NCBI GenBank assembly: GCA_028286245.1
Contig: JAQBRY010000002.1
Span: 1-64,000 of the forward strand
DNA: 64,000 bases
Source of the DNA: Candidatus Saccharimonadota bacterium
GTDB lineage: Bacteria > Patescibacteriota > Saccharimonadia > Saccharimonadales > UBA4665
Direction of reading: 5' to 3'
Shown: positions 1-64,000 of the stretch, one piece after another
Layout of the letters: every line of letters begins with the position of its first letter
Position numbering within the stretch: position 1 is the stretch's first letter
Notes under the pieces: model-generated
The model's database searches: none
Seen by the model: only the letters and a program-made list of their open reading frames with translations
What the model was told of the DNA's origin: nothing
Position numbers and translations under genes: made by a program

Positions 1-2
1 TC

Positions 3-140
3 ACGAGTAGCAATACTCAAAATGCCTCAAGCGGAAAGGCAAAAAGCACCCGGAACACCAGCGGCGGCAACGCCACCAGTGGCAGCAGCTCCAACGCCAA
101 TACTTCTAGCACCACCATCACCATAAGCAACAAACAGTAA
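3..140 (+). CDS. C-terminal tail of a Ser/Thr/Asn/Gly-rich protein (partial)
   Basis: The left edge cuts into an open frame that ends in TAA at 138-140. The 45 visible residues are almost entirely Ser, Thr, Asn, Gly and Ala with a few Lys, and contain no hydrophobic segment. This is a low-complexity tail such as those on secreted or surface proteins, but the function lies outside the window. No terminator hairpin follows before the next promoter at 198. Confidence 0.5.
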   Translation, partial: TSSNTQNASSGKAKSTRNTSGGNATSGSSSNANTSSTTITISNKQ

Positions 141-197
141 CAACTTGATAGTCACTCGTGAGCCCGCCGTGATATTGCGAATAATACGTAATTATGC

Positions 198-203
198 TAT
201 AAT
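198..203 (+). promoter_or_regulatory. -10 box of a leaderless promoter
   Basis: A perfect TATAAT with an extended TG (TGCTATAAT) ends 6 nt before the ATG at 210. Transcription would begin at or next to the A of the start codon. No Shine-Dalgarno sequence can fit. Confidence 0.75.
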
Positions 204-209
204 GAGTGT

Positions 210-728
210 ATGTCTAATACTATCCCCGTCTACGAGCTGAAGGTTGATACCGAGCTTACACAGCGCCATTCTGTTAAAGACGATTTTACATTAAATGCAA
301 CGATAATGCGTAAGGTTCTTGCATATGCCAGCCTGCAACCTTGGTATGACAATTCTTTGGTCTTTAGTGGCTTCAATGATCGTCGTAGCCAGGAAACAAA
401 CGATACTCATGGCTCCCGAAGAGCGTTCTTTGGCGTTACAGAAACTGAATGGCTGAAGAAAATTAATGTGTATCAAAATCATTCTAATACGCCGGGTAGT
501 TATGCCTTACTTGGCGCTGGAATACCTACTATAGCTGTGTACGACGGAACACTGCTGATGCCTGGAACCAAGCATCCCGAATTCGTAGAAGCACTAGACG
601 CCGAAGACTGGGATAAAGTACATGAATTTAGCAATGGATTAATGTTCGATCCAGATTGCTTTTACACGCCAAAAGTTGGCAAAACTCTGGATGAAGCGAT
701 TCAGGTCGCCATTCAGTTAGTCGAATAG
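210..728 (+). CDS. Unknown protein, 172 aa
   Basis: I do not recognise this protein. It is soluble and acidic, with no signal peptide or membrane segment. The start at 210 is set by the -10 box 6 nt upstream, which predicts a leaderless mRNA. The middle carries a small hydrophobic core (GAGIPTIAVYDGTLL) followed by a possible helix-rich end. It is one of few plus-strand genes here and converges with the minus-strand gene ending at 784, so it is its own transcription unit. Confidence 0.75.
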   Translation: MSNTIPVYELKVDTELTQRHSVKDDFTLNATIMRKVLAYASLQPWYDNSLVFSGFNDRRSQETNDTHGSRRAFFGVTETEWLKKINVYQNHSNTPGSYALLGAGIPTIAVYDGTLLMPGTKHPEFVEALDAEDWDKVHEFSNGLMFDPDCFYTPKVGKTLDEAIQVAIQLVE

Positions 729-783
729 TTTTCATCCCATTAGAGACGATACCCTCTATTATTTTTGACAAAGCTGCGGGGAG

Positions 784-1548
784 TTACATCCCGAGGACCG
801 GCTTTGAATACCCAACCGAGCTAGTCATAGGTCGAAGTGTTGGCTCTTCACTAAGCTGTCGTTCGGTCGCATAAGAGATGTTGAACGATATGCGTGTCGC
901 TGGATTGGCCCAAAATTCATCACTACTTATATCGGGTCGTTCAAAAATTGCTGGCGTCTCTGCTACACCGATTGTGTGAGGGTACTTACTGGCTGCGATC
1001 ACTCCAATAGTGCCTACCTTACCTGCCAAAATTGCAATTGGGCTAGCCAATATCTCCGTGTGGGATTTGGCATCTTTATGGCCAATAATAGTGCCTCCCG
1101 CTAGTTCCGTTGGTACGGCCTCTTTCCTTACAGCCGCTTTCAGGAAGAGATTAGCATTTATTGCCCACACGTCGGTATGAGCTTCAATACGCATACCAGG
1201 ACCAAAAGCGAGACCAAGCAAAATTTCATTGAGTGAGTTTAGACAAACCGCCTCTTCTTCAATTGCTTCTGATACGCTTTGTCGGAGCTCGCCTCTATAG
1301 TAATCCTCGAACCATGGTAGCTTCACAGCCAAGTCTTCACCCGCTGCAACAACCGACGCTAGATACTCGCCAACATGATCGAGATCACGATTATTACGGG
1401 TAACTCCCATCTCGAACATGACGACACGGGCACAGTCACGAATTGCTGCTATCGACTGATCGACATAATCAAGAGGCAAATTGCCAACTTCGAGATTACC
1501 CCTAGCCAGCGGAGCGCCATCGATGTTGACAATAGTTAAATTTGACAT
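784..1548 (-). CDS. Unknown protein, possible 2OG-Fe(II) oxygenase-like fold, 254 aa
   Basis: No firm family assignment. The order HTD (in IEAHTDVWAI), then YPHTIG about 70 residues later, then RISF fits the HxD...H...RxS pattern of 2-oxoglutarate/Fe(II) oxygenases, so a jelly-roll oxygenase is a reasonable guess and no more. The N-terminus (NLTIVNIDGAPLAR, then an IAAIRD motif) resembles an internal part of the 446-aa protein ending at 20646, suggesting a shared small domain. The start is supported by a TATAAT 8 nt upstream. The gene is followed by AT-rich sequence without a clear terminator. Confidence 0.65.
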   Translation of the reverse strand: MSNLTIVNIDGAPLARGNLEVGNLPLDYVDQSIAAIRDCARVVMFEMGVTRNNRDLDHVGEYLASVVAAGEDLAVKLPWFEDYYRGELRQSVSEAIEEEAVCLNSLNEILLGLAFGPGMRIEAHTDVWAINANLFLKAAVRKEAVPTELAGGTIIGHKDAKSHTEILASPIAILAGKVGTIGVIAASKYPHTIGVAETPAIFERPDISSDEFWANPATRISFNISYATERQLSEEPTLRPMTSSVGYSKPVLGM

Positions 1549-1556
1549 AAGTTAAT

Positions 1557-1576
1557 ATTATATAACTTATAGTGTG
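1557..1576. promoter_or_regulatory. Back-to-back -10 boxes of a divergent promoter
   Basis: On the minus strand TATAAT (1557-1562) lies 8 nt before the ATG at 1548. On the plus strand TATAAC (1561-1566) lies 7 nt before a GTG at 1574. The two hexamers overlap, so one short AT-rich stretch could drive two divergent leaderless transcripts. The minus-strand element is the stronger match. Confidence 0.5.
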
Positions 1577-1693
1577 AACAATCAAAATTTGGTGCATCAG
1601 GTGGGTAAAAGTTTACACCATATCAGGGATGAAGTGACTCGCTGGAGGAAGATATTGGAAGTACCATATCAAGAGTACCTACTCAGTAAGTAA
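1574..1693 (+). CDS. Small conserved peptide A, 39 aa (or 34 aa from TTG at 1589)
   Basis: This is a short plus-strand frame between two minus-strand genes. Its translation ends in RWRKILEVPYQEYLLSK and aligns residue for residue with the frame at 2616-2720, which ends RWRKILESPCQECLLSK. Differences are mostly substitutions within the same reading frame, both frames stop at the same place, and neither has indels, all of which favours coding. The start is uncertain: GTG at 1574 sits 7 nt after a TATAAC, while the region shared with the other copy begins at TTG 1589. Function unknown; it could be a peptide gene or a remnant of a larger duplicated gene. Confidence 0.45.
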   Translation: MNNQNLVHQVGKSLHHIRDEVTRWRKILEVPYQEYLLSK

Positions 1694-1712
1694 GCGGGGG
1701 GAGTTACACGCT
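1589..1712. repeat. Intergenic repeat, copy A
   Basis: About 120 nt here match 2616-2738 closely, from the peptide start through GGGAGTTACAC just past the stop codon. The final GGGAGTTACA also appears at 779-788. Each copy sits between minus-strand genes. Confidence 0.6.
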
Positions 1713-1733
1713 TAATAGTGAAGGAGAAACAAC

Positions 1734-2564
1734 TTACTCTTCGGAAGTCAGCTGGGGCTGGTGAGTAGCATCAAGCTCCGTGGGCATATCTGTTAAATCA
1801 ACAAACGTATAGGTAGGATCAGTGGGCTTAAAATAGCGTCGTGCGCCGAATGGTCTATCGTCAATATATGACTGCTTCAATCTTGAACGTAGCGCATGTT
1901 GCTTTGTTTTTGAGAGGGTGTCACGAAGATTACCATAGCGTGCCGCATCGGTAGTTACCCCAGCAAGAGGACTGGGATTCTTATATGTGGTTCCACCATG
2001 CTCAACAATTGTATCGCGGATAGCATAGTCTTCACCTGGCCAATAGTGTTCAAGCTCAAGTAATGTATCGACCACGTCGTTGTTACCAGGACGAATAAGC
2101 ATATTGCGCCCTGCGAAGCTACCTTGGAAATCTAGTTTGCGGGTTGTGAACTGCTTTTTATAGTGGGTGACGGTCCGATGGGTATTTGCTGCGAAGCCTG
2201 GCCCACCAACAAATACAGCTGGTCCAACTACGACTGCAGGCTGCTGTTTATCAATATCTTTCAGGCTTGAAAGAAGACTGGGTACCCAGTAGCGAGAGAA
2301 TAACGGCACGCTGTCAGCATCAAGAGTCACGAAAGGTCCAGTCGCATACTTACCCAAATCGGCAATAGCCTCTTGTAGCGCTGGCAGCTTACCTGCATCC
2401 GGGCGTTCAATTACTCGTGCTCCGAAGTATCTTGCTATTTCTACAGTTCTATCAGTACATCCATTGGCAAGTACTGTTACATCTTCTATAGGCAGCCTCG
2501 AAAGAGCATCGCCTATATGAGGCTCTTCGTTACGTGCGGGAATGAAGATAGGAATCATGGTCAT
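1734..2564 (-). CDS. Family 2 glycosyltransferase
   Basis: A GT-A fold transferase that should pass a sugar from a nucleotide-sugar to a surface glycan or lipid acceptor. Motifs in order: IPARNEE at the N-terminus (nucleotide binding), NGCTDRT, then LDADS, the metal-binding DxD region, and a GEDYAIRD acceptor/catalytic region in the second half. About 276 aa; no transmembrane helix, so probably cytosolic. Two ATGs lie two codons apart (2564 and 2558). A TATTTT 6 nt before the second would suit a leaderless start there. The neighbouring genes are unknown, so the glycan cannot be inferred. Confidence 0.8.
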   Translation of the reverse strand: MTMIPIFIPARNEEPHIGDALSRLPIEDVTVLANGCTDRTVEIARYFGARVIERPDAGKLPALQEAIADLGKYATGPFVTLDADSVPLFSRYWVPSLLSSLKDIDKQQPAVVVGPAVFVGGPGFAANTHRTVTHYKKQFTTRKLDFQGSFAGRNMLIRPGNNDVVDTLLELEHYWPGEDYAIRDTIVEHGGTTYKNPSPLAGVTTDAARYGNLRDTLSKTKQHALRSRLKQSYIDDRPFGARRYFKPTDPTYTFVDLTDMPTELDATHQPQLTSEE

Positions 2565-2615
2565 AAAATAAAAAGTTAGTGATACATATAATATCACTAA
2601 CTTGACTATTTTACA

Positions 2616-2720
2616 ATGGTGCAGCAGGCGGGTAAAAGTTTACACATTATCAGTGATGAAATAGTGAGATGGAGGAAGATTTTGGAGTCACCGTGTCAAG
2701 AGTGTCTACTCAGCAAGTGA
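2616..2720 (+). CDS. Small conserved peptide B, 34 aa
   Basis: This is the second copy of the peptide at 1574-1693. It starts with ATG and runs MVQQAGKSLH to ...QECLLSK before TGA. It lies opposite in direction to the flanking glycosyltransferase and 434-aa genes. Conservation of reading frame between two diverged copies is the main evidence. A TATAAT at 2587-2592 could act as promoter with a 17-nt leader. Function unknown. Confidence 0.45.
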   Translation: MVQQAGKSLHIISDEIVRWRKILESPCQECLLSK

Positions 2721-2738
2721 GAGCTGGGAGTTACACGG
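2616..2738. repeat. Intergenic repeat, copy B
   Basis: Partner of the repeat at 1589-1712, covering the small peptide frame plus about 18 nt past its stop. Confidence 0.6.
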
Positions 2739-2743
2739 GAGAC

Positions 2744-4048
2744 TTAAGCAGCTTGTACTCGGCGGTTCTTCTCGGCCTGAATAATGCGGCAAAGGAACCG
2801 AGTCTCATCATGAGCTATGCTGTAGCGAAGGGGCTCTGAAGAAAGGTCTACCACCATTCGGCCTTCAGGCAGGCTAGCATCAACCACAGTTACAAGGCCA
2901 TGTGCATAGCTGTTTTCGCCATCCTCAAATCTTGCAGCAAAGCCAAACTGTGGGTCGGTAAATTCAAAATGCGGGTTGTCTGTAAGCACTCGTACGCAGC
3001 GGAGTATGTCGCCGTGTACGCTTCCACCAAACATTGAGCCATGAGCGAAAGCAACTGAAGTTTCAATTGTACTCGCCTCGCCACCATAGGCTGGAATCTG
3101 GTCAACAATCGCAGCGGCAATCGGTTGACTCGCGGCTGAATCTTTTCTACCACTTTGATTTAGTGGATAGTTAATAATGTCACGTGCAGTACCGTAAGGC
3201 TTCATATACCCTGCAAGGATTTGCCGGGCCAGGCTTGCCTTTTCGTTGTGCCAGGCTACGGCCTCTGCCGCTGCTGCTGCGAATCGCTCATCCTTCTCGG
3301 CGAGGTTTACCAAGACATCAAGCCTTGCGGGCGTCATAGGCATAGCAGCTACAAGCCTACCTACCTGGTCTACGGCCTCCGGCGTCCCTATGGTAAGCAA
3401 CTGGCCACTCGCCCGCCCAACGGGGTACCCGTTATCCGTAAGGTCACGACTTACTAACTCAGTAATAACATTACGGAATGTAGGCATAACTGCCGCACGT
3501 ACTTGCTCTGCGCTGCCTTCTGGGGCTACAACCATAAGTCTGGCAATGTCAGAAATTTTGCCACTCATGCTATCGGTGCTCAAACGGTCCAACTGACCAA
3601 AAGCGGGGTCGCTAACAGGAATTCCAGCATGCTTGTCCAACCATAGGCGCTTTGGGTCTTCTACAATTTGGCGAACTGCTTCAGCATCGCCATGTTCGGC
3701 GGCGATAGTCGCAAGCTCAATGTAGGCATTATGGTGCACATTAAGATTTGTACCCTGTGATAGCCAATCGAGCCAGGCCATGCTGCGCTGGCGCACAGCA
3801 CTAGCAGTCTCCGGATCATCCATTACGTAAGAAGCAGTGAAGTCAGCCTTCACACCATCTGCGATACGACTCGCGTCGTAATCGGGATCAAAGCGAAGGC
3901 TCTCCACAACCAGCGAACCAAGTTGCGCCGGATACCGCCTTCCACCGCCCCATACTTCGCCATGACGACGATCTGAGCGGTGCTGTGTCGTGCTAACTAA
4001 TGCTTGTTCTACAAATAAAGACTGCACTGCCTCTGCGAGATCGGCCAT
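2744..4048 (-). CDS. Unknown helical protein, 434 aa
   Basis: No recognisable family. The first three quarters are Ala/Glu/Arg-rich and look helical, perhaps a solenoid of HEAT- or TPR-like repeats. The last quarter (from about residue 335) turns strand-rich (VAFAHGSMFGGSVHGDI, MVVDLSSEPLRYSI). There is no signal peptide or membrane helix. The start is well supported: AAGGAG lies 5 nt before the ATG and a TATAAT (in TGGTATAAT) about 45 nt upstream, so this gene has a normal leader, unlike many neighbours. Confidence 0.75.
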   Translation of the reverse strand: MADLAEAVQSLFVEQALVSTTQHRSDRRHGEVWGGGRRYPAQLGSLVVESLRFDPDYDASRIADGVKADFTASYVMDDPETASAVRQRSMAWLDWLSQGTNLNVHHNAYIELATIAAEHGDAEAVRQIVEDPKRLWLDKHAGIPVSDPAFGQLDRLSTDSMSGKISDIARLMVVAPEGSAEQVRAAVMPTFRNVITELVSRDLTDNGYPVGRASGQLLTIGTPEAVDQVGRLVAAMPMTPARLDVLVNLAEKDERFAAAAAEAVAWHNEKASLARQILAGYMKPYGTARDIINYPLNQSGRKDSAASQPIAAAIVDQIPAYGGEASTIETSVAFAHGSMFGGSVHGDILRCVRVLTDNPHFEFTDPQFGFAARFEDGENSYAHGLVTVVDASLPEGRMVVDLSSEPLRYSIAHDETRFLCRIIQAEKNRRVQAA

Positions 4049-4167
4049 GAAAACTCCTTAGACTACTCAATACTTATTGATGCATATTATACCACAAATC
4101 ACAAGATAAAAAATATGAGCCCGATGACCGCTTGGGACTCTCAGCCTTTAACAGATACGACAAAGAA

Positions 4168-4193
4168 CAAAAGACACACCGATTGGGGTGTCT
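4168..4193. terminator. Hairpin terminator
   Basis: AAGACAC...GGTGTCTT forms a 7-8 bp stem with T-rich sequence on the plus side and TCTTTTGTT on the minus side. It lies in the 450-nt gap between the 434-aa gene and tRNA-Gly, so its owner is unclear; it may stop read-through from the tRNA side. Confidence 0.45.
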
Positions 4194-4213
4194 TTATATG
4201 TTATTCCCATTTA

Positions 4214-4306
4214 GTGCGGGTCAGGGGACTCTAACGCCCTAGCGCGAGGCGCTAGGGACGGAACCACCTGGCCTATTATTATTTTTGACGAGGCCAGGGG
4301 TTAGAG
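4214..4306. repeat. Duplicated and inverted fragments of tRNA-Gly
   Basis: Positions 4214-4235 repeat exactly the 22 nt at 4364-4385, the 3' end of tRNA-Gly through part of the T arm. Positions 4287-4306 are an exact inverted copy of the 20 nt at 4379-4398. Between them are two further hairpins (CCCTAGCGC/GCGCTAGGG and CCTGGCC/GGCCAGG). A copy of a tRNA 3' end can mark an integration site, but no integrase is visible. Confidence 0.6.
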
Positions 4307-4326
4307 CGGACGCTGGTCAGACCAAA

Positions 4327-4358
4327 TAAAAAGCCCCAGCTTTCGCTTGGGGCATTTT
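4327..4358 (-). terminator. Terminator of tRNA-Gly
   Basis: On the minus strand GCCCCAAGCGAAAGCTGGGGC followed by a T run forms a strong stem just after the tRNA CCA end. Confidence 0.75.
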
Positions 4359-4361
4359 ATT

Positions 4362-4438
4362 TGGTGCGGGTCAGGGGACTCTAACCCCTGGCCTCGTCCT
4401 TGGCAAGGACGCGCTCTAAACAACTGAGCTAGACCCGC
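4362..4438 (-). tRNA. tRNA-Gly (GCC)
   Basis: A full cloverleaf: acceptor GCGGGTC/GACCCGC, D arm GCTCAG..., anticodon stem CGTCC/GGACG around loop TTGCCAA giving anticodon GCC, T arm CAGGGGTTAGAGTCCCCTG and an encoded CCA (4362-4364). The T loop reads TTAGAGT rather than the usual TTCGANT. Confidence 0.9.
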
Positions 4439-4501
4439 ATTACTGTGCGAAGCACGTGTTCGATTGTACCGAAGTTAGCGGTAAAAATCAACGCGTAATT
4501 G

Positions 4502-5524
4502 CTAGTCTGTCGAATCTGTTAGCTCGGCGAGCTGTTTTTGGAGATTGGCAATGGCACGCAAGCGGCTCCCTAAATTGCTACCGGCGTCGACTGGCGCCAC
4601 AACGCTTGCGACGTCACCACCCCGAGTATATGGAAGCCGGTAGGCCAGTGCGCCGAGCGTCTCTTTTATGCCTGCTAAGCTCCTAGTAGCGTCCTCCCTA
4701 ACGTTTACTATTGCCTCCTCATGTTGGGTGATCTGATCGCGAGCAGCCGACAGCGTTTCGGCAATAGTCTCAAGTGTTGAACGTTCTAGCGCTAACTTGT
4801 CACTATACGGAGGCCGTAGGATATACTGAGACGCGCGTTTGGACTGTAGAGCGCGGGCTATGCCACATACGATGGTGTACTGGTCTACTTCGCTCGTAAA
4901 GCTCTCTTTGATCCACGGTAAAATATCGTCGCCAGCAACAATTTCTTGTTTGCTGCGGCTATTGCGGGGATCAGCCGCCAATACCGAAGGTCGGCCTAAC
5001 TTAAAATAGGGCGTCACAAAAGGCAGTACGCCGCTTACCACTTCCGGTACCGGCAGGCTCACATTGTCTAGACGCAGGCCCTGATCCGTAGCATAGGCGG
5101 CAACTTCACGCGGTTCGCCGCTCACTTTTAGTCCGCTATACCTGGCACGGCGCCCAGCAGGACCTTGGAACACACCGGCAATCTTCTGTTCCTGGCCAAG
5201 TATACCGACCACCGTGTCTAGGCGGCCAAACGCATCCCCAATGTAGAAAGTCTCAGCCATAACAAACGGCTCGCCTTGCCTGCCCTCTACGTAGTCCAGC
5301 ACGGCTTCTACGGCGGTGAGTACGGGCATATTCAGGCAATTGTCTTCGTCTAGGCCATCGATCATGGCTACCATGTCCAATAGCTCGTCATTAAAAGACA
5401 GGTCGCCGCGCCTAAAGGCGTTTTTGAATGGTTCGCCGGGAGGCAGTGGGCGAGCGGGTGGATTTGCGTCAAAGTCGTAGGCCAGTGGTTCTCGGTCGGT
5501 GACTAGGTTGATAGGTCTTTCCAT
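4502..5524 (-). CDS. Unknown protein, paralogue of the next gene, 340 aa
   Basis: No known family. The C-terminal half matches the gene at 5613-6404: both carry AGxDIxPWIxExF, then xDQYxxxxGIxxALxxxxAxxYx, then a long helical stretch rich in Glu/Gln/Ala that could form a coiled coil, ending in RLPY/RIPQ and a GxRLRAxxxLxxQLAxLT motif. This copy has an extra N-terminal segment of roughly 75 residues. A GAGGAG site 7 nt before the ATG supports the start. The promoter region is also duplicated (TAGTATCAT downstream of TTGGCA). Likely a soluble cytosolic protein; role unknown. Confidence 0.7.
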   Translation of the reverse strand: MERPINLVTDREPLAYDFDANPPARPLPPGEPFKNAFRRGDLSFNDELLDMVAMIDGLDEDNCLNMPVLTAVEAVLDYVEGRQGEPFVMAETFYIGDAFGRLDTVVGILGQEQKIAGVFQGPAGRRARYSGLKVSGEPREVAAYATDQGLRLDNVSLPVPEVVSGVLPFVTPYFKLGRPSVLAADPRNSRSKQEIVAGDDILPWIKESFTSEVDQYTIVCGIARALQSKRASQYILRPPYSDKLALERSTLETIAETLSAARDQITQHEEAIVNVREDATRSLAGIKETLGALAYRLPYTRGGDVASVVAPVDAGSNLGSRLRAIANLQKQLAELTDSTD

Positions 5525-5612
5525 AGGGACGCTCCTCTTGTTTGATCTATGATACTACCCGCGCCATATAATTGCCAAAAGAAAAAGCCCGTCCTGTGCC
5601 TGACACAATCAA

Positions 5613-6404
5613 CTAGTAGCTTTTGGGAGTTTCTATGATCTCTGTTAGCATGGCAAGCTGCTGATGGAGGGCTCGCAGGCGGCCTTGAATGTCGCGCCTA
5701 TCGGTAATGGCTGCCGGCATGGTTTGCTGTTCGCAGTTGGCGCTCTGGGGAATACGGAAGGCCAGTTGGCCAGCTGTTTGCTGTAGGTGCGCTAGGCGTT
5801 CGGCGGCAGCCTTTTTTGCGTCCTCAATGGCACGTTCGTGCTGAGCAATGGTAACCTCAGTGTCAATCAGGGTTACCGCCATATCAAGCAAGGTGGATTG
5901 CTCGGCCTCCAGCATACCTACGAACGGCTGCTGCATGAGGTAGCGAGCAGCCGGGCGAGCACGCAGAGCCTTGCCAATGCCAAAAAATACCACGTACTGG
6001 TCAATTTGGTCCTGAAAGCACTCGGTAATCCACGGTGTAATGTCCTCACCGGCCAGCACGTCCTGCGTAACCGTATAGGGGGTGACCTGCCGAGGCACGC
6101 CCAGCGTGAGGGGCAACCGGTCGTCGGCGAGCGGTATAACCGACACATCCGGTAGCTCATTACAGAGGGTGATCCGAGGGCTTCCCTGCAACAGCGAGAC
6201 GCTCAGTTCGTGCACGGGGCGCTGTAATTTAATGCCGCCTAAGCAGTTGTCACCGTCGTCCAACACACCCACAAAGCCAAAGGTTCTGACTGCCCGGCCC
6301 TGCAAATGCCAGGTCTCCATAACCGCAATAGGCTGCCCCTGCCTGTCGGCCAGATATAACTCTGCATCCCGGACTACTTCTGGACTAGGGATGGGTAACT
6401 GCAT
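5613..6404 (-). CDS. Unknown protein, paralogue of the previous gene, 263 aa
   Basis: Shorter tandem copy of the 340-aa gene. Its core (VLAGEDITPWITECF, then DQYVVFFGIGKALRA) is about 40 percent identical by eye to the partner, followed by a predicted coiled coil. AGGAGCG lies just before the ATG at 6404. The upstream stretch GTAGTATCATA, spaced from a TTGCAA, repeats the promoter of the partner gene, and the sequence GCAAAAGAAAAAGCCCG found in the terminator upstream of this gene recurs between the two genes. The unit was therefore duplicated with its control region. Confidence 0.7.
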   Translation of the reverse strand: MQLPIPSPEVVRDAELYLADRQGQPIAVMETWHLQGRAVRTFGFVGVLDDGDNCLGGIKLQRPVHELSVSLLQGSPRITLCNELPDVSVIPLADDRLPLTLGVPRQVTPYTVTQDVLAGEDITPWITECFQDQIDQYVVFFGIGKALRARPAARYLMQQPFVGMLEAEQSTLLDMAVTLIDTEVTIAQHERAIEDAKKAAAERLAHLQQTAGQLAFRIPQSANCEQQTMPAAITDRRDIQGRLRALHQQLAMLTEIIETPKSY

Positions 6405-6462
6405 GCAAGCGCTCCTGATGTTTTGTTTATGATACTACCCTGCCGATTATTTTTGCAAAAGA

Positions 6463-6488
6463 AAAAGCCCGACGCAGGGTCGGACTTT
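6463..6488 (-). terminator. Terminator of tRNA-Phe
   Basis: Minus strand: AGTCCGACCCTGCGTCGGGCT followed by TTTTTC, an 8-bp stem directly after the tRNA. Confidence 0.75.
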
Positions 6489-6491
6489 TAC

Positions 6492-6567
6492 TGGTGGCTC
6501 CTCCCAGACTCGAACTGGGGACACGCGGCTCTTCAGGCCGCTGCTCTACCAACTGAGCTAAAGAGCC
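6492..6567 (-). tRNA. tRNA-Phe (GAA)
   Basis: Acceptor GGCTCTT/AGGAGCC, D arm with GCTCAGTTGGTAGAGC, anticodon stem GCGGC/GCCGC with loop CTGAAGA (anticodon GAA), T loop TTCGAGT, encoded CCA. Confidence 0.95.
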
Positions 6568-6627
6568 ATGGAGAGTGAACTTATGCTATTTTACAGATTA
6601 TACCGCTGTTTTACAACCGCTTTACAC

Positions 6628-7281
6628 CTAGCCGAGGATCGACAAGCCAATTTCTCTGATCTGACGACCAGCGCGAAGAACATCGTTACGGTGTGCCCGT
6701 AGGTTATTGAGACCGGCCTGAGAGCGGATCTGGTGAATTGATCGTGCATAGGCAATTGCACCATAGCCAGTTCGGCCAGAAAGCTGGTCTAGCATCACTT
6801 CAATCTGCTGGCGTTCGAGTGCCTTGGCATGGTGGCGCGGATAGCCACCATCTGCCATACCATCGACGAGTGATCTGAGTAATGCCCCGTTCGTATCTGC
6901 TACAAACTTTCGGAAGGCTTTACCTGACTCGGTTTCGTATAATACCCCTTCTAGGTGAGAGCCCTCGATCACATCGTGGAAAGGGGTGGGGACTGGTTGC
7001 TCATTAGCAACAGGATCACGGCCGACAATTGCCGTGACTGCCATGGTCGTAAGTTGGTGGAATGGCTCGCTATCGTGGCCGACGACTTGTGCCTCATCAG
7101 CCTGCTCTAATTCTCTAAAGCCGTAACGTGCCCAATAATCATCGGCCACGCCAAGATCAATTATTAGGCCAGCATAGCTCGCCAGCGACTCGCCAAGTTG
7201 CCATTCGCCTCGCCCAAGTTGCTCACCGAAGGTGCGAACAGCGGTGGTCATGTCGTTTAGTGGATAGTCAGTAATCGCCAT
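6628..7281 (-). CDS. Unknown protein, 217 aa
   Basis: Not a family I recognise. Acidic, mostly helical, no signal peptide or membrane segment. The frame stays open upstream, but the first plausible ATG after the NUDIX gene ends is at 7281 (MAITDYPLNDM), leaving a 52-nt gap; longer starts would overlap the NUDIX gene and give a Cys/Arg-rich tail typical of out-of-frame translation. It is probably last in an SPFH-NUDIX-unknown operon. Confidence 0.65.
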   Translation of the reverse strand: MAITDYPLNDMTTAVRTFGEQLGRGEWQLGESLASYAGLIIDLGVADDYWARYGFRELEQADEAQVVGHDSEPFHQLTTMAVTAIVGRDPVANEQPVPTPFHDVIEGSHLEGVLYETESGKAFRKFVADTNGALLRSLVDGMADGGYPRHHAKALERQQIEVMLDQLSGRTGYGAIAYARSIHQIRSQAGLNNLRAHRNDVLRAGRQIREIGLSILG

Positions 7282-7333
7282 GCCGGTGATTATTCCACAT
7301 CCTCGCCGCGGGCGCAAGCATGAGCAGTTTGCA

Positions 7334-7759
7334 TTACACGCGCCAGATTTGGTCGACGTAATCCTTAATGCCCGCCTCCGATCGGTGGACGTTGAGTGCC
7401 AACAATTCCGCCCTGGAGAAAAAACGGGCATCGGTCATGCCGTCGCTGGGTGCAAAGTTTGTGCTGGTAATCTGGGCCCGCACGGCTACCCGGAGCACAG
7501 CCCAACCATGTTCACTCTTGCTACGGTATACAAACTCCACGTCGCTCACCGATTCTAGCTCTACCCCGAGCTCTTCTTTAAACTCTCGGTTTAGGCAGGT
7601 CCGTAAATCTTCGCCGTGCTCCCAGCCGCCACCGGGTACTTCCCACGCGCCCGCAGAATTCTGCACCATTAGCAGCTTGTTATCCTGTAGCACCAGGGCT
7701 TTGACGGCCACCCGGTAGAACGGGCTGGGCAAACTTTCCAGGTCAGCCACGCTCAGCAT
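7334..7759 (-). CDS. NUDIX hydrolase
   Basis: A NUDIX box is complete: GGGWEHGEDLRTCLNREFKEEL fits GX5EX7REUXEEXGU, with REFKEE supplying the metal-binding glutamates. The 141-aa length is typical of single-domain enzymes that split nucleoside diphosphate derivatives (damaged NTPs, nucleotide sugars, capped RNA); the substrate cannot be read from sequence. It begins 11 nt after the SPFH gene stops, so they are likely co-transcribed. This is one of three NUDIX genes in the window (others at 42094 and 52717). Confidence 0.88.
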   Translation of the reverse strand: MLSVADLESLPSPFYRVAVKALVLQDNKLLMVQNSAGAWEVPGGGWEHGEDLRTCLNREFKEELGVELESVSDVEFVYRSKSEHGWAVLRVAVRAQITSTNFAPSDGMTDARFFSRAELLALNVHRSEAGIKDYVDQIWRV

Positions 7760-7770
7760 AGGCCCGGAAA

Positions 7771-8538
7771 CTACTCTTTGCCGCCCTTAATGACCGTGCT
7801 AACACCACGCAGGGCGTCTATGAGCTCTACGGGGAACAAGAGCATGGTCTTTTGCGATGGTTCGGTGCTAATGCGCTCCAGGGTATTCAGTGTGCGTAGG
7901 TTGAGGGCACCCGGTACGCCAGAAAAGATTTTGGCCGCGTCGGCTAGGTTCTGGGCAGCCAGCTTTTCGCCGTCGGCGTTAATAATGTTGGCACGGCGGT
8001 CACGCTCGGCTTCGGCCTGCTTGCCCATGGCGCGCTTCATGTCTTGAGGTAGTTCGATGTTCTGGATTTTGACGTTCTCTACGTCAATGCCCCATTTTTC
8101 TGTCTCGGAGTCGACGATGGCTTTAATTTGCTGGCTAATCTGCTCGCGCTTGCCGAGTAAGTCGTCAAGCTCCACGGAGCCGGTTACGTCACGCAGTGCC
8201 GACTGGGCAAACTGGCTAGTAGCGTATACGTAGTTGACGGTTTCTAGGTAGGCCTTGGGCGCGTCAACAACCCGGAAGTATACGACGGCGTCTACGTTGG
8301 CAGTAACATTATCTTTAGTGATAATTTCTTGTTTTGGGACGTCGATAGGCGTGGAGCGCATGTCGATCCGTTTGATAGACTGAAAGATTGGAATGACTAT
8401 TCGCAGTCCGGGCTCTTTGATGCCAGTAAACTTACCAAGCGTCAAAATAACACCCTTTTCGTACTGCTGGACCACCTTAATTCCCGACAGCACAAAGATA
8501 ATAACGATAAACAGGATTACAAAAATAAATGCGGCCAT
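7771..8538 (-). CDS. SPFH/Band 7 (stomatin/slipin-like) membrane protein
   Basis: Membrane-scaffold protein of the stomatin/prohibitin superfamily, 255 aa. One N-terminal transmembrane segment (about residues 3-21, AFIFVILFIVIIFVLSG), then the SPFH domain (QQYEKGVILTLGKF, PGLRIVIPIFQSI, MRSTPIDVPKQEIITKDN) and an Ala/Glu-rich helical region (MGKQAEAERDRRANIINADGE) as in slipins. Such proteins form oligomeric rings in membrane microdomains. Slipins are usually paired with a NfeD protein; none is seen here and the next gene is a NUDIX hydrolase. A possible Shine-Dalgarno site AAGGAG precedes the ATG. Confidence 0.88.
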   Translation of the reverse strand: MAAFIFVILFIVIIFVLSGIKVVQQYEKGVILTLGKFTGIKEPGLRIVIPIFQSIKRIDMRSTPIDVPKQEIITKDNVTANVDAVVYFRVVDAPKAYLETVNYVYATSQFAQSALRDVTGSVELDDLLGKREQISQQIKAIVDSETEKWGIDVENVKIQNIELPQDMKRAMGKQAEAERDRRANIINADGEKLAAQNLADAAKIFSGVPGALNLRTLNTLERISTEPSQKTMLLFPVELIDALRGVSTVIKGGKE

Positions 8539-8601
8539 GACACTCCTTAGGTTATGTAATTATTGTACGCACAACCCATGAGCGGCGCAATCAGCCAAAA
8601 T

Positions 8602-8627
8602 AAAAACACCGACAATGTCGGTGTTTC
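8602..8627 (-). terminator. Terminator of tRNA-Val
   Basis: AACACCGAC-ATT-GTCGGTGTT stem followed by T-rich sequence on the minus strand. Confidence 0.75.
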
Positions 8628-8641
8628 GAACTTTGCACTTT

Positions 8642-8718
8642 TGGTGGGCGCTGAGGGACTCGAACCCCCGACCCTCTCGGTGTAAACGAGATGCTCTAGC
8701 CAACTGAGCTAAGCGCCC
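8642..8718 (-). tRNA. tRNA-Val (TAC)
   Basis: Acceptor GGGCGCT/AGCGCCC, anticodon stem TCTCG/CGAGA with loop TTTACAC (anticodon TAC), T arm GGGGGTTCGAGTCCCTC, encoded CCA. Confidence 0.95.
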
Positions 8719-8788
8719 TTATTTGATGCTCGTCCTAGTGGACTTGAGAGATAATAGCACGTATTAGCCTGATTTTCCAATTTTAACA

Positions 8789-8816
8789 TTGACACAAACG
8801 CAATTAATTGTATTAT
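8789..8816 (+). promoter_or_regulatory. Promoter of the AAA+ ATPase gene
   Basis: TTGACA (8789-8794), 16-nt spacer, TATTAT (8811-8816), then 9 nt to the ATG at 8826. The mRNA leader would be only 2-3 nt, so the message is effectively leaderless. Confidence 0.8.
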
Positions 8817-8825
8817 AGTAATTAT

Positions 8826-10907
8826 ATGCCTGGCGAACAATCACCATCAGCGGAATATCTACCACGACTGATTGTCAACGCCTTCGAGAGCCAAGTCTGT
8901 ATAGATGGGCTGCGCGATCTTATTGCTAGGTTCCCTCAAGGACCACAAACTGTTTACCAAGAACAGCCGGAGAAAGGTCTCATCCTTAAGAATGCTGTAC
9001 GAATCTTACCCGCTACGGCCGAAGATGGCACGCTGAGTGTGGCCTGGAGAGCAGATATCAATCTTGATACATCGACTCGCTCCGCTCGCAGTGCCTTCAC
9101 CACAATAAATGATGACCTGGCCGCTGCCAAAGGCAATTTGGGAAATAATGTTTTTGCAGTCCGTACAGGTGCCCAACACAGGCTACCATTGCGGGCCCAG
9201 GGCAATAATTTTATGGTGCACTTTAATAGTAACGACGGCGTTTTAATATTAGCTAGTGATATGCAATCCAGTGTAAAAGGAGCCGCAGGCCCAGAGTATT
9301 TGTTTGCGGAACCTCTTAAAAGTATAGATCAGGTCAAGCTTGCGGTTGGCTTTGCAGCTAGCTTCCTACTACTACAGAAAACCGTTCGAAACAGCGAAAA
9401 GCGCTGGCTCGCAAATCGTATATTTGCGAAGGGCCGATACAGTAACCTGCCTGGCATTGAATCCAGACGTTTATTACCCCAGCGGTTTACTTTTGGTAGC
9501 TCGTTTAGCCCCGTTAGGTATGTGGGCTCTCAGCGTAGAAATAATAAAATGCCTATAGCCTTAGCGCCCGAAGAGAGTAGCATCACTAGGGTTTCTAGTG
9601 CTCGTGCATCCCGGCAGCCAACGAAACTGGTTGCGAAAAAGGTGCAGCTAAACAAACTCGACGATAAACAGCCTACGTCACGACCGACGCGGGCCAAGAA
9701 GGCCACCGACAAAAATGAGACCACCGAAGGACTAGCTGCCACTCAGCCTGCGCCTAAAAAAATGCCGGCCAAGAAGGCCGCGAGTAAAAAAGCAGCCCCA
9801 GCTAAACGTACCCCCCCTAAGAAGCAGGTGCCTCTCGATACATCACCCACTGATTCAGCGTCCGAAGATACCCGGGTTAAACCAGCACCCCTAGCTGGGA
9901 AGCCACGGGCTCGCCGTCAAAAAAAGGTTGACCCGTTCAAGAGTATACTTGCGCAAAAGCCGGAGGATCTGGATTTGCCTCCACTAGTCACTAACGAAGT
10001 TGAGAAGCCAGCAATTAAGCATAAAAAGCCTGTAGATGTTTTCCGCACATCAGGCGAGACGCAACCATATGACCCATCAAACTATATAAAGCGGTCATTT
10101 GAAGTGGTAACGCCCAAATATACGCTAGATGACATCGGTGGCCACGAAGAATTAAAACAACAAATTAGAGAAATTGCGCTTTCCTACAACCATCCCGAAA
10201 TCCTGGCCAGATATAAACTAGCCTCCACGAGCGGAGTGCTGTTTCACGGCCCTCCTGGTACTGGCAAAACTATGTTGGCTCACGCCCTCGCCAGTGAGAC
10301 TAATAGCGCGCTGTGGATAGTTAAAAGCGCACAGCTCTACGACATGTGGCTTAGCCTTTCAGACAAAAATATGCAGTATTTGTTTGATACGGTCGCGGCG
10401 TACAAGGACCGCCTAGTATTGTTATTCGACGAAATTGATAGCATAGTTTCAATCCAAGACGCTAGTGGGCCTGGCGGTGCCTCTAACGAGCGTAACCAGG
10501 TGGCAGGCAGCTTCAAACGCTACTTAAACGATTTAAGCGAAACTTCACCTCACGTTATCATTGTTGGGACTACTAATAATCTAGACTCCATAGACCAGTC
10601 ACTAATCCGAAGTGGGAGGTTCAACAAAATCTTACCAGTTCCGCCACCCGACGAAGAGGGCCGTATAAAAATCATTACAGCTATGATTATGTCCGGCATG
10701 AATTTAGGCTTTGAACTCTATGGCAAGGACATTAATGTTCCAGAACTTGCTAGAAAGACTCCCTCGTTTAACGGAGCAGACCTACGCGAAATTATCAATG
10801 CGACCATTCTCGATAAAGCCCTCAACGAAGCAAAGACAGGTAGGCAGGAGCAGATAATGCAAGCCGATCTCGAATACCAGATTGACAGATTCAACCGACC
10901 TAGTTAA
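8826..10907 (+). CDS. AAA+ ATPase with a histone-H1-like basic linker, 693 aa
   Basis: The C-terminal third is a single AAA+ module of the FtsH/Cdc48 type: IGGHEELKQQI, Walker A GPPGTGKT (about residues 475-482), Walker B LLFDEID (D535/E536), sensor-1 region VGTTNN, arginine-finger region RSGRF and a small lid domain (NGADLREIINATI). Residues about 230-400 are Lys/Ala/Pro-rich (KKMPAKKAASKKAAPAKR), like histone H1 or AlgP tails, and may bind nucleic acid. The N-terminal 200 residues match nothing I know. No transmembrane helix and no protease domain, so it is not FtsH. The ATG at 8826 is preferred over an upstream TTG because the -10 box lies between them. Confidence 0.82.
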   Translation: MPGEQSPSAEYLPRLIVNAFESQVCIDGLRDLIARFPQGPQTVYQEQPEKGLILKNAVRILPATAEDGTLSVAWRADINLDTSTRSARSAFTTINDDLAAAKGNLGNNVFAVRTGAQHRLPLRAQGNNFMVHFNSNDGVLILASDMQSSVKGAAGPEYLFAEPLKSIDQVKLAVGFAASFLLLQKTVRNSEKRWLANRIFAKGRYSNLPGIESRRLLPQRFTFGSSFSPVRYVGSQRRNNKMPIALAPEESSITRVSSARASRQPTKLVAKKVQLNKLDDKQPTSRPTRAKKATDKNETTEGLAATQPAPKKMPAKKAASKKAAPAKRTPPKKQVPLDTSPTDSASEDTRVKPAPLAGKPRARRQKKVDPFKSILAQKPEDLDLPPLVTNEVEKPAIKHKKPVDVFRTSGETQPYDPSNYIKRSFEVVTPKYTLDDIGGHEELKQQIREIALSYNHPEILARYKLASTSGVLFHGPPGTGKTMLAHALASETNSALWIVKSAQLYDMWLSLSDKNMQYLFDTVAAYKDRLVLLFDEIDSIVSIQDASGPGGASNERNQVAGSFKRYLNDLSETSPHVIIVGTTNNLDSIDQSLIRSGRFNKILPVPPPDEEGRIKIITAMIMSGMNLGFELYGKDINVPELARKTPSFNGADLREIINATILDKALNEAKTGRQEQIMQADLEYQIDRFNRPS

Positions 10908-10925
10908 TGCCTCTACACTAAACCA

Positions 10926-10967
10926 AAATAAAAGGATCTAGCGGTAGCGAAGCTAGATCCTTTTATT
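10926..10967. terminator. Bidirectional terminator
   Basis: AAAAGGATCTAGC...GCTAGATCCTTTT forms a 13-bp stem with A/T tracts on both sides. It ends the plus-strand ATPase gene and the minus-strand tRNA-Leu. Confidence 0.85.
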
Positions 10968-11054
10968 TGGTGCGGACGAGAGGACTTGAACCTCCACGAG
11001 CTTGCGCCCACTACCACCTCAAGGTAGCGTGTATACCAATTTCACCACGTCCGC
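10968..11054 (-). tRNA. tRNA-Leu (GAG)
   Basis: Class II tRNA with long variable arm. Acceptor GCGGACG/CGTCCGC, anticodon stem CTACC/GGTAG with loop TTGAGGT (anticodon GAG), T arm GGAGGTTCAAGTCCTCT, encoded CCA. Confidence 0.93.
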
Positions 11055-11118
11055 ATAAAATGTTAAAGTCTCGACTATCTTATCTGTTTTGGGCAAAAAA
11101 CTCAAGCCTTAGAGCGGC

Positions 11119-12756
11119 TTAGCTACGGGGGAGATGGTTGTAGGCGTCGCCTAGATTAAAGTCGGGACGAATCAGCGTCTTAATATCTTCTAGGCTGGTG
11201 CCGAGCTTAACGTTCGGATTTAAAATACCGTACGGGTCAAAAATCTGCTTTACCTTCTCAAACAGTGCAAAAACTTCGGTACCGTACTGAGTCTCTAGGT
11301 AGGGTGCGCGCAGGCGGCCGTCATTGCGTTCGCCGCTGATGCTGCCACCGAGGCTGATTACCAGCTTGGTGTATTCGGTCATGAGGCGGAAGGCCTTCTG
11401 GCGATCACCAACTTGCGAGAGGTTAAGGATGGGCGCTAACTGGATATTTGCCTCGCCGGCATGGCCCCAGATGGCAGGCTCAATGCTAAGCTTTTCGCAG
11501 AGGGCGTAGGCACCCTCAATGAGCTCACGGAGACGTTCCGGTGGCACAATGGCATCATCTACAATTGGAACGGCTCGAGCGCCGCCCTCGCTGTGGCTAA
11601 GCAGCATAGCGGCCGACTCGCGGACCTTGAGAAGGTTCTGCTGCTTTTCCATCTCGGTTTCGGTCTGCAAGCTGGTGGCGTACTTTTCAAAAATCTTAAA
11701 CAGTTTTTTAGTGATCTTTTTTTGCTGGCCCTCTTTTTGATTATCGAGCTCAACCAAGAGCACCAACAGCGGAAGCTGTTCGGTAAGGATGCCTTTGAGC
11801 TGATTAGGGTTGATGGCGCTGACCTGCTTAAGGGCGTGGCCGTCGATCATCTCCACCATACTGGGAGCATCGTGTAATTTACGGATTTCCAAAATTGCCT
11901 GTTCGGCGTGCTGCAGGCTATCAAAGGTGGCCATCATCAACGTGGTTTGCGGATTGTGCGATTCGGTGTCCAGGGCCGCCTCGGTAATGATTGCCAACGT
12001 TCCCTGGCTGCCTACAAACAGAGGCGTTAGGTCAAAGGAACCGTCGTTATGTTTGATATCAAGCAGATTGTAACCAGCATTGTTCTTGGTAATGTCACGG
12101 ATCATGGTTTCGATGACTTGACGGTTTTCTTCTAGGAGCGTGTCGAGGGCACGGTAAATTTCGCCTTCAAATGAGGCTAGGCCCAGCTTTTTAGTAAACT
12201 CGCGCTTACTCAGCCGCCCGGTCTCAATCACCTCGCCGTTGGCGAGCACCGCCCGCAGGCTGCGCACGTAGCTACGGGTGTCGCCGTACTTAAATGATTT
12301 TTCACCGCTAGCGTTGTTAGCAATGGCACCACCAACAGTGGAGTACTCTAAAGAACTGGGGTAGGGGGGCAAAAATCGCCCGTGGGTGTGCAGGGTCTGC
12401 TGCAGCTTACCGTAGTTAATACCCGGCTCTATAGTAACGGTGCCGGATTTGATATCGAGTTCCAAAATACGGTGCAAGTGAGCCGGGAATACCATCATAA
12501 TGCCACTGCCGAGCGATGCGCCGGTTTGATCAGTACCGGAACCGCGGGCCGTAATCGGAATCACGCGACCGCGCTCCGCAAGTTGCCAGGTAAAGCGAGC
12601 TGTCTTGCGAACGTCATTTTCTGAGCGCGGATACACCACTAGCGCCGGAGGCAGCGTCATAATACTGGCATCGGTAGCAAAGTAGCGACGAGCATCGGCC
12701 GAAGTCATAACTTCACCGACCAAGTGCTCTTGTAGGTAATGGGCTATTTTACTCAT
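11119..12756 (-). CDS. FAD-linked oxidase (GlcD/D-lactate dehydrogenase-like)
   Basis: A 545-aa flavoenzyme of the PCMH type. The N-terminal FAD-binding domain shows VVYPRSENDV, the ITARGSGTDQTGASLG pyrophosphate loop and STVGGAIANNASGEKSFKYG. The C-terminal FAD-oxidase domain ends with WGHAGEANIQLAP and FDPYGILNPNVKLG, both typical of GlcD/Dld enzymes, which oxidise 2-hydroxyacids such as D-lactate or glycolate. No FeS partner subunit is adjacent and the FeS domain found in some long relatives is absent. In a lactate-forming fermenter it might recycle D-lactate, but the substrate is inference. Shine-Dalgarno AAGGTGA and a TGCTATCAT -10 precede the start. Confidence 0.88.
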   Translation of the reverse strand: MSKIAHYLQEHLVGEVMTSADARRYFATDASIMTLPPALVVYPRSENDVRKTARFTWQLAERGRVIPITARGSGTDQTGASLGSGIMMVFPAHLHRILELDIKSGTVTIEPGINYGKLQQTLHTHGRFLPPYPSSLEYSTVGGAIANNASGEKSFKYGDTRSYVRSLRAVLANGEVIETGRLSKREFTKKLGLASFEGEIYRALDTLLEENRQVIETMIRDITKNNAGYNLLDIKHNDGSFDLTPLFVGSQGTLAIITEAALDTESHNPQTTLMMATFDSLQHAEQAILEIRKLHDAPSMVEMIDGHALKQVSAINPNQLKGILTEQLPLLVLLVELDNQKEGQQKKITKKLFKIFEKYATSLQTETEMEKQQNLLKVRESAAMLLSHSEGGARAVPIVDDAIVPPERLRELIEGAYALCEKLSIEPAIWGHAGEANIQLAPILNLSQVGDRQKAFRLMTEYTKLVISLGGSISGERNDGRLRAPYLETQYGTEVFALFEKVKQIFDPYGILNPNVKLGTSLEDIKTLIRPDFNLGDAYNHLPRS

Positions 12757-12848
12757 CTGTTTGTCACCTTTTTGAAAGTCATATCCTTACGGACATGATA
12801 GCATATTTTCCCGCTTTGCTTATGCTTAGCGCATCCTAACAGCCCGGA

Positions 12849-13085
12849 TCAAGCCGCCTCAAGCCTTGTAATCCGTACTTTATGCTCTTGTTGCTGCATG
12901 CTCATATCTTTTACCGCATACTTCACTGTTTTCATATCAGCCGTTAATATGGCTATCTTTTTCTCAATGTGCGGAATTTTTGCCACATGCATACTCATAG
13001 CTCCCACAATTTCGTGGACGGCTTTGACCTCGTCTCGGATTGCTTCCAGCATGACGCTAAAGTAGGATATTTCTGCATCGCTCAT
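12849..13085 (-). CDS. Small helical protein, 78 aa
   Basis: Probably all-helical and coiled-coil forming (heptad-like Ile/Leu/Val/Met spacing through EAIRDEVKAVHEIVGAM and KKIAILTADMKTVKYAV), without Cys or membrane segments. Function unknown. The start is set by an extended -10 TGCTAGAAT (13092-13097 for the hexamer) 6 nt upstream, indicating a leaderless message. Confidence 0.65.
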   Translation of the reverse strand: MSDAEISYFSVMLEAIRDEVKAVHEIVGAMSMHVAKIPHIEKKIAILTADMKTVKYAVKDMSMQQQEHKVRITRLEAA

Positions 13086-13148
13086 ACCACTATTCTAGCA
13101 GCCGGATCTGCCACAGTCTTTAACTTTTCATTAAATTCCGGCCAACTA

Positions 13149-13787
13149 TTAGGCCTTACGACGTAAACTGGTTACGCAGCCCGCACAGAAGCCTGCCAGC
13201 TCATGACCATCGAGCTTTGATGCTAAGCTCAAGGTTTCCGGGACCATCATCACTTGCTGCAGTGTGCAAACATTGGCGCAGTGCCCCGCATAAAGCCCAC
13301 TTCGTCTATCCGGGTGCGAGTAGTCTTGGGGGCTAATCATGCCTGCCATATGCGCATACTCGTGCCGCGCAATATGAGTCATAAGCTTCCCTTGTAGCTT
13401 TACGTCACTAGTGTGACGAACAAAGCGGGCGACCGATTGCACTGATAGTTGCCATTCATAGATCGTAACGCCAAAAACGTACCACGTCCCTTCGGCGAAC
13501 ATGTCCCAATCTGTGACCAGAAAATCTGTTTTAGGTCCGGCTAAATCGGTAGAAGCAGCCAGCAACTCAAGATGTGAACGAAGATCTAGCTGCTGCCGCC
13601 CCGGGTTATAAGAACGTGCTTCGAAGCCACTTATTGCTTCGGCAGTTTCTGGGCCGCTGGTTGTTAATACAGGTGTATGGCCCTGTAATTTTAAAACGTC
13701 GCTTATTCCAATTGCGGCCGCCATAAATAAATCCGGGCGCTCATTATATAGGCTAGCGTTCGCATTTAGCCTGACTGCCTTATCCAT
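13149..13787 (-). CDS. Archaemetzincin-like zinc metalloprotease (M54-type)
   Basis: The protein carries HEYAHMAG (residues 142-149), matching the HExxHxxG zinc site of metzincins. It is followed by GHC (168-170), C174, M180 and a CxxC at 201-204. That order, HExxHxxG...HC...C...M...CxxC, is the signature of archaemetzincins, which bind a catalytic zinc and a structural zinc. In the canonical motif the third His follows the first two closely; here about 19 residues intervene, so the loop is expanded. No signal peptide, so a cytosolic enzyme is likely. Length (212 aa) fits the family. The Met-turn assignment is tentative. Confidence 0.6.
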   Translation of the reverse strand: MDKAVRLNANASLYNERPDLFMAAAIGISDVLKLQGHTPVLTTSGPETAEAISGFEARSYNPGRQQLDLRSHLELLAASTDLAGPKTDFLVTDWDMFAEGTWYVFGVTIYEWQLSVQSVARFVRHTSDVKLQGKLMTHIARHEYAHMAGMISPQDYSHPDRRSGLYAGHCANVCTLQQVMMVPETLSLASKLDGHELAGFCAGCVTSLRRKA

Positions 13788-13917
13788 TTATATATTAAAC
13801 ATCTTTAACTAGTATCTGGCAATGCTGCTTAGGTACTGACTGCACTAGAACGCAACCTCGACAAAGTATCGTACCGAAGAGCCGACCCGAGCGGCCTACG
13901 ATACCCGTTCGCCTTGT

Positions 13918-16107
13918 TTACCAAGACCACCAGTTTGTGCCGTCCGAGACGTAGCGCGTAGCATTGCCGGCAGTCAGAGTCTGGTTGGCCGCCCCGTCAA
14001 TGGTGCCACTGACTGAGCCGACCGTTACGGTGGCCGATCCAGCATTCCGCAACATAATCGGGTGGCCGGCACCAGCAGTCGCGGCGTTTGGTAACGTGGC
14101 CGTGGTGGCAACTGCGGCATTCATCACCACAAACATATCGGTAGCTGCAATGGTGTAGGAGGACGTTTTGCTTGCCAGATTGTACCTGACCGTATTGCTA
14201 TAAATAGCTGAGCCCGAGTAAGTGACAGATCGAGCGTCAGTTACACTGCCGCCGGCGCCCACCCGGGCAATGTTTGTGTAGCCGCCGGCAGTATCATCCA
14301 GCGGATCGAGCGAAAAGTTTTCGTAGCCGTACTGCACGCCGCTGTCATTAGGAGAACGAGCCAGTACCGACGATCCGGCCGCCAGGGTAAGCGCCCCGGA
14401 GCCGCCGGTACAACCGGTAAATGAGGTACCGGTTGTACCAGTATAGGTAACCACTGTTGAGCCGGTGGCCGTACCTACTACTACTTGGCCGGCAGTCGGA
14501 AAGCCCGTGGTACTGGCTACTGTTAGGGTGGCCGTGTTACCAAGCTGAGAGCCGGTTGTGGTAGTCTTGCCATAGTGGAAAGGATTGGGACCGTAGGTAA
14601 TGTCGTAGCTTGCTATCTTCATCCGGAATTCGTTGTGCCGGACGGTGAGATTACCATCGGACATATATCGTACAAAGGTGCCACCATACCCTACCCCAAA
14701 GGCCGGACAGTCAAATTTGCAGCCGCGAACATGCGACACCACACCGCCGGCACCGACTTGCACAAGGACTTCGCCAACCCGGCCCTGGCCGTAGATACTG
14801 CCGCCGAGCCAGCTAATGCCGTCGGCCGTTACCCTAATGCCCGTACTGGTATTTACACCGCTACCGTCACTAATACAATTGGTGTGTCCGGCATAGCCCG
14901 AACCAAGATCCCAGTTGTACTGTGCACATCCCCACACATGAACATTGGATACCATGAGCGTACCGCAATATGCCCCCTCCACCACGCCGCTACTGCCGCA
15001 GCGGGCCACTGAGCCGTTCGTAATGAGCCCGTCGTGCCTACCCTGGTAGTTTAGGCCGTTGCCGTTACAGTCCGTAATGTGAAAGCTGTCCCAGATCGGC
15101 GAAGCTTCGTAGCCATTGTTGTGATCACTATTAGAGTAGGCGCCGTCGCCCGCAAAGTTTTGGATAATGACGTTCTTAACCTGATAGGCATTGGCAAAAA
15201 ACGCTAGGCCGCGGCCGCTCACATTATTAGCTTTGTTGCCTTCCAGCGTCATATCGAGCACTGCTAGACGGGTCGGCTGCTGGTAGTTTTTTGGGTTGGT
15301 AGCATCATAGTTGCTACCGGTAAGGGTGATTACCGTGCCATCCGGCTGAATCGTGCCATTGCCACCACCGCCAGCCAGGCCGGTAAACGAGGTAGCTGTT
15401 TTGCCGGTGTAGCGAACAGCAAAGGTTGAGGTTGCGGGCGTTAAGTTAACGTCAAACTGCCCGCTCGACGGAAAACCGGCCGTTGAGGCTACCGTAAGCG
15501 TCGAATTGGTAGCCTGAGCGCCGGTCATGGTTGTGCCACTATCGAGCGGTGCAAAATACTGGGTCTGAATAAGGTCACAGTTAGCACCGGACTTGAGCTG
15601 CAAAACGGTACCGGATGGCCGAGCCGCAGCGCCGACGGTATAAAGGTCTGCCCCGGCTCCAGAACCTTTGAGTGTAACGCCGGATCCAATAATGAGCGTC
15701 GATCCAATCACAAAAACACCGGGCGGAAACCAGACCGTGCCGCCAGTGCTGGCTACCGAGTTTAGTGCCGCCTGTATGGCTGGAGCGTCGTCAGTGGCTC
15801 CATCACCCTTAGCGCCAAAACCTGACACATTTATAACTGTGGCGTAGGTCGATACGGCAGTCGCCGCCGGCAGCGCCACATCAGCCTTAGTAAGACTGGC
15901 CTGAACGGCAGCACTCAGGTCCGTACCGGCGATACCGGTATTGGGTTTAACATACTTAGCCGCCAAATCGGTAGTAAGATTGGTTATTTGCGATTCGGTA
16001 AGTGCCTTAAGCGATCCATCCGGGTTGTGGGCCTGATTTAAGAAGTCGTTGAGGATATCGCCCCATTGATTATCGTCTGAGCCCGGGATTGGGAGTCTAC
16101 TAGCCAT
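13918..16107 (-). CDS. Tailspike-like surface protein with pectate-lyase-type beta-helix, 729 aa
   Basis: Residues 1-30 hold the anchor peptide LPIPGSDDNQWGDILNDFL shared with four other proteins here. A short linker follows, then a right-handed beta-helix that opens with FGAKGDGATDDAPAIQAAL, the start motif of the pectate_lyase_3/phage tailspike family. Two copies of a module of about 55 residues (LTVASTxGFPxxGQ...YTGxTxTSFTG) interrupt it near residues 205-260 and 525-580. The C-terminus (ATLPNA..., GTIDG..., SDGTNWWSW) resembles caps of phage tail-fibre proteins. There is no Sec signal peptide or membrane anchor. It is last in a run of four similar genes. It may bind or degrade polysaccharide. 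Confidence 0.8.
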   Translation of the reverse strand: MASRLPIPGSDDNQWGDILNDFLNQAHNPDGSLKALTESQITNLTTDLAAKYVKPNTGIAGTDLSAAVQASLTKADVALPAATAVSTYATVINVSGFGAKGDGATDDAPAIQAALNSVASTGGTVWFPPGVFVIGSTLIIGSGVTLKGSGAGADLYTVGAAARPSGTVLQLKSGANCDLIQTQYFAPLDSGTTMTGAQATNSTLTVASTAGFPSSGQFDVNLTPATSTFAVRYTGKTATSFTGLAGGGGNGTIQPDGTVITLTGSNYDATNPKNYQQPTRLAVLDMTLEGNKANNVSGRGLAFFANAYQVKNVIIQNFAGDGAYSNSDHNNGYEASPIWDSFHITDCNGNGLNYQGRHDGLITNGSVARCGSSGVVEGAYCGTLMVSNVHVWGCAQYNWDLGSGYAGHTNCISDGSGVNTSTGIRVTADGISWLGGSIYGQGRVGEVLVQVGAGGVVSHVRGCKFDCPAFGVGYGGTFVRYMSDGNLTVRHNEFRMKIASYDITYGPNPFHYGKTTTTGSQLGNTATLTVASTTGFPTAGQVVVGTATGSTVVTYTGTTGTSFTGCTGGSGALTLAAGSSVLARSPNDSGVQYGYENFSLDPLDDTAGGYTNIARVGAGGSVTDARSVTYSGSAIYSNTVRYNLASKTSSYTIAATDMFVVMNAAVATTATLPNAATAGAGHPIMLRNAGSATVTVGSVSGTIDGAANQTLTAGNATRYVSDGTNWWSW

Positions 16108-16149
16108 TTTGTCGTTCTCTCGGTTTTAAGTGCTTGTGTTTAGTGTAAC
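16108..16149 (-). promoter_or_regulatory. Repeated promoter/leader module, copy 1
   Basis: TACACT (16142-16147) followed by AAACACAAGCACTTAAAAC and the leader to the ATG. Nearly identical to 18140-18181 and similar to 20482-20525 and the pgk leader. Confidence 0.55.
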
Positions 16150-16195
16150 GTAAGGAGTAGTCGTTAGCAATAAAGCCATCAGAGCCGGCCCGCTA

Positions 16196-18139
16196 CTAAG
16201 AAATGAGGCCCTTGGCGATGAGCTTGGTGCGCAGGTCGTTAACCAAGGTAAGGGCAGTGGCGAGATCTGTCGCTGCCGCTGGAGTGCCAGTTTGCTGGAT
16301 CGTCGGAGTCGCGCCGTGGAAGCCAATCTTCTGAGTGGTGGCGGTGCCGATCTTAGATCCGCTCGACGTGCCCACTGCCAGATTGGTGCCGTCGTTCAGG
16401 GTCGGCGGCCCAACGAACGTGATGGCCTGGTCCATAAACAGCGAGGATCCACCGAGGTCGGCGCCGTACTGCAGAACCCCTACCGAGGCACCGTCGGCGG
16501 CTCGCAGCATGAACGTGTCGTGCGGGCTGTTGGAGTTTAGCTGCCAGATAATTGTGCCGTTCGGCATTGCCAGCGCTCCACCGGTGACGCCCGTGAAGGT
16601 AGTGCCGGTCTTCCCGGTGTAGGAGAACGCTGTCATACCGACCCCGGGCACCCCAGCGTAGAGGTTTCCGGAGGTGGGAAATGAGGTGGTGTCCGCAACG
16701 GTGAGCGTCCCTACTGGTAGGGTCTGTGCGCCGTTCAGGATGGTGCGGCCATTGCCCATAATGTACCGGGCGTTGGCCCCAGCTTCCATTGGACCACTAA
16801 AGCTGTTACCAAAGTTTGAGGTGACGTTATTCATAAAACGGAGTGGCGCCGAGCCCAGGGCCAGGTTCCACCAGCGAGTATTAAAAATGATGCTCTGCGC
16901 CAGCAGCGCGGTGGTTCCGTCGCCGATCTGGACGAGGATCTCGCCTGTAGTGTTGGTGCCGTAGATACTGCCACCCAGCCAGTGAATCCCGGAGGCGGTA
17001 ACCCGTACACCGGCTTTACCGCTGCCGCCGGCACCGTCGCTGACGCAGTTGACGAGCGAGATGTCGCCTGCCTGGAGGTCGAAGTTGTAGCCGCCGTTGG
17101 CCCAGTTGTGCATGTTGGTGATCTGCAGCGATCCCACAAGAGGCCCGGCGATGAAGCCGCTGCCACCATTGCGGGAGCAGAAGGCATTAACCATCGACGA
17201 ATCATGCGGCCCCAAGAAGTTCACGCCGTCGCTCACGCAATCGGTGACGCGGACATTGGTCCACTGTGCTTCGTTGTCGTAGCCCGCGCTTGTGCCATAT
17301 TCGGTATAAATCCCTTGCGCCGGGGCGTTCTGCACAACAAGATTATTTAGCCAGTAAGAGCGCCCGTAGATCGTTAGACAGTTGCCTGAGGTATTCGCAA
17401 CCTTGTTGCCATCTAAGACCAAGTTACTCAGGCTAAACCGGTTTGGCGTGACGTAAGCGCTCGGGGTTGTTACGCCGGTGAGGGCGGCAAAGTTTGCCGT
17501 ACGAATCAAGTCTTGATTAGCGCCTCCCCACAACCGCAGTACCGAGCCTCGATAGGGTAGCGAAGCATCGGTACCAGAAAAAACATCCCCGCCCGGTCCC
17601 CAGCCCTGCAACGCCACACCGCCGTAGAGGGTAAGTGCCTGCGTAGCGCCAGACTTATAGCACTCGATGACGCCACGAATTATAACAACGCCACCACCGG
17701 CAGTGTTGGCAGCGATACCACCACCATTATTAGCAGCGTCGATAGCTGCCTGGACGGCAGCGGCATTTGCCTGAGCCTGAGCGCTGGTGACGCCCTTGCC
17801 GTAGGTGATAGTGCCAAAACCTTCGGGCTGGAACCAACCGGTGAGCGGGTTCTGCGCTGCCGCTGGCAAGGGCGCGTAGGTTGTGGCGGCAGTACTGGCA
17901 GGCAGCGCCGCGTCGGCCTTAGTAAGACTGGCCTGGACGGCAGTAGCGAGGTCCGCGCTAGCAATCCCGGTATTCGGCTTAGTGTATTTGGCGGCGAGGT
18001 CAGCGACCAAATTAGTTACCTGAGCCTCGGTGAGCGGCTTTAACGACCCATCTGCATTATGAGCTTGGGACAAGAAGTCGTTGAGGATATCACCCCATTG
18101 GTTATCATCTGAGCCCGGGATCGGGAGTCTACTAGCCAT
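16196..18139 (-). CDS. Tailspike-like surface protein with beta-helix, 647 aa
   Basis: Paralogue of the neighbouring 729-aa gene. It has the same N-terminal anchor (LPIPGSDDNQWGDILNDFL), a similar linker with ADLATAVQASLTKADAALPA, and a beta-helix with conserved pieces such as DGNKVANTSGNCL, WTNVRVTDC and GIHWLGGSIYG. One copy of the LTVADTTSFPTSG...YTGKTGTTFTG module follows near residue 500. The C-terminal 60 residues (ATTQKIGFHGATPTIQQ, DLRTKLIAKGLIS) differ from the partner and resemble short trimer-forming tails of phage proteins. No signal peptide. Function is likely glycan binding or cleavage at the cell surface. Confidence 0.8.
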   Translation of the reverse strand: MASRLPIPGSDDNQWGDILNDFLSQAHNADGSLKPLTEAQVTNLVADLAAKYTKPNTGIASADLATAVQASLTKADAALPASTAATTYAPLPAAAQNPLTGWFQPEGFGTITYGKGVTSAQAQANAAAVQAAIDAANNGGGIAANTAGGGVVIIRGVIECYKSGATQALTLYGGVALQGWGPGGDVFSGTDASLPYRGSVLRLWGGANQDLIRTANFAALTGVTTPSAYVTPNRFSLSNLVLDGNKVANTSGNCLTIYGRSYWLNNLVVQNAPAQGIYTEYGTSAGYDNEAQWTNVRVTDCVSDGVNFLGPHDSSMVNAFCSRNGGSGFIAGPLVGSLQITNMHNWANGGYNFDLQAGDISLVNCVSDGAGGSGKAGVRVTASGIHWLGGSIYGTNTTGEILVQIGDGTTALLAQSIIFNTRWWNLALGSAPLRFMNNVTSNFGNSFSGPMEAGANARYIMGNGRTILNGAQTLPVGTLTVADTTSFPTSGNLYAGVPGVGMTAFSYTGKTGTTFTGVTGGALAMPNGTIIWQLNSNSPHDTFMLRAADGASVGVLQYGADLGGSSLFMDQAITFVGPPTLNDGTNLAVGTSSGSKIGTATTQKIGFHGATPTIQQTGTPAAATDLATALTLVNDLRTKLIAKGLIS

Positions 18140-18181
18140 TTTGTCGTTCTCTCAGTTTTAAGTGCTTGTGTTTAGTGTAAC
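18140..18181 (-). promoter_or_regulatory. Repeated promoter/leader module, copy 2
   Basis: TACACT (18174-18179) then AAACACAAGCACTTAAAAC and a leader that is almost base-for-base the one at 16108-16149. Confidence 0.55.
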
Positions 18182-18202
18182 CTAGGACAGCGGAGTTTAC
18201 TA

Positions 18203-19366
18203 CTATAAGTACTTGAGTACTTCCAGCCAGGCCGGCTTCGGGGTGCCGTCCGTGTGCAGCATGCCGTAATTACCCTCGGCGTCGGTCATTACTCCATTGG
18301 CAGGCTCATATTTAAAGGGAAAGACTTTCTCAATTATCGGCCGGTAAGAGGTTGACTTGCCATTAGACTGGAGGGCTCGACCGAGCATATGATTCATATA
18401 GGTGGCCGCGGCCGACTCGGTGACGCCATTGGACGCGCCAGTAGCCGTTGTCCAGCCACACTCGGTAATCCACACCGGTAGCAGCGTACCGGTAGTGAGC
18501 GCGATCTGATCGCGGGCTTCCAGGCACTTACCATACCACCCCTGATCCACATTTCGAGTGTCATCGAGTGGATCCGGACAAACACTGGATGGATAGGGGT
18601 GCACACTGATCGCGTCGGTGTAATTCTTGAGCGTCGGCTGTGCGGCAAATACGGCAGAGCCCCAGCGCTGCTGGGTTAGACCGTCGGCTCGGGACTGAAA
18701 CAGATCTCCAGGGATAATCACTTTTACGGCAGCCGAGGCCGCCTTTACAGCCTGTGCGGCAACCAGCGCCAAGGAGGCGTAACCCGTAGGATCCGGTTCG
18801 GGATTCCAGTAGAAAGACAGCCACGGCTCATTCCATATTTCAACTGCAGTCACTGGGCTAGGGCGCAGCCCAAGGTTGGCAGACCAAAAGGAGCCGCCAG
18901 GTCCGTACCTCTGGATGACGGCAGTACAGAAGGCGGCATAATCGGCGTTGTTGGACGGCGCAAAAAATCGGATATCGCCAGCTTGAGCACCTTTGGTAGA
19001 CGCCCACGGTGCACAGTAATCAAGTATAGCTAGGATGTTCATGCCGGTTTTTGCGGCGCTGGTCATAATTGCATCGTGGGCAGTCCAAGTAAACTGTCCG
19101 GAAGACGTCGGCTGGATGGCTGGCCAGGCAAAATCGCAGCGTAACCATGTAATACCAGCAGCAGTGAGCTCCTGCATATTCTGGAGGCTTGGTGCCGCAT
19201 TCATACCGATGCGCGAGCGGTACTGTCCGGGATTTGGATCGGTAAAGCTTGCTACAACCCTGGCACTATCCCAACCGGTGCGCACAGCGGGCTTTCCCAG
19301 CTTCCATCCTCTAACCAGCGGTCCCACCGGAGTCGGGTAATTGACCGTTACACCCCACTTGCTCAT
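18203..19366 (-). CDS. Clan A glycoside hydrolase (GH5/GH39-like), 387 aa
   Basis: A TIM-barrel glycosidase. Evidence: WLRCDFAWPAIQP early in the barrel, EIWNEPW with the acid/base Glu at about residue 180, and WITECGW with the nucleophile Glu at about 302; the NEP motif is the hallmark of clan GH-A. I cannot fix the exact family or substrate. It lacks the anchor peptide of its neighbours and has no signal peptide. Its ATG overlaps the stop codon of the upstream anchor/lectin gene (ATGA, 19363-19366), so the two are translationally coupled and probably work as a binding/cutting pair. Confidence 0.82.
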   Translation of the reverse strand: MSKWGVTVNYPTPVGPLVRGWKLGKPAVRTGWDSARVVASFTDPNPGQYRSRIGMNAAPSLQNMQELTAAGITWLRCDFAWPAIQPTSSGQFTWTAHDAIMTSAAKTGMNILAILDYCAPWASTKGAQAGDIRFFAPSNNADYAAFCTAVIQRYGPGGSFWSANLGLRPSPVTAVEIWNEPWLSFYWNPEPDPTGYASLALVAAQAVKAASAAVKVIIPGDLFQSRADGLTQQRWGSAVFAAQPTLKNYTDAISVHPYPSSVCPDPLDDTRNVDQGWYGKCLEARDQIALTTGTLLPVWITECGWTTATGASNGVTESAAATYMNHMLGRALQSNGKSTSYRPIIEKVFPFKYEPANGVMTDAEGNYGMLHTDGTPKPAWLEVLKYL

Positions 19367-20481
19367 GCCAAGTACGTTTCGAGTTGCGTGACCTCCCCGG
19401 ATGTAAGCACCCGGTTGTAGACGATAACCTCAGCCAGATCACCATTAAGATAGTCTGCATTACTAACGGCACCGAGATAGATATTTGACATATTGGCGAC
19501 CGATGCCCACGAGCCGACGGCACCGTCAATGCCGCTCACTCGCACAATCGGAGTAGTAGAAAAAGTTCCGATAACAAGAACAAAAGCATTCGTCTTTGTT
19601 ACCAGGCTGTTGGACTGCTGCGCAAAGCCTGGGGAACCGGACTGAATGGCATAGCGACCAGTGGTGCGTCCTGATAAAAATGTACTGTTACCTCCTGCTA
19701 CAAAGCACTCATTGGCACTAATGCCCTGAGATGCTCGGCCGACAACAACGACCGTGTACGGAGCGGTGAGGGCGGCACCGAGCGTCCGGGCGAGGACGCT
19801 GGTGGTACCGTTAAACCGCACGACGGCTTTGCCGTTCTGGATATTGGTCTTGTAGGTCGGCTTATTTGCACCGGTAGCCTGCACGGCGTGGTTGCCGTTA
19901 CCTGATAAATCATTCCACTGGGCCACGGGGTCGCCATCAGCTAGACCGGTAATCTGGCTGGCATCGAACCACGCCACCAGGCCACTCAGCGTCGCGGGCG
20001 TAAAGGCCGAGGGAGCCGAGAGGGCCGCATAGAGCCACTGTCCGGCAACCCGGATATACTTCCTGGCATTGGCAGTGTCGGTATATTCCATTCCGTCTGT
20101 AGGTGATGCAAACAGAGCATCGGTGGGAGGCCCAGTACCGGTACGATTGATGAGCACATCGGTTACAGTAATCCGGGCGTGTGCGGTTGGCGTGCCAGCA
20201 TGCACTGCAATCTTGGTAGTCGCGTCGCTGGCGGCTGCGGTCTGAGCAGCGGCCCCAGCCCCAATTGCATCATATGTCGTTGCGGCGGCGGCACTATCGA
20301 GCTTAGCGGCTAGGTCAGTCTGCGCAGCCTTTGCAGCCAGGTCACTGGTGAGATTGGTGATCTGCGATTGGGTGAGCGGTTTGAGTGACCCATCTGCATT
20401 ATGAGCTTGGGACAGGAAATCATTGAGAATATTGCCCCACTGGCCATCATCTGATCCGGGAATTGGGAGGCGGGTTGCCAT
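19363..20481 (-). CDS. Anchor protein with LamG-like lectin domain, 372 aa
   Basis: Starts with the anchor peptide LPIPGSDDGQWGNILNDFL, then an Ala-rich, coiled-coil-like stalk and a small domain (TDGMEYTDTANARKYIRVAGQWLYA) often seen in phage fibres. The C-terminal 200 residues (GLVAWFDASQITGLADGD, WNDLSGNGNHA, ...GDLAEVIVYNRVLTSGE) form a concanavalin A-like/LamG jelly roll that typically binds sugars. No signal peptide. It is first of four surface genes read leftward and is coupled to the glycosidase behind it. Confidence 0.8.
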   Translation of the reverse strand: MATRLPIPGSDDGQWGNILNDFLSQAHNADGSLKPLTQSQITNLTSDLAAKAAQTDLAAKLDSAAAATTYDAIGAGAAAQTAAASDATTKIAVHAGTPTAHARITVTDVLINRTGTGPPTDALFASPTDGMEYTDTANARKYIRVAGQWLYAALSAPSAFTPATLSGLVAWFDASQITGLADGDPVAQWNDLSGNGNHAVQATGANKPTYKTNIQNGKAVVRFNGTTSVLARTLGAALTAPYTVVVVGRASQGISANECFVAGGNSTFLSGRTTGRYAIQSGSPGFAQQSNSLVTKTNAFVLVIGTFSTTPIVRVSGIDGAVGSWASVANMSNIYLGAVSNADYLNGDLAEVIVYNRVLTSGEVTQLETYLA

Positions 20482-20525
20482 CTATTGTTACCTCTTGAAT
20501 TTTAAGTGCTTGTGTTTAGTCTATC
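20482..20525 (-). promoter_or_regulatory. Repeated promoter/leader module, copy 3
   Basis: TAGACT (20518-20523) then AAACACAAGCACTTAAAA. The part nearest the ATG differs from the other two surface-gene copies, so conservation is concentrated around the -10 and first transcribed bases. Confidence 0.55.
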
Positions 20526-20645
20526 ATTATTAGACAAAAAATGTGGGATGTTCACGAAACGTAGCTTCGAGTCCGCTCACTTCCAAATAAAAAGAGCCGC
20601 CTTTGCCGCAACGTCAAAACTGGCAAATCCGCCATGGGCAGGTGA

Positions 20646-21983
20646 CTAAGAGCCGGTAACACTATAGCGGTGAATAATGCGTGTGGTTTTCGGGGAGACG
20701 GCTACCGAACTTACCTCCAGCGAACCCTGGCGAGCCACTTCACGAAGCAGTGCACCCACGGTGCCACGCTGAAGGGTACGGCCTTGCGACTCGAGCTGCT
20801 CCTGCACTTCGCTAACAGTCAATGGTCCGCTGTCGCGGATAATACCGACTACTAATCGACCTAGCGCGTCGTGTCCACCATTTTGTGTAGTGAGATAGCG
20901 ACTAGAAAATCGCTGACCTTTTTCCATAAGTGCGTAGCAAGCCCTACTATCACCGAGGAGTGCACGGCCCCTTTCGGCAAAATCAGCAACTTTTGCCGGA
21001 TCTCGCAGGGCTTCGATGGTTTCTACGAGGTCGGTAATGCTTGCGCGGTATTCTGGCTTTAAGCTAACGACATTGCGAGCTATAGGAGCACCATTTCGAT
21101 CGGTGATCACGAGATTAGGGAAGTGGTTGACGTTGCTTGCAGCTGGCATTGCTCGTTGGTATAGCTTATATTGAGGAATTTCTGGCGCCAAGTTAGCAGC
21201 AACCTCAACCAACGTTTCCAGACTCACTTCGGTGCCCTTGCCTTTAAACAACTCGCCCATGGCAGCATAGAGGGCTTGGGTTGCGGGCTGCATATCACTG
21301 ATATCGCGCTGGATATGATAGAAATCCGGGCTCAGAATTTCAAAAATAGGGTTGAAGTCGAAATATTTTGAATTGAGTTCAAGGACACCCATTTTGTCGA
21401 GGTTATGAATGTGGCGATTGAGGCGACCACCCTCATCGGTGCGGTTGCGGCCAACCGAATCAATAATATCCATCAGTGAAACTTCATTGGAGGGTGCCGT
21501 AAGGAGATCACTAAAAATCTGTAAGCGTAATTCAGGCCCACGATTGTCAGTAGGGCTATGTGATGCTGAGAGTAAGCGTTGCAGCGAAACATTAGAGTGG
21601 CGCAGGCTCCAATCGGCCAGACCACCAGCCCAGGCCAAGCCCCATTGTGCGCCAAATTCGGTGGCATGGTAACCGGCTATGGAACGACCGTTGTCTTCGA
21701 ATTCGCCCACTACTACAGCGCCACTCGGTACCAAACTGCGGGAACAGTATTCACCGCCTGCAGACCGATTTACTTTCCAAGCAGGAGTCTGGCCTTGTGC
21801 ACTTAAAAGTTCGCGGTATAGCTGCTGGCGACTAAACCATTGCTCTGGATTACCCGTGACAATAGCGGCGGTAAGCAGCTTTGCTTCGTGATTGGCCATA
21901 CCATTAAGCAAGCCGCTGAACTGTGCTTCGGTGAGTGCTTCCGGCGCTTGGCCTACCTCTGGAGAGGACTGTGCAGTATGCAT
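20646..21983 (-). CDS. Unknown protein with winged-helix-like segments, 445 aa
   Basis: Two segments look like winged-helix DNA-binding domains: around residues 160-215 (DIIDSVGRNRTDEGGRLNRH, then LDKMGVLEL) and at the C-terminus (LTVSEVQEQLESQGRTLQ, then GALLREVARQGSLEV). Between them is NLVITDRNGAPIARN...IEALRD, similar to the start of the protein at 784-1548. It may be a regulator, but no family is recognised. Two ATGs are adjacent; the extended -10 TGCTATAAT (21990-21995 for the hexamer) is 3 nt from the first and 6 nt from the second, so the second (21983) fits a leaderless start better. Confidence 0.65.
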   Translation of the reverse strand: MHTAQSSPEVGQAPEALTEAQFSGLLNGMANHEAKLLTAAIVTGNPEQWFSRQQLYRELLSAQGQTPAWKVNRSAGGEYCSRSLVPSGAVVVGEFEDNGRSIAGYHATEFGAQWGLAWAGGLADWSLRHSNVSLQRLLSASHSPTDNRGPELRLQIFSDLLTAPSNEVSLMDIIDSVGRNRTDEGGRLNRHIHNLDKMGVLELNSKYFDFNPIFEILSPDFYHIQRDISDMQPATQALYAAMGELFKGKGTEVSLETLVEVAANLAPEIPQYKLYQRAMPAASNVNHFPNLVITDRNGAPIARNVVSLKPEYRASITDLVETIEALRDPAKVADFAERGRALLGDSRACYALMEKGQRFSSRYLTTQNGGHDALGRLVVGIIRDSGPLTVSEVQEQLESQGRTLQRGTVGALLREVARQGSLEVSSVAVSPKTTRIIHRYSVTGS

Positions 21984-21989
21984 CATTTA

Positions 21990-21995
21990 ATTATA
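21990..21995 (-). promoter_or_regulatory. -10 box of a leaderless promoter
   Basis: TGCTATAAT on the minus strand, with the hexamer ending 6 nt before the second of two tandem ATG codons. Its position decides the likely start of the gene below it. Confidence 0.7.
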
Positions 21996-22283
21996 GCATA
22001 AAAAGTATAAAATAGCAAGCCTTTACGCTGTTGGGCCCGCTAGACTTTACCTGATTCAGGGTCCAAATGTGTTCGCCGCGGCAAGGCAGCGGTTTCCATA
22101 AGTGCAAACTGCAGTACGCTCGTCAATGCCAAATGTCGATCGTCGAAAGCATAGCAGGGGGCATTCTTAAGTATGTCAGCGATATGAGAGGGATAGAGGC
22201 ACAAAAAATTACACTACTAATGCTTGCATTTGTCAACGGGGGTGATAGGCTAGAGGCATAGACTATTAAAATCGGAGATAAGC

Positions 22284-22697
22284 ATGTCAAAGAAATTATT
22301 TATCGCAACAAATGTTGATCCAGCCCCAAACGAAGCGTTTCTGGCGGAATTACTAGCAGCTGCTGACAACGTAAAGGGCTGGGAGATTGTAAAAAATACT
22401 GGCGGGCTGGCGCTTGGTCACAATGGCCTTGATGAGGATTTTGTAGCGATGAAAGGCTGCGATGCTTTTGTCGGCGTCTTAAAGGAGCCAGGATATGGTC
22501 TAGGAGCGTATGCGGTGCAAGCCGCAGAGCTTCCGGACATGCCTTCACTTATTCTGATTCCGGAAGGTGGAAGCCTCCCTGAGCTAGCACTTGAAGGCCC
22601 ATATTTCTACCCTCAGAGCGTTGGCGCATACACCCTCGCCAAGTACAGCGCTCTCGCAGTAGATTTGCAAGCACAAGTTGCCGAGAACCTCAGCTAA
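22284..22697 (+). CDS. Possible nucleoside deoxyribosyltransferase-like protein, 137 aa
   Basis: The pattern KKLFIATN at the start, CDAFVGVLKEPGYGLGAYAVQAAEL in the middle and SLILIPEGG suggests the small Rossmann-like fold of nucleoside 2-deoxyribosyltransferases and 2'-deoxynucleoside 5'-phosphate hydrolases, where a short 'D..V..L..P..G.G.E...A' motif lines the active site. The usual catalytic Glu of G(V/T)xxE is replaced by Ala-Val here, so activity is doubtful. GGAGAT lies 6 nt before the ATG, giving a normal leader. Confidence 0.5.
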   Translation: MSKKLFIATNVDPAPNEAFLAELLAAADNVKGWEIVKNTGGLALGHNGLDEDFVAMKGCDAFVGVLKEPGYGLGAYAVQAAELPDMPSLILIPEGGSLPELALEGPYFYPQSVGAYTLAKYSALAVDLQAQVAENLS

Positions 22698-22800
22698 GCA
22701 CCAGCAGCTACCCGTACTTGTGATCTTTAATGGAGTACCGGAGGATGCGCGGGAGGGCATGCCGGGGTTTATTTATATGCTACTGCTTAGGACTGTCACT

Positions 22801-22829
22801 TTGACATAGGGTGGCGCGGCTGCTAAGCT
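22801..22829 (+). promoter_or_regulatory. Promoter of the leader peptide/attenuator unit
   Basis: TTGACA (22801-22806), 17-nt spacer, TAAGCT (22824-22829). The leader peptide ATG follows 6 nt later, so the leader peptide is read from the first transcribed base. Confidence 0.6.
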
Positions 22830-22835
22830 ATTTTT

Positions 22836-22886
22836 ATGTTCACACGCAAGCAATCCAAGCAAAACGTGGTGGTCTCAGTTATTTAG
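22836..22886 (+). CDS. Leader peptide, 16 aa (MFTRKQSKQNVVVSVI)
   Basis: A 16-codon frame with three consecutive Val codons and a final Ile, directly behind a promoter and ahead of a terminator/antiterminator pair. The stop codon TAG (22884-22886) overlaps the first base of the antiterminator arm. That is the classical layout of a translation-dependent attenuator: slow translation of the Val/Ile codons would leave the arm free. It has no known homologue that I can name. Confidence 0.6.
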   Translation: MFTRKQSKQNVVVSVI

Positions 22887-22946
22887 ACTGGGGCAAACTT
22901 TTCATTTATAAATACCAGGCCAGGCCCCAGTCCGAGGCCTGTTTTT
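22886..22946 (+). promoter_or_regulatory. Transcription attenuator
   Basis: GACTGGGGC (22886-22894) pairs perfectly over 9 bp with GCCCCAGTC (22924-22932), forming an antiterminator. The competing terminator is CAGGCC (22921-22926) with GGCCTG (22936-22941) followed by TTTTTATAT. The two structures share 22924-22926 and cannot coexist. A ribosome at the leader stop codon would mask the first arm and allow termination. Confidence 0.65.
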
Positions 22947-22964
22947 ATATTTGAGGAGAAAACT

Positions 22965-23321
22965 ATGAACAATTTAGCAATCGAAAAACACCGTCAACTA
23001 GCAGATTTTACCCGGCATTTAGATACTCGTGAGCTGTGGCTGCCTGAAACCTTTAGCGACCGCCTTGATGTTGCACACTTGATAGGTCGCCTCGACACTG
23101 ATGAGGACGCGCATGCGGAACAGGAGTTAATAGTCCAGCGCTTTCGCAATGCCGGCGGCCTGGCGCTAAAAATCAACTTCTGGGAAAGCTCGCTCACCCG
23201 GTCCTACCTTGGTGCCATAGGGTTCCATCACACGGAACGTGAGCCCTACCACAAGCTGGCCGCATCGCGCGCTTCTGAAGGTTTACTCTATGAAATGCTC
23301 GCGACTGCACAGACGCTATGA
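22965..23321 (+). CDS. Unknown protein under attenuator control, 118 aa
   Basis: No recognised family. It is soluble, rich in Leu, Arg, His and acidic residues, with FWESSLTRSYLGAIGFHHTEREP as the most distinctive segment; that part loosely recalls a stalled GNAT-like C-terminus (RSYLGAIGFH) but the N-terminal half does not support an acetyltransferase. GAGGAG lies 8 nt before the ATG. The attenuator upstream predicts that expression responds to slow decoding of the leader peptide (Val/Ile shortage or ribosome inhibition). Confidence 0.65.
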   Translation: MNNLAIEKHRQLADFTRHLDTRELWLPETFSDRLDVAHLIGRLDTDEDAHAEQELIVQRFRNAGGLALKINFWESSLTRSYLGAIGFHHTEREPYHKLAASRASEGLLYEMLATAQTL

Positions 23322-23346
23322 TATCGGCAGTTAAAAGAAGGTTAGT

Positions 23347-23901
23347 TTAAGCGGCAACCGCTTGGTAAACAGCCTGCGAGACACCGACGCTTGGGGTGGT
23401 TGTGGCTCGAATCAGCTCAATCATCTCTGCCAAGCGAATAGATACTGGATCTCTATCCATTAATTGCAGTTCTGTAAAACTGGCGTGCAAAGCGTGCCCG
23501 CCACGCTCGACAGTATCTAATGTCATTGGTGTATCGAGATAGTCTCGCGTCCTACTTGGGATATACAACTTATATTCCTCCGCTTGGCCACGGAGTGTGT
23601 CAGCCGTTACGAAACGGGTAAGTAGGATATGCTGTCGCTGCCCATTTGGCCGGACGTATAGATCTCCCGCTGGGCATTGAACGCAAAGCTCCTTGCCACT
23701 AGTTGAAATCGCTCCTGCGACCTGCCGGTCAAGAATAGCCCCTAAGACATCACTGTTCATCCAGCGCCTCACTCTTGAGGCGAATATAGTAGGGATGTCG
23801 TAGACCTCTTCGAGGGCGAATCCCTCACCGTCAAGCTCGGGGTACGTCGAGTCAATAAAGTAAGGCTGCTGAGCGTTGATTTGCATAGGGTAACTTTTCA
23901 T
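23347..23901 (-). CDS. Unknown protein, 184 aa
   Basis: Not recognised. No signal peptide or membrane segment; a Cys pair (CVQCPAGDLYVRPNGQRQH) could bind metal or be structural. The frame is open further upstream, but TTGCAA, a 16-nt spacer and TAATAC (23909-23914) lie 7 nt ahead of the ATG at 23901 (MKSYPMQ), so that start is chosen and the mRNA is leaderless. It converges with the 118-aa gene. Confidence 0.65.
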   Translation of the reverse strand: MKSYPMQINAQQPYFIDSTYPELDGEGFALEEVYDIPTIFASRVRRWMNSDVLGAILDRQVAGAISTSGKELCVQCPAGDLYVRPNGQRQHILLTRFVTADTLRGQAEEYKLYIPSRTRDYLDTPMTLDTVERGGHALHASFTELQLMDRDPVSIRLAEMIELIRATTTPSVGVSQAVYQAVAA

Positions 23902-24122
23902 GATTAAAGTATTAACCACCCAAAATACTTTTGCAAGCAGTAGCGTGTTCACTCTGGAAAAACACGACTCCTGGTTGTGAGGTTTAATGAGCTCACTGGC
24001 TTTGCTCGTCTTAGTCGGAAGATGTTGCATTGCAATTTCTGCAATATATCATACGTGCTATGTTAACAGATCAGGATATAGCATATACGATATACTGCCA
24101 AAATTGATGGTGAGGAAAATAA

Positions 24123-24200
24123 TGAGAGGACTAGCGGGCTGCGTCCTTTATCCGCGCCGCCACGACCTCCTGCTACGCAGGCGAGGTTCAAGTCCTCTCA
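24123..24200. repeat. Inverted fragments of a tRNA-Leu T arm
   Basis: TGAGAGGACT (24123-24132) and its complement AGTCCTCTCA (24191-24200) form a 10-bp stem around about 58 nt. The right arm with flanking bases (24183-24200, GAGGTTCAAGTCCTCTCA) is an exact inverted copy of 24251-24268 in tRNA-Leu. The layout mirrors that beside tRNA-Gly. The segment ends in ACCTCCA, but a proper cloverleaf cannot be drawn, so it is not called a tRNA. A TATACT at 24091-24096 could transcribe it on the plus strand. Confidence 0.5.
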
Positions 24201-24210
24201 CCTCCAAATA

Positions 24211-24238
24211 AAAAAGGCCAGCTGTGCTGACCTATTTT
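24211..24238 (-). terminator. Terminator of tRNA-Leu(CAG)
   Basis: Minus strand AGGTCAGC-ACA-GCTGGCCT stem followed by TTTTTTATTT, immediately after the tRNA CCA end. Confidence 0.75.
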
Positions 24239-24241
24239 ATT

Positions 24242-24327
24242 TGGTGCGGATGAGAGGACTTGAACCTCCACGCCCTTGCGAGCACCGGCACCTGAAGCCG
24301 GCGCGTCTACCATTCCGCCACATCCGC
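24242..24327 (-). tRNA. tRNA-Leu (CAG)
   Basis: Class II tRNA: acceptor GCGGATG/CATCCGC, anticodon stem CCGGC/GCCGG with loop TTCAGGT (anticodon CAG), long variable arm, T arm GGAGGTTCAAGTCCTCT identical to tRNA-Leu(GAG), encoded CCA. Confidence 0.93.
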
Positions 24328-24386
24328 ATGGGTGTAACTGGGGTATTTTAGCCTACTCTGGGAACTGATACAAGGGTACGGGGGAC

Positions 24387-26168
24387 TTAATTGGCAACTT
24401 TTGCCTGGCGGATCTGCCAGTTCTGGACATTGTTGTAGCGGTCGGTACCGGTATTGAGGACACTATCGGTTAGGCCGGCTACGTTTCCACGGGTCAAATA
24501 CAGTACCCTTGGCTGGTACAGTCCGAGGGCTGGTGCGTCCTGCTGCCAGGCCTGTAAAAATGCCCGGTACTTTACCGTCCGTAAGCCGGCATCCTGTCGG
24601 GTCCGACCGGATTCCAACGCCTCGTCGGCCACGGCACTCTTGTACTCGGACAAATTGAGCCTGTTAGCTGAGCGAATGTCGGCTTGCGTACTATCCCAAT
24701 ACACAAACACATCCGGGTCGGTGCCCAGTGAAATACCGTACAGTACCGCGTCGTAATCGTGATACGCCAGGGCATTCTGAAAATCTTGGCTATCAAGCAA
24801 CCGGACCTTTAGATCCACGCCCGCTCGGCGCCACTGCTGCTTGAGCTGACTGGTTACTAGGGTATATTCCGGGCTATCCGCGGCCACCATTGTAAAGGTC
24901 AATGGCTTGCCGTCCTTTGTCCGGATACCGTCCTTGCCCACCACCCAGCCATCCTGGTCTAACAGTGACTTGGCAACGGGCAAGTTTGGCTTAAGCTGTA
25001 GAATACTAGGATCATAGGCCACCTGCTCTTTAAGGAGTGGCGAGCGTATTGCCCGGGTAGGGTAGGAAATTTTGCTAATAATTGCCTGTGGCTCGGCGGC
25101 CTGCACCAGCGCCTGTCGAACTTTCTGGCTGCTCAAAATAGGGCTGGATGTTTTAAAAAAGCTATAAACACCAGCCGTCAGCATGGCATTGTGAATCTGA
25201 ACATCGGAATCGTTGGCTAGGGCCTCGGGTACGTCATTAAGGCCGGCTAGGCCATTGAGCTGTCCCTTTTCAAAGTCGGAAATGAGCTTTTCTTGGTTGG
25301 CATAGGCGGTCATCACAAATTGATCCAATCGGGGGCGGCCGCCTACATAGTGATCAAAGGGCACAAAGGCAAGTTGCTCTTGGGCTGTTTGCGGATCATT
25401 ACCTTGCACCTCTATGGCGTTCCAGGCAAATGGCCCCGATCCAACTGGCTTAACCGTGTTAAAGTCAGAGGTTCTGAGGTCCACCGCGGCCACATTTTTA
25501 AGCAAGTGCTCGGGTACAATACCGTTCACCAAGTTGTTTGGGAACGACGCTAAGGGACTGGGCAGTTTAAAGGTGACGGTCAGCGGATCAGGTGCTGCCA
25601 CCGTAATTCCCTGCCAGCTACCATTCAGCGGCGACTGGGCGTCAGGGTTTTGGATTGACGTATAGGTAAATAACACATCCTTGCTGGTGAGCGCTTGGCC
25701 ATCTTGCCAGCTAAGGTTTGGCTTGAGGTGCACCGTGTAGGTAGTGCCGCGGGCGTCAAGCTCATAGCTGCTCGCCAGATCTCCTACCAGCTGATTACGG
25801 ACGTTGTAGTGCAGCAGCCCCGAAAAGACCAGCTTAGAAACCGTGCTATCCACCTGACTGGTAGCATAGAGCGGGTTTGCCGTGCTAAAGGTGCCTAGCA
25901 CGCCCTCACGATAGATACCGCCATCAACCGGCCGCACGCTTTGGTAGTAGTTGGCCAGGTTGAATCCCTGCAGCAGTATGCCGCCAATTAAAAGTACAAT
26001 CAGGCCTACCCAGCCAATAACAAATCGGCGCACCTTAGCAATACGGCTAAACCGTTTAAAGATAAGTTTATCAACGCTGCGCTCAGCCTGCTGGCCAAGA
26101 TCTTCAACTTGCTGACGACGCTTATTAATACGACGCCGAAACCGCATCTTAAAAAAACGGAACTTCAT
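24387..26168 (-). CDS. Membrane-anchored peptide-binding protein of an ABC importer (SBP_bac_5)
   Basis: Extracellular solute-binding protein of the OppA/DppA family, 593 aa. A basic cytosolic N-terminus (residues 1-48) is followed by one transmembrane helix (about 50-68, VIGWVGLIVLLIGGILLQG), so it is tethered by a helix rather than a lipid. The family signature lies in GTFSTANPLYATSQVDSTVSKLVF and YTVHLKPNLSWQDGQALTSKDVLFTY. It should capture oligopeptides for import, an important nitrogen source for an amino-acid auxotroph. No permease or ATPase genes are adjacent; the next gene downstream is a tRNA. Confidence 0.88.
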   Translation of the reverse strand: MKFRFFKMRFRRRINKRRQQVEDLGQQAERSVDKLIFKRFSRIAKVRRFVIGWVGLIVLLIGGILLQGFNLANYYQSVRPVDGGIYREGVLGTFSTANPLYATSQVDSTVSKLVFSGLLHYNVRNQLVGDLASSYELDARGTTYTVHLKPNLSWQDGQALTSKDVLFTYTSIQNPDAQSPLNGSWQGITVAAPDPLTVTFKLPSPLASFPNNLVNGIVPEHLLKNVAAVDLRTSDFNTVKPVGSGPFAWNAIEVQGNDPQTAQEQLAFVPFDHYVGGRPRLDQFVMTAYANQEKLISDFEKGQLNGLAGLNDVPEALANDSDVQIHNAMLTAGVYSFFKTSSPILSSQKVRQALVQAAEPQAIISKISYPTRAIRSPLLKEQVAYDPSILQLKPNLPVAKSLLDQDGWVVGKDGIRTKDGKPLTFTMVAADSPEYTLVTSQLKQQWRRAGVDLKVRLLDSQDFQNALAYHDYDAVLYGISLGTDPDVFVYWDSTQADIRSANRLNLSEYKSAVADEALESGRTRQDAGLRTVKYRAFLQAWQQDAPALGLYQPRVLYLTRGNVAGLTDSVLNTGTDRYNNVQNWQIRQAKVAN

Positions 26169-26203
26169 ATCGGCCTATCTTTTTACCACTATTATTACCG
26201 CTT

Positions 26204-26419
26204 TTATTTAACTATGATACCGAGTAACAATGACAGGGAAAAAACAAGGCCACAGATGACGGTGAGCTGAAAAATTGTTTTATCGGTGCCACGACGAGTA
26301 GTGTTAACTTCACCGCCGCCACCAAGGCCTGCGCCCAGGGAAGCGCCGCGGGTTTGTACCAGCACAAGGAGAACGATTAATAATGCGGTTGCGATGGTAA
26401 TGTAATTAAATACGCTCAT
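26204..26419 (-). CDS. secG: Protein translocase subunit SecG
   Basis: 71 aa with two transmembrane helices (VFNYITIATALLIVLLVLVQ and IFQLTVICGLVFSLSLLLGII) separated by a Gly-rich loop (GASLGAGLGGGGEVNTTRRGTDK), the standard SecG layout. It supports SecYE during preprotein export. It overlaps the end of the holin-like gene by 14 nt and precedes the peptide-binding protein by 35 nt. Confidence 0.9.
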   Translation of the reverse strand: MSVFNYITIATALLIVLLVLVQTRGASLGAGLGGGGEVNTTRRGTDKTIFQLTVICGLVFSLSLLLGIIVK

Positions 26420-26783
26420 GTTTTCTTTCTTCTAAAATTGCCGTTACTAAGTAGTTTACCAGTCCAATCACCATCCCGGCAAATACTGCCGCCCAAAAAT
26501 TGGTAATATGCAGTGGCGTGTACAGTTTGCTGGCGATATATACCGTCAGGCCATTAATAATAATCATAAATAATCCCAGCGAAAATAAAATCGCCGGCAG
26601 CGAAAATATAATTAGTAATGGCTTTAAGAAAATGTTAATCACCGCCAGTAATAGCCCTGCCAGAACAATAACTCGAACTTCACTCTGGTAGGTAATGCTG
26701 GAACTTAAAAATCCGGCCGCAATCCACAGACCAAGGCTGCAAACGAGCCAACGGGTTAAAAAGCTTGTAAGTGGACGACGCAT
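26406..26783 (-). CDS. Phage-holin-4_2-type membrane protein
   Basis: 125 aa with four hydrophobic helices and the family pattern VLAGLLLAVINIFLKPLLIIFSLPA...LGLFMIIINGLTVYI. Members are widespread in bacteria under the name 'phage holin family' although a lytic role is not shown for most; here it sits with secG and no phage genes. An extended -10 TGCTATAAT lies 9 nt before the ATG. Confidence 0.85.
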   Translation of the reverse strand: MRRPLTSFLTRWLVCSLGLWIAAGFLSSSITYQSEVRVIVLAGLLLAVINIFLKPLLIIFSLPAILFSLGLFMIIINGLTVYIASKLYTPLHITNFWAAVFAGMVIGLVNYLVTAILEERKHERI

Positions 26784-26813
26784 AAGACTCTTATTATAGC
26801 ACGATTACCGCTG

Positions 26814-28058
26814 TTACACAGCCCGGATCGTCAGGTCATTTGACAGCCGCCGGGACAAAATTTTAATACCTTTGGGGGTAATCAAAACGTCATCTTCAAT
26901 CCGGATGCCGATGCCCTCTTCGGCAATATAGATACCTGGCTCTACCGTTACAACCATACCGGCTTGCAGCGGCTGGCTGTAGTCGCCTGCATCGTGGACG
27001 TTTAGCCCTAGGAAGTGTGAGGTTGCATGCGGATAGTACTTACGAACGCTGTCATGATCAATGGATGTAATAAGCCCAAGCGAACGAAGTTTTTTGCCCA
27101 TAAACAACATAATCTCTTGCTCGTAATCAGCCATCATAATACCGGGCTTTAAACGTCCGTAGGCAAATTTTTGTACTTCTACCACAGCCGCGTGGACGGC
27201 TTGTTGGCGCTTGCTAGGTTTGGTCAGACTGATGGTCCGGCTAATATCGGCGGCATAGTGATCAACTTCGGCACCCACGTCCATAATAACTAACTCATCC
27301 TTGGCGAGCTGGCCATTGTTGGATACGTTGTGCAGTGTACAAGCCCGCACGCCGCCAGCAACAATAGGCTCAAATGAATGGCCGGTGGCACCGCGGGCCC
27401 GGAAGCCACGGGTAATTTCTGCCTCAAGCTCATACTCGTAGCTATATTTAGCGCGTTTGGACGCCGTGGAAGCAGCTTTAATGGCAGCAATTGTAATATC
27501 GATGGCCGACTGAATGGCTTTGAGCTCTGCCGGCTGCTTTATAACCCGCATCTGTATCAGGTGTGGGCTCAGGTCGAGCAGCGCAATATTTGCGTTATGG
27601 CTCCGGATGAGCTCAGTCAGCTGGGCCCGGGCCGGGTTGGCATAGAGGCCATAGCGTTCAATATAGGCCGGTGCCGGAGCAATAGTTGCTACCCGTTGTA
27701 CCTTTTTAATACGGTTAGCAAGTTGGTTCCAGCCGTCTTCGGTTTCTAATATTTCGGCAATACCCGAAATGCTTGTCAGTGAGTTGTCATCGATAGCACC
27801 GTCAAAGGCCGTACGGCTAGCGTCGCGTGGCGGCACAATTAAATATTCCTTATCCCGGTCCATAACGAGGATCACATCAGGCTCATCAATGCCGGTTAGA
27901 TACCAAAAGTTAGCATCCTGCGCAAAGGCATAGCTGCTATCGGAGCCGCGCTGCATGAGTCCGTTGGCCGTAATAACAATTGGTGCTGCATCCATAAATG
28001 ACTCGCGGAGCCGCGCCCGATTGCCCATAAAGAATTCTTGAGAAAAATAGGTTTTCAT
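26814..28058 (-). CDS. pepP: Xaa-Pro aminopeptidase (M24B)
   Basis: 414 aa. N-terminal creatinase-like domain (NFWYLTGIDEPD), C-terminal pita-bread domain with the metal ligands in order: VIMDVGAEVDHYAADISRT (two Asp), HATSHFLGLNVHD (His), VVTVEPGIY (Glu) and GIRIEDDVLIT (Glu). It removes an N-terminal residue ahead of proline and probably acts on imported peptides in the cytosol. It lies between uvrC and the holin/secG pair. A TGCTATACT -10 is 13 nt before the ATG. Confidence 0.9.
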   Translation of the reverse strand: MKTYFSQEFFMGNRARLRESFMDAAPIVITANGLMQRGSDSSYAFAQDANFWYLTGIDEPDVILVMDRDKEYLIVPPRDASRTAFDGAIDDNSLTSISGIAEILETEDGWNQLANRIKKVQRVATIAPAPAYIERYGLYANPARAQLTELIRSHNANIALLDLSPHLIQMRVIKQPAELKAIQSAIDITIAAIKAASTASKRAKYSYEYELEAEITRGFRARGATGHSFEPIVAGGVRACTLHNVSNNGQLAKDELVIMDVGAEVDHYAADISRTISLTKPSKRQQAVHAAVVEVQKFAYGRLKPGIMMADYEQEIMLFMGKKLRSLGLITSIDHDSVRKYYPHATSHFLGLNVHDAGDYSQPLQAGMVVTVEPGIYIAEEGIGIRIEDDVLITPKGIKILSRRLSNDLTIRAV

Positions 28059-28094
28059 AATGCCAGTGCCAAGTATAGCAGACGACCCACTTTT

Positions 28095-29612
28095 TTACAG
28101 ATTGGCGCTAGCGTTGGCGCTTAAATACTGGTAGACCTGCTTGGCTTTGGCATCGCCAATCACGGTAGCGATTTCTGCCTGACTGGCCTGGGTGGTGGCG
28201 CGCAGCGAGCCAAAGGTACGCAGTAATTTCTTGCGGGTCAGCGGGCCGATGCCAGGAATGTCCTCTAGTACTGAGGTAGTCTGTCGCTGAGATTTGAGCA
28301 CACTGTGATAACTAACGGCAAAGCGGTGTGACTCGTCGCGGATGCGCTGCAGTAGTTTGATAACATTGGTAGTATGCGGCAAATTGAGCAATATAAAATC
28401 GTCGCTCTCCGTCATAAAACCGCCCAATCGGTGGAGCACTTCCATGTTTAGGTCCACGTTTGAAAAACCTTTTTTAATAACAATCTGCTCCTCACGTTTG
28501 GCAAGGCCAACAAAGGGTAGTTTTTCGCAGCCCTGTTCGTTACGGGCCCGGGTGGCCGCATCAAGCTGGCCCTTGCCGCCGTCGATTAGCACCAAACTTG
28601 GCTTGCCCCAGGCCTTAATATTTTTTTCGCTCAGGCGGCGTTTGAGCGTTTCGTGCATGTTATAAAAATCGTTATTGTGATCGATCTTGGTCTTAAACTT
28701 ACGGTACTCGCTCTTGTCGCTAACGCCGTTCGTAAATACCACCATACTGGCCACCACGTCCGTGCCCTGCATATGCGAAATATCATAGCCCTCAATCCGG
28801 CGCGGAAATTTCTCTAGCCCCAGTAAATCCACCAGCTCGTTAAGCGCGTGGTCCTTACTAATGTCCAAAAATTCTTTGTCGCTAAAGATAACCTGCTGGC
28901 TGAGCCGCTGCAGACTAAACAACTGATTTCGGAGCTTAGCCGCCCGCTCAAAGTCCTGCGCTTTGGCAGCCTTTTTCATATCGCGCTCAATCTCATTCTC
29001 AATGCTGCGGCGTTTGCCCTCAATGACTGCCATGAGTTTACGTAAGTTGGCCCGATAATCTTCCAAGCTGGTTCGCCCCTCTTCCAGGCCCGGATCCAGC
29101 CCTAAGTGATAATGCAGCGTAGCCCGTTTTTGGCCAACAATCTGACGAGTAGCATAGGGAAAGACCCGGCGCAGTAGCTTAAGCGCCTGCCGAATAACCA
29201 CCGTACTGCTATAGGGTCCAAAGTATTTAGCGCCGTCATCCATTGGCCGCCTGGTGGTACTTACCGTCGGATAGTTGCTGTCATAGTCAATCCGGATGTA
29301 GCTCATCGACTTATCATCGCGCAGCAGAATGTTATAACGCGGCATGTAACGCCGGATCATCTCGGCCTCCAGAAACAGCGCCTCAAGCTCACTATCGACC
29401 ACCATCCAGTCAATGTCGGCAATATCGCGAACCAGCGCTTCGGTTTTTATATCGCGGCCCCTGGATTTCTGAAAGTATTGACGCACCCGGTTGCTGAGCA
29501 CCGCCGCCTTGCCCACGTAAATAATAGTTCCCTCTTTATCCTTATGGAAGTACACGCCAGGCTCCCGCGGGAGCTCCTTGAGCTTGTCGGCAATATTTTT
29601 ACTAATATCCAT
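28095..29612 (-). CDS. uvrC: Excinuclease ABC subunit C
   Basis: Makes the dual incisions in nucleotide excision repair with UvrAB. N-terminal GIY-YIG nuclease (EPGVYFHKDKEGTIIYVGKA), central UVR motif (AKAQDFERAAKLRNQLFSL), RNase H-like nuclease (GYDISHMQGTDVVASMVVF, VLIDGGKGQLDAA, GLAKREE) and a C-terminal helix-hairpin-helix (LEDIPGIGPLTRKKLLRTFGS). At 505 aa it is shorter than E. coli UvrC (about 610) but all domains are recognisable. An extended -10 TGCTAGAAT (29619-29624) ends 6 nt before the ATG: leaderless. Confidence 0.95.
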   Translation of the reverse strand: MDISKNIADKLKELPREPGVYFHKDKEGTIIYVGKAAVLSNRVRQYFQKSRGRDIKTEALVRDIADIDWMVVDSELEALFLEAEMIRRYMPRYNILLRDDKSMSYIRIDYDSNYPTVSTTRRPMDDGAKYFGPYSSTVVIRQALKLLRRVFPYATRQIVGQKRATLHYHLGLDPGLEEGRTSLEDYRANLRKLMAVIEGKRRSIENEIERDMKKAAKAQDFERAAKLRNQLFSLQRLSQQVIFSDKEFLDISKDHALNELVDLLGLEKFPRRIEGYDISHMQGTDVVASMVVFTNGVSDKSEYRKFKTKIDHNNDFYNMHETLKRRLSEKNIKAWGKPSLVLIDGGKGQLDAATRARNEQGCEKLPFVGLAKREEQIVIKKGFSNVDLNMEVLHRLGGFMTESDDFILLNLPHTTNVIKLLQRIRDESHRFAVSYHSVLKSQRQTTSVLEDIPGIGPLTRKKLLRTFGSLRATTQASQAEIATVIGDAKAKQVYQYLSANASANL

Positions 29613-29646
29613 ACTTATATTCTAGCAAGTTATTACGATAAGTATT

Positions 29647-30108
29647 TTAATGATCTATGTGTGCATGATGCGGAACGGGAATTTCGGCTGAGACACCGCG
29701 GTGTACACTTGCTGCATAATAATTATGAATTGGGCGTTTTTGACGCATACTTCTAAGTAGTCGCGCTCGGCGAGCATTCTTATGTATTATCTCTTTTGAC
29801 AGGCCTCTGTCTTTCATATCTTCGCCTACAAAAAGTCCATCACCCCTTAACATTCTCTTAATATCGAGACGCCAGTGTATACGTGGCACATCAATTTCCG
29901 CACCTTCAAGGTGAGCTTTGGCATATGCTTGTCGCTGCTCATCAATGGACAGTTTCTGCGAATGAATACGCTTATACACGGCCACCGTATGGGCGGCAGT
30001 ACCGGGGATTGGGTCTGCAACAACTTCGGCTTGTACAGCTGCTTGCGCGGGTGGCAATGGCAGTGGCGGATCAACTTCCAACGGCGGCAACCTATTTTCT
30101 GTAGTCAT
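29647..30108 (-). CDS. Unknown protein, 153 aa
   Basis: No family recognised. Proline-rich N-terminus (LPPLEVDPPLPLPPAQ), helical middle, Arg/His-rich C-terminus (RRARLLRSMRQKR...HHAHIDH), no membrane segment. A TATAAT (30116-30121) 7 nt upstream picks the ATG at 30108 and implies a leaderless mRNA. Confidence 0.65.
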   Translation of the reverse strand: MTTENRLPPLEVDPPLPLPPAQAAVQAEVVADPIPGTAAHTVAVYKRIHSQKLSIDEQRQAYAKAHLEGAEIDVPRIHWRLDIKRMLRGDGLFVGEDMKDRGLSKEIIHKNARRARLLRSMRQKRPIHNYYAASVHRGVSAEIPVPHHAHIDH

Positions 30109-30115
30109 AAACACT

Positions 30116-30121
30116 ATTATA
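30116..30121 (-). promoter_or_regulatory. -10 box of a leaderless promoter
   Basis: TATAAT ending 7 nt before the ATG at 30108 on the minus strand. Confidence 0.7.
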
Positions 30122-30146
30122 ACATAATTATACGGCTTGGCCGAGT

Positions 30147-31031
30147 CTACGCCTTGACAACACTCGGTTCACAGGAGGTGCAAAGCTCTTTACCGGTCAG
30201 GCAGTCGTCACAGATAAGGACGAGTTTGTTGCACGATTTATTAGCGCAGTTTTCATAGTTACTGGTTTTACCTTGGCAATGCACGCACTCGCCAATATCA
30301 ACTGCGTCATCGCTAAACTTAACGCCCATGCGGTCGTCAAAAACATAGAGTGAGCCTTCCCAGTGACCCTTGTCGGCATATTTTTGGCCATATTTTACAA
30401 TGCCGCCGTCAATTTGATACACCTCTTTAAAACCGCGATTCTTCATGAGCACGCTCAGCACTTCGCAGCGGATGCCGCCGGTGCAATATGTTACTACAGG
30501 CTTATCTTTAATGGCATCATACTTGGGGTCTTCGAGCTCTTTTGCAAAGTCACGTGTGTGTTCAATGTCTGGGACAACAGCATTCTTAAATTTGCCTACT
30601 GCCGCCTCGTAAGCATTGCGGCCGTCAAAGAACACTACGTCGTCGCCACGCTCCTCGATAAGTTTGTGAACCGCTTCGGGTTTGAGGTGCTTACCGCCGC
30701 CTACGATGCCGCTCTCGTTCACCGAAATTTCGTCGGCTGCGCCAAACGTTACAATCTCTTCACGAACCTTAACGGCTAGGCGTGGGAAATGTTCATTACC
30801 ACCGTCACTCCACTTAAATTCGGTACCCTTAAATGAGGGGTAGGTTTTGGTGGCTTTAACATAGGCCTTAAGATCGGCTAGCTTGCCGCCGAGTGTGCCA
30901 TTAATGCCGTGTGGCGAGATAATAATTCGCCCTTTAAGGTTGTGCATTTCGCAGAGCGTGCGTTGCCACAGTTTAATCGCCTCCGGGTCTGCCACCGGCC
31001 CAAATTTATAGAACAGAATAATTTTTTCCAT
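30147..31031 (-). CDS. trhO: tRNA uridine-34 5-hydroxylase (rhodanese family, YceA)
   Basis: 294 aa. N-terminal acylphosphatase-like domain ([27 protein letters not shown]), central rhodanese domain with the active-site loop YCTGGIRCE, and a C-terminal Cys-rich zinc region ([24 protein letters not shown]). TrhO adds oxygen to U34 of certain tRNAs, the first step towards 5-methoxyuridine-type modifications. TATACT (31039-31044) lies 7 nt before the ATG, another leaderless case. Confidence 0.9.
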
Positions 31032-31049
31032 CGGCAGTAGTATACCCTA

Positions 31050-31481
31050 TTACACCCCTGTTGTCGCTAGCGTTGATCCTTCGGCAGTTTCCAAAAACTT
31101 AATGTTGCCCGTTTGGGTATTAAAATCAAAGTCTATTTGAGCACCTGGAACCCATCCTAGGTCGTCAGCCGGCGCTCCGGGTACAGCCATCTCACCTTCG
31201 TCGCCTTGGTAGTATCGACCGCTTAAACTAATCACACCATCGTTAAAGGTGACTAAATCGGGGAGAACAAAACATCCTATCCGTGCGGCCGTCGGCAAAG
31301 CGACTATAAATCTTTCTGCATTCGCAAAACGGACGTCTTCAACCCGTTGCCAAGCGGCCATATTCCGTGGATCATCTGGTTGCACTATGTCGCCCTCGGG
31401 ACGATCATGATGGCGCATTAGGCGATTATAAGATGCGTCGGTTCGTAGTATGTCGTAGCTTGTATTAGCTTCTACTCCCAT
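31050..31481 (-). CDS. Unknown protein, 143 aa
   Basis: No recognised family; mixed alpha/beta, acidic, no signal peptide. It lies between the ATP synthase operon and trhO. AGGAGA lies 6 nt before the ATG, so translation uses a normal ribosome site. Confidence 0.65.
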   Translation of the reverse strand: MGVEANTSYDILRTDASYNRLMRHHDRPEGDIVQPDDPRNMAAWQRVEDVRFANAERFIVALPTAARIGCFVLPDLVTFNDGVISLSGRYYQGDEGEMAVPGAPADDLGWVPGAQIDFDFNTQTGNIKFLETAEGSTLATTGV

Positions 31482-31522
31482 GGTCTATCTCCTGTTATAT
31501 ACTTCCAGTGTAGCACGACGCT

Positions 31523-34056
<2,534 letters not shown>

Positions 34057-34060
<4 letters not shown>

Positions 34061-35661
34061 ACTTTTACCGCCTCGGCTTCTTTGGCTTCTTTTTTCTCAG
34101 TCTCTTTGTCTTGCTTATCCTGTTTTTGCTGGGCCTTGTCGGCATCTTTGGCGTCTTTGGCCTTGTCTTTGTCGCTGCGGTTGTCCTCCGGAGGCGGCGT
34201 ATCCTCAGGCGGCTGAGTATCGGCACTAGGCGCTCCTTTTAGGCCCACAATACATTTAACTTTTAGCTCGTCGCGAATGGCGTCGTAGTTTTCGTCCCCT
34301 GTTATACGGGTCGCAAACTCGGCAGCCGACAGCTTAAGGGCGTTCAGGTCCAAATCTTCTCCATCGGCAAGATTCAAAATAAGGTCAAACATCAGCTGTT
34401 GCTCCATGAGGGAGTGCGTGTCATTAGGGCTCTGGGTCAAAATTTCGAACACCCGTTTACCGGTTGCCAGGGCACGCTTAGCTTCGATGGCGAGTTCCGA
34501 ACCAAAGTGAGAGAACTCTTCGGCTTGGCGGTAGGCAGCCAGCGTCTTAAGCGTGGTAGCTGCAAAGTTTTTCTGCCGCTTGTTGTGGCCGACACCACCG
34601 GCACGAGTTACACTCAAACCGATGTTGAGTGCCGGTCGTAGGCCGCTGCGGAAGATTTCCATATCTAGGATCCATTGACCATCGGTAATAGACATAATAT
34701 TGGTTGGCAGATAGGCGGTAATATCACCGTTGGCGGCGTTAACAACCGGTATGCTGGTAAGCGACTTGCCGTTACGGTCCAGACGGCCGGCGCGCTCCAG
34801 TAAGCTGGAGTGGGCATAGAACATATCTCCCGGATAGGAGTCACGGCCAGGGCTCACCCCGGACATTAGGGCAACTTCACGGTAGGCATGGGCGTGGCTG
34901 GTAAGGTCATCGTAAATAATAATCGTATCTTGGTCGCAGGACTGCCACAGATACTCAGCCATTGAGCAGGCAACGTACGGTGCCAGGTAACTCATGATGA
35001 GCGACTCAAACATGGTGGAGACCACCACAATCGCCTTATCAAGGCTGCCATTCTCCTGCAAGCGCGACAGCAGCGTGTCCACATCGGTACGACGCTTAGC
35101 AATCAAACAATAAACTACAATTTGATCGGTATTTTTTTGGTTAATAGCCAGCTGCGTCACAATAGTACTCTTACCGGATTTACCGTCACCGAGCAGTGCC
35201 ATACGCTGGCCGCGCAAAATCGGAAAGAGCGCGTCAATGGCGGTAACACCGCTTTCTAGCTGGTCTTCCAGCAAACGGCGCTCAAACAACTTTGGTGCCG
35301 TGTTAAAGACGGGCCATACGCCCGAGGCAGCAATCGGGCCCTTACCGTCAATTGGCTCACCAGTTACTGAGACTACCCGGCCAATAAAGTCCTTACCAAC
35401 CTTTGTGACCAGCTCTTGGTGCTGCAAAACCGCTACCAATCCTAGCTTTAGGGGATCGGCGCCAAGGTGCAAAATTACCACGTGATCAGCATTAACCTGG
35501 TGTACAAAGCCCTTACTACCGTCTTCGAACATCACCAGCGCGTGCACGGCACAGGGCTGTAAACCCCGCACTTTAATTAAGAATTTTTCCACACCAATAA
35601 CTTCACCCACCGGATTGCCGGATTCTATGAGCTTGTCAAAGTGCTGATTGCCGGAATTCAT
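34057..35661 (-). CDS. atpA: ATP synthase alpha subunit with charged C-terminal tail
   Basis: Non-catalytic nucleotide-binding subunit of F1. P-loop GDGKSGKS (canonical GDRQTGKT), [18 protein letters not shown] and SITDGQW are all present. Normal subunits end shortly after KGAPSAD; here about 55 more residues follow, rich in Lys, Asp, Glu, Gln and Pro ([20 protein letters not shown]), probably disordered. 534 aa. Overlaps atpH upstream and atpG downstream by 4 nt each. Confidence 0.95.
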
Positions 35662-36158
35662 GCTGTTACGACCTCGCGCAGCTTGGCCATCAGAATATCA
35701 CCCTTTTTGCTAAAGTTTTCGCGGAGTGTAAAGTCAAAGTACTTATTGGTGGTGCGCACTAGGCAACCAGCCCCGATGCTCGGTTGCAAACCAACTGTCA
35801 GCAGCACCACCGGGTGAATCTCGGTCCGTAGCCAGGTGATTAATTTTTCTAGAAACAGCGGTGAAGGATCGGCACTAAAGCTAATGTGCAGGGTGGGCGC
35901 TTGATCGTTCACTACTTTTAAGAATTGCTTTAGCTGCGCCCTCTGGTCTTTGTTGGTGAGATCCAGGTGATTATCTTGTAGCAGATCGTCGAGCAGCTTG
36001 GAGGTTTTGGCAATTTTTGCATCGGCCTCTTTACGAATAGCTGTTTGCAACTGCTCGTTATCGATGGTCTCGACCTCGCGTATTATTCGTCCCAGGTCAA
36101 CTGGTCCGATTACCGACAGAGGCAGCGTCATTGGAACTGGTGCTACGCTAGGCGCCAT
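35658..36158 (-). CDS. atpH: ATP synthase delta subunit
   Basis: Assigned by position between atpF and atpA and by size (166 aa). Sequence similarity to OSCP/delta is low, but the C-terminal third ([35 protein letters not shown]) matches the conserved 'GGxxxxxxdxxxDxSxxxxL' end pattern loosely. It would connect F1 to the b-subunit stalk. It overlaps atpF by 11 nt. Confidence 0.8.
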
Positions 36159-36771
36159 TCGTAATGTCCTCTATAATTGCCTGCTTGTTGGTATTTAAGT
36201 CGGCTAGGATGTACTCCAGCTGGTCGTTGAGATCGATCTGATTACCAATGGCAGCCAGTACGTAGTGATTAATAATGTCGGTCATGTTTTGCTCAAACCG
36301 TATGACCATTTGCTTCTTTTCGGCAACGATTTCCTGCTGCACCTGTACGCCCAAAAGCTGCCGCTGCTCATCAATGGCAGCATTAGTCTTTTGAATCGAT
36401 TCAATGGCCATCTGCTTGGCGTCCATAATGGACTCTTCGTACTTAGCAAACTCATCCTTGAGCTTGCTGGCAATTTCCGTCTTCATGTACTCATTAAGCT
36501 GTGAGGTAGTCAGGCGGAGGTCCTGCTGCAGGAACATGGCGTTCTCGCCAATAATCTTCTCAAAGTGTAGTCGGCCGCGGTTACGGAGCTCTTCACGAAA
36601 ATCTTCATTAAAGATGTGCTCTACATCTTTGTCGGCTGCCTCTTCAAAGGAGTCAATAACATTTCGGCCTTTTGGTGCCCCGGCGTTGCCAATACGGACA
36701 ATTAACCACACAAAGGCAATACCGACTGCCGCCAGTAAGCCTAAAATTAAATATAACCACCAAATTGTCAT
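36148..36771 (-). CDS. atpF: ATP synthase b subunit
   Basis: Peripheral stalk subunit, 207 aa: one N-terminal transmembrane helix (WWLYLILGLLAAVGIAFVWLIV) followed by a long charged helix with Ala/Glu/Lys heptads (EEAADKDVEHIFNEDF..., KYEESIMDAKQMAIESIQK). It is the only Fo subunit clearly encoded in this operon; atpB (a) and atpE (c) are not next to it. Confidence 0.85.
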   Translation of the reverse strand: MTIWWLYLILGLLAAVGIAFVWLIVRIGNAGAPKGRNVIDSFEEAADKDVEHIFNEDFREELRNRGRLHFEKIIGENAMFLQQDLRLTTSQLNEYMKTEIASKLKDEFAKYEESIMDAKQMAIESIQKTNAAIDEQRQLLGVQVQQEIVAEKKQMVIRFEQNMTDIINHYVLAAIGNQIDLNDQLEYILADLNTNKQAIIEDITNGA

Positions 36772-36853
36772 GTTTGTTTACCCACCGCAGTACGTTTCAT
36801 CATAATGGTCTTTTAAACCTTGCACTCCTGTTTGAGCCGTATGGCCCAAAGTG

Positions 36854-37768
36854 CTAAAGCTTTAGTAGTAAGTATACCAGCACAACCCCAACAATAAAAA
36901 TAATCAATCCGGCCAAAACCGTCTGGATGAGGCTACGAATAATCGACTTCTTAGACAGCGGGTTACGGCCGACGGCGACCATGCCGCTGCGCACACCGCT
37001 ATAGAGCACCACACCAGATACCAGCGCCGAAATGAGGAGCGTAATTGCGCCCATGTATATGCGGGCTGTACTGACCGGCTTATTGGCCACGGTAATAGCC
37101 GCTTTTGATAAAAATGTTGGCACAAAATCACTAGCCACGGCCACTTTGAGCGGATTGCGGGCAATATCAAGGTTTACGGTGACTCTGCCAATCGAAACCT
37201 GCCGAGTTTTACCGCTAGAATCCTTAAGGCTTACCGTCCCCACTACGTTCGAGGTGCCATTAAAGTCGGATGTTGCCGTACCAAGTATTACCGGCAACTC
37301 CTGGTCGGCTGTCATGCCAATGCCGGCTATTGATGATACGGTGATGTAATCACCGGATTTAATCGGACCGTTTTGATTTGTTACCAGGACACTATATCGG
37401 CCTGAAGTAGCCACAAAAACCTGCTGGCTATCGACCGTCTGTGGAGTAATGGTAACCGGCGCATCATTTGGTGCAATCGTTACCCCCAGCAGGTAGTTTA
37501 TCGACTTCTGATCAGCAGCCTGGATAGTCGCCTTATCCTTATCGGTTACCCGAACAATCATGCCCTGTTGGATACTCTTATCGGCATTAAAGCTCTGGAC
37601 AACTTGTTGCGAAATATCCTTTTCGGGATTTTTGGCAGTAGTATCGGATTTAGCAGCCGTAGTACTGGCCGCCAGCGCGCTGATTGGCACTACTAAGTTA
37701 AGGCCGGCCAAGACGATAGCTAGGAGCAGGACGCCCGTTCGACAGCGTTTAATAGATTTGCTAAACAT
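36854..37768 (-). CDS. Exported protein with C-terminal c-subunit-like membrane hairpin, 304 aa
   Basis: A signal peptide (residues about 1-34, GVLLLAIVLAGLNLVVPISALA) precedes a beta-rich extracytoplasmic region of about 195 residues that looks like two related repeats. The last 68 residues form two transmembrane helices (about 237-257 and 276-302) joined by VAVGRNPLSKKSI. GRNP is the polar-loop motif of ATP synthase c subunits, and the gene lies directly upstream of atpF where atpE often lies. However, the second helix has no Asp or Glu that could carry a proton or Na+. A resemblance to other small-residue-rich hairpins such as VirB2-type pilins cannot be excluded. TATACT lies 10 nt before the ATG. 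Confidence 0.6.
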   Translation of the reverse strand: MFSKSIKRCRTGVLLLAIVLAGLNLVVPISALAASTTAAKSDTTAKNPEKDISQQVVQSFNADKSIQQGMIVRVTDKDKATIQAADQKSINYLLGVTIAPNDAPVTITPQTVDSQQVFVATSGRYSVLVTNQNGPIKSGDYITVSSIAGIGMTADQELPVILGTATSDFNGTSNVVGTVSLKDSSGKTRQVSIGRVTVNLDIARNPLKVAVASDFVPTFLSKAAITVANKPVSTARIYMGAITLLISALVSGVVLYSGVRSGMVAVGRNPLSKKSIIRSLIQTVLAGLIIFIVGVVLVYLLLKL

Positions 37769-37814
37769 GTATACCTCAAGTATACCGCTTTTGCTTATGG
37801 GTACAACCGAAGGC

Positions 37815-38960
37815 TTAGGCTAGCACGGCTAGGAGTGTCTCAACGGCAGCGTGGACGTGCGCCTGGGTAGTGTGCCTGCCCATGGTAAATCGTAGTGATG
37901 ATCGGGCGGCAGCTTCACTGAGCCCGATAGCCGTTAGCACCTTGGAAGCCTCTTGGCTACTGGCACTACAGGCCGATCCGGCGGCAGCCATAATCCCTCT
38001 TTGGTCGAGCATAATCAGTAGTCGTTCATTATCTGAACCGGGAATGGTAATGTGGACGTTATTGGGGAGCCGGCGTGACAGTGAACCATTGGTCACCGCT
38101 ACAGGTAGACGCTGTTTGAGCTCTTTAAAAAACAAGTCCTGTAGGGTCTGCATGCGCTGGACTTCGTCGTGGCGTTGCTGCTGCACCAGGTCGAGAGCGG
38201 TTGCAAAGCCAATGGCACCGGCAATATTTTCGGTGCCGGAACGCAGCCCACGCTCCTGGCCACCACCGTCAATTAATGGCATTAGACTAATGCCGCCCTT
38301 TACGTAGAGCACCCCCGTTTGTTTGGGCCCGTAAATTTTACTGCCGTTCAAACTCATCAGGTCCACACCCAATCGAGCCACGTGCAAATCTAGATAATTG
38401 GGGGCCTGGCAGGCATCGGTGTGCAGGTACAGCGGCAAATGGTTGCCTGCACGCTTACGGGCGGCCTTTATAGTAGCCACGACCTGGCTTATTTCCTTAA
38501 TAGGCTGAATAGTACCAATTTCGTTGTTGGCATACATACTACTCACGAGCACCGTATTGTCATCAATTACAGCCCTCAGCGAATCGACATCTACAATTCC
38601 AGTCGGCTGCACAGCAGCCTGGCGAACATCATAGTGTTGTGCCGGCGCCAGAGCGGCGCTATGCTCAATGCTACTCACCACCATATTTGCCTCCGGATGG
38701 CTGCGCATCACGCCGTGGATGGCCAAATTGTTTGCCTCGGTGCCGCCAGCGGTAAAAATAATTTCGCTGGGCCGTGATCCCAGCCAATGGGCCACCTTTT
38801 CGCGGGCTGCTAACAGATCAGCCTTGACGCTCAGTGCCGCCGAATACTGGGCAGACGGGTTATAAAACTGTGACGATAAATACGGGAGCATAGCCTCCAG
38901 CACAGCCGGCTCAAGCGGCGTAGCCGCAGCATAATCAAAATATATCGGCTCTGGCTTCAT
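37815..38960 (-). CDS. Cysteine desulfurase (NifS/IscS family)
   Basis: PLP enzyme that takes sulfur from cysteine for tRNA thiolation or FeS assembly. FDYAAATPL at the start, GGTEANNLAIHG, HTDACQAPNYL, the PLP lysine in LNGSKIYGPKQTG, RSGTENIAG, and the catalytic Cys loop GSACSASSQEAS. 381 aa, normal. No scaffold (IscU/SufU) or MnmA gene adjoins. TAGACT (38967-38972) ends 6 nt before the ATG, consistent with a leaderless message. Confidence 0.92.
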   Translation of the reverse strand: MKPEPIYFDYAAATPLEPAVLEAMLPYLSSQFYNPSAQYSAALSVKADLLAAREKVAHWLGSRPSEIIFTAGGTEANNLAIHGVMRSHPEANMVVSSIEHSAALAPAQHYDVRQAAVQPTGIVDVDSLRAVIDDNTVLVSSMYANNEIGTIQPIKEISQVVATIKAARKRAGNHLPLYLHTDACQAPNYLDLHVARLGVDLMSLNGSKIYGPKQTGVLYVKGGISLMPLIDGGGQERGLRSGTENIAGAIGFATALDLVQQQRHDEVQRMQTLQDLFFKELKQRLPVAVTNGSLSRRLPNNVHITIPGSDNERLLIMLDQRGIMAAAGSACSASSQEASKVLTAIGLSEAAARSSLRFTMGRHTTQAHVHAAVETLLAVLA

Positions 38961-38992
38961 GGCTTTAGTCTACTGTGATACTACTGTCTCTG

Positions 38993-39361
38993 CTAGGCAG
39001 TTTTTAGGCGGTAATCGTAATACTGATTAACTTGCTTGTCGTACAGGTCAACGGCCTGGTAGAGGTTAACCGCCTCTTCAAAGCCAATCATAGTGTAGGG
39101 TTGGCCAGCCTGGGACTTTAGCACACCGTTGGGACGTACGTCGTAGCGCGTGGTAATACTACGCTGGTGACCGTTTTCGGTCCACTCCTCGTGCCATACC
39201 CAAGTGTGCTCATCGAGGCAAAAGAATTCGCGGCGATGGCCGGCTGGAACCGGGCCAAACAGCTTACCACCAATTTTAGCTTCATCGCTAATGAGCTGCC
39301 GGTAGGCAGCTTGGTTAGTTCCCTGCTTAGGCCGAAGAATTTTAGGAAGGATGGTTTTCAT
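38993..39361 (-). CDS. Unknown protein, 122 aa
   Basis: Small basic/aromatic-rich protein (REFFCLDEHTWVWHEEW, TTRYDVRPNGVLKSQ) without membrane segments. Its ATG shares a base with the stop of the upstream gene (TAATG at 39359-39363), so the two unknown proteins are translationally coupled and may act together. No family recognised. Confidence 0.7.
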   Translation of the reverse strand: MKTILPKILRPKQGTNQAAYRQLISDEAKIGGKLFGPVPAGHRREFFCLDEHTWVWHEEWTENGHQRSITTRYDVRPNGVLKSQAGQPYTMIGFEEAVNLYQAVDLYDKQVNQYYDYRLKTA

Positions 39362-39753
39362 TATGCGGCCCTCTGTGCCTTCAGCACGCTTTGGCGGGCG
39401 GCGAGCATCTGAGCTTCACGGTCAGGATCGGCCACGTCAGCACTAGGCTGCTCCTGAGGGAGCTCAAGTGCTACATCAGACTGTGGTGCACGAAGGGGTA
39501 TCACATTATTAACCGTCTCGGCCTTTTGTTGGACTTGCTTAGCCTGGGACACGCTGGCTTCCATGATGGTGGTGTACTGTTGCATCTGCTCCATTTGGCG
39601 AGCAGCGAGCTCATCTAGAATCTGAGGGTGGGCGGCAAGCAGGCCGGTTTCAACCTTATAAACGCCCCAATCTTTAACCGGGCGGCGTATATCAATCACC
39701 TCGGGAGTAGGCGTGCTAAATTCAGAATTGGATCCAGTATGAATATTTGTCAT
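39361..39753 (-). CDS. Unknown helical protein, 130 aa
   Basis: Gln/Ala/Glu-rich with a central helix (DELAARQMEQMQQYTTIMEASVSQAKQ) that could form a coiled coil; no known domain. It starts 7 nt after the TatD gene ends and couples to the 122-aa gene downstream, making a metG-tatD-unknown-unknown operon. Confidence 0.7.
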   Translation of the reverse strand: MTNIHTGSNSEFSTPTPEVIDIRRPVKDWGVYKVETGLLAAHPQILDELAARQMEQMQQYTTIMEASVSQAKQVQQKAETVNNVIPLRAPQSDVALELPQEQPSADVADPDREAQMLAARQSVLKAQRAA

Positions 39754-39759
39754 AGTCGT

Positions 39760-40584
39760 TTAAATTAAAAATAGTTCTCGGCCGTTCGCAGTCGTGGCCC
39801 GCGCAAGAACTTCGATATCTTCGCCGCGTAACGCTGAGAGGAAATTTGCAATTATGGGCAAATGTTTCGACTCATTCACTTTACCACGATATGGGGCTGG
39901 CGTCAAGAAGGGAGCGTCAGTTTCTAATAATAATTTATTAAGCGGAATAGCTTTGTACACCTCTAATTGTGCCGGCTGTTTTGCAAAGGTGGCGATGCCG
40001 TTGACCCCTATAAAAAGTCCGTACTCAGTGGCCTTTTGTAAATTTTGCATCGAATCGGTAAAACTATGCAAAACACCCCTAATTGGTTTGTAAGCGTAGC
40101 GCTCCGAAAAGACCGGCCAAAAGTCATCAAAGGCCTCCCTTACGTGGAAAATCATCGGCAGGTCATGTTTTTGCGCCAGCTCAATTTGGAAGCGGAGTGT
40201 TGCTAGCTGCGCCTCGCGGGGCGAGTGTTCGTAAAAGTAATCAAGCCCGCACTCGCCCACAGCCACCACTTTTGGGCTAGTGGCCAAGGCTGCAAACTGC
40301 GCCAAACGGTCGGGCTGATCAAAATAATGCTGGGCCTCGTGCGGGTGCAGCCCGATTGTGGCGTAACAGTTCGGCTGATCGGCCACAAAACTGATCGCCA
40401 ATTCACTGTCTTCCAGGTCACAGCCCACACAGAGCATCCTTGACACGCCGGCGGCGTGCGCCCGGGCCACAATCTCTGCCCCAGTAATGTCAGGGGCCTT
40501 GGCCCATAGCTCACGCGTAGAGCGCTCACCCTCGGCGAGGCCGGCAGACTGCATGTGACAGTGGGTATCTAACAAGTCGTCCAC
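39760..40584 (-). CDS. tatD: TatD-family metal-dependent DNase
   Basis: TIM-barrel amidohydrolase-type nuclease, 274 aa. DTHCHMQ (two metal His), GECGLDYFY (Glu), FHVREAFDDF (His), GVLHSFTD (His) and LLLETDAPFLTP (Asp) follow the TatD metal-site order. TatD proteins degrade or repair DNA 3' ends. GTG start, 3 nt after metG stops; metG and tatD are neighbours in many bacteria. Confidence 0.92.
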   Translation of the reverse strand: MDDLLDTHCHMQSAGLAEGERSTRELWAKAPDITGAEIVARAHAAGVSRMLCVGCDLEDSELAISFVADQPNCYATIGLHPHEAQHYFDQPDRLAQFAALATSPKVVAVGECGLDYFYEHSPREAQLATLRFQIELAQKHDLPMIFHVREAFDDFWPVFSERYAYKPIRGVLHSFTDSMQNLQKATEYGLFIGVNGIATFAKQPAQLEVYKAIPLNKLLLETDAPFLTPAPYRGKVNESKHLPIIANFLSALRGEDIEVLARATTANGRELFLI

Positions 40585-40587
40585 GAG

Positions 40588-42045
40588 CTACTCCTCTGAG
40601 GCCTCATCTTTAGTCTCGCTCTTAGGAAAGAGCGTTCCTTCAATAGGGTAGACCTTGCCATCCCTAAACACGGCCTGGATCTTGGCGGCAGTTTCCGGCA
40701 TAAAAGGCTCGAGCAATTCAGCAATTTCCAGCAAGTTGCTAGCCTGGTAGGCCAGCACTTCGCGCAGGTGATCGGTGTCACCTTCTTTGGCGATCATCCA
40801 AGGCTTTTCTTGGTCGATGTACTGGTTGAGTCCGCGCACTTGGTTCCAAACTTCGTCGAGTGCCTTGTCAAAGCGGCAAGCCTGGAGAGCTAGCTTGTAC
40901 TCACCAATATCATGCTCGGCCGGTGGAATCTCGCCAACAACACCGTCCTGATACTTTTCGATCATTGCTGCCGTACGCTGCACGGCATTACCGAGTTCGT
41001 TGGCTAGCTCGTTGTTGTAGGCTGCTTCGAAAGTAGCCTGGCTAAAGTCGCCATCGTTATAGCTAGGGATGTGCCGCAATAAGTAGTAACGGAACGGATC
41101 AACACCGTATTTTTTAACAATGTCGAGCGGCGCCACGTAGTTGCCCAGGCTCTTGCTCATTTTTTTGCCTTCCACGGTAATAAAGCCGTGCACATAGAGT
41201 ACCTTTGGCAGTGGCAGCTCAAGTCCCATTAATATGGCTGGCCAAATGGCGGCATGAAAGCGAATAATATCCTTACCAACAACTTGGACATCAGCGGGCC
41301 AGAATTGCTTAAAATCGTCATGCTCCGGGTAGCCGAGCACCGTTATGTAGTTGAGCAGCGCTTCAAACCACACATACATCATTTGATGCGCATCACCGGG
41401 GACCGGAATGCCCCAACTAACCTTTTCTTTAGGACGGGAAATACTAATGTCTTCCAAGCCTTCGTCGAGTACACTCAGAATTTCGTTGCGGCGAGTATCG
41501 GGATAAATTTGAAAGCTGCCGCTAGTGATGGCCTCGCGAATGGCGTCGTTGTATTTGCTGAGGCGTAGAAAGTAGTTCTCTTCTTCTATTTTTTCGTAAG
41601 GACGATTGTGGTTTGGACAGACGCCATTATTGGCCTTGACTTCGGTTTCGGTAAAAAAGGCTTCGTCACCGGTACAGTACCAGCCGATGTATTTGGATTT
41701 GTAAATATCCTTAGCAAGCGCCTTCCAGATAAGTTTGGAGCGCTGCTCATGGCCCGGATCAGTGGTACGAATAAAACGGTCGTTACTGATGTTAAGGGCT
41801 TTTGCCAGGCCGCTAAACTGAGCGCTCATTTTGTCGGCTAATTCCTTGGGCTTGAGGCCCAGTTCGGCGGCCTTTTCGGCAATTTTGCCGCCGTGCTCAT
41901 CGCTACCCGTACTAAAGATAACCGTTTCGCCTTGCTGGCGGGCAGCTCGGGTCAGCACATCGGCCATAATAAATTCCATGGCGTGGCCGAGGTGCGGTTC
42001 ACCGTTTACATAGGGAATAGAAGTGGTTACGTAGTAGTTGCTCAT
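40588..42045 (-). CDS. metG: Methionyl-tRNA synthetase
   Basis: Charges tRNA-Met. Class I signatures: PHLGHAME (HIGH box, residues 18-21 are HLGH) and KKMSKSLGN. 485 aa, without the C-terminal EMAP-like tRNA-binding domain found in longer forms. The zinc-knuckle region keeps only isolated Cys residues (WYCTGDEAFFTE, GVCPNHNRP), so zinc binding is doubtful. The ATG follows TACACT by 6 nt, with AAGG in between, so either mode of initiation is possible. Confidence 0.95.
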   Translation of the reverse strand: MSNYYVTTSIPYVNGEPHLGHAMEFIMADVLTRAARQQGETVIFSTGSDEHGGKIAEKAAELGLKPKELADKMSAQFSGLAKALNISNDRFIRTTDPGHEQRSKLIWKALAKDIYKSKYIGWYCTGDEAFFTETEVKANNGVCPNHNRPYEKIEEENYFLRLSKYNDAIREAITSGSFQIYPDTRRNEILSVLDEGLEDISISRPKEKVSWGIPVPGDAHQMMYVWFEALLNYITVLGYPEHDDFKQFWPADVQVVGKDIIRFHAAIWPAILMGLELPLPKVLYVHGFITVEGKKMSKSLGNYVAPLDIVKKYGVDPFRYYLLRHIPSYNDGDFSQATFEAAYNNELANELGNAVQRTAAMIEKYQDGVVGEIPPAEHDIGEYKLALQACRFDKALDEVWNQVRGLNQYIDQEKPWMIAKEGDTDHLREVLAYQASNLLEIAELLEPFMPETAAKIQAVFRDGKVYPIEGTLFPKSETKDEASEE

Positions 42046-42093
42046 CCTTACAGTGTACCCGTTTTAGCGACTCATGTCACCCCTGATGAAACC

Positions 42094-42552
42094 CTATTGG
42101 TTAAGATGGTCCGCCAAACGATCAAAAAACACAATTTGGTCGGGAAAAACCTTTTGTTTAGCGGTAGCAATAGTAAACCATTCGGCGCGGTCGTTTTCCG
42201 GAAATTCAGCCCGTATGCCGGAGCGGGGCGGCCACTCCATGGTAAAGGTGTTGCTGGCAAAACTCGTTAGGTCTAGGTTCCCTTCTACCGCCCAAATAAA
42301 ATTAACCTTACCACTGCTCTGCTTAGACAGCCCTAGCTCAATCAGCTCGCCATCGGGTGGCGGAATACTGAGTTCCTCTAGAAATTCCCTGCGGGCAGCC
42401 GTTAAGTGATCCTCGTCGCCATCGAGTTCACCCTTTGGTATTGACCAGACGTCTTTGTGGCCCCAAATTGGCCCGGCCGGGTGGACCAGCAGCACTTCAA
42501 TTACTTTGACACTACGACGAAACACCAGGATGCCGGCACTCTGCTTGGGCAT
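42094..42552 (-). CDS. NUDIX hydrolase (Ap4A hydrolase-like)
   Basis: 152 aa with the box GELDGDEDHLTAARREFLEELSI, preceded by SIPKG, typical of diadenosine-polyphosphate hydrolases and other house-cleaning NUDIX enzymes. Its ATG shares a base with the HIT gene stop (TAATG, 42550-42554 region), so a HIT and a NUDIX protein acting on dinucleotides are co-expressed. Substrate not provable from sequence. Confidence 0.88.
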   Translation of the reverse strand: MPKQSAGILVFRRSVKVIEVLLVHPAGPIWGHKDVWSIPKGELDGDEDHLTAARREFLEELSIPPPDGELIELGLSKQSSGKVNFIWAVEGNLDLTSFASNTFTMEWPPRSGIRAEFPENDRAEWFTIATAKQKVFPDQIVFFDRLADHLNQ

Positions 42553-42971
42553 TACTTGAGTAGTTTTATAACGGCTTCGCGCTCCAGGTCATCAAGCTCA
42601 GCAAACAAATCCTGCTCATAGCGCTCTGCTACGGAGTAGAGGTAGTCGTCTTTGGTGCGGGGAATAACGTGGAAGGTCAGATGATTTACCTTTAAAGCGT
42701 CCTGATGCAGGAACGGCCGGTAGGCCTGCCGAATGTCGCAGCCGTCACCAAGCTGGCCAATCAGCCGGCGCTCTACAAAAAAGATGAGCTCAAAAACATC
42801 CTGGACTTCTTGCTCGGTCATATCCCAGGGTTTTTCAACGTGGCGCTTGGGCATCACCAAAAGGTGGCCGGGAACTTTTCTGGGATCGCTCAGCATTACC
42901 TGCGCCGAGGCGTTGTCCTTAAGGACTCTTTCCTGCGGTTCACAAAACGGGCAATCAATTACATCTGTCAT
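42552..42971 (-). CDS. HIT-family protein with altered catalytic triad
   Basis: 139 aa. N-terminal CPFC zinc-type pair, GHLLVMPKRHV and the C-terminal HIT motif region KVNHLTFHVIPR are typical of the histidine-triad superfamily of nucleotide hydrolases/transferases. In the HxHxH motif (residues 97-101) the middle position, the nucleophilic His, is Thr99. If the reading is right the enzyme cannot form the usual His-AMP intermediate and may be a binding protein. A TGCTATAAT (hexamer 42980-42985) lies 8 nt before the ATG. Confidence 0.82.
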   Translation of the reverse strand: MTDVIDCPFCEPQERVLKDNASAQVMLSDPRKVPGHLLVMPKRHVEKPWDMTEQEVQDVFELIFFVERRLIGQLGDGCDIRQAYRPFLHQDALKVNHLTFHVIPRTKDDYLYSVAERYEQDLFAELDDLEREAVIKLLK

Positions 42972-42979
42972 ATGGGTTA

Positions 42980-42985
42980 ATTATA
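42980..42985 (-). promoter_or_regulatory. -10 box of a leaderless promoter
   Basis: Extended -10 TGCTATAAT on the minus strand, 8 nt before the HIT gene ATG; leader of at most 1-2 nt. Confidence 0.65.
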
Positions 42986-43031
42986 GCAGAAAGGTTTAAT
43001 AATTATCATTTACTACTACGTATATTTCTGG

Positions 43032-43037
43032 TATAAT
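43032..43037 (+). promoter_or_regulatory. -10 box of a leaderless promoter
   Basis: TGGTATAAT (hexamer 43032-43037) ends 7 nt before the ATG at 43045. It is divergent from the HIT promoter about 50 nt away. Confidence 0.75.
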
Positions 43038-43044
43038 ATACTTT

Positions 43045-43620
43045 ATGAATCACCCAGAATTTGACCCGCAACATATTCTTGCCTGGGCGAGCGCCGATGA
43101 CGCTTACCAGACATTAGTTGAGTGCGGTCATACCGAAGAGGTTGCGCAGCGGTTAGCTACGGGAATCCGAGCCGATCGGGTGGAACGCGTCCGCCAAGCC
43201 CTGCAAATGGCCATCGCTTCCAAGCAAGCCGAGTTGGTGGACACCGGGTTTTATCCTTTTTCGCTAGTATATAGCTACGGGCCACACTTTATATCGAGCG
43301 GCATCACACAGATTGCTTACCAAGAAGTAGCCACTAGGACCAATCACGTCGGCCGAGCGGCCAAAAATTTACATGAACGAATGACGAGCTACGGGCCAGG
43401 TGGCACTAAATATGATGCCGATTATAATCCTTCCCTCTCTGCAGAGGATGCATCTGCCGTAAGCGTTCAGCCACACGGGATTACCTTTAGGAAAGACCCC
43501 TCAAGCCTTACTCAGACCGAACTAGCACCACTGTACAAAACCAGCGACGTCGGCGATGCCGCCATATCTGCCATACCCCTAATAGCAGACTACATTGTGG
43601 AGCGCGCACTACCCAGCTAG
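43045..43620 (+). CDS. Unknown protein, 191 aa
   Basis: Soluble, no recognised family. N-terminal part is helical (DDAYQTLVECGHTEEVAQRL) and could be a small adaptor-like domain; the rest is polar. It is transcribed plus-strand from a leaderless promoter and ends at the base next to the end of the convergent trehalase gene, with no room for a terminator between them. Confidence 0.7.
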   Translation: MNHPEFDPQHILAWASADDAYQTLVECGHTEEVAQRLATGIRADRVERVRQALQMAIASKQAELVDTGFYPFSLVYSYGPHFISSGITQIAYQEVATRTNHVGRAAKNLHERMTSYGPGGTKYDADYNPSLSAEDASAVSVQPHGITFRKDPSSLTQTELAPLYKTSDVGDAAISAIPLIADYIVERALPS

Positions 43621-44901
43621 TTAGAGCGGTCGGTCAACGTAGTCTTGGCAAAGGCGTTCAAAGACGGCGTTAGTCCAGCCAAAGCCTTCTTGGCTTGGAT
43701 AGACGCCTTTTACGGGTGGCTTCTCGGGCGATACAACATTGTACTTTTCTAGAAACAGGCCGTGTTCGTTGTACCAGGCCAGATTGGTTTTGAGCCACTT
43801 CATAGCAATGCGGCGGGCGTCGGTGTGGTAGCCGTAGCGCTCCAGGCCTTTGATAACAATGTACTGTAACGGTGCCCAGCCATTGGGGTAGGCCCACTGC
43901 GTTGGCATGCTGCCGAGCACAAACTGGCCAACCGGGAGCGAGTCGGTGGTCGCCAGTCCGCCCTGGTTTTCAAAGCGGCGCAGCGCCTTTACCATAGAGG
44001 CGGCTTGTTTGTCGCTGACCATGCCCGCCCACATTGGAAAGTAGGCAGCTAGGCTGCTAACGTTGCCACGCTTCTTTTTAACGTAGTTATAATCATAAAA
44101 CAGTCCCCGGATGCGGTCCCACATTAACTCGTTGACCGTCGTCTGACGAACTTTGGCGGCATCATCCCAGCGGGCTGCTTCGCGCTTATCATCAAAAATC
44201 CGGGCTGCCCGGGCAAAGTCGGTTTCGTACTTGTAGAGCAGGGCATTTAAGTCGATTGGCAAAAAGTTAAGGGCCCGGCGCGAAAATCGCGGCGTCATGT
44301 CCCAACCGCTTTCGGCCTCAGCCAGGTCGTGCAGATAATTAATGTCGTAGTAGCGGCTAAGTCCCTTATACACCTGGCGTTCGTTGGGTTTTTTTACGCC
44401 TAGCCAGACAGTAGCGTACTCTTGTTTGGCGATCTCTATGGCTTCTTTGAGCCACTTTTCGCCAGGGTTATACGTTTGGTAAACATCAAAAATAAAGGTG
44501 GTCAAAAACGGCGGCTGCGAGCGCCCCATTAAATAGGTACGGGAAGCATTGGGGATTACCTTAAACCGTTTAAACAGCGCCATCAAGTCTTCTAAGATGC
44601 CGCTCACCAACGCTTCATGCTCCGGGTCGAGCATACCCTGCACCATAAAATAGCTGTCCCAGTAGTACAGCTCATTGTAGTCAAAGCCGGTCTTAGCGCT
44701 AAAGGATGGCACCAGGTAGGGCTTGGGAACGCCGAGCAAGCTCTCGTCGTCCTTAGGGTGAAAGCGCTCTACCTCTTTCCAGTAGTTGCCGATGTATGCA
44801 CGGGCAGCTTGCACATCAACTGCAGTCAATTCCTTGTCCGGGCGGAAGGATAATTGCAGCGTTTTGTTTACCAAATCCTTGGCTTTATTAAATGTAGACA
44901 T
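43621..44901 (-). CDS. treA: Alpha,alpha-trehalase (GH37)
   Basis: Splits trehalose into two glucose. An (alpha/alpha)6-barrel enzyme of 426 aa, shorter than E. coli TreA/TreF (about 550). Signatures: ELYYWDSYFMVQGM near the N-terminus, ESGWDMTPRF with the acid Asp at about residue 201, QWAYPNGWAPLQ (usually QWDYPNGWAP), and QEGFGWTNAV with the base Glu at about 405. No signal peptide, so it is cytosolic and would feed imported trehalose into glycolysis; no trehalose transporter is nearby. TAGTCT lies 6 nt before the ATG. Confidence 0.9.
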   Translation of the reverse strand: MSTFNKAKDLVNKTLQLSFRPDKELTAVDVQAARAYIGNYWKEVERFHPKDDESLLGVPKPYLVPSFSAKTGFDYNELYYWDSYFMVQGMLDPEHEALVSGILEDLMALFKRFKVIPNASRTYLMGRSQPPFLTTFIFDVYQTYNPGEKWLKEAIEIAKQEYATVWLGVKKPNERQVYKGLSRYYDINYLHDLAEAESGWDMTPRFSRRALNFLPIDLNALLYKYETDFARAARIFDDKREAARWDDAAKVRQTTVNELMWDRIRGLFYDYNYVKKKRGNVSSLAAYFPMWAGMVSDKQAASMVKALRRFENQGGLATTDSLPVGQFVLGSMPTQWAYPNGWAPLQYIVIKGLERYGYHTDARRIAMKWLKTNLAWYNEHGLFLEKYNVVSPEKPPVKGVYPSQEGFGWTNAVFERLCQDYVDRPL

Positions 44902-45001
44902 GTCAACAGACTAGCGGGTCAGAGGCGTGGCGGTCAAGCGATTTCGGCAATAACACTACACTTCGGTACATATACACTGCAAAATTGATGACCAAAAAAC
45001 A

Positions 45002-45031
45002 TTGCATAAGAGGTATTTTGAGTATTATAAT
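45002..45031 (+). promoter_or_regulatory. Promoter of a small transcript
   Basis: TTGCAT (45002-45007), 18-nt spacer, TATAAT (45026-45031). It faces the 20-codon frame at 45068 and the terminator at 45178. Confidence 0.6.
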
Positions 45032-45067
45032 AGAGTGATTAGCAAAATAAAGAAAGGGGGTAATCCA

Positions 45068-45130
45068 TTGAAAAGTCCTAAATCTAACGGGAAGGCAATG
45101 AAAACTAATATGCGTGAGGTACGCTTTTAG
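45068..45130 (+). CDS. Tiny basic peptide, 20 aa (MKSPKSNGKAMKTNMREVRF)
   Basis: A 20-codon frame from TTG to TAG, with AAAGGGGG ending 7 nt before the start. It lies in a complete transcription unit of about 180 nt: promoter at 45002-45031 and a strong terminator at 45178-45205. The peptide is strongly basic. The RNA may instead act as a small RNA, since a 10-nt palindrome CCTACGTAGG (45158-45167) precedes the terminator. Function unknown. Confidence 0.45.
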   Translation: MKSPKSNGKAMKTNMREVRF

Positions 45131-45177
45131 CACCCCTAACCTTTAGGCATTTGTCTACCTACGTAGGCCGAATACCT

Positions 45178-45205
45178 TAACCGCCCTCCGAGGAGGGCGG
45201 TTTTC
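45178..45205 (+). terminator. Strong terminator of the small transcript
   Basis: AACCGCCCTCC-GAGG... forms CCGCCCTC/GAGGGCGG followed by TTTTCTT. It probably also limits read-through from the minus-strand genes on the other side. Confidence 0.8.
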
Positions 45206-45228
45206 TTATTACCCTATTAGCTAAAAGT

Positions 45229-45474
45229 TTAGCGAATCTTAGTCATCAGACGCAGGTTTGCCAGGTAGTGGTCAGCGTTCACCTTTGGGTGACACTCCAG
45301 GTAGGCCATGTGCTTCTGCACAAAGGACATACTGTTATCGGCGTACAGAGAAGAATTGGAGCTATAGCTCGCTTGGGTACTCAGTGATACATCAAGCATC
45401 ATGAGTGCCAATTCATTCTCAATGCGGATGCCCTCTTCTGTATTTGCAAAGTTAGCTCGCTTGAGTGTTGCCAT
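45229..45474 (-). CDS. Unknown small protein, 81 aa
   Basis: Helical, Ser/Asn/Ala/Leu-rich, no Cys-rich or membrane motif apart from one Cys. Its ATG is 5 nt after the stop of the 20-aa basic peptide gene, so they form a two-gene unit. Function unknown. Confidence 0.6.
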   Translation of the reverse strand: MATLKRANFANTEEGIRIENELALMMLDVSLSTQASYSSNSSLYADNSMSFVQKHMAYLECHPKVNADHYLANLRLMTKIR

Positions 45475-45479
45475 AATGA

Positions 45480-45542
45480 CTAACTCGCGACTTTTGGTGC
45501 TTTAGGTTTTTTGACTTCTTTACGGCCCTTATCTTTAGACAT
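45480..45542 (-). CDS. Tiny Lys-rich peptide, 20 aa (MSKDKGRKEVKKPKAPKVAS)
   Basis: Begins MSKDKGRKEVKK, which resembles the N-terminus of small Lys-rich proteins annotated in many bacteria. AAGG lies 6 nt before the ATG. It stops 5 nt before the 81-aa gene starts. Its size and charge recall small ribosome-associated proteins, but that is a guess. Confidence 0.5.
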   Translation of the reverse strand: MSKDKGRKEVKKPKAPKVAS

Positions 45543-45682
45543 TTGGTACCTTATCTTATTAACTCGTATCAATTGATAAATTTTTGGCTCTCAGCTAAAG
45601 CTGACCTGTTTACTGCCTATTATACGCCGATCCGCCAGCAAACCCTATTCGTAATCTGTTAAGCTTACGCTTTGGTGAGTGC

Positions 45683-46567
45683 CTATTTAACCGTTGTGGC
45701 CGTATTTCCACTGGTGCAGCTAGAGCCTTGGAAGGCGAGCTTAGCGTCGGCGTCGGTATCAAAAATACTGCAATTGGGGGCCGTCTGACTAGATATAGCA
45801 CTAAAGAAATGCCAGTCCGTAGTGTTTGGTTTTTGCGTAAATACTAAGTTATTTACATTGGTTGCCAGCTTAGCGACTTTGTAGCCGTTCGCACCGTCGC
45901 TTATCTTGACGTCAGGGCCGTAGGCATCATAGTTATCGCCCCCACCACGCAGGTACAAATCAGCAAACGGCATTACCGACTTGGCTGTTGCCTCCAGTTT
46001 AGCCTGACTGACGCAGCCAGCTGCAAACACGATTTGGGCCCGGATACTGCAGAGAGCGTCACCCTTTTGAAATACTGCGTAGACCGCCGGATCGCCCTCA
46101 CCGGCAATGTGGATGGTATCAATCTTCTTCATACCCAGTTGGCTAATGGCGTAATCACCTAGCGCCTGGCCGCTGGCTACAATCGCTTGCGTGTTGTCAC
46201 CAGAAGTAATCGTAAAGACAAAACCGGCATTAGCCTCGGGTTGCGAGGTAACGTTGTAGCGGGTATCACGAGCTTGGTAGCTGACCACACCGTCAGTCTC
46301 ATCCTTAAGTTCTTGGTACTTATAGATACCCTGTTTGGCATTAATTTGATTAGCATAATTCTTGAGCTTAGCAGCTAGCTGTACCGGGCTTACAACACTC
46401 GAGGTTGGTGCGTCTTTACCAACGGTGGCGGTGCTAGCAGTAAGCGTATCCGCATGACCGGAACTCGATACTTTGTAGCCAATGGCAACTACAGCACCCA
46501 CCACCAGGACAGCAACAAAAATTGTAACGAGATGCGCGATACCCTTTTGATCTAATGGCTTTATCAT
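45683..46567 (-). CDS. Exported protein with pilin-like N-terminal helix, 294 aa
   Basis: The N-terminus DQKGIAHLVTIFVAVLVVGAVVAIGY has a basic/polar lead, a Gly and one hydrophobic helix, similar to class-III signal/pilin-type segments but without the usual FTLxE; it may simply be a membrane anchor. The remaining 265 residues are extracytoplasmic, with four Cys that could pair (ALCSIRAQIVFAAGC and PNCSIFDTDADAKLAFQGSSC). Function unknown; it may be a surface protein. Confidence 0.65.
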   Translation of the reverse strand: MIKPLDQKGIAHLVTIFVAVLVVGAVVAIGYKVSSSGHADTLTASTATVGKDAPTSSVVSPVQLAAKLKNYANQINAKQGIYKYQELKDETDGVVSYQARDTRYNVTSQPEANAGFVFTITSGDNTQAIVASGQALGDYAISQLGMKKIDTIHIAGEGDPAVYAVFQKGDALCSIRAQIVFAAGCVSQAKLEATAKSVMPFADLYLRGGGDNYDAYGPDVKISDGANGYKVAKLATNVNNLVFTQKPNTTDWHFFSAISSQTAPNCSIFDTDADAKLAFQGSSCTSGNTATTVK

Positions 46568-46651
46568 GGTCGGTTCGTATACCTATTATTTTTACGACAC
46601 TTGCATAAAGCATAAGCGTAAGCAAGATTGCTGTCAAATAAGTGCAGCCGG

Positions 46652-48271
46652 CTAAGCCGCTTGTTTGGCGGAATCTTCGATACTTTGGCGGGCGAATGCT
46701 TCTATCATCTGGGTTCGCCAGTGGGCCGTCGGATCCGGCGCGGAAATCCTTAGATCATTGCCTACGAGGTAGCTATCCGGGCCGGCGTGGTGCGGCAAGT
46801 CTATTAGATCATTGCCAAAGGCAGCCCGAGTAGCGTCAAAGGCGCGCTCTGCCTGGTGAGCACTATAATTTGGACCGACTATTTGGTTACCTAGCTCGCG
46901 AAATTCACGTATGTAGCCAGTGCCCGGCTCAGCTACAAATGGCGTGGGTTGCCAGGCAGGAACTGATGGCACTGTAACATTTGGTGGGCTGCTAGGGTGG
47001 GCAAAAACGGGTGGACCGGTCAACAAATCCGGTATTTTTGCGGCAACAGCAGCATGCTTAGCAGAATGATCGGGCCTGAGACTAAACCAGTCACCATCCA
47101 GTAACGGTGGTAAGATGTCGAAACCCTTTTTATTGTGCAGATGCTTTAGAGGTTGCACAGGATCATCATTGAGGGTGCTGCTGCCATTCCAGGCGTTTAG
47201 GTCCAGGCCGTCGTGTCGTCCCGGCCACAGGTCTATCCCCTTATCCTTGCCGTCGCCAAAGTCAAAAATAGTATGCTCCAGCCCCTGGTAGGCTAGGTAC
47301 ACCCCTACCAGGCCCAGACCAAGCAAGGCCACGCGCCCGAATACACTGCCCCGGCGGCGTTCGCCGCGCTCAGCCCGCGCCAGGCGGCGGCTGGCAACCC
47401 GCTCACTAACGTAGTTGGTACTGCGCACATAGCCAGCCGTGGTTGCGCCACCAAGCCCAACTCTACCGAGTAAACGGCGGCGGCGGCGCGGCACGTCCAC
47501 AACGATGACTGACTTATCGACTTCTTTTTTCTTACTGTAATCAATAAATAATTCCGAGGCAACTTGCGGGTCTTTCCAGCTCATGGCATCATTAAATTCT
47601 TTTTCGGTCATATACTGTGCTCGCGTATCGCCAATCATATCAGCCGATAAAAACACGAGCCGGTCGCCCGGTTTGAGGTCTATGACGCCCACCTGTACCG
47701 GATCAAAAAATTCGTGACCAAATCCATGGTGGAGCTGCTCTACGTCGCCCTCATCACGGGTTATTTCTTTAACCTCGTCACCGGAGCGTACTAAAATGCG
47801 ACCATCGCCAACATGGCCATAGACGGCCTTAAGCGTAGTGCCCTCATGGTAAAACCTGGCCACACTCGTTGATGCCAGTACGTCGTGGCCAATCTGCCCC
47901 TCAAATTTTGCGGTCTGCACTCTCTCCTGGGTCGTAAAAAAGGCTTCGCGCATAGACCTGATAGGGTCGAGCGGATCAAAATCCCGGGTAATAGATTCGC
48001 TAAGCACTTCGCGAATAAGCCCCGCCGTTGTTCCCATCGGTCCTTCCGGACTTTCGGGGTTTTGGCTCTGACCATACAGCTTTTCGTCAACCACGCCGTA
48101 AATGGCCGACTCCGCATTGTAAATACGCGCATTATTGCCCCGCAGATCAATATGGTCTTCGCCTACTTGCAGGCGTCGTAATATACTTGGGTCAAAAGAA
48201 TATTCATGAGTAGGGCGTACGGTCTCTACTACCGGAGTTCTATCAATTACGTTGCCGGCAGTTTCGGTCAT
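46652..48271 (-). CDS. PP2C-like membrane phosphatase with extracellular domain, 539 aa
   Basis: Residues about 35-265 match a PP2C-type Ser/Thr phosphatase core: STSVARFYHEGTTLKAVYGHVGDGRILV and LKPGDRLVFLSADMIGD resemble the family's GDSRxxL and DGL/DG-type motifs. The early RxxNED and DGMGG metal motifs are not evident, so catalysis is uncertain. An Arg-rich stretch (RRRRRLLGR..., RRLARAERGERRRG) precedes a transmembrane helix near residue 310 (VALLGLGLVGVYLAY), and about 210 Pro/His/Asp-rich residues lie outside. The shape suggests sensing outside and signalling inside. AGAGGGC precedes the ATG. Confidence 0.7.
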   Translation of the reverse strand: MTETAGNVIDRTPVVETVRPTHEYSFDPSILRRLQVGEDHIDLRGNNARIYNAESAIYGVVDEKLYGQSQNPESPEGPMGTTAGLIREVLSESITRDFDPLDPIRSMREAFFTTQERVQTAKFEGQIGHDVLASTSVARFYHEGTTLKAVYGHVGDGRILVRSGDEVKEITRDEGDVEQLHHGFGHEFFDPVQVGVIDLKPGDRLVFLSADMIGDTRAQYMTEKEFNDAMSWKDPQVASELFIDYSKKKEVDKSVIVVDVPRRRRRLLGRVGLGGATTAGYVRSTNYVSERVASRRLARAERGERRRGSVFGRVALLGLGLVGVYLAYQGLEHTIFDFGDGKDKGIDLWPGRHDGLDLNAWNGSSTLNDDPVQPLKHLHNKKGFDILPPLLDGDWFSLRPDHSAKHAAVAAKIPDLLTGPPVFAHPSSPPNVTVPSVPAWQPTPFVAEPGTGYIREFRELGNQIVGPNYSAHQAERAFDATRAAFGNDLIDLPHHAGPDSYLVGNDLRISAPDPTAHWRTQMIEAFARQSIEDSAKQAA

Positions 48272-48346
48272 TTCAAGCCCTCTATGTTAGTAATTGCTCT
48301 GAGTTTGACAGTTGCAGCCGGTTTATACAGTAAAAATTTTCGCTCT

Positions 48347-49090
48347 CTAGACAGTTGCTTGATGATCAAGAAACTCTATGGTGCGGCGCCAAGCATCAGT
48401 GGCCGCCGGCTGATTATAAGCGTAGGGATTGGTATCGTTAAAAAATGCATGGCCACAATCCGGGTACACCTGGGCCTTAAAGTCAACATTGGCAGAGGCC
48501 ATCTCCTCTTGAACCTTTGGCAAGTTCTCCATAAGACCAGCGTCTTTCTCGCCGTAAAACGCCAAAACCGGACAGGCTATTTGCTTAAGCTGCGCTACGT
48601 CCGAGAGGTTGGCATGGCCATAAAACGGAATAGCTGCCTTGAGCCGTGGCTCTGCCATTGCCATCGAAAAGCCGTAACTGCCGCCAAAACAAAATCCGGT
48701 TACCGCCACCCACTGATGTGTGTCCGGATTGTCGTACAGGTAATCAAAACACGTCTGCAAGCGGCCTAGCGTTTTTTCGGCAAAGCCGGGAGCCTGCATC
48801 GGCGTCATCAGCGCCCGGAGCTTGGGCTGGGCTTCGTTACGCGTTTCGGGGTTAAAGAAGTCCAGCTGCAACTGCGCAGCATGGGCAGCAATGTCGGTTT
48901 CACCCACCAGCTCCGGCGCCAGAGCCATGTATCCCTCGGCCGCAAACCTGTCGGCAATCGACTTTGTGTGGTCATTTAAACCCCACACTTCGTGGATCAC
49001 AATCACCCCGCCCTTCACTGCGCCCTCTGGTACAGCCAGATAGGCGGCCAGCGGCGTATCTTGGTAATGTAGTTCAATCATATTCCCCAT
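48347..49090 (-). CDS. Dienelactone hydrolase-family esterase
   Basis: Alpha/beta hydrolase, 247 aa. Catalytic Cys134 in GFCFGG, Asp183 in YGEKDAGL and His214 in DCGHAFFND make the DLH triad; HEVWGL supplies the conserved Glu. Cytosolic (no signal peptide). Natural substrate unknown; relatives act on dienelactones or other small esters. AAGGAGG 6 nt before the first ATG supports the start, in preference to the ATG three codons later. Confidence 0.9.
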   Translation of the reverse strand: MGNMIELHYQDTPLAAYLAVPEGAVKGGVIVIHEVWGLNDHTKSIADRFAAEGYMALAPELVGETDIAAHAAQLQLDFFNPETRNEAQPKLRALMTPMQAPGFAEKTLGRLQTCFDYLYDNPDTHQWVAVTGFCFGGSYGFSMAMAEPRLKAAIPFYGHANLSDVAQLKQIACPVLAFYGEKDAGLMENLPKVQEEMASANVDFKAQVYPDCGHAFFNDTNPYAYNQPAATDAWRRTIEFLDHQATV

Positions 49091-49234
49091 CTGCAGCCTC
49101 CTTACAATCAGTCCATCATAGCATCTGATCTAGACATACACTATGTTAAGGTTTAGGCGCTAGAACATTGACAAAAGTTAATAATTATAATAAAGTTATC
49201 GTAATTATTTTATAAACTGTACTGGAGTATAACT

Positions 49235-49492
49235 ATGGCAAGACCTCAATCACCATGCGAATATGGCACTTGTCCAAGTGATCAAATCCGTGCGGCCAGC
49301 CAAGAAGATCCTGTGAAGCAAGCCGAGATGATGGCGGGCTGCGCTCGGGCTTTAGCCAGAATTATTCAAGCAGAAGATTATGCGATGCTTATTGCAACTG
49401 ACGCAGTGTCGGTAGGCACTACAGACCAAGAAGGTGCTATTACTTTTGGTCCATCCCCATGTCCGCTCATGACTCCCTACTCGTTTGAATAA
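49235..49492 (+). CDS. Unknown small protein, 85 aa
   Basis: Contains four Cys (SPCEYGTCPSD, GCARAL, SPCPLM) that might bind a metal, and a helical centre. No family recognised. GGAG lies 8 nt before the ATG; a TTGACA at 49168-49173 is the likely -35 region, with TAAAGT 17 nt downstream. It converges with the tmRNA gene. Confidence 0.6.
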   Translation: MARPQSPCEYGTCPSDQIRAASQEDPVKQAEMMAGCARALARIIQAEDYAMLIATDAVSVGTTDQEGAITFGPSPCPLMTPYSFE

Positions 49493-49504
49493 TACATTGG
49501 CAAA

Positions 49505-49538
49505 CAAAAAGACCTTCGAGCGAGTCGAAAGCCTTTTT
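49505..49538 (-). terminator. Terminator of tmRNA
   Basis: Minus strand AAGGCTTTCGA-CTCGC-TCGAAGGTCTT followed by TTTG, an imperfect stem immediately after the tmRNA CCA end. Confidence 0.65.
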
Positions 49539-49942
49539 TGGAGGAGCTGGCGGGTACCGCCCCCGCGTCCATCGGTTTATCTTGGTTAGTCGTCTACAGG
49601 TATAGTTTGTTTTGCTGTCTTAGGTAGTAAGTATCGAAACAAACAAACATCTTACTACGGCAGTCCTGGTCTTAGCGCACTGCTCGAACACTTCAGCGCG
49701 AGCGTTCAGAAGATATATAACGAACTCTAGTTATCTGAAATCACTAGGGACGTTGCAGCCAATAAATTAGGCTGCGGTTGCGAATGACGTGCTCTTAGGG
49801 AAAACAAAGTTTCCAAAAGAAGCAGCCAATTCAGCAATTGTAGACTTGCGTTCTGCAGTTACAAAAATTTGCCGTATAACGCTAGCACGCGACCTGCTGA
49901 TCTAACCGATAAAGTCCAATGTCGAGCTTAAAATTCAGCCCC
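49539..49942 (-). ncRNA. ssrA: Transfer-messenger RNA
   Basis: Rescues stalled ribosomes. The ends pair as a tRNA-like acceptor (5' GGGGCTG with 3' CAGCTCC, then T and CCA) with a T arm GCGGG...CCCGC whose loop reads GGCGGTA. The message part contains GTAACT-GCA as the resume site and an in-frame stop TAA (49767-49769). The encoded tag has 29 residues from GCA (49854-49856), starting AERKSTIAEL and ending SFATAA. That is about three times the usual tag length. TATAGT (49949-49954) lies 6 nt before the first base. RNA length is 404 nt. Confidence 0.92.
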
Positions 49943-50028
49943 ATATTTACTATAGTCACCTATAGCTAATTACATTATAGCACTTTTAAGTATATTTCGC
50001 TAGTGCTTCCTCGTACCGGATTTAGGCA

Positions 50029-50823
50029 TTATGTATTTATAACAAGGTACAGGTTGTGCCACTCTTCTAGGCTGAGAGTCTGTGGCCGGCGCGTGGGAGC
50101 GATATTGGCCATCTCGCAGAGGGCTTTTACCTGCTCCTTATCGAGGCGCAAACCGCCACTTAGGCTATTGAGCAGGGTTTTGCGGCGCTGGCCATAGCCG
50201 GCTTTTACCAGTCTAAAGAAGCCTTTAACCTCGCTGTCTGGTAGTAGCAGCTTGGTTTTACGTTTGAGCACCAGGATTTGGGAATCAACTTTTGGCGGCG
50301 GTAGGAACAGTTCTGCCGGCACCAGCTGACCGAGGCTCACATCCCAATAAAATTGCGCTGTAACACTCAGTAGCGACATGTCGCCTGGGGCAGCGGCTAC
50401 GCGTTGGGCAACCTCTTTTTGCACCAGCAGCACAGCGGTGCCGGGCGGATTCGTGGATTCGCTCAGCAACTGAATTAAATTACTCGTGAGGTAATAAGGG
50501 ATATTCGCCACTATCTTGTAGTGGGCTGGAAGCAAAGTATAGTCATAAGAGCGTATATCGCCCTGCTCTATCACCAGCTGCTTGCCGAGAACGGCGTGGA
50601 ATTTTTGATTAAGTCCGGTGAGCAGGCTGGCGTCAAACTCCAGAGCGCGCACCCTGGCTTCGCGGGCCAGCAAATGGCTGGTCAGGGTGCCGGCACCAGG
50701 TCCGATTTCCAGCACAAAGTCGCCCTTTTGCACGTCGGCAGCGCTACACATCGCCTCTAACGAGTCTTCGTCTTTGAGCCAATGCTGACCGAGCGATTTT
50801 TTTGCAAAAGGTAATTCTGGCAT
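50029..50823 (-). CDS. rsmA: 16S rRNA dimethyladenosine transferase
   Basis: KsgA/RsmA dimethylates two adjacent adenines near the 3' end of 16S rRNA. Motifs: KSLGQHWLKD (variant of KxxGQNFL), FVLEIGPGAGTLT for SAM binding, ALEFDASL, and the catalytic IPYY in VANIPYYLTSNLI. 264 aa, normal. Its ATG shares a base with the stop of the upstream 162-aa gene (TAATG at 50821-50825). Confidence 0.95.
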   Translation of the reverse strand: MPELPFAKKSLGQHWLKDEDSLEAMCSAADVQKGDFVLEIGPGAGTLTSHLLAREARVRALEFDASLLTGLNQKFHAVLGKQLVIEQGDIRSYDYTLLPAHYKIVANIPYYLTSNLIQLLSESTNPPGTAVLLVQKEVAQRVAAAPGDMSLLSVTAQFYWDVSLGQLVPAELFLPPPKVDSQILVLKRKTKLLLPDSEVKGFFRLVKAGYGQRRKTLLNSLSGGLRLDKEQVKALCEMANIAPTRRPQTLSLEEWHNLYLVINT

Positions 50824-51311
50824 TACGTTCTCAGTGCCGTGTGGCCAGCTTGCCGATAGCGCTCTAGTTGGGCTTGTTCAGCAATCAGAGTCAAAGAGTC
50901 TGTTATTGTTTCCAGAATGATCAACTTCTGAGAAGGTACACGATTACTAGTGGCTTCATCTATGAGTCGGCCATGATGATCTATCACAGCCATCGTCACG
51001 GGCATTCCCTGCTGGCGGCACACCTCGGCAGTTACTGTAAGGGTATTTGCCATTACGGCTATCGGCGCTTTGGCGTCTTTACCCTTACTTTCTAACCACA
51101 CTAGGGTTTGAAACCTATCATCATCCTCATACTTTTGACAGACTACTACTGGAGACTTATTAACGCCAAATCGAGAACGACGTTTCGGCAGCAACTTTTC
51201 CGCACTTTGCCAGGCGGCAACGCCTTTCGCCCTGATCTCTTGATGTATAGCGAGCTCTCTAGAGCTCGGTTTAGGAAGATCGTTCCATGATGAATCTCTA
51301 ATTGGTGGCAT
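50823..51311 (-). CDS. Unknown protein, 162 aa
   Basis: No family recognised; basic N-terminal half (KLLPKRRSRFGVNKSPVVV), then a mixed alpha/beta part (PVTMAVIDHHGRLIDEA). Cytosolic. It is coupled to rsmA by TAATG. AAGGAG lies 6 nt before the ATG and a TAGAAT -10 about 25 nt upstream. Confidence 0.65.
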   Translation of the reverse strand: MPPIRDSSWNDLPKPSSRELAIHQEIRAKGVAAWQSAEKLLPKRRSRFGVNKSPVVVCQKYEDDDRFQTLVWLESKGKDAKAPIAVMANTLTVTAEVCRQQGMPVTMAVIDHHGRLIDEATSNRVPSQKLIILETITDSLTLIAEQAQLERYRQAGHTALRT

Positions 51312-51334
51312 GCTGACTCCTTATTGTTCCTATT

Positions 51335-52630
51335 CTACCAGTTATGATAGCTGACCCAGTGATTATAGGCTGCGCCCCAGCTTCCGTAGCGGCCGATGGC
51401 GTAGCCGGAGCACCAGCGGAGCTGGGTGACCGGGTTGGTTGCCCAATCATCGCCGGCGCTGGCCATTTTTAATCCCGGCGTAGATTGACAGAGTCCGTAG
51501 CCGCCGCTACTTGGTACCGAACCGGCATAGGCCGGACAGCCGCCATACTGGCCCTGGGCTTTGGTAGGGCACCAACCAGATTCGTGGCTAATAATGTAGT
51601 CAGCGTAGGTGTAATCGTTAGGTGAAATCCCGGCCTGGGCCATATCGCCCTTAATACCGCTCAGGCTGCTGCCTACCACTTGTATCTGCGTAACTGGCTG
51701 TTGAGTGATAACCGTTTGCAGCACCGAGCGCCCAACGGGCTGATCATTACGCAGCGTTACCTGATAGGTCACCACCTGCTTACCAGCCGAACCTTGTTGC
51801 CTAACGGCCGTGGTGCCATAGGCCAGGCTCGGATCGCTAATCTGTTGTATTGGCATGGCAATGTTTTCGGTGACCGACTCAATCTTTACACCGTTACGGG
51901 TAATAAATACCTGTGTTTGCGGCGCCAGCGGCGTATCAACGGTCGGTGTGACCTGGTCGCCCTTTGATAATTTGATGGCTTTTTGGTCCATAAGCTCGCC
52001 AACGGTTTTTGCCTGCGTGCGCAGCGCCACCGGCGTGCCATACAGGTTTAAGTTTACCGGTGTGGCCCGCTCAATTACTACTTGCTGCCCAATGGCACCG
52101 GTCTTTAAAAAGTTTTGGACCGGGTCGGTGGTAACGGTGTCTTCCGGATACACCGTGGTACCGCTCTGCGAGGCAATACTACGCGGCGTCGTTGCAGCGC
52201 TAAAAGTCACTATTTTATTGCCACCATCAACAATTTGGACCGGTAGTGCCCTATAAATGTTAATACGAAAATCATCTTGATTAATAGTAGCCGTTTGGGC
52301 CGGTTCTACCCGGTCGCCCTCATTGAGCTGAATATTAAGCCGCTTAAGCAGTCCGCCAACCGTCCGTTCGCGGCTGGGCACGACCTGTTTTTGCTTGTCA
52401 TGAGAAATAATCACGATCCGGGCGTCGGTATGGGGCACATCGGTGTTAGTAGTGAGACGGACCAGAGCAAAAGCAACGACGGTAATAACCAGTAGTATGC
52501 CAAAGGTAAAAAACGGGATAACAAAGGGGTGCCACCCGGCCAGCTTAAATCTATGAACGCGTTTGTTACGCAGCTTAAGAGTACGTAAGCGCTTGGGCAG
52601 CTTGGACTTGAGTTTAGAAGATGTAGCCAT
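51335..52630 (-). CDS. DUF348/G5-domain wall-lytic protein (Rpf/lytic-transglycosylase-like)
   Basis: Peptidoglycan-remodelling protein, 431 aa. Basic cytosolic start, one transmembrane helix (about residues 36-58, FVIPFFTFGILLVITVVAFALV), DUF348 repeats (RTVGGLLKRLNIQLNEGDRV, KTVGELMDQKAIKLSKGDQV), a G5 domain (about 245-325) and a lysozyme-like C-terminal domain with the likely catalytic Glu350 in SHESGW plus Cys pairs (GGCPAY, GLCQSTPG). This architecture is that of actinobacterial resuscitation-promoting factors and Bacillus YabE-type proteins. The 5' UTR is structured (52643-52685). Confidence 0.88.
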   Translation of the reverse strand: MATSSKLKSKLPKRLRTLKLRNKRVHRFKLAGWHPFVIPFFTFGILLVITVVAFALVRLTTNTDVPHTDARIVIISHDKQKQVVPSRERTVGGLLKRLNIQLNEGDRVEPAQTATINQDDFRINIYRALPVQIVDGGNKIVTFSAATTPRSIASQSGTTVYPEDTVTTDPVQNFLKTGAIGQQVVIERATPVNLNLYGTPVALRTQAKTVGELMDQKAIKLSKGDQVTPTVDTPLAPQTQVFITRNGVKIESVTENIAMPIQQISDPSLAYGTTAVRQQGSAGKQVVTYQVTLRNDQPVGRSVLQTVITQQPVTQIQVVGSSLSGIKGDMAQAGISPNDYTYADYIISHESGWCPTKAQGQYGGCPAYAGSVPSSGGYGLCQSTPGLKMASAGDDWATNPVTQLRWCSGYAIGRYGSWGAAYNHWVSYHNW

Positions 52631-52642
52631 ATATTATGAGCC

Positions 52643-52685
52643 CAGGAAAGTCCGACGTGTAGGTGCCACCGCGTACACTTCCCTG
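52643..52685 (-). promoter_or_regulatory. Structured 5' UTR of the wall-lytic gene
   Basis: CAGGGAAGT pairs with ACTTTCCTG over 9 bp, enclosing a second possible stem (GTGTA/TACAC). It lies between a promoter (TTGGCC 52724-52729, 18-nt spacer, TATACT 52700-52705) and the ATG at 52630, 12 nt from the start, with no clear Shine-Dalgarno site outside the stem. It does not match a riboswitch I know. Confidence 0.45.
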
Positions 52686-52716
52686 TTAGCTATCTTAAAA
52701 GTATACCAAAGTGTCG

Positions 52717-53175
52717 CTAGTCTGGCCAATGGGCCAACACGGCTGCAACGTCCGGGCTCATTCCCTGATGGGCCAGCTGAGCGGGCGTTAACCAGGCCAG
52801 TTCGGCTATTTCCAGCTTTTGCTTGTGCACCGTAGGTTTTAGTTTGAGTACTACTTCGTAGGCATCGTACAGATACCTTAGCCCGTGCCGGCGGTATTGC
52901 TGTAGGCCCACCAATCGCAGCTGAGCCGGATCAACGGTAATAGCTGTTTCTTCGTAAAGTTCACGGACTGCCGCCGCCAGCGCCGACTCATGCCTATGCG
53001 CGCCGCCGCCGGGCAGCGACCAGGCACCATCACTAATCCATATTCGGGCAACTAATAATTCGTTGCCACAACGTACCGCAATTCGGCTACGTCGGCTGTC
53101 CTTTAAATAAAAGTAGAGCGCCGGCCAAGCAAGCCAAAATATAGTTTTGCCCGCCAGACGCCATAGCCGCATCAT
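52717..53175 (-). CDS. NUDIX hydrolase with hydrophobic N-terminus
   Basis: 152 aa. The box GGGAHRHESALAAAVRELYEET is complete (R-E-L-Y-E-E). The first 25 residues (KTIFWLAWPALYFYL) are hydrophobic and may attach it to the membrane, as in a group of membrane-associated NUDIX proteins. Its start overlaps the pcrA stop (ATGA), so it is translated after the helicase. Substrate unknown. Confidence 0.85.
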   Translation of the reverse strand: MMRLWRLAGKTIFWLAWPALYFYLKDSRRSRIAVRCGNELLVARIWISDGAWSLPGGGAHRHESALAAAVRELYEETAITVDPAQLRLVGLQQYRRHGLRYLYDAYEVVLKLKPTVHKQKLEIAELAWLTPAQLAHQGMSPDVAAVLAHWPD

Positions 53176-55352
53176 GATAATTTTTCGATGGGCGCAAAGC
53201 TAATATTTAACTTGCGAGTGCCCTTGCCCTTAAAGTAAATCACGGCCGTATCACCATCAAGTTCCATAACGGTGCCGATGCCAAATACTTGGTGTCGGAC
53301 GCCATCACCTTCGTTGAGTTCCGGAACGTAACGTGGCTCGTCTGATATCACCTCACCCTTTGGCTGCCAGCTAGGTTCGTCATACGATGATCGTTGATCA
53401 TACTGACTATAGCCCGAGCCAGTGTCATTGCTGTTGGTTACAAATTCGCCGTCGATCTCACTCAAGAAACGGCTCGGTGGATTATGCTGCAGGCCCCCGT
53501 ATAGTAAACGCCCGGTAGTGTAGAGCATGTACAGCTCTTCGCGGGCGCGCGTCATGCCCACGTAGCAGAGTCGTCGTTCCTCTTCCATCTCCGACTGGTC
53601 ATACAGCGCACGGGAGTGCGGAAAAATTGATTCTTCTAGCCCGGTCATAAAGACCACGGGGAACTCCAAACCTTTGGCAGCATGCAGTGTCATTAGGGTA
53701 ACGGCATCATTGTCAAAGTTTGCACTATCTAGGTCGCTCACTAGGGCAACTTCTTCCAGAAAACCGTCGAGCCCAACGTCCTGATATTCTTGGGCAACAC
53801 TTAAGAGCTCCTTTACGTTTTCCTGGCGGGCTTCGCCCTGCGGCGTGCCGTCGCTTAGGTATTGCAGGTAGCCGATACGGCGAAGTAATGAATCTATCAG
53901 GCCGCTCACGCTGGTGTCTTCCATGATAATCCGGAGGCTGGCCAGGATGTCACCGAGCTCGCTCAAGCTGGCACGGGCTTTGGCGGTTACTTCATTGCAG
54001 GTGGCGGCTTGCTGCAGTGCCGAAAATAACGAAAGATTGTTCTCACGCTGCCAGGCATAAAAGTTTTGCAATGATTTAGCACCAACTCCACGCGTCGGTA
54101 CGTTTACTACGCGTTCAAAACTCACCCGATCCTCCGGCTGGAACACTAGGCGCAGGTAGGCAATAATGTCCTTAATTTCTTTGCGGTCGTAAAAACGCTG
54201 GCCACCAACAATCCGGTACGGAATACCATAGTGCACAAAGGCTTCCTCTATCGAACGACTCTGGGCGTTTGTACGATAAAGCACCGCAAAATCACCATAG
54301 TGCCGCTGACCTGCATCAACTCCGTTTCGGACCCGGCGGACAATTGCCTCGCCTTCCGCTCGTTCACTACTCAGCTGCATCAATTGCACCGGCAAGCCGC
54401 TGCCAGCTTCTGTCCACAGGCGCTTATCGGAGCGTTGAGCGTTTTTAGTAATCACGTCATGAGCGGCGTCCAGAATGTGTTTAGTGCTGCGATAGTTTTG
54501 CTCAAGCTTAATAATTGTTGTCGACTTATAATCTTTTTCAAAGTTCAGAATATTTCGAAAATCCGCGCCGCGCCAACTGTAAATTGACTGCCAGTCGTCG
54601 CCGACAACGGCTACATTGCGGGCATCACTGGTAAGCAACTTTACCAGCAGATACTGGGCAGTGTTAGTATCCTGATACTCGTCGATCATTATGTATTTGA
54701 ACTGTTGCTGCCATTTAGCGCGTATAGGTGACTGCGTTTTAAACATTTGCACCGTCCGATTGATGAGGTCATCAAAATCGAGGGCTGATGCATCCTTTAG
54801 GGATCGTTCGTACAGCGGGAAAACTTGCGCCACCGCTTTTTGGGCAGGACTGTTGGCCGTACCAGCGTACTCTGCCGGGGTCAGCATTTCGTTTTTAGCG
54901 CTGCTAATCATGCTGGCGATCGTCCGGGCCGGAAAGGCCTTTTCGTCGATCATTAACTGTTTGCTCACCTGTTTGATAGCCGCCTGGCGATCCGACTCGT
55001 CAAATATCACAAAACTACGGGGGATACCAACGCTTTCGCCGTCTTGGCGCAGGAGCCGGACGCAAATACCGTGAAAAGTGCCCATGTAGGGCATAAAACC
55101 ACGATGCGTGGCATCGGCACCCAATAAATGGGCAACCCGCTCGCGCATTTCCTTGGCAGCCTTATTGGTAAAGGTAACGGCTAGGATGTTGTATGGTGTA
55201 GCCCGCTTGGTAGCAATAAGATAGGCAATCCGGTGGGTTAAAGTTTTAGTTTTACCACTGCCGGCACCGGCCTGAATCAAGAGCGGGCCCTCCGTTGTTA
55301 CGACAGCCCGGCGCTGCTCAGGGTTTAACCCTTCTAATAGATCTTCTGACAT
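53172..55352 (-). CDS. pcrA: ATP-dependent DNA helicase (UvrD/PcrA)
   Basis: SF1A 3'-5' helicase, 726 aa. Motif Q/I (LNPEQRRAVV, AGAGSGKTKTLTHR), II (IDEYQDTN), III (VVGDDWQSIYSWRGAD), IV (LEQNYRST), V (VTLMTLHAAKGLEFPVVF) and VI (VGMTRAREELY). The C-terminus holds the Tudor-like RNA polymerase-binding domain (GDGVRHQVFGIGTVMEL). Acts in repair and in removing stalled polymerases or recombinases. TAAAAT (55359-55364) is 6 nt before the ATG: leaderless. Confidence 0.95.
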   Translation of the reverse strand: MSEDLLEGLNPEQRRAVVTTEGPLLIQAGAGSGKTKTLTHRIAYLIATKRATPYNILAVTFTNKAAKEMRERVAHLLGADATHRGFMPYMGTFHGICVRLLRQDGESVGIPRSFVIFDESDRQAAIKQVSKQLMIDEKAFPARTIASMISSAKNEMLTPAEYAGTANSPAQKAVAQVFPLYERSLKDASALDFDDLINRTVQMFKTQSPIRAKWQQQFKYIMIDEYQDTNTAQYLLVKLLTSDARNVAVVGDDWQSIYSWRGADFRNILNFEKDYKSTTIIKLEQNYRSTKHILDAAHDVITKNAQRSDKRLWTEAGSGLPVQLMQLSSERAEGEAIVRRVRNGVDAGQRHYGDFAVLYRTNAQSRSIEEAFVHYGIPYRIVGGQRFYDRKEIKDIIAYLRLVFQPEDRVSFERVVNVPTRGVGAKSLQNFYAWQRENNLSLFSALQQAATCNEVTAKARASLSELGDILASLRIIMEDTSVSGLIDSLLRRIGYLQYLSDGTPQGEARQENVKELLSVAQEYQDVGLDGFLEEVALVSDLDSANFDNDAVTLMTLHAAKGLEFPVVFMTGLEESIFPHSRALYDQSEMEEERRLCYVGMTRAREELYMLYTTGRLLYGGLQHNPPSRFLSEIDGEFVTNSNDTGSGYSQYDQRSSYDEPSWQPKGEVISDEPRYVPELNEGDGVRHQVFGIGTVMELDGDTAVIYFKGKGTRKLNISFAPIEKLS

Positions 55353-55415
55353 CTTTATATTTTAGCAAAATCACGGTAATGCTGCTGTTGTAACTTACGT
55401 TAACCTAATGATAAT

Positions 55416-55958
55416 TTAATTTGAGAAAAAGCTGGTTGGGGCTTTCCAACCATTAATCTGGATAAGATTTGCATCGAGCGCTACATCGAGCCAGGCTGCA
55501 CCAAGCACGAGTATAAGGATAGTCCCTAAAATAATGGCCCGTTTGGCCCGGCGCTGTTCCACCGAATTAATGGGTAAGAAATAGCTGCCTTTTTCGATGA
55601 GTTCGGCAACCATATTGTCGTGGTCAGTTTTAGCCTGATCTTCGTCGGTAGCCTCCAGATCAGCTTTGTCGCTACTCTCGGATTCGGCGGCTTCGGCGCT
55701 GTCGGTATCTTCCGTTACCTCTTGGGGAGTGGCGGCTGGCTGCTCGGCAGGTTTTTCCGTTAACGGCTCGATGGTCATTTTTTTAGTGCTCGCCTTGCGA
55801 ACTACTTCGGGTTGACTCAACTCGTCCACTGGCGTGCCGGGCTTGTCCGGTGTCATAATAAGCCGGTGTGTCATTACGGTTGGTTGTGGCTCGGCGGCAC
55901 CCGCCGCTGCAGCCTCGTTAATCTCTTTAGCGGTTAGTGTGGGCTCACTGTCCGCCAT
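55416..55958 (-). CDS. Unknown single-pass membrane protein, 180 aa
   Basis: An acidic disordered N-terminal region of about 115 residues (Thr, Glu, Pro, Ala), a linker EKGSYFLPINSVEQRRAKR, one transmembrane helix (AIILGTILILVLGAAWLDVAL) and a short outside tail (GWKAPTSFFSN). The start MADSEP overlaps the end of tpiA by 14 nt. Function unknown. Confidence 0.7.
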   Translation of the reverse strand: MADSEPTLTAKEINEAAAAGAAEPQPTVMTHRLIMTPDKPGTPVDELSQPEVVRKASTKKMTIEPLTEKPAEQPAATPQEVTEDTDSAEAAESESSDKADLEATDEDQAKTDHDNMVAELIEKGSYFLPINSVEQRRAKRAIILGTILILVLGAAWLDVALDANLIQINGWKAPTSFFSN

Positions 55959-56739
55959 TGTCAGGATTCTCGTGCTGTACCTGATAGGCAGCAGCAACTA
56001 TTGCTGCAAAGCTTTTGTAATTAAGACTGGCTCCGCCTACGATTGCACCATCACAATCTGGCAGTGAAAAATAGCCGGCTGCAGTGTCAGGATTTACGCT
56101 GCCGCCATTTAGCAACAGCATGTCTTCGGCTGCCTGCGCTCCGTATAGATCCAAGATAATACTGCGAATATAGGCTAGCATGTCCTGAATGTCACTCGGC
56201 TTAGCCACCACTCCATCAAAGGTGGTAATTGCCCATACCGGTTCGTAGGCGATGACAATGTTTGAAATATCTTCTGACGTCAAATTCTGAACAGCGGTAG
56301 TTACTTGGTCGTGCACAACCCTTTTTGACTCGCCCTCCGATCGCTCTTGGCTCGTGTCACCAACGCAAACAATAGGAACAATGCCGTTTCGGACGGCTGC
56401 AGCTGTTTTTTCACGGACAACCTCAAGCGTTTCATTAAAGTAAATGCGGCGCTCGGAGTGGCCAACGATAGCATAGTGCACCAGGTCGCGCAGCATGTCA
56501 TAACTAACCTCACCGGTAAAAGCGCCCTCGTCCTTGTAGTAGGCGTTCTGGGCGGCCAGCTTAAATTGACGACGGTCAATTTCCAGGCTTAACGGCTGCA
56601 AACTTAACATGCTTGGCGCCAAAACCACCTCAACACTACGGTGCACCGGGATAGTAATGTGCAGCCGGTGCACAAGCACGCTCGCATCATGCGTATTGAG
56701 GTGCATTTTCCAGTTACCGATGATTAATTTCTTTTTCAT
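55945..56739 (-). CDS. tpiA: Triosephosphate isomerase
   Basis: Interconverts DHAP and glyceraldehyde-3-phosphate. Catalytic Lys in NWKMHLN, His in IVGHSERR, Glu in IAYEPVWAI, phosphate loops NGGSVNPD and AIVGGASL. 264 aa. Second gene of pgk-tpiA-unknown; a TATAAT 14 nt ahead of the ATG indicates it can also be transcribed alone. Confidence 0.95.
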   Translation of the reverse strand: MKKKLIIGNWKMHLNTHDASVLVHRLHITIPVHRSVEVVLAPSMLSLQPLSLEIDRRQFKLAAQNAYYKDEGAFTGEVSYDMLRDLVHYAIVGHSERRIYFNETLEVVREKTAAAVRNGIVPIVCVGDTSQERSEGESKRVVHDQVTTAVQNLTSEDISNIVIAYEPVWAITTFDGVVAKPSDIQDMLAYIRSIILDLYGAQAAEDMLLLNGGSVNPDTAAGYFSLPDCDGAIVGGASLNYKSFAAIVAAAYQVQHENPDNGGQ

Positions 56740-56761
56740 ACTTCTTACGCTTGATTATACC

Positions 56762-58048
56762 CTATTTTTTATCAAGGAGTGCCTCGACTCCTGGTAATGT
56801 GCGGCCGCCCATTAGCTCCAGACTGGCCCCGCCGCCCGTGCTAACGTGCCCAAAGGATTTAACCAGGCCTCTCGATTCCACGTAGCCCACTGTATCGCCC
56901 CCGCCAACGACGGTGAAAGGCTTGTGTCCAAATTCGCCGAGCAGGGCATCGACTACAATGTCGGTACCATGCGAATAGGGTCCAACCGGTCCCTGAAAGC
57001 CAACCGTTTCGGTAACACCCATGGTGCCATTCCAGATGACCGTATTGGCCAGTTGCACGCCACCGGCTATAAACGAGCCGCTAAAAGGCCCAATGTCTAA
57101 GATTTTTTCGTGAGCTAGAACGTGGCTGGCACTGTGGAGTACGCGCTTAGGGTAGCTTTCTATATCGGCTATGGCGTGCGTACTAAAATCCACGATCCGG
57201 GTTGGGAGCTTGGGGTCAATGCCCGTGGATACCACCCCGTCGTGCGGCACCGAGAACACAAAAGGCCGCTTTTGAGATTCACGGCCGGCACGGCGCAGTA
57301 AGTCCTTGGCAACCGGAACGTCTGCTTTTTCGTACAGACTGTCGCCAATAGCGATACCTTGGGCCGCTAGGAACGTATTAGCCATGGCGCCGCCAACGGC
57401 TACAAAATCAGCAATTTCTATAAAGCGGTGTAAAATCTCAATTTTATCGGCAATCTTGGCACCGCCAACAATGGCCATGAGGGGGCGCTGCGGTTCTTCC
57501 ATGACCTTGGTAATGGTATCGACTTCTCTTTCGAGTAGTAGACCGGCCACGCTCGGGAGGTAGTGGGTGACTGCATCGGTGCTGGCATGAGCCCGGTGCA
57601 CCACGCCAAAGCCGTCCTGCACAAAGATATCGGCTAGACTCGCCAGTTCTTTACCAAAGGCTTCGTCGTTGGCCGCCTCTTCAGGGTGAAAGCGGAGGTT
57701 CTCCAGTAGTAGCACCTGGCCGGGCTTTAGGCTGGCAGCAGCCTTTTTAGCCGGTTCGCCCACGCAGTCGGTGGCAAAAGCCACCTGCCGGTCAAGCAAT
57801 TCGTGTAAGCGCTTAGCCACCGGGAATAAACTGTTAGCGTCGTCGCCCGGGCCACTGGGGCGTCCCAAATGAGAGCAAATAATCAGTTTTACATCGTGTT
57901 CCAGCAAAAACTTAATGGTGGGCAGAGACTGTTTAATGCGGTAATCGTCAGTAATTTTACCGTTTTCTACAGGCACACTATAGTCAGCCCGTAGGAGTAC
58001 GGTCTTGCCGCTGAGGTCAATATCTCTAATTGTCTGTTTTTTGAACAT
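56762..58048 (-). CDS. pgk: Phosphoglycerate kinase
   Basis: Makes ATP from 1,3-bisphosphoglycerate. LRADYSVP (RxDxNVP variant), CSHLGRPSG, nucleotide region GGAKIADKIEIL and the C-terminal GGGDTVGYV, STGGGASLELM. About 428 aa, slightly longer than usual. The start is ambiguous: ATG (58048) follows directly on GGGGTGGGG, and a GTG two codons earlier is possible. Confidence 0.95.
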   Translation of the reverse strand: MFKKQTIRDIDLSGKTVLLRADYSVPVENGKITDDYRIKQSLPTIKFLLEHDVKLIICSHLGRPSGPGDDANSLFPVAKRLHELLDRQVAFATDCVGEPAKKAAASLKPGQVLLLENLRFHPEEAANDEAFGKELASLADIFVQDGFGVVHRAHASTDAVTHYLPSVAGLLLEREVDTITKVMEEPQRPLMAIVGGAKIADKIEILHRFIEIADFVAVGGAMANTFLAAQGIAIGDSLYEKADVPVAKDLLRRAGRESQKRPFVFSVPHDGVVSTGIDPKLPTRIVDFSTHAIADIESYPKRVLHSASHVLAHEKILDIGPFSGSFIAGGVQLANTVIWNGTMGVTETVGFQGPVGPYSHGTDIVVDALLGEFGHKPFTVVGGGDTVGYVESRGLVKSFGHVSTGGGASLELMGGRTLPGVEALLDKK

Positions 58049-58092
58049 CCCCACCCCAAATGTTTTTAGTATTATGCTTGTGTTTAACTATA
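58049..58092 (-). promoter_or_regulatory. pgk promoter and leader with the AAACACAAGCA module
   Basis: TATAGT (58087-58092) followed by TAAACACAAGCATAATACTAAAAAC. The bases after the -10 match those of three surface-gene leaders (16108, 18140, 20482). Confidence 0.5.
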
Positions 58093-58119
58093 AACTATAA
58101 GCCGCAAACTATAAAATCT

Positions 58120-59553
58120 TTACTCTAGAACCCGGACTTTTATGGTGTCGGTGGTGCCAATTACACCAGGGTACTGACCGGAGGCAGTTACCACAATGTC
58201 CCCCGAGTGCAACACTTCGTTGTCTCGGAGCCAATCGGTGAGTTTTGTAGCCGCTTTGGCATCATCCGGTCGAATGTAACCCTTAATTGAGTAAGCAATC
58301 GAGAGCTGCTGCGCAGTACGCACTTGGCTGGTAACAGCAATAATTGGGATCTCGGGCCGCAGGCCGGCAATTTGCAGCGCCGTGGCACCGGATTTAGTTT
58401 CGGCAACAATTGCCTTGGCGGCAATATTTTCTGCTAATCGGATGACGGCTTTACTGATTGAGGCGTGGCGTGAGTGGTCCTCGTGCTTTTCGTAGGTCAC
58501 CTTGAGCGGCGCGTGGTGCTCGGCGTAGAGCACAATGCGTTTCATGGTCTTAACGGCTTCGTGAGGGTATTTGCCGTTGGCAGTTTCGTCGCTGAGCATC
58601 ACGCAGTCGGCACCAATAAATACAGCTGTTGCCACGTCGGACACTTCGGCACGACTCGGCTCAGGGTTTTCCGTCATACTGCCGAGCATCTGGGTAGCCA
58701 CAATAGTTGGTTTGGCGTAGCGCAGGCCCAGTCCGACTATTTGTCGTTGTACCACCGGCACGCTTTCCAGCGGGGTTTCTACGGCTAGGTCACCACGGGC
58801 AATCATAATGGCGTCGGCTTCCTGCACAATGGCGTCCAGGTCAGCCACAGCGGCCATGGTTTCTATCTTGGCAATGATTTTAGCGTCAAAGTTTAGGTCG
58901 TTGAGCATGGTGCGCAGCCGCACGATGTCGTTGGAAGTCTGCACAAAACTAAGCGCCACATAGTCTATATCCTGGGTGGCACCGTATTCAATATCGGCTT
59001 TATCTTTTTCGGTAATAATGTCGCCACCAAAGTCGGTGTCGGGTAAGTTCATGCCCTTACGCTTAACGAGCGTGCCGCTATTTTGAGCCTTAGCGTACAC
59101 AATACCATCTGATACGCTAGTAACAATCGACTTTACTTTGCCATCGAATAAGTAAATGCGTTCGCCGACTTTAACCTTAGTCGCCAGATCGTACTGAGTA
59201 GGGATGTGGCCGCCTGGCTCATACGTAATACCGTACTCAAAGCTTAAGTCCATGCCGGTTTCAACTTCGATAGTGCCGTCAAAATCCCCTAAGCGGATTT
59301 TAGGTCCCTGTAAATCTTCAATAATAGCGACTGGTTTTCCAACTTCCTCACTGGCTTGTCGAATCCAGGCTATCTGCTGGCTGCGCTCCTCGAAAGAGCC
59401 GTGACTAAAGTTTAGGCGAAGTCCATTAGCGCCTTCTTTAATAAGCTCCAGAATGGCTTCATAATTATTGGTGGCCGGGCCAACCGTAGCAATTATTTTT
59501 GTACGCTTAAATTGTTCTAGTGGCACCGACGGTGCTGATTCTGTTTGCTGCAT
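58120..59553 (-). CDS. pyk: Pyruvate kinase
   Basis: Converts PEP to pyruvate with ATP gain. KIIATVGPATNN, LNFSHGS, EDLQGPKIR, catalytic Lys in AKIETMAA, IMIARGDLAVE, MLGSMTENPEPSRAEVSDVA, SDETANGKYP. 477 aa, a normal length without the extra C-terminal PEP-utiliser domain. AAGGGAAG lies just before the ATG. With pgk it supplies the two substrate-level ATP steps of glycolysis. Confidence 0.96.
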   Translation of the reverse strand: MQQTESAPSVPLEQFKRTKIIATVGPATNNYEAILELIKEGANGLRLNFSHGSFEERSQQIAWIRQASEEVGKPVAIIEDLQGPKIRLGDFDGTIEVETGMDLSFEYGITYEPGGHIPTQYDLATKVKVGERIYLFDGKVKSIVTSVSDGIVYAKAQNSGTLVKRKGMNLPDTDFGGDIITEKDKADIEYGATQDIDYVALSFVQTSNDIVRLRTMLNDLNFDAKIIAKIETMAAVADLDAIVQEADAIMIARGDLAVETPLESVPVVQRQIVGLGLRYAKPTIVATQMLGSMTENPEPSRAEVSDVATAVFIGADCVMLSDETANGKYPHEAVKTMKRIVLYAEHHAPLKVTYEKHEDHSRHASISKAVIRLAENIAAKAIVAETKSGATALQIAGLRPEIPIIAVTSQVRTAQQLSIAYSIKGYIRPDDAKAATKLTDWLRDNEVLHSGDIVVTASGQYPGVIGTTDTIKVRVLE

Positions 59554-59616
59554 ACTTCCCTTGTCTTTTATCGTTACACTTCAGTATATACCCTATTGAG
59601 CTGCCGCGTAGTCGCA

Positions 59617-60201
59617 TCACGAAAAAGTATTTTTGATTTTTGCCGTCAGCGCTTTTCTCCATAGCAGTGTGTAATTTTTAAGCGTCATAAAACTGGTCGA
59701 TATCATCCGGTCAATGTAGAGTTGCCCATCCAGATGATCTACTTCGTGCTGCACAATCCGAGCCAACCAATCATGGGCTACAAAGCTTATGGGCTTACCA
59801 GTCCGGTCGAGGGCTGTTACTCGGACCTGTCTGCTTCGAGGTACCACGGCTGTATAGCCATCCACGCTTAAACAACCTTCAAAATAGTACAGTTTTTCCT
59901 GATCAATAATTTCTATTTCGGGGTTCACCAGCACCTTTAGCGCCACGGCCTTTCTGCCCTGCTCTTTAAATAGGGGCGGGTGCACTTGGTCATGATACTT
60001 GACCTTGTCTTCAATGATTACAATCCTTAGAGCTTCGCCAACTTGCGGCGCCGCCAAACCTACGCCTGGAGCATCGCGCAGAGTGGCGATCATAAAATCT
60101 ATTACGTCCTGTACGTGCTTGGATGCTAGCTGCTGTTTAGTAACCGATTTTGCCGACTGGCGTAGTATCGGTTGCCCAGCTTGATAAAGTTTTAAAAGCA
60201 T
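59617..60201 (-). CDS. def: Peptide deformylase
   Basis: Removes the formyl group from nascent proteins. All three motifs: GVGLAAPQVG, EGCLSV (metal Cys) and QHEVDHLDG (metal His pair and Glu). 194 aa with a longer basic C-terminal tail (LLWRKALTAKIKN) that may sit at the ribosome exit. TATAAT (60208-60213) ends 6 nt before the ATG, one of the clearest leaderless starts in the window. Confidence 0.95.
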   Translation of the reverse strand: MLLKLYQAGQPILRQSAKSVTKQQLASKHVQDVIDFMIATLRDAPGVGLAAPQVGEALRIVIIEDKVKYHDQVHPPLFKEQGRKAVALKVLVNPEIEIIDQEKLYYFEGCLSVDGYTAVVPRSRQVRVTALDRTGKPISFVAHDWLARIVQHEVDHLDGQLYIDRMISTSFMTLKNYTLLWRKALTAKIKNTFS

Positions 60202-60207
60202 ATACCG

Positions 60208-60213
60208 ATTATA
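60208..60213 (-). promoter_or_regulatory. -10 box of a leaderless promoter (def)
   Basis: Perfect TATAAT on the minus strand, 6 nt before the def ATG. Confidence 0.75.
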
Positions 60214-60362
60214 GCCGTTATGAGCGCTCGTGTCTCTCTTACGTCCTTCCTTTTTGTTAGGGTGCGGCAGTTAAGATTATTTGTCATAAAATTTTGGCCA
60301 TTATTTACGCTGCTAACGAGGCTACGATTTGGGGTAACGAAAGGCTGGCAGAGAGCGAATGG

Positions 60363-62585
60363 CTATGAGATTGAGCAGAATTTGTTATCGGCATCAGTCG
60401 TGATGCTCGCTAAGGTAAGCGTGGTCGGAAGGGACGTCTGCCCAGCACCGTACCTGCCGTAATTAGTGCCGGCACCGCCAACCTGCAACCAGTTACCGAG
60501 TCCAAGGCTGCGTGATATTGTTGGGCCGGTAGTACCGTTAGACAAGAAGGCTGCATAGACATAGCCCGGATTAACCGACAAAGAGCCGACGGCCACTGGT
60601 GTCATATTCTTTGCGCCAGCGGTTGCCCAAGCGGCTGCTTGATCGGCTGTTTGGCCTAGCAAGTTGCCAGCCGCGTCATAAATACCCGCAAAACATTGGC
60701 CAGCTGTAAGGCTGACTCCGCCCGCCACAATATTAAAGCCGACTCGTGCCAGCGTCCGGGTATCTGGCACCGCTAAACGAATCAAGTAAATAACACCGCT
60801 GGTGAGCGCACTCGACGTAGAGTTTGCATCTTCTGGGTTGTAAGCGACAATTGCCGAGAATTTAGCCGTCAGGGGCGGCCCGAGTGAATAGGTCATCCCA
60901 GAGTTACGAACTTTGAGGACATCAGCTTGCGCAAAGACCTGCACGCCACCGCCAACACCCGGTGATGACGGAGCTGAACTCACATCCGGCAGCAACATAT
61001 TGTTAGACTGCAGGTAGCCCGTAACCGCTAGGCTGCCGGGATTTGAGCCCGGACCGGTAATCTGTAGTAGTCCGGCCGAGGAGCGGAGTAGGTACACATC
61101 GGGGTCGGCCGTATCACCGGGGCCCCATACTTGGCGGCCATCGTCACGAAGCGCATATGATAAATGGGTATTGGTGCCAAGCTTAATATCGATAATATCG
61201 TAGTTGGTGCCGCCAGGGTGGGCAATCGATATAGCCGGAACGTAACTCACTCCGGGCGATTCACGCGTTAAGGTTAATGCCGGTATCGATCCGTCGGTGT
61301 TACTACTCAAAGCCACCCAGCCCGAACCGTCCGGTTTGGCTATCTGATTAAAGAAGTACTCATGGGCATTAAACCAGTTTGTCCTGTTAGCATCGCCCGG
61401 CTGGTGATTGGCAGGGAAAGGTAGCGCAACGCTGGTTGGGTTGGCTGGCGGTATGCCAGCAGGTGGTGTGTAGGTCGGTGCAGCTACACCGTGCTGTGTA
61501 GCGTCAGGGCCAAAGTTAAAGCCGGCGCTGAAGGCGCTGAGCGCGGCGGAGGAGGAATTAAACGGCCAAGTCATACGAGTACCCGGTGAGTCAAACCAGT
61601 TTATCGTCGTCAAACGCGGTAGTTCAGTCGTGAGATTAAATAGATCGGCGTACCACTGCGCCTTGCTATGCCCCACCGCCGTATGCGACGTATCCTTGGA
61701 GTCGTTTTGATCCATACAGTTGATCTCGCCAATCCAGACATCTGCCGTGCTATTAAGACTCGTTAGCAAGTCGTACGCCCATAGATTAGTGCTGTCCGAT
61801 TCACGCGGACCGCGCAGTGTGTCGAGCGCACTGTGCCAGGTTGAACCGATTTCGTTATACGTATCGTACCCGATGTAATCGACGTAAGCCGGATCGGGCA
61901 GCATGGCAGACAAGGTGTTGCCGGCGGCTTGCGCCGCTGAGCCGTCATTACAACCAGGACAATAAAACATCTTAAGACGACTGGAAGCATTGGGGAGACC
62001 GCGCAGTAGTGTTGTGACATATTGCCAAGTTTGCTTATAGTCGGCGGGTGAGGTTATGGGTGACAGACCGCTAGACGTCATGACCTTGAGTGGTGAGGAG
62101 GTTGGAACAGCGGGCGTACCAGTCGATGCATAACTCGTCACGCCCGGATAATAGGCCGAGATATTAGGGCCAAGATTGGCTTCCCACATAAAACGAACCG
62201 TAACATTGACGCCAAGGCTCAGCAGCCACGTAAAGATACTAGTAAATTGGCTATCAAACATTCCGGCTTGAATGTCGGCACCGGTTGCATAGACAGGATA
62301 GTACTTACCATCCGTACACTGGACGTATTTGTAGGATGTGGCCATAGCAATAAGTATGTCGTGGCCCGCAGCGGCTGCGGCAGCAATATCGGAGTGCTGC
62401 TTGCGAGTAGATGGAGGAGTTGGATTGCCGGGATAGTCAGATCCGAGGTCAATAAAGGTCGAGTAGATGTCGAATTTACGCCCGACGGTTGATTCCAGGT
62501 AGTCAAAGTTGTAGGCATACGAACCATTCGTAACTGTGGTTGCAGGATAAAACGCACCGTGCTTGCGGTCAACCATCTGTGTCAT
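60363..62585 (-). CDS. GH26-like glycoside hydrolase with fibre-type C-terminus, 740 aa
   Basis: Residues about 5-350 look like a GH26-type barrel: VTVRFMWEAN with the likely acid Glu135 (family pattern RFxHExN) and DVWIGEINC with the likely nucleophile Glu287; mannan- or beta-glucan-active enzymes are typical. Next comes a region with IAKPDGSGWVALSSNTDGS, then a C-terminal beta-sandwich (VIYLIRLAVPDTRTLARVGF, CFAGIYDAAGNLLGQ) that is shared with the gene at 63076. No anchor peptide or signal peptide; the anchor protein lies 21 nt upstream. Confidence 0.78.
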   Translation of the reverse strand: MTQMVDRKHGAFYPATTVTNGSYAYNFDYLESTVGRKFDIYSTFIDLGSDYPGNPTPPSTRKQHSDIAAAAAAGHDILIAMATSYKYVQCTDGKYYPVYATGADIQAGMFDSQFTSIFTWLLSLGVNVTVRFMWEANLGPNISAYYPGVTSYASTGTPAVPTSSPLKVMTSSGLSPITSPADYKQTWQYVTTLLRGLPNASSRLKMFYCPGCNDGSAAQAAGNTLSAMLPDPAYVDYIGYDTYNEIGSTWHSALDTLRGPRESDSTNLWAYDLLTSLNSTADVWIGEINCMDQNDSKDTSHTAVGHSKAQWYADLFNLTTELPRLTTINWFDSPGTRMTWPFNSSSAALSAFSAGFNFGPDATQHGVAAPTYTPPAGIPPANPTSVALPFPANHQPGDANRTNWFNAHEYFFNQIAKPDGSGWVALSSNTDGSIPALTLTRESPGVSYVPAISIAHPGGTNYDIIDIKLGTNTHLSYALRDDGRQVWGPGDTADPDVYLLRSSAGLLQITGPGSNPGSLAVTGYLQSNNMLLPDVSSAPSSPGVGGGVQVFAQADVLKVRNSGMTYSLGPPLTAKFSAIVAYNPEDANSTSSALTSGVIYLIRLAVPDTRTLARVGFNIVAGGVSLTAGQCFAGIYDAAGNLLGQTADQAAAWATAGAKNMTPVAVGSLSVNPGYVYAAFLSNGTTGPTISRSLGLGNWLQVGGAGTNYGRYGAGQTSLPTTLTLASITTDADNKFCSIS

Positions 62586-62606
62586 ATTTGTAAGCCTTTC
62601 ATAGTA

Positions 62607-63011
62607 TTAGAATGTGTCCGGGACACTGCCAAGTAGTATCCATTTACTTGTATCAAAAAAGCTATTGGCCGGAACGGCTGCCGGTGCAATATACCGCGCA
62701 CCACTATAGGTCACGATACTACCGGCAACGTAGGCCTGTGCCGCAGCCCATGTGCCGCCATCGGAAGGCGTAGGAGCTACACTGGCTAGGGCAGACTGAA
62801 CTGAACCTGATAATTTTGACTGGGTGACTGCCCCGTCAGCAATGTCTGCGGTTGGAACACCACTGCTCGGCTTAGAGTAAGCACCCGTTGCGGCTACAGC
62901 TGCGCTGGTCAAACTGCCATCCGCGTGGTGAGACTGCGACAAAAAGTCATTTAGTATATCTCCCCAGTGTCCATCGTCTGAACCGGGAATAGGTAAGCGA
63001 GTTGCAGTCAT
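62607..63011 (-). CDS. Anchor protein with a CBM5/12-like module, 134 aa
   Basis: N-terminal anchor peptide LPIPGSDDGHWGDILNDFL, an Ala/Ser-rich linker and a C-terminal segment of about 45 residues (WAAAQAYVAGSIVTYSGARY...DTSKWILLG) resembling small chitin/cellulose-binding modules of the CBM5/12 kind, where Trp and Tyr line the sugar site. Much shorter than its paralogues. The next gene, a glycosidase, starts 21 nt later. AGGGAAGGG is just before the ATG. Confidence 0.72.
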   Translation of the reverse strand: MTATRLPIPGSDDGHWGDILNDFLSQSHHADGSLTSAAVAATGAYSKPSSGVPTADIADGAVTQSKLSGSVQSALASVAPTPSDGGTWAAAQAYVAGSIVTYSGARYIAPAAVPANSFFDTSKWILLGSVPDTF

Positions 63012-63075
63012 TTTGGCCCTTCCCTATGTGTTATAGACTCATCATACCATAAGCATATCTGAGCACACTTTTTCA

Positions 63076-64000
63076 TTACGATATACCACCAAAGAACGAA
63101 ATACTGCCTGCCGTGATTGTACCGAGCGTGGCCGGAGGAGTACCCGTCGTCCACGCATTTGCTGCCGTTCCCCAACGAGGCGCGGTGGCACTCGCCACAC
63201 CGCTGGTCAGCCCAAGGTTACCACTGTTTGAGCCGCCTCTTTGTAGCTGCGGAGCGGTCGAGGCAGTACCCGTAGATAAGCTAATATAATACGTCCCAGC
63301 CGCCAGCGCGCTGGCTACGCCTAAAGGCAACGAAATAGTGCCGACCGCACCCGTGAACTTAGCTGACTGATCCGTTGTAGCCGTGCCGCTTACGAGCGCG
63401 CCGGTGCTATCATAGAGCGCTGCATACCAGCCGGATAAGGTTGTCCCGTTTACGGCAAGGTAAAAGACTGCATTCGTGGCAGTAATGGCCTGTGGTACAC
63501 GAATCTTAAAAGTGTAATGTGTAGAAACGGCAGGTGCCACTCCCGAGCTTGCGGTCTCAGGAATCATGTTTGCGGCCTTAAGACCATTATCCGAGGGCAA
63601 CCACGCCCCAACCGGAACAGCACCCCACACCGCGGCGGTCGTGCTGCTGGCAATCGGTACGTTGCCGACTGCGGGCGTACCTGATATGCCAATTCCATTG
63701 ACTTTAGAAACAGTTGGAGCAGCGTAAGTGCCACTTAAATCACCGCCCGGCGTAGCAGTGCTTTGGACAGCACCGGTAATGCGGGCGTCATTGCCCAAGG
63801 CCACCGTAGTCGAGCTACTGCCCGTAGGAATATTGGCAATCGGTACTTGGCTGGAACCGTTCAGGGGAGCATAACCGCCGGCAGCAGCCTTGTTGGCCGA
63901 TTTTTCTGTAGCGGCTAGGTCACTCACTAAGCTCGTGACTGCCGATTCCGGAAGGTTACTGATGGTGTTGCTGGCACCCGAGATAGTCTTATTAGTAAGC
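63076..64000 (-). CDS. Fibre-like surface protein, C-terminal part (partial)
   Basis: The frame runs open through the right edge, so the N-terminus is missing. The visible part has collagen-free, Ser/Thr/Ala/Gly-rich phage-fibre repeats (TISGASNTISNLPESAVTSL, GYAPLNGSSQVPIANIPTG, GDLSGTYAAPTV) followed by a beta-sandwich (YTFKIRVPQAITATNAVFYLAV, YAALYDSTGALVSG) like the end of the 740-aa protein. Expected to be first in this surface operon. The repeats recall siphovirus tail fibres. Confidence 0.75.
   Translation of the reverse strand, partial: LTNKTISGASNTISNLPESAVTSLVSDLAATEKSANKAAAGGYAPLNGSSQVPIANIPTGSSSTTVALGNDARITGAVQSTATPGGDLSGTYAAPTVSKVNGIGISGTPAVGNVPIASSTTAAVWGAVPVGAWLPSDNGLKAANMIPETASSGVAPAVSTHYTFKIRVPQAITATNAVFYLAVNGTTLSGWYAALYDSTGALVSGTATTDQSAKFTGAVGTISLPLGVASALAAGTYYISLSTGTASTAPQLQRGGSNSGNLGLTSGVASATAPRWGTAANAWTTGTPPATLGTITAGSISFFGGIS

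Follow-up and report, generated by a model that had tools for sequence, protein, structure and literature searches.

A putative leaderless valine-codon attenuator ahead of an orphan gene in a Saccharibacteria genome

Does a short valine-rich frame ahead of an orphan gene act as a switch that reads the supply of charged tRNA, or have a promoter, a frame and a hairpin come together by chance? The locus in question (the Val locus) lies in a window of 64,000 nucleotides taken from a 1.13-Mb Saccharibacteria genome in four contigs. To our knowledge, little has been written on how Saccharibacteria and other Patescibacteria regulate their genes, and in the openly licensed literature we found no report of leader-peptide attenuation or of leaderless genes in Saccharibacteria. 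We consider it quite likely that the Val locus is a ribosome-mediated transcription attenuator which senses the supply of valyl-tRNA and has been reused as a starvation switch.

Promoter, leader frame and RNA arms

The features of the locus are collected in Table 1. The first-pass annotation had described the promoter, the 16-codon frame, a 9-bp perfect antiterminator, a terminator with a T run and a leader stop codon touching the antiterminator arm. Each of these is recovered, and the stop codon and the antiterminator arm share the base G22886. It had overlooked a TG at 22821-22822, upstream of TAAGCT, which makes an extended -10 element, the position of the leader ATG exactly 6 nt past the -10 at the predicted transcription start, arm 1, a second CAGGCC (22916-22921) that duplicates the 5' arm of the terminator, and a GAGGAG (22953-22958) resembling a ribosome binding site before the ATG of the downstream gene. 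The -10 hexamer is imperfect. The pattern TTGACA-N17-TANNNT-N6-ATG has a single exact match in the window, which is the leader promoter.

Table 1. Positions of the features discussed in the text; unless a locus handle is given, numbering is that of the window.
Feature	Position	Strand	Details
Promoter TTGACA-17-TAAGCT	22801-22829	+	TTGACA 22801-22806, 17-nt spacer, TAAGCT 22824-22829
Predicted leaderless upstream ORF, 16 codons	22836-22886	+	MFTRKQSKQNVVVSVI, then stop; ATG 22836, TAG 22884-22886; leaderless spacing
Putative regulatory Val codons 11-13 (GTG GTG GTC)	22866-22874	+	Stalled ribosome: P(antiterminator) 0.98-0.99
Arm 1 (protector), GTCTCAGTT	22872-22880	+	Within codons GTC TCA GTT; 9 bp with arm 2 including GU
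Arm 2, GACTGGGGC	22886-22894	+	Starts at last base of leader stop codon
Arm 3 (antiterminator partner), GCCCCAGTC	22924-22932	+	Within 5' arm and loop of the terminator; 9 Watson-Crick pairs to arm 2
Intrinsic terminator	22916-22946	+	CAGGCC 22921-22926 with GGCCTG 22936-22941, then TTTTT 22942-22946
118-aa orphan protein gene	22965-23321	+	ATG 22965; codon-usage score; no family match
Lys-rich predicted leaderless attenuator loci	L078:16646-16756 (G004), L081:1365-1475 (G108), L084:2359-2472		KKKS.K..P, then stop; three genera

We call the leader frame leaderless because the distance between its ATG and the -10 element is the gap seen at the leaderless genes of this genome. Transcription would then start at 22836 and the leader would be translated from its first base. 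Before the starts of long ORFs in this genome TAnnnT stands at exactly 6 nt in 73 cases, against 13 at 5 nt, and strong -10 hexamers number 26 at 6 nt against about 3 elsewhere. The sharp edge at a gap of 6-7 nt is also present in nine other genomes of the family, and family-wide (in the window and in L045-L165) -10 hexamers cluster 6-7 nt before start codons, with nearly none at 5 nt or less. This pile-up indicates that leaderless genes are probably widespread in Saccharibacteria, and the Val locus likewise suggests that leaderless initiation is widespread in the family.

The four arms give the classical set of a protector (1:2), an antiterminator (2:3) and a terminator (3:4), and the terminator hairpin with its T run (22921-22946) and pairing 2:3 are mutually exclusive. 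As in attenuators of the trp, his and ilv type, a short leader ORF with predicted translation lies near the predicted transcription start, an intrinsic terminator stands between this ORF and the gene, and an antiterminator that excludes the terminator is accompanied by a protector. According to the folding calculation the free leader, with no ribosome on it, is dominated by the arm 1:2 hairpin (81%) with the terminator dominant alongside it, and the antiterminator accounts for about 19%.

Ribosome position and competing explanations

In our stall scan the RNA left free ahead of the ribosome was folded codon by codon, by equilibrium ensemble folding of the single sequence. With the A site at N10, V11, V12 or V13 the probability of pairing 2:3 is 0.98-0.99, which corresponds to RNA that is free from 22878-22886. 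Once the A site has moved on to S14 or beyond, up to the stop codon itself, this probability does not exceed 0.01 and the terminator has its arm paired. Codons V11 and V12 are permissive for a footprint edge of 11 to 17 nt, and V13 for 11-14 nt. By this calculation a stall at the regulatory codons frees arm 2 and a ribosome that has reached the stop codon covers it, which is the behaviour of the trp, his and ilv type. Codons Val15 and Ile16 are so near to arm 2 that a ribosome halted there does not leave the antiterminator free, and since all codons from S14 onward give the terminator, neither can be a sensor. The earlier prediction of Val/Ile sensing therefore keeps its valine half, carried by codons 11-13, and loses its isoleucine half; in the folding model the response should be to Val and not to Val/Ile.

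The course of events that we propose runs as follows. RNA polymerase would start at 22836 and a ribosome would load directly on the 5' AUG. When valine is available, this ribosome would pass the three valine codons, reach the stop codon and cover arm 2, so that the 3:4 terminator would end transcription at about 22946. When Val-tRNA is short, the ribosome would wait at codons 11-13, where it covers arm 1 and leaves arm 2 exposed; the exposed arm would pair with arm 3 while arm 4 is still to be transcribed, no terminator would form and the 118-aa gene would be transcribed. If no ribosome is loaded, arms 1 and 2 would pair and the terminator would form. The transcription start itself, translation of the leader, stalling and termination are inferred, and so is the function of the 118-aa protein. 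Ribosome-mediated attenuation, the reading already offered by the first-pass annotation, draws good support by calculation from the geometry, the stall scan, the leaderless start and a conserved lysine system of the same design described below.

The RNA switch is indifferent to the cause of a stall, and stalls at all of codons 10-13 antiterminate. The peptide might thus be an arrest or drug-sensing peptide, in which the nascent chain or a ribosome-binding compound stalls the ribosome and the same RNA switch operates downstream; antibiotic-sensing uORFs are well known (PMC12121999, PMC6851288). We consider this unlikely. Three successive Val codons fill the permissive window and a Lys triplet sits at the matching place in the lysine system, which fits the sensing of tRNA charging, and the 118-aa gene and its neighbours have no match to a resistance or defence family. 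Induction by ribosome-acting drugs, which had also been predicted, is possible, and nothing here favours it.

Attenuation by valyl-tRNA supply has also to be set against chance. The full architecture is found once in the real window, both strands included. Among dinucleotide-shuffled windows it appears in 1 of 400 at the fitted stringency and in 5 of 400 when shorter stems are allowed; the looser figures are given because the stem lengths were chosen after seeing the case. The shuffles are poor in hairpins (12.8 terminator-like hairpins against 37 in the real window, about threefold), so that a fair expectation is about 0.007 per window at the fitted stringency and about 0.04 at the looser one. 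When the terminator was kept fixed and the upstream 77 nt were shuffled, 7 of 20,000 sequences had an arm 2:3 pairing of at least 9 bp, and none of 20,000 had arm 1:2 in addition. It is improbable, then, that the locus is no more than an ordinary promoter with an intrinsic terminator behind it, where frame and pairing are coincidental and the gene owes its expression to constant readthrough or to a different promoter. Inverted repeats of 9 bp are by themselves common by chance, terminators can precede genes and conservation cannot be shown at the Val locus, but such coincidence sits poorly with the rarity of the joint architecture, and the shuffle tests leave aside the promoter pattern as well as the leaderless spacing and the Val triplet, the latter two being independent of them. 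Any amino-acid homo-triplet has a probability of about 0.004 at a given position.

That the leader is a riboswitch, a T-box or a protein-binding attenuator with an incidental short frame is highly improbable: orphan leaders are frequently riboswitches and GGGTGGCGCGG at 22809-22819 resembles the T-box core, but this string lies inside the promoter spacer and so would not be transcribed from the predicted start, only about 50 nt of leader, all coding, precede arm 2, there is no Rfam match at gathering level at the locus (22690-22990 gave two weak minus-strand matches only, E 2.9 and 9.2), and the Rfam model for a specifier stem I with a T-box antiterminator found no match.

The orphan gene, valine supply and genomic setting

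The 118-aa ORF looks coding, with a codon-usage score of 0.154 in frame against -0.10 and -0.26 in the other plus-strand frames, and with a codon-position GC of 0.64/0.40/0.55, as in neighbouring genes. No homologue of its product was found in GTDB genome contigs, 380 genomes of the phylum, plasmids or phages, and no match in Pfam, NCBIfam, PHROGs, PADLOC or PDB. A search of 93 family genomes gave three weak matches at chance level (E 0.10-0.17), and the leader DNA, searched in the family, gave short chance-level matches only. Five viral matches to the protein, whose E-values are relative to the candidates only, were rejected because they are short and either run antisense to a small ORF of a phage or fall in a different frame. 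The single-sequence AlphaFold2 model has a mean pLDDT of 40 and is unusable. As these searches found no homologue of the protein or of the leader, covariation at the Val locus cannot be assessed.

The gene is likely not biosynthetic. Synthesis of valine needs ilvC, which is absent in all six genomes of the genus and was found in 14 of 14 control genomes. The absence from the genus suggests that the cell is probably unable to make valine, a call made from one marker gene in incomplete genomes. Valine would then have to be imported, so the switch would read supply and not the output of a pathway, and in an organism apparently unable to make valine it would act as a starvation signal and not as biosynthetic feedback. 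Attenuators of the trp, his and ilv type control genes by which the sensed amino acid is made or taken up; the target at the Val locus is an orphan with no family match, in a genus with no ilvC. The 118-aa protein may help the cell in valine starvation. If this reading is true, the locus is a nutrient sensor complete in itself, carried by a bacterium that has to draw its valine from its surroundings, and the responding gene is named.

The locus lies between a 137-aa ORF (22284-22697, plus strand) and a convergent 227-aa ORF (23347-24030, minus strand). We tried both as anchors; the 227-aa gene has no matches and the 137-aa gene marginal ones only. Apart from tRNA-like pieces and one match of 31 bases, the stretch from 20.6 to 24.1 kb has no alignment to any genome of the genus, and each of the small genes in it is an orphan or close to one. 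This lack of good homologues for the neighbouring genes suggests a small species-specific region, whereas from 24400 onward the window is a conserved flank within the genus. A tRNA-Leu gene (24242-24327) lies near the Val locus. This tRNA-Leu (cag) region (24183-24358) has a second copy, 93% identical, on another contig (G000:C4:152117-152283); standing beside the species-specific orphans, it is perhaps an insertion hot spot.

Elsewhere in the window, a 24-bp repeat occurs at 16124-16147, 18156-18179 and 20500-20523, about 17-19 bp 5' of the starts of three minus-strand ORFs (ends 16107, 18139 and 20481). Some of the ORFs behind it have phage-tail-like or lectin-like sequence. The repeat may be a shared leader or a recombination site.

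Known attenuators and a lysine system in Saccharibacteria

The mechanism is of a known kind and differs from earlier examples in its lineage, its target and its auxotrophic setting. Among described cases the ilvBNC attenuator of Corynebacterium glutamicum comes closest; there the leader peptide IlvL is MTIIRLVVVTARRLP, transcription starts one nucleotide from the leader start codon and valine-dependent expression is lost when the three valines are changed to alanine (PMC11857589). Both loci have a leader peptide of 15-16 codons with VVV, a transcription start (predicted at the Val locus) at or beside the leader start codon and a terminator/antiterminator pair, and the likeness seen in sequence is the VVV motif. 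They differ in that ilvBNC controls the biosynthesis of branched-chain amino acids and the Val locus an orphan gene, in a Saccharibacteria lineage with no ilvC. Upstream of ilvB1NC in Mycobacterium tuberculosis there is a uORF with regulatory LVVI codons, in which the antiterminator is hidden by a ribosome that has reached the stop codon and is freed by stalling (PMC13236596). The Val locus would have the same logic of masking and freeing, but the mycobacterial target is biosynthetic and its leader is longer. Mycobacterial leaderless polycysteine uORFs respond to cysteine, by the account that PMC13236596 gives of Canestrari et al. 2020. From this account they resemble the Val locus as leaderless short ORFs with a homopolymeric amino-acid run, and differ from it in exerting translational attenuation of cysteine genes, where the switch at the Val locus would be a transcription terminator.

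In ten Saccharibacteria genomes we scanned 2.36 Mb, under relaxed criteria, for leaderless frames with a stop codon close to an arm that is complementary to the 5' arm or loop of a terminator. At arm lengths of 9 bp or more the scan found, besides the Val locus, a single other system, which is present in G004 and G108. A match of 7 bp that it also gave is at chance level (0.75 such matches per shuffled replicate). Eight shuffles of the scanned sequence together yielded one match of 9 bp or more, and no gene follows it. The scanned stretches otherwise hold few comparable switches, which suggests that the device is rare in the lineage.

The second system is a leaderless uORF as well, with its stop codon inside arm 2, arm 3 in the 5' arm or loop of the terminator, a stall window that holds repeats of a single amino acid, and a target that is not an obvious biosynthetic enzyme. 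Unlike the Val locus it uses Lys codons, has other arms and another target, and is conserved across genera. Its leader peptides are MSNLTALVLKKKSSKPRP, MFVLTTFVEKKKSTKLRP and MFIIPIVHNTKKSLKPQP, each followed by a stop codon, and the codons that free the antiterminator are V8 through Lys 10-12 in G004, E9 through K11 in G108, and those up to the first Lys in L084. That two unrelated leaders carry VVV and KKK within their stall windows supports the sensing of tRNA charging, given how rare a triplet is. As far as sequence can tell, the system shows that the lineage uses this attenuator design; the attenuator at the Val locus is not thereby proven. If the reading of the Val locus is true, it gives others a recipe that needs only sequence: a gap of 6-7 nt between -10 and AUG, an amino-acid run and an arm 2 at the stop codon. 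Tentatively, and with rather less than even confidence, we suggest that the leaderless homo-triplet attenuators of Saccharibacteria (VVV here, and the KKK type in three other genera) read the charging of tRNAs for externally acquired amino acids and switch on lineage-specific genes when supply fails, rather than serving biosynthetic feedback.

Arms 2 and 3 of the Lys system (GGCCGTAGCGC and GCGCTACGGCC) pair over 9-11 bp and are conserved; being nearly invariant, they are silent on covariation. Three pairs of the terminator stem are altered on both sides, an observation from three sequences for which the shuffle control (63 of 500) is not decisive. Downstream of the Lys leaders lies an operon of a gene for a GNAT-like acetyltransferase, whose match to Acetyltransf_9 falls below the curated cut-off, and a Peptidase_M23-like gene, whose match exceeds it. 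A more distant homologue of the acetyltransferase, in L168, has no such leader. A distant relative of the Saccharibacteria GNAT-like protein (24% identity) is found in a Micrarchaeota genome (L085).
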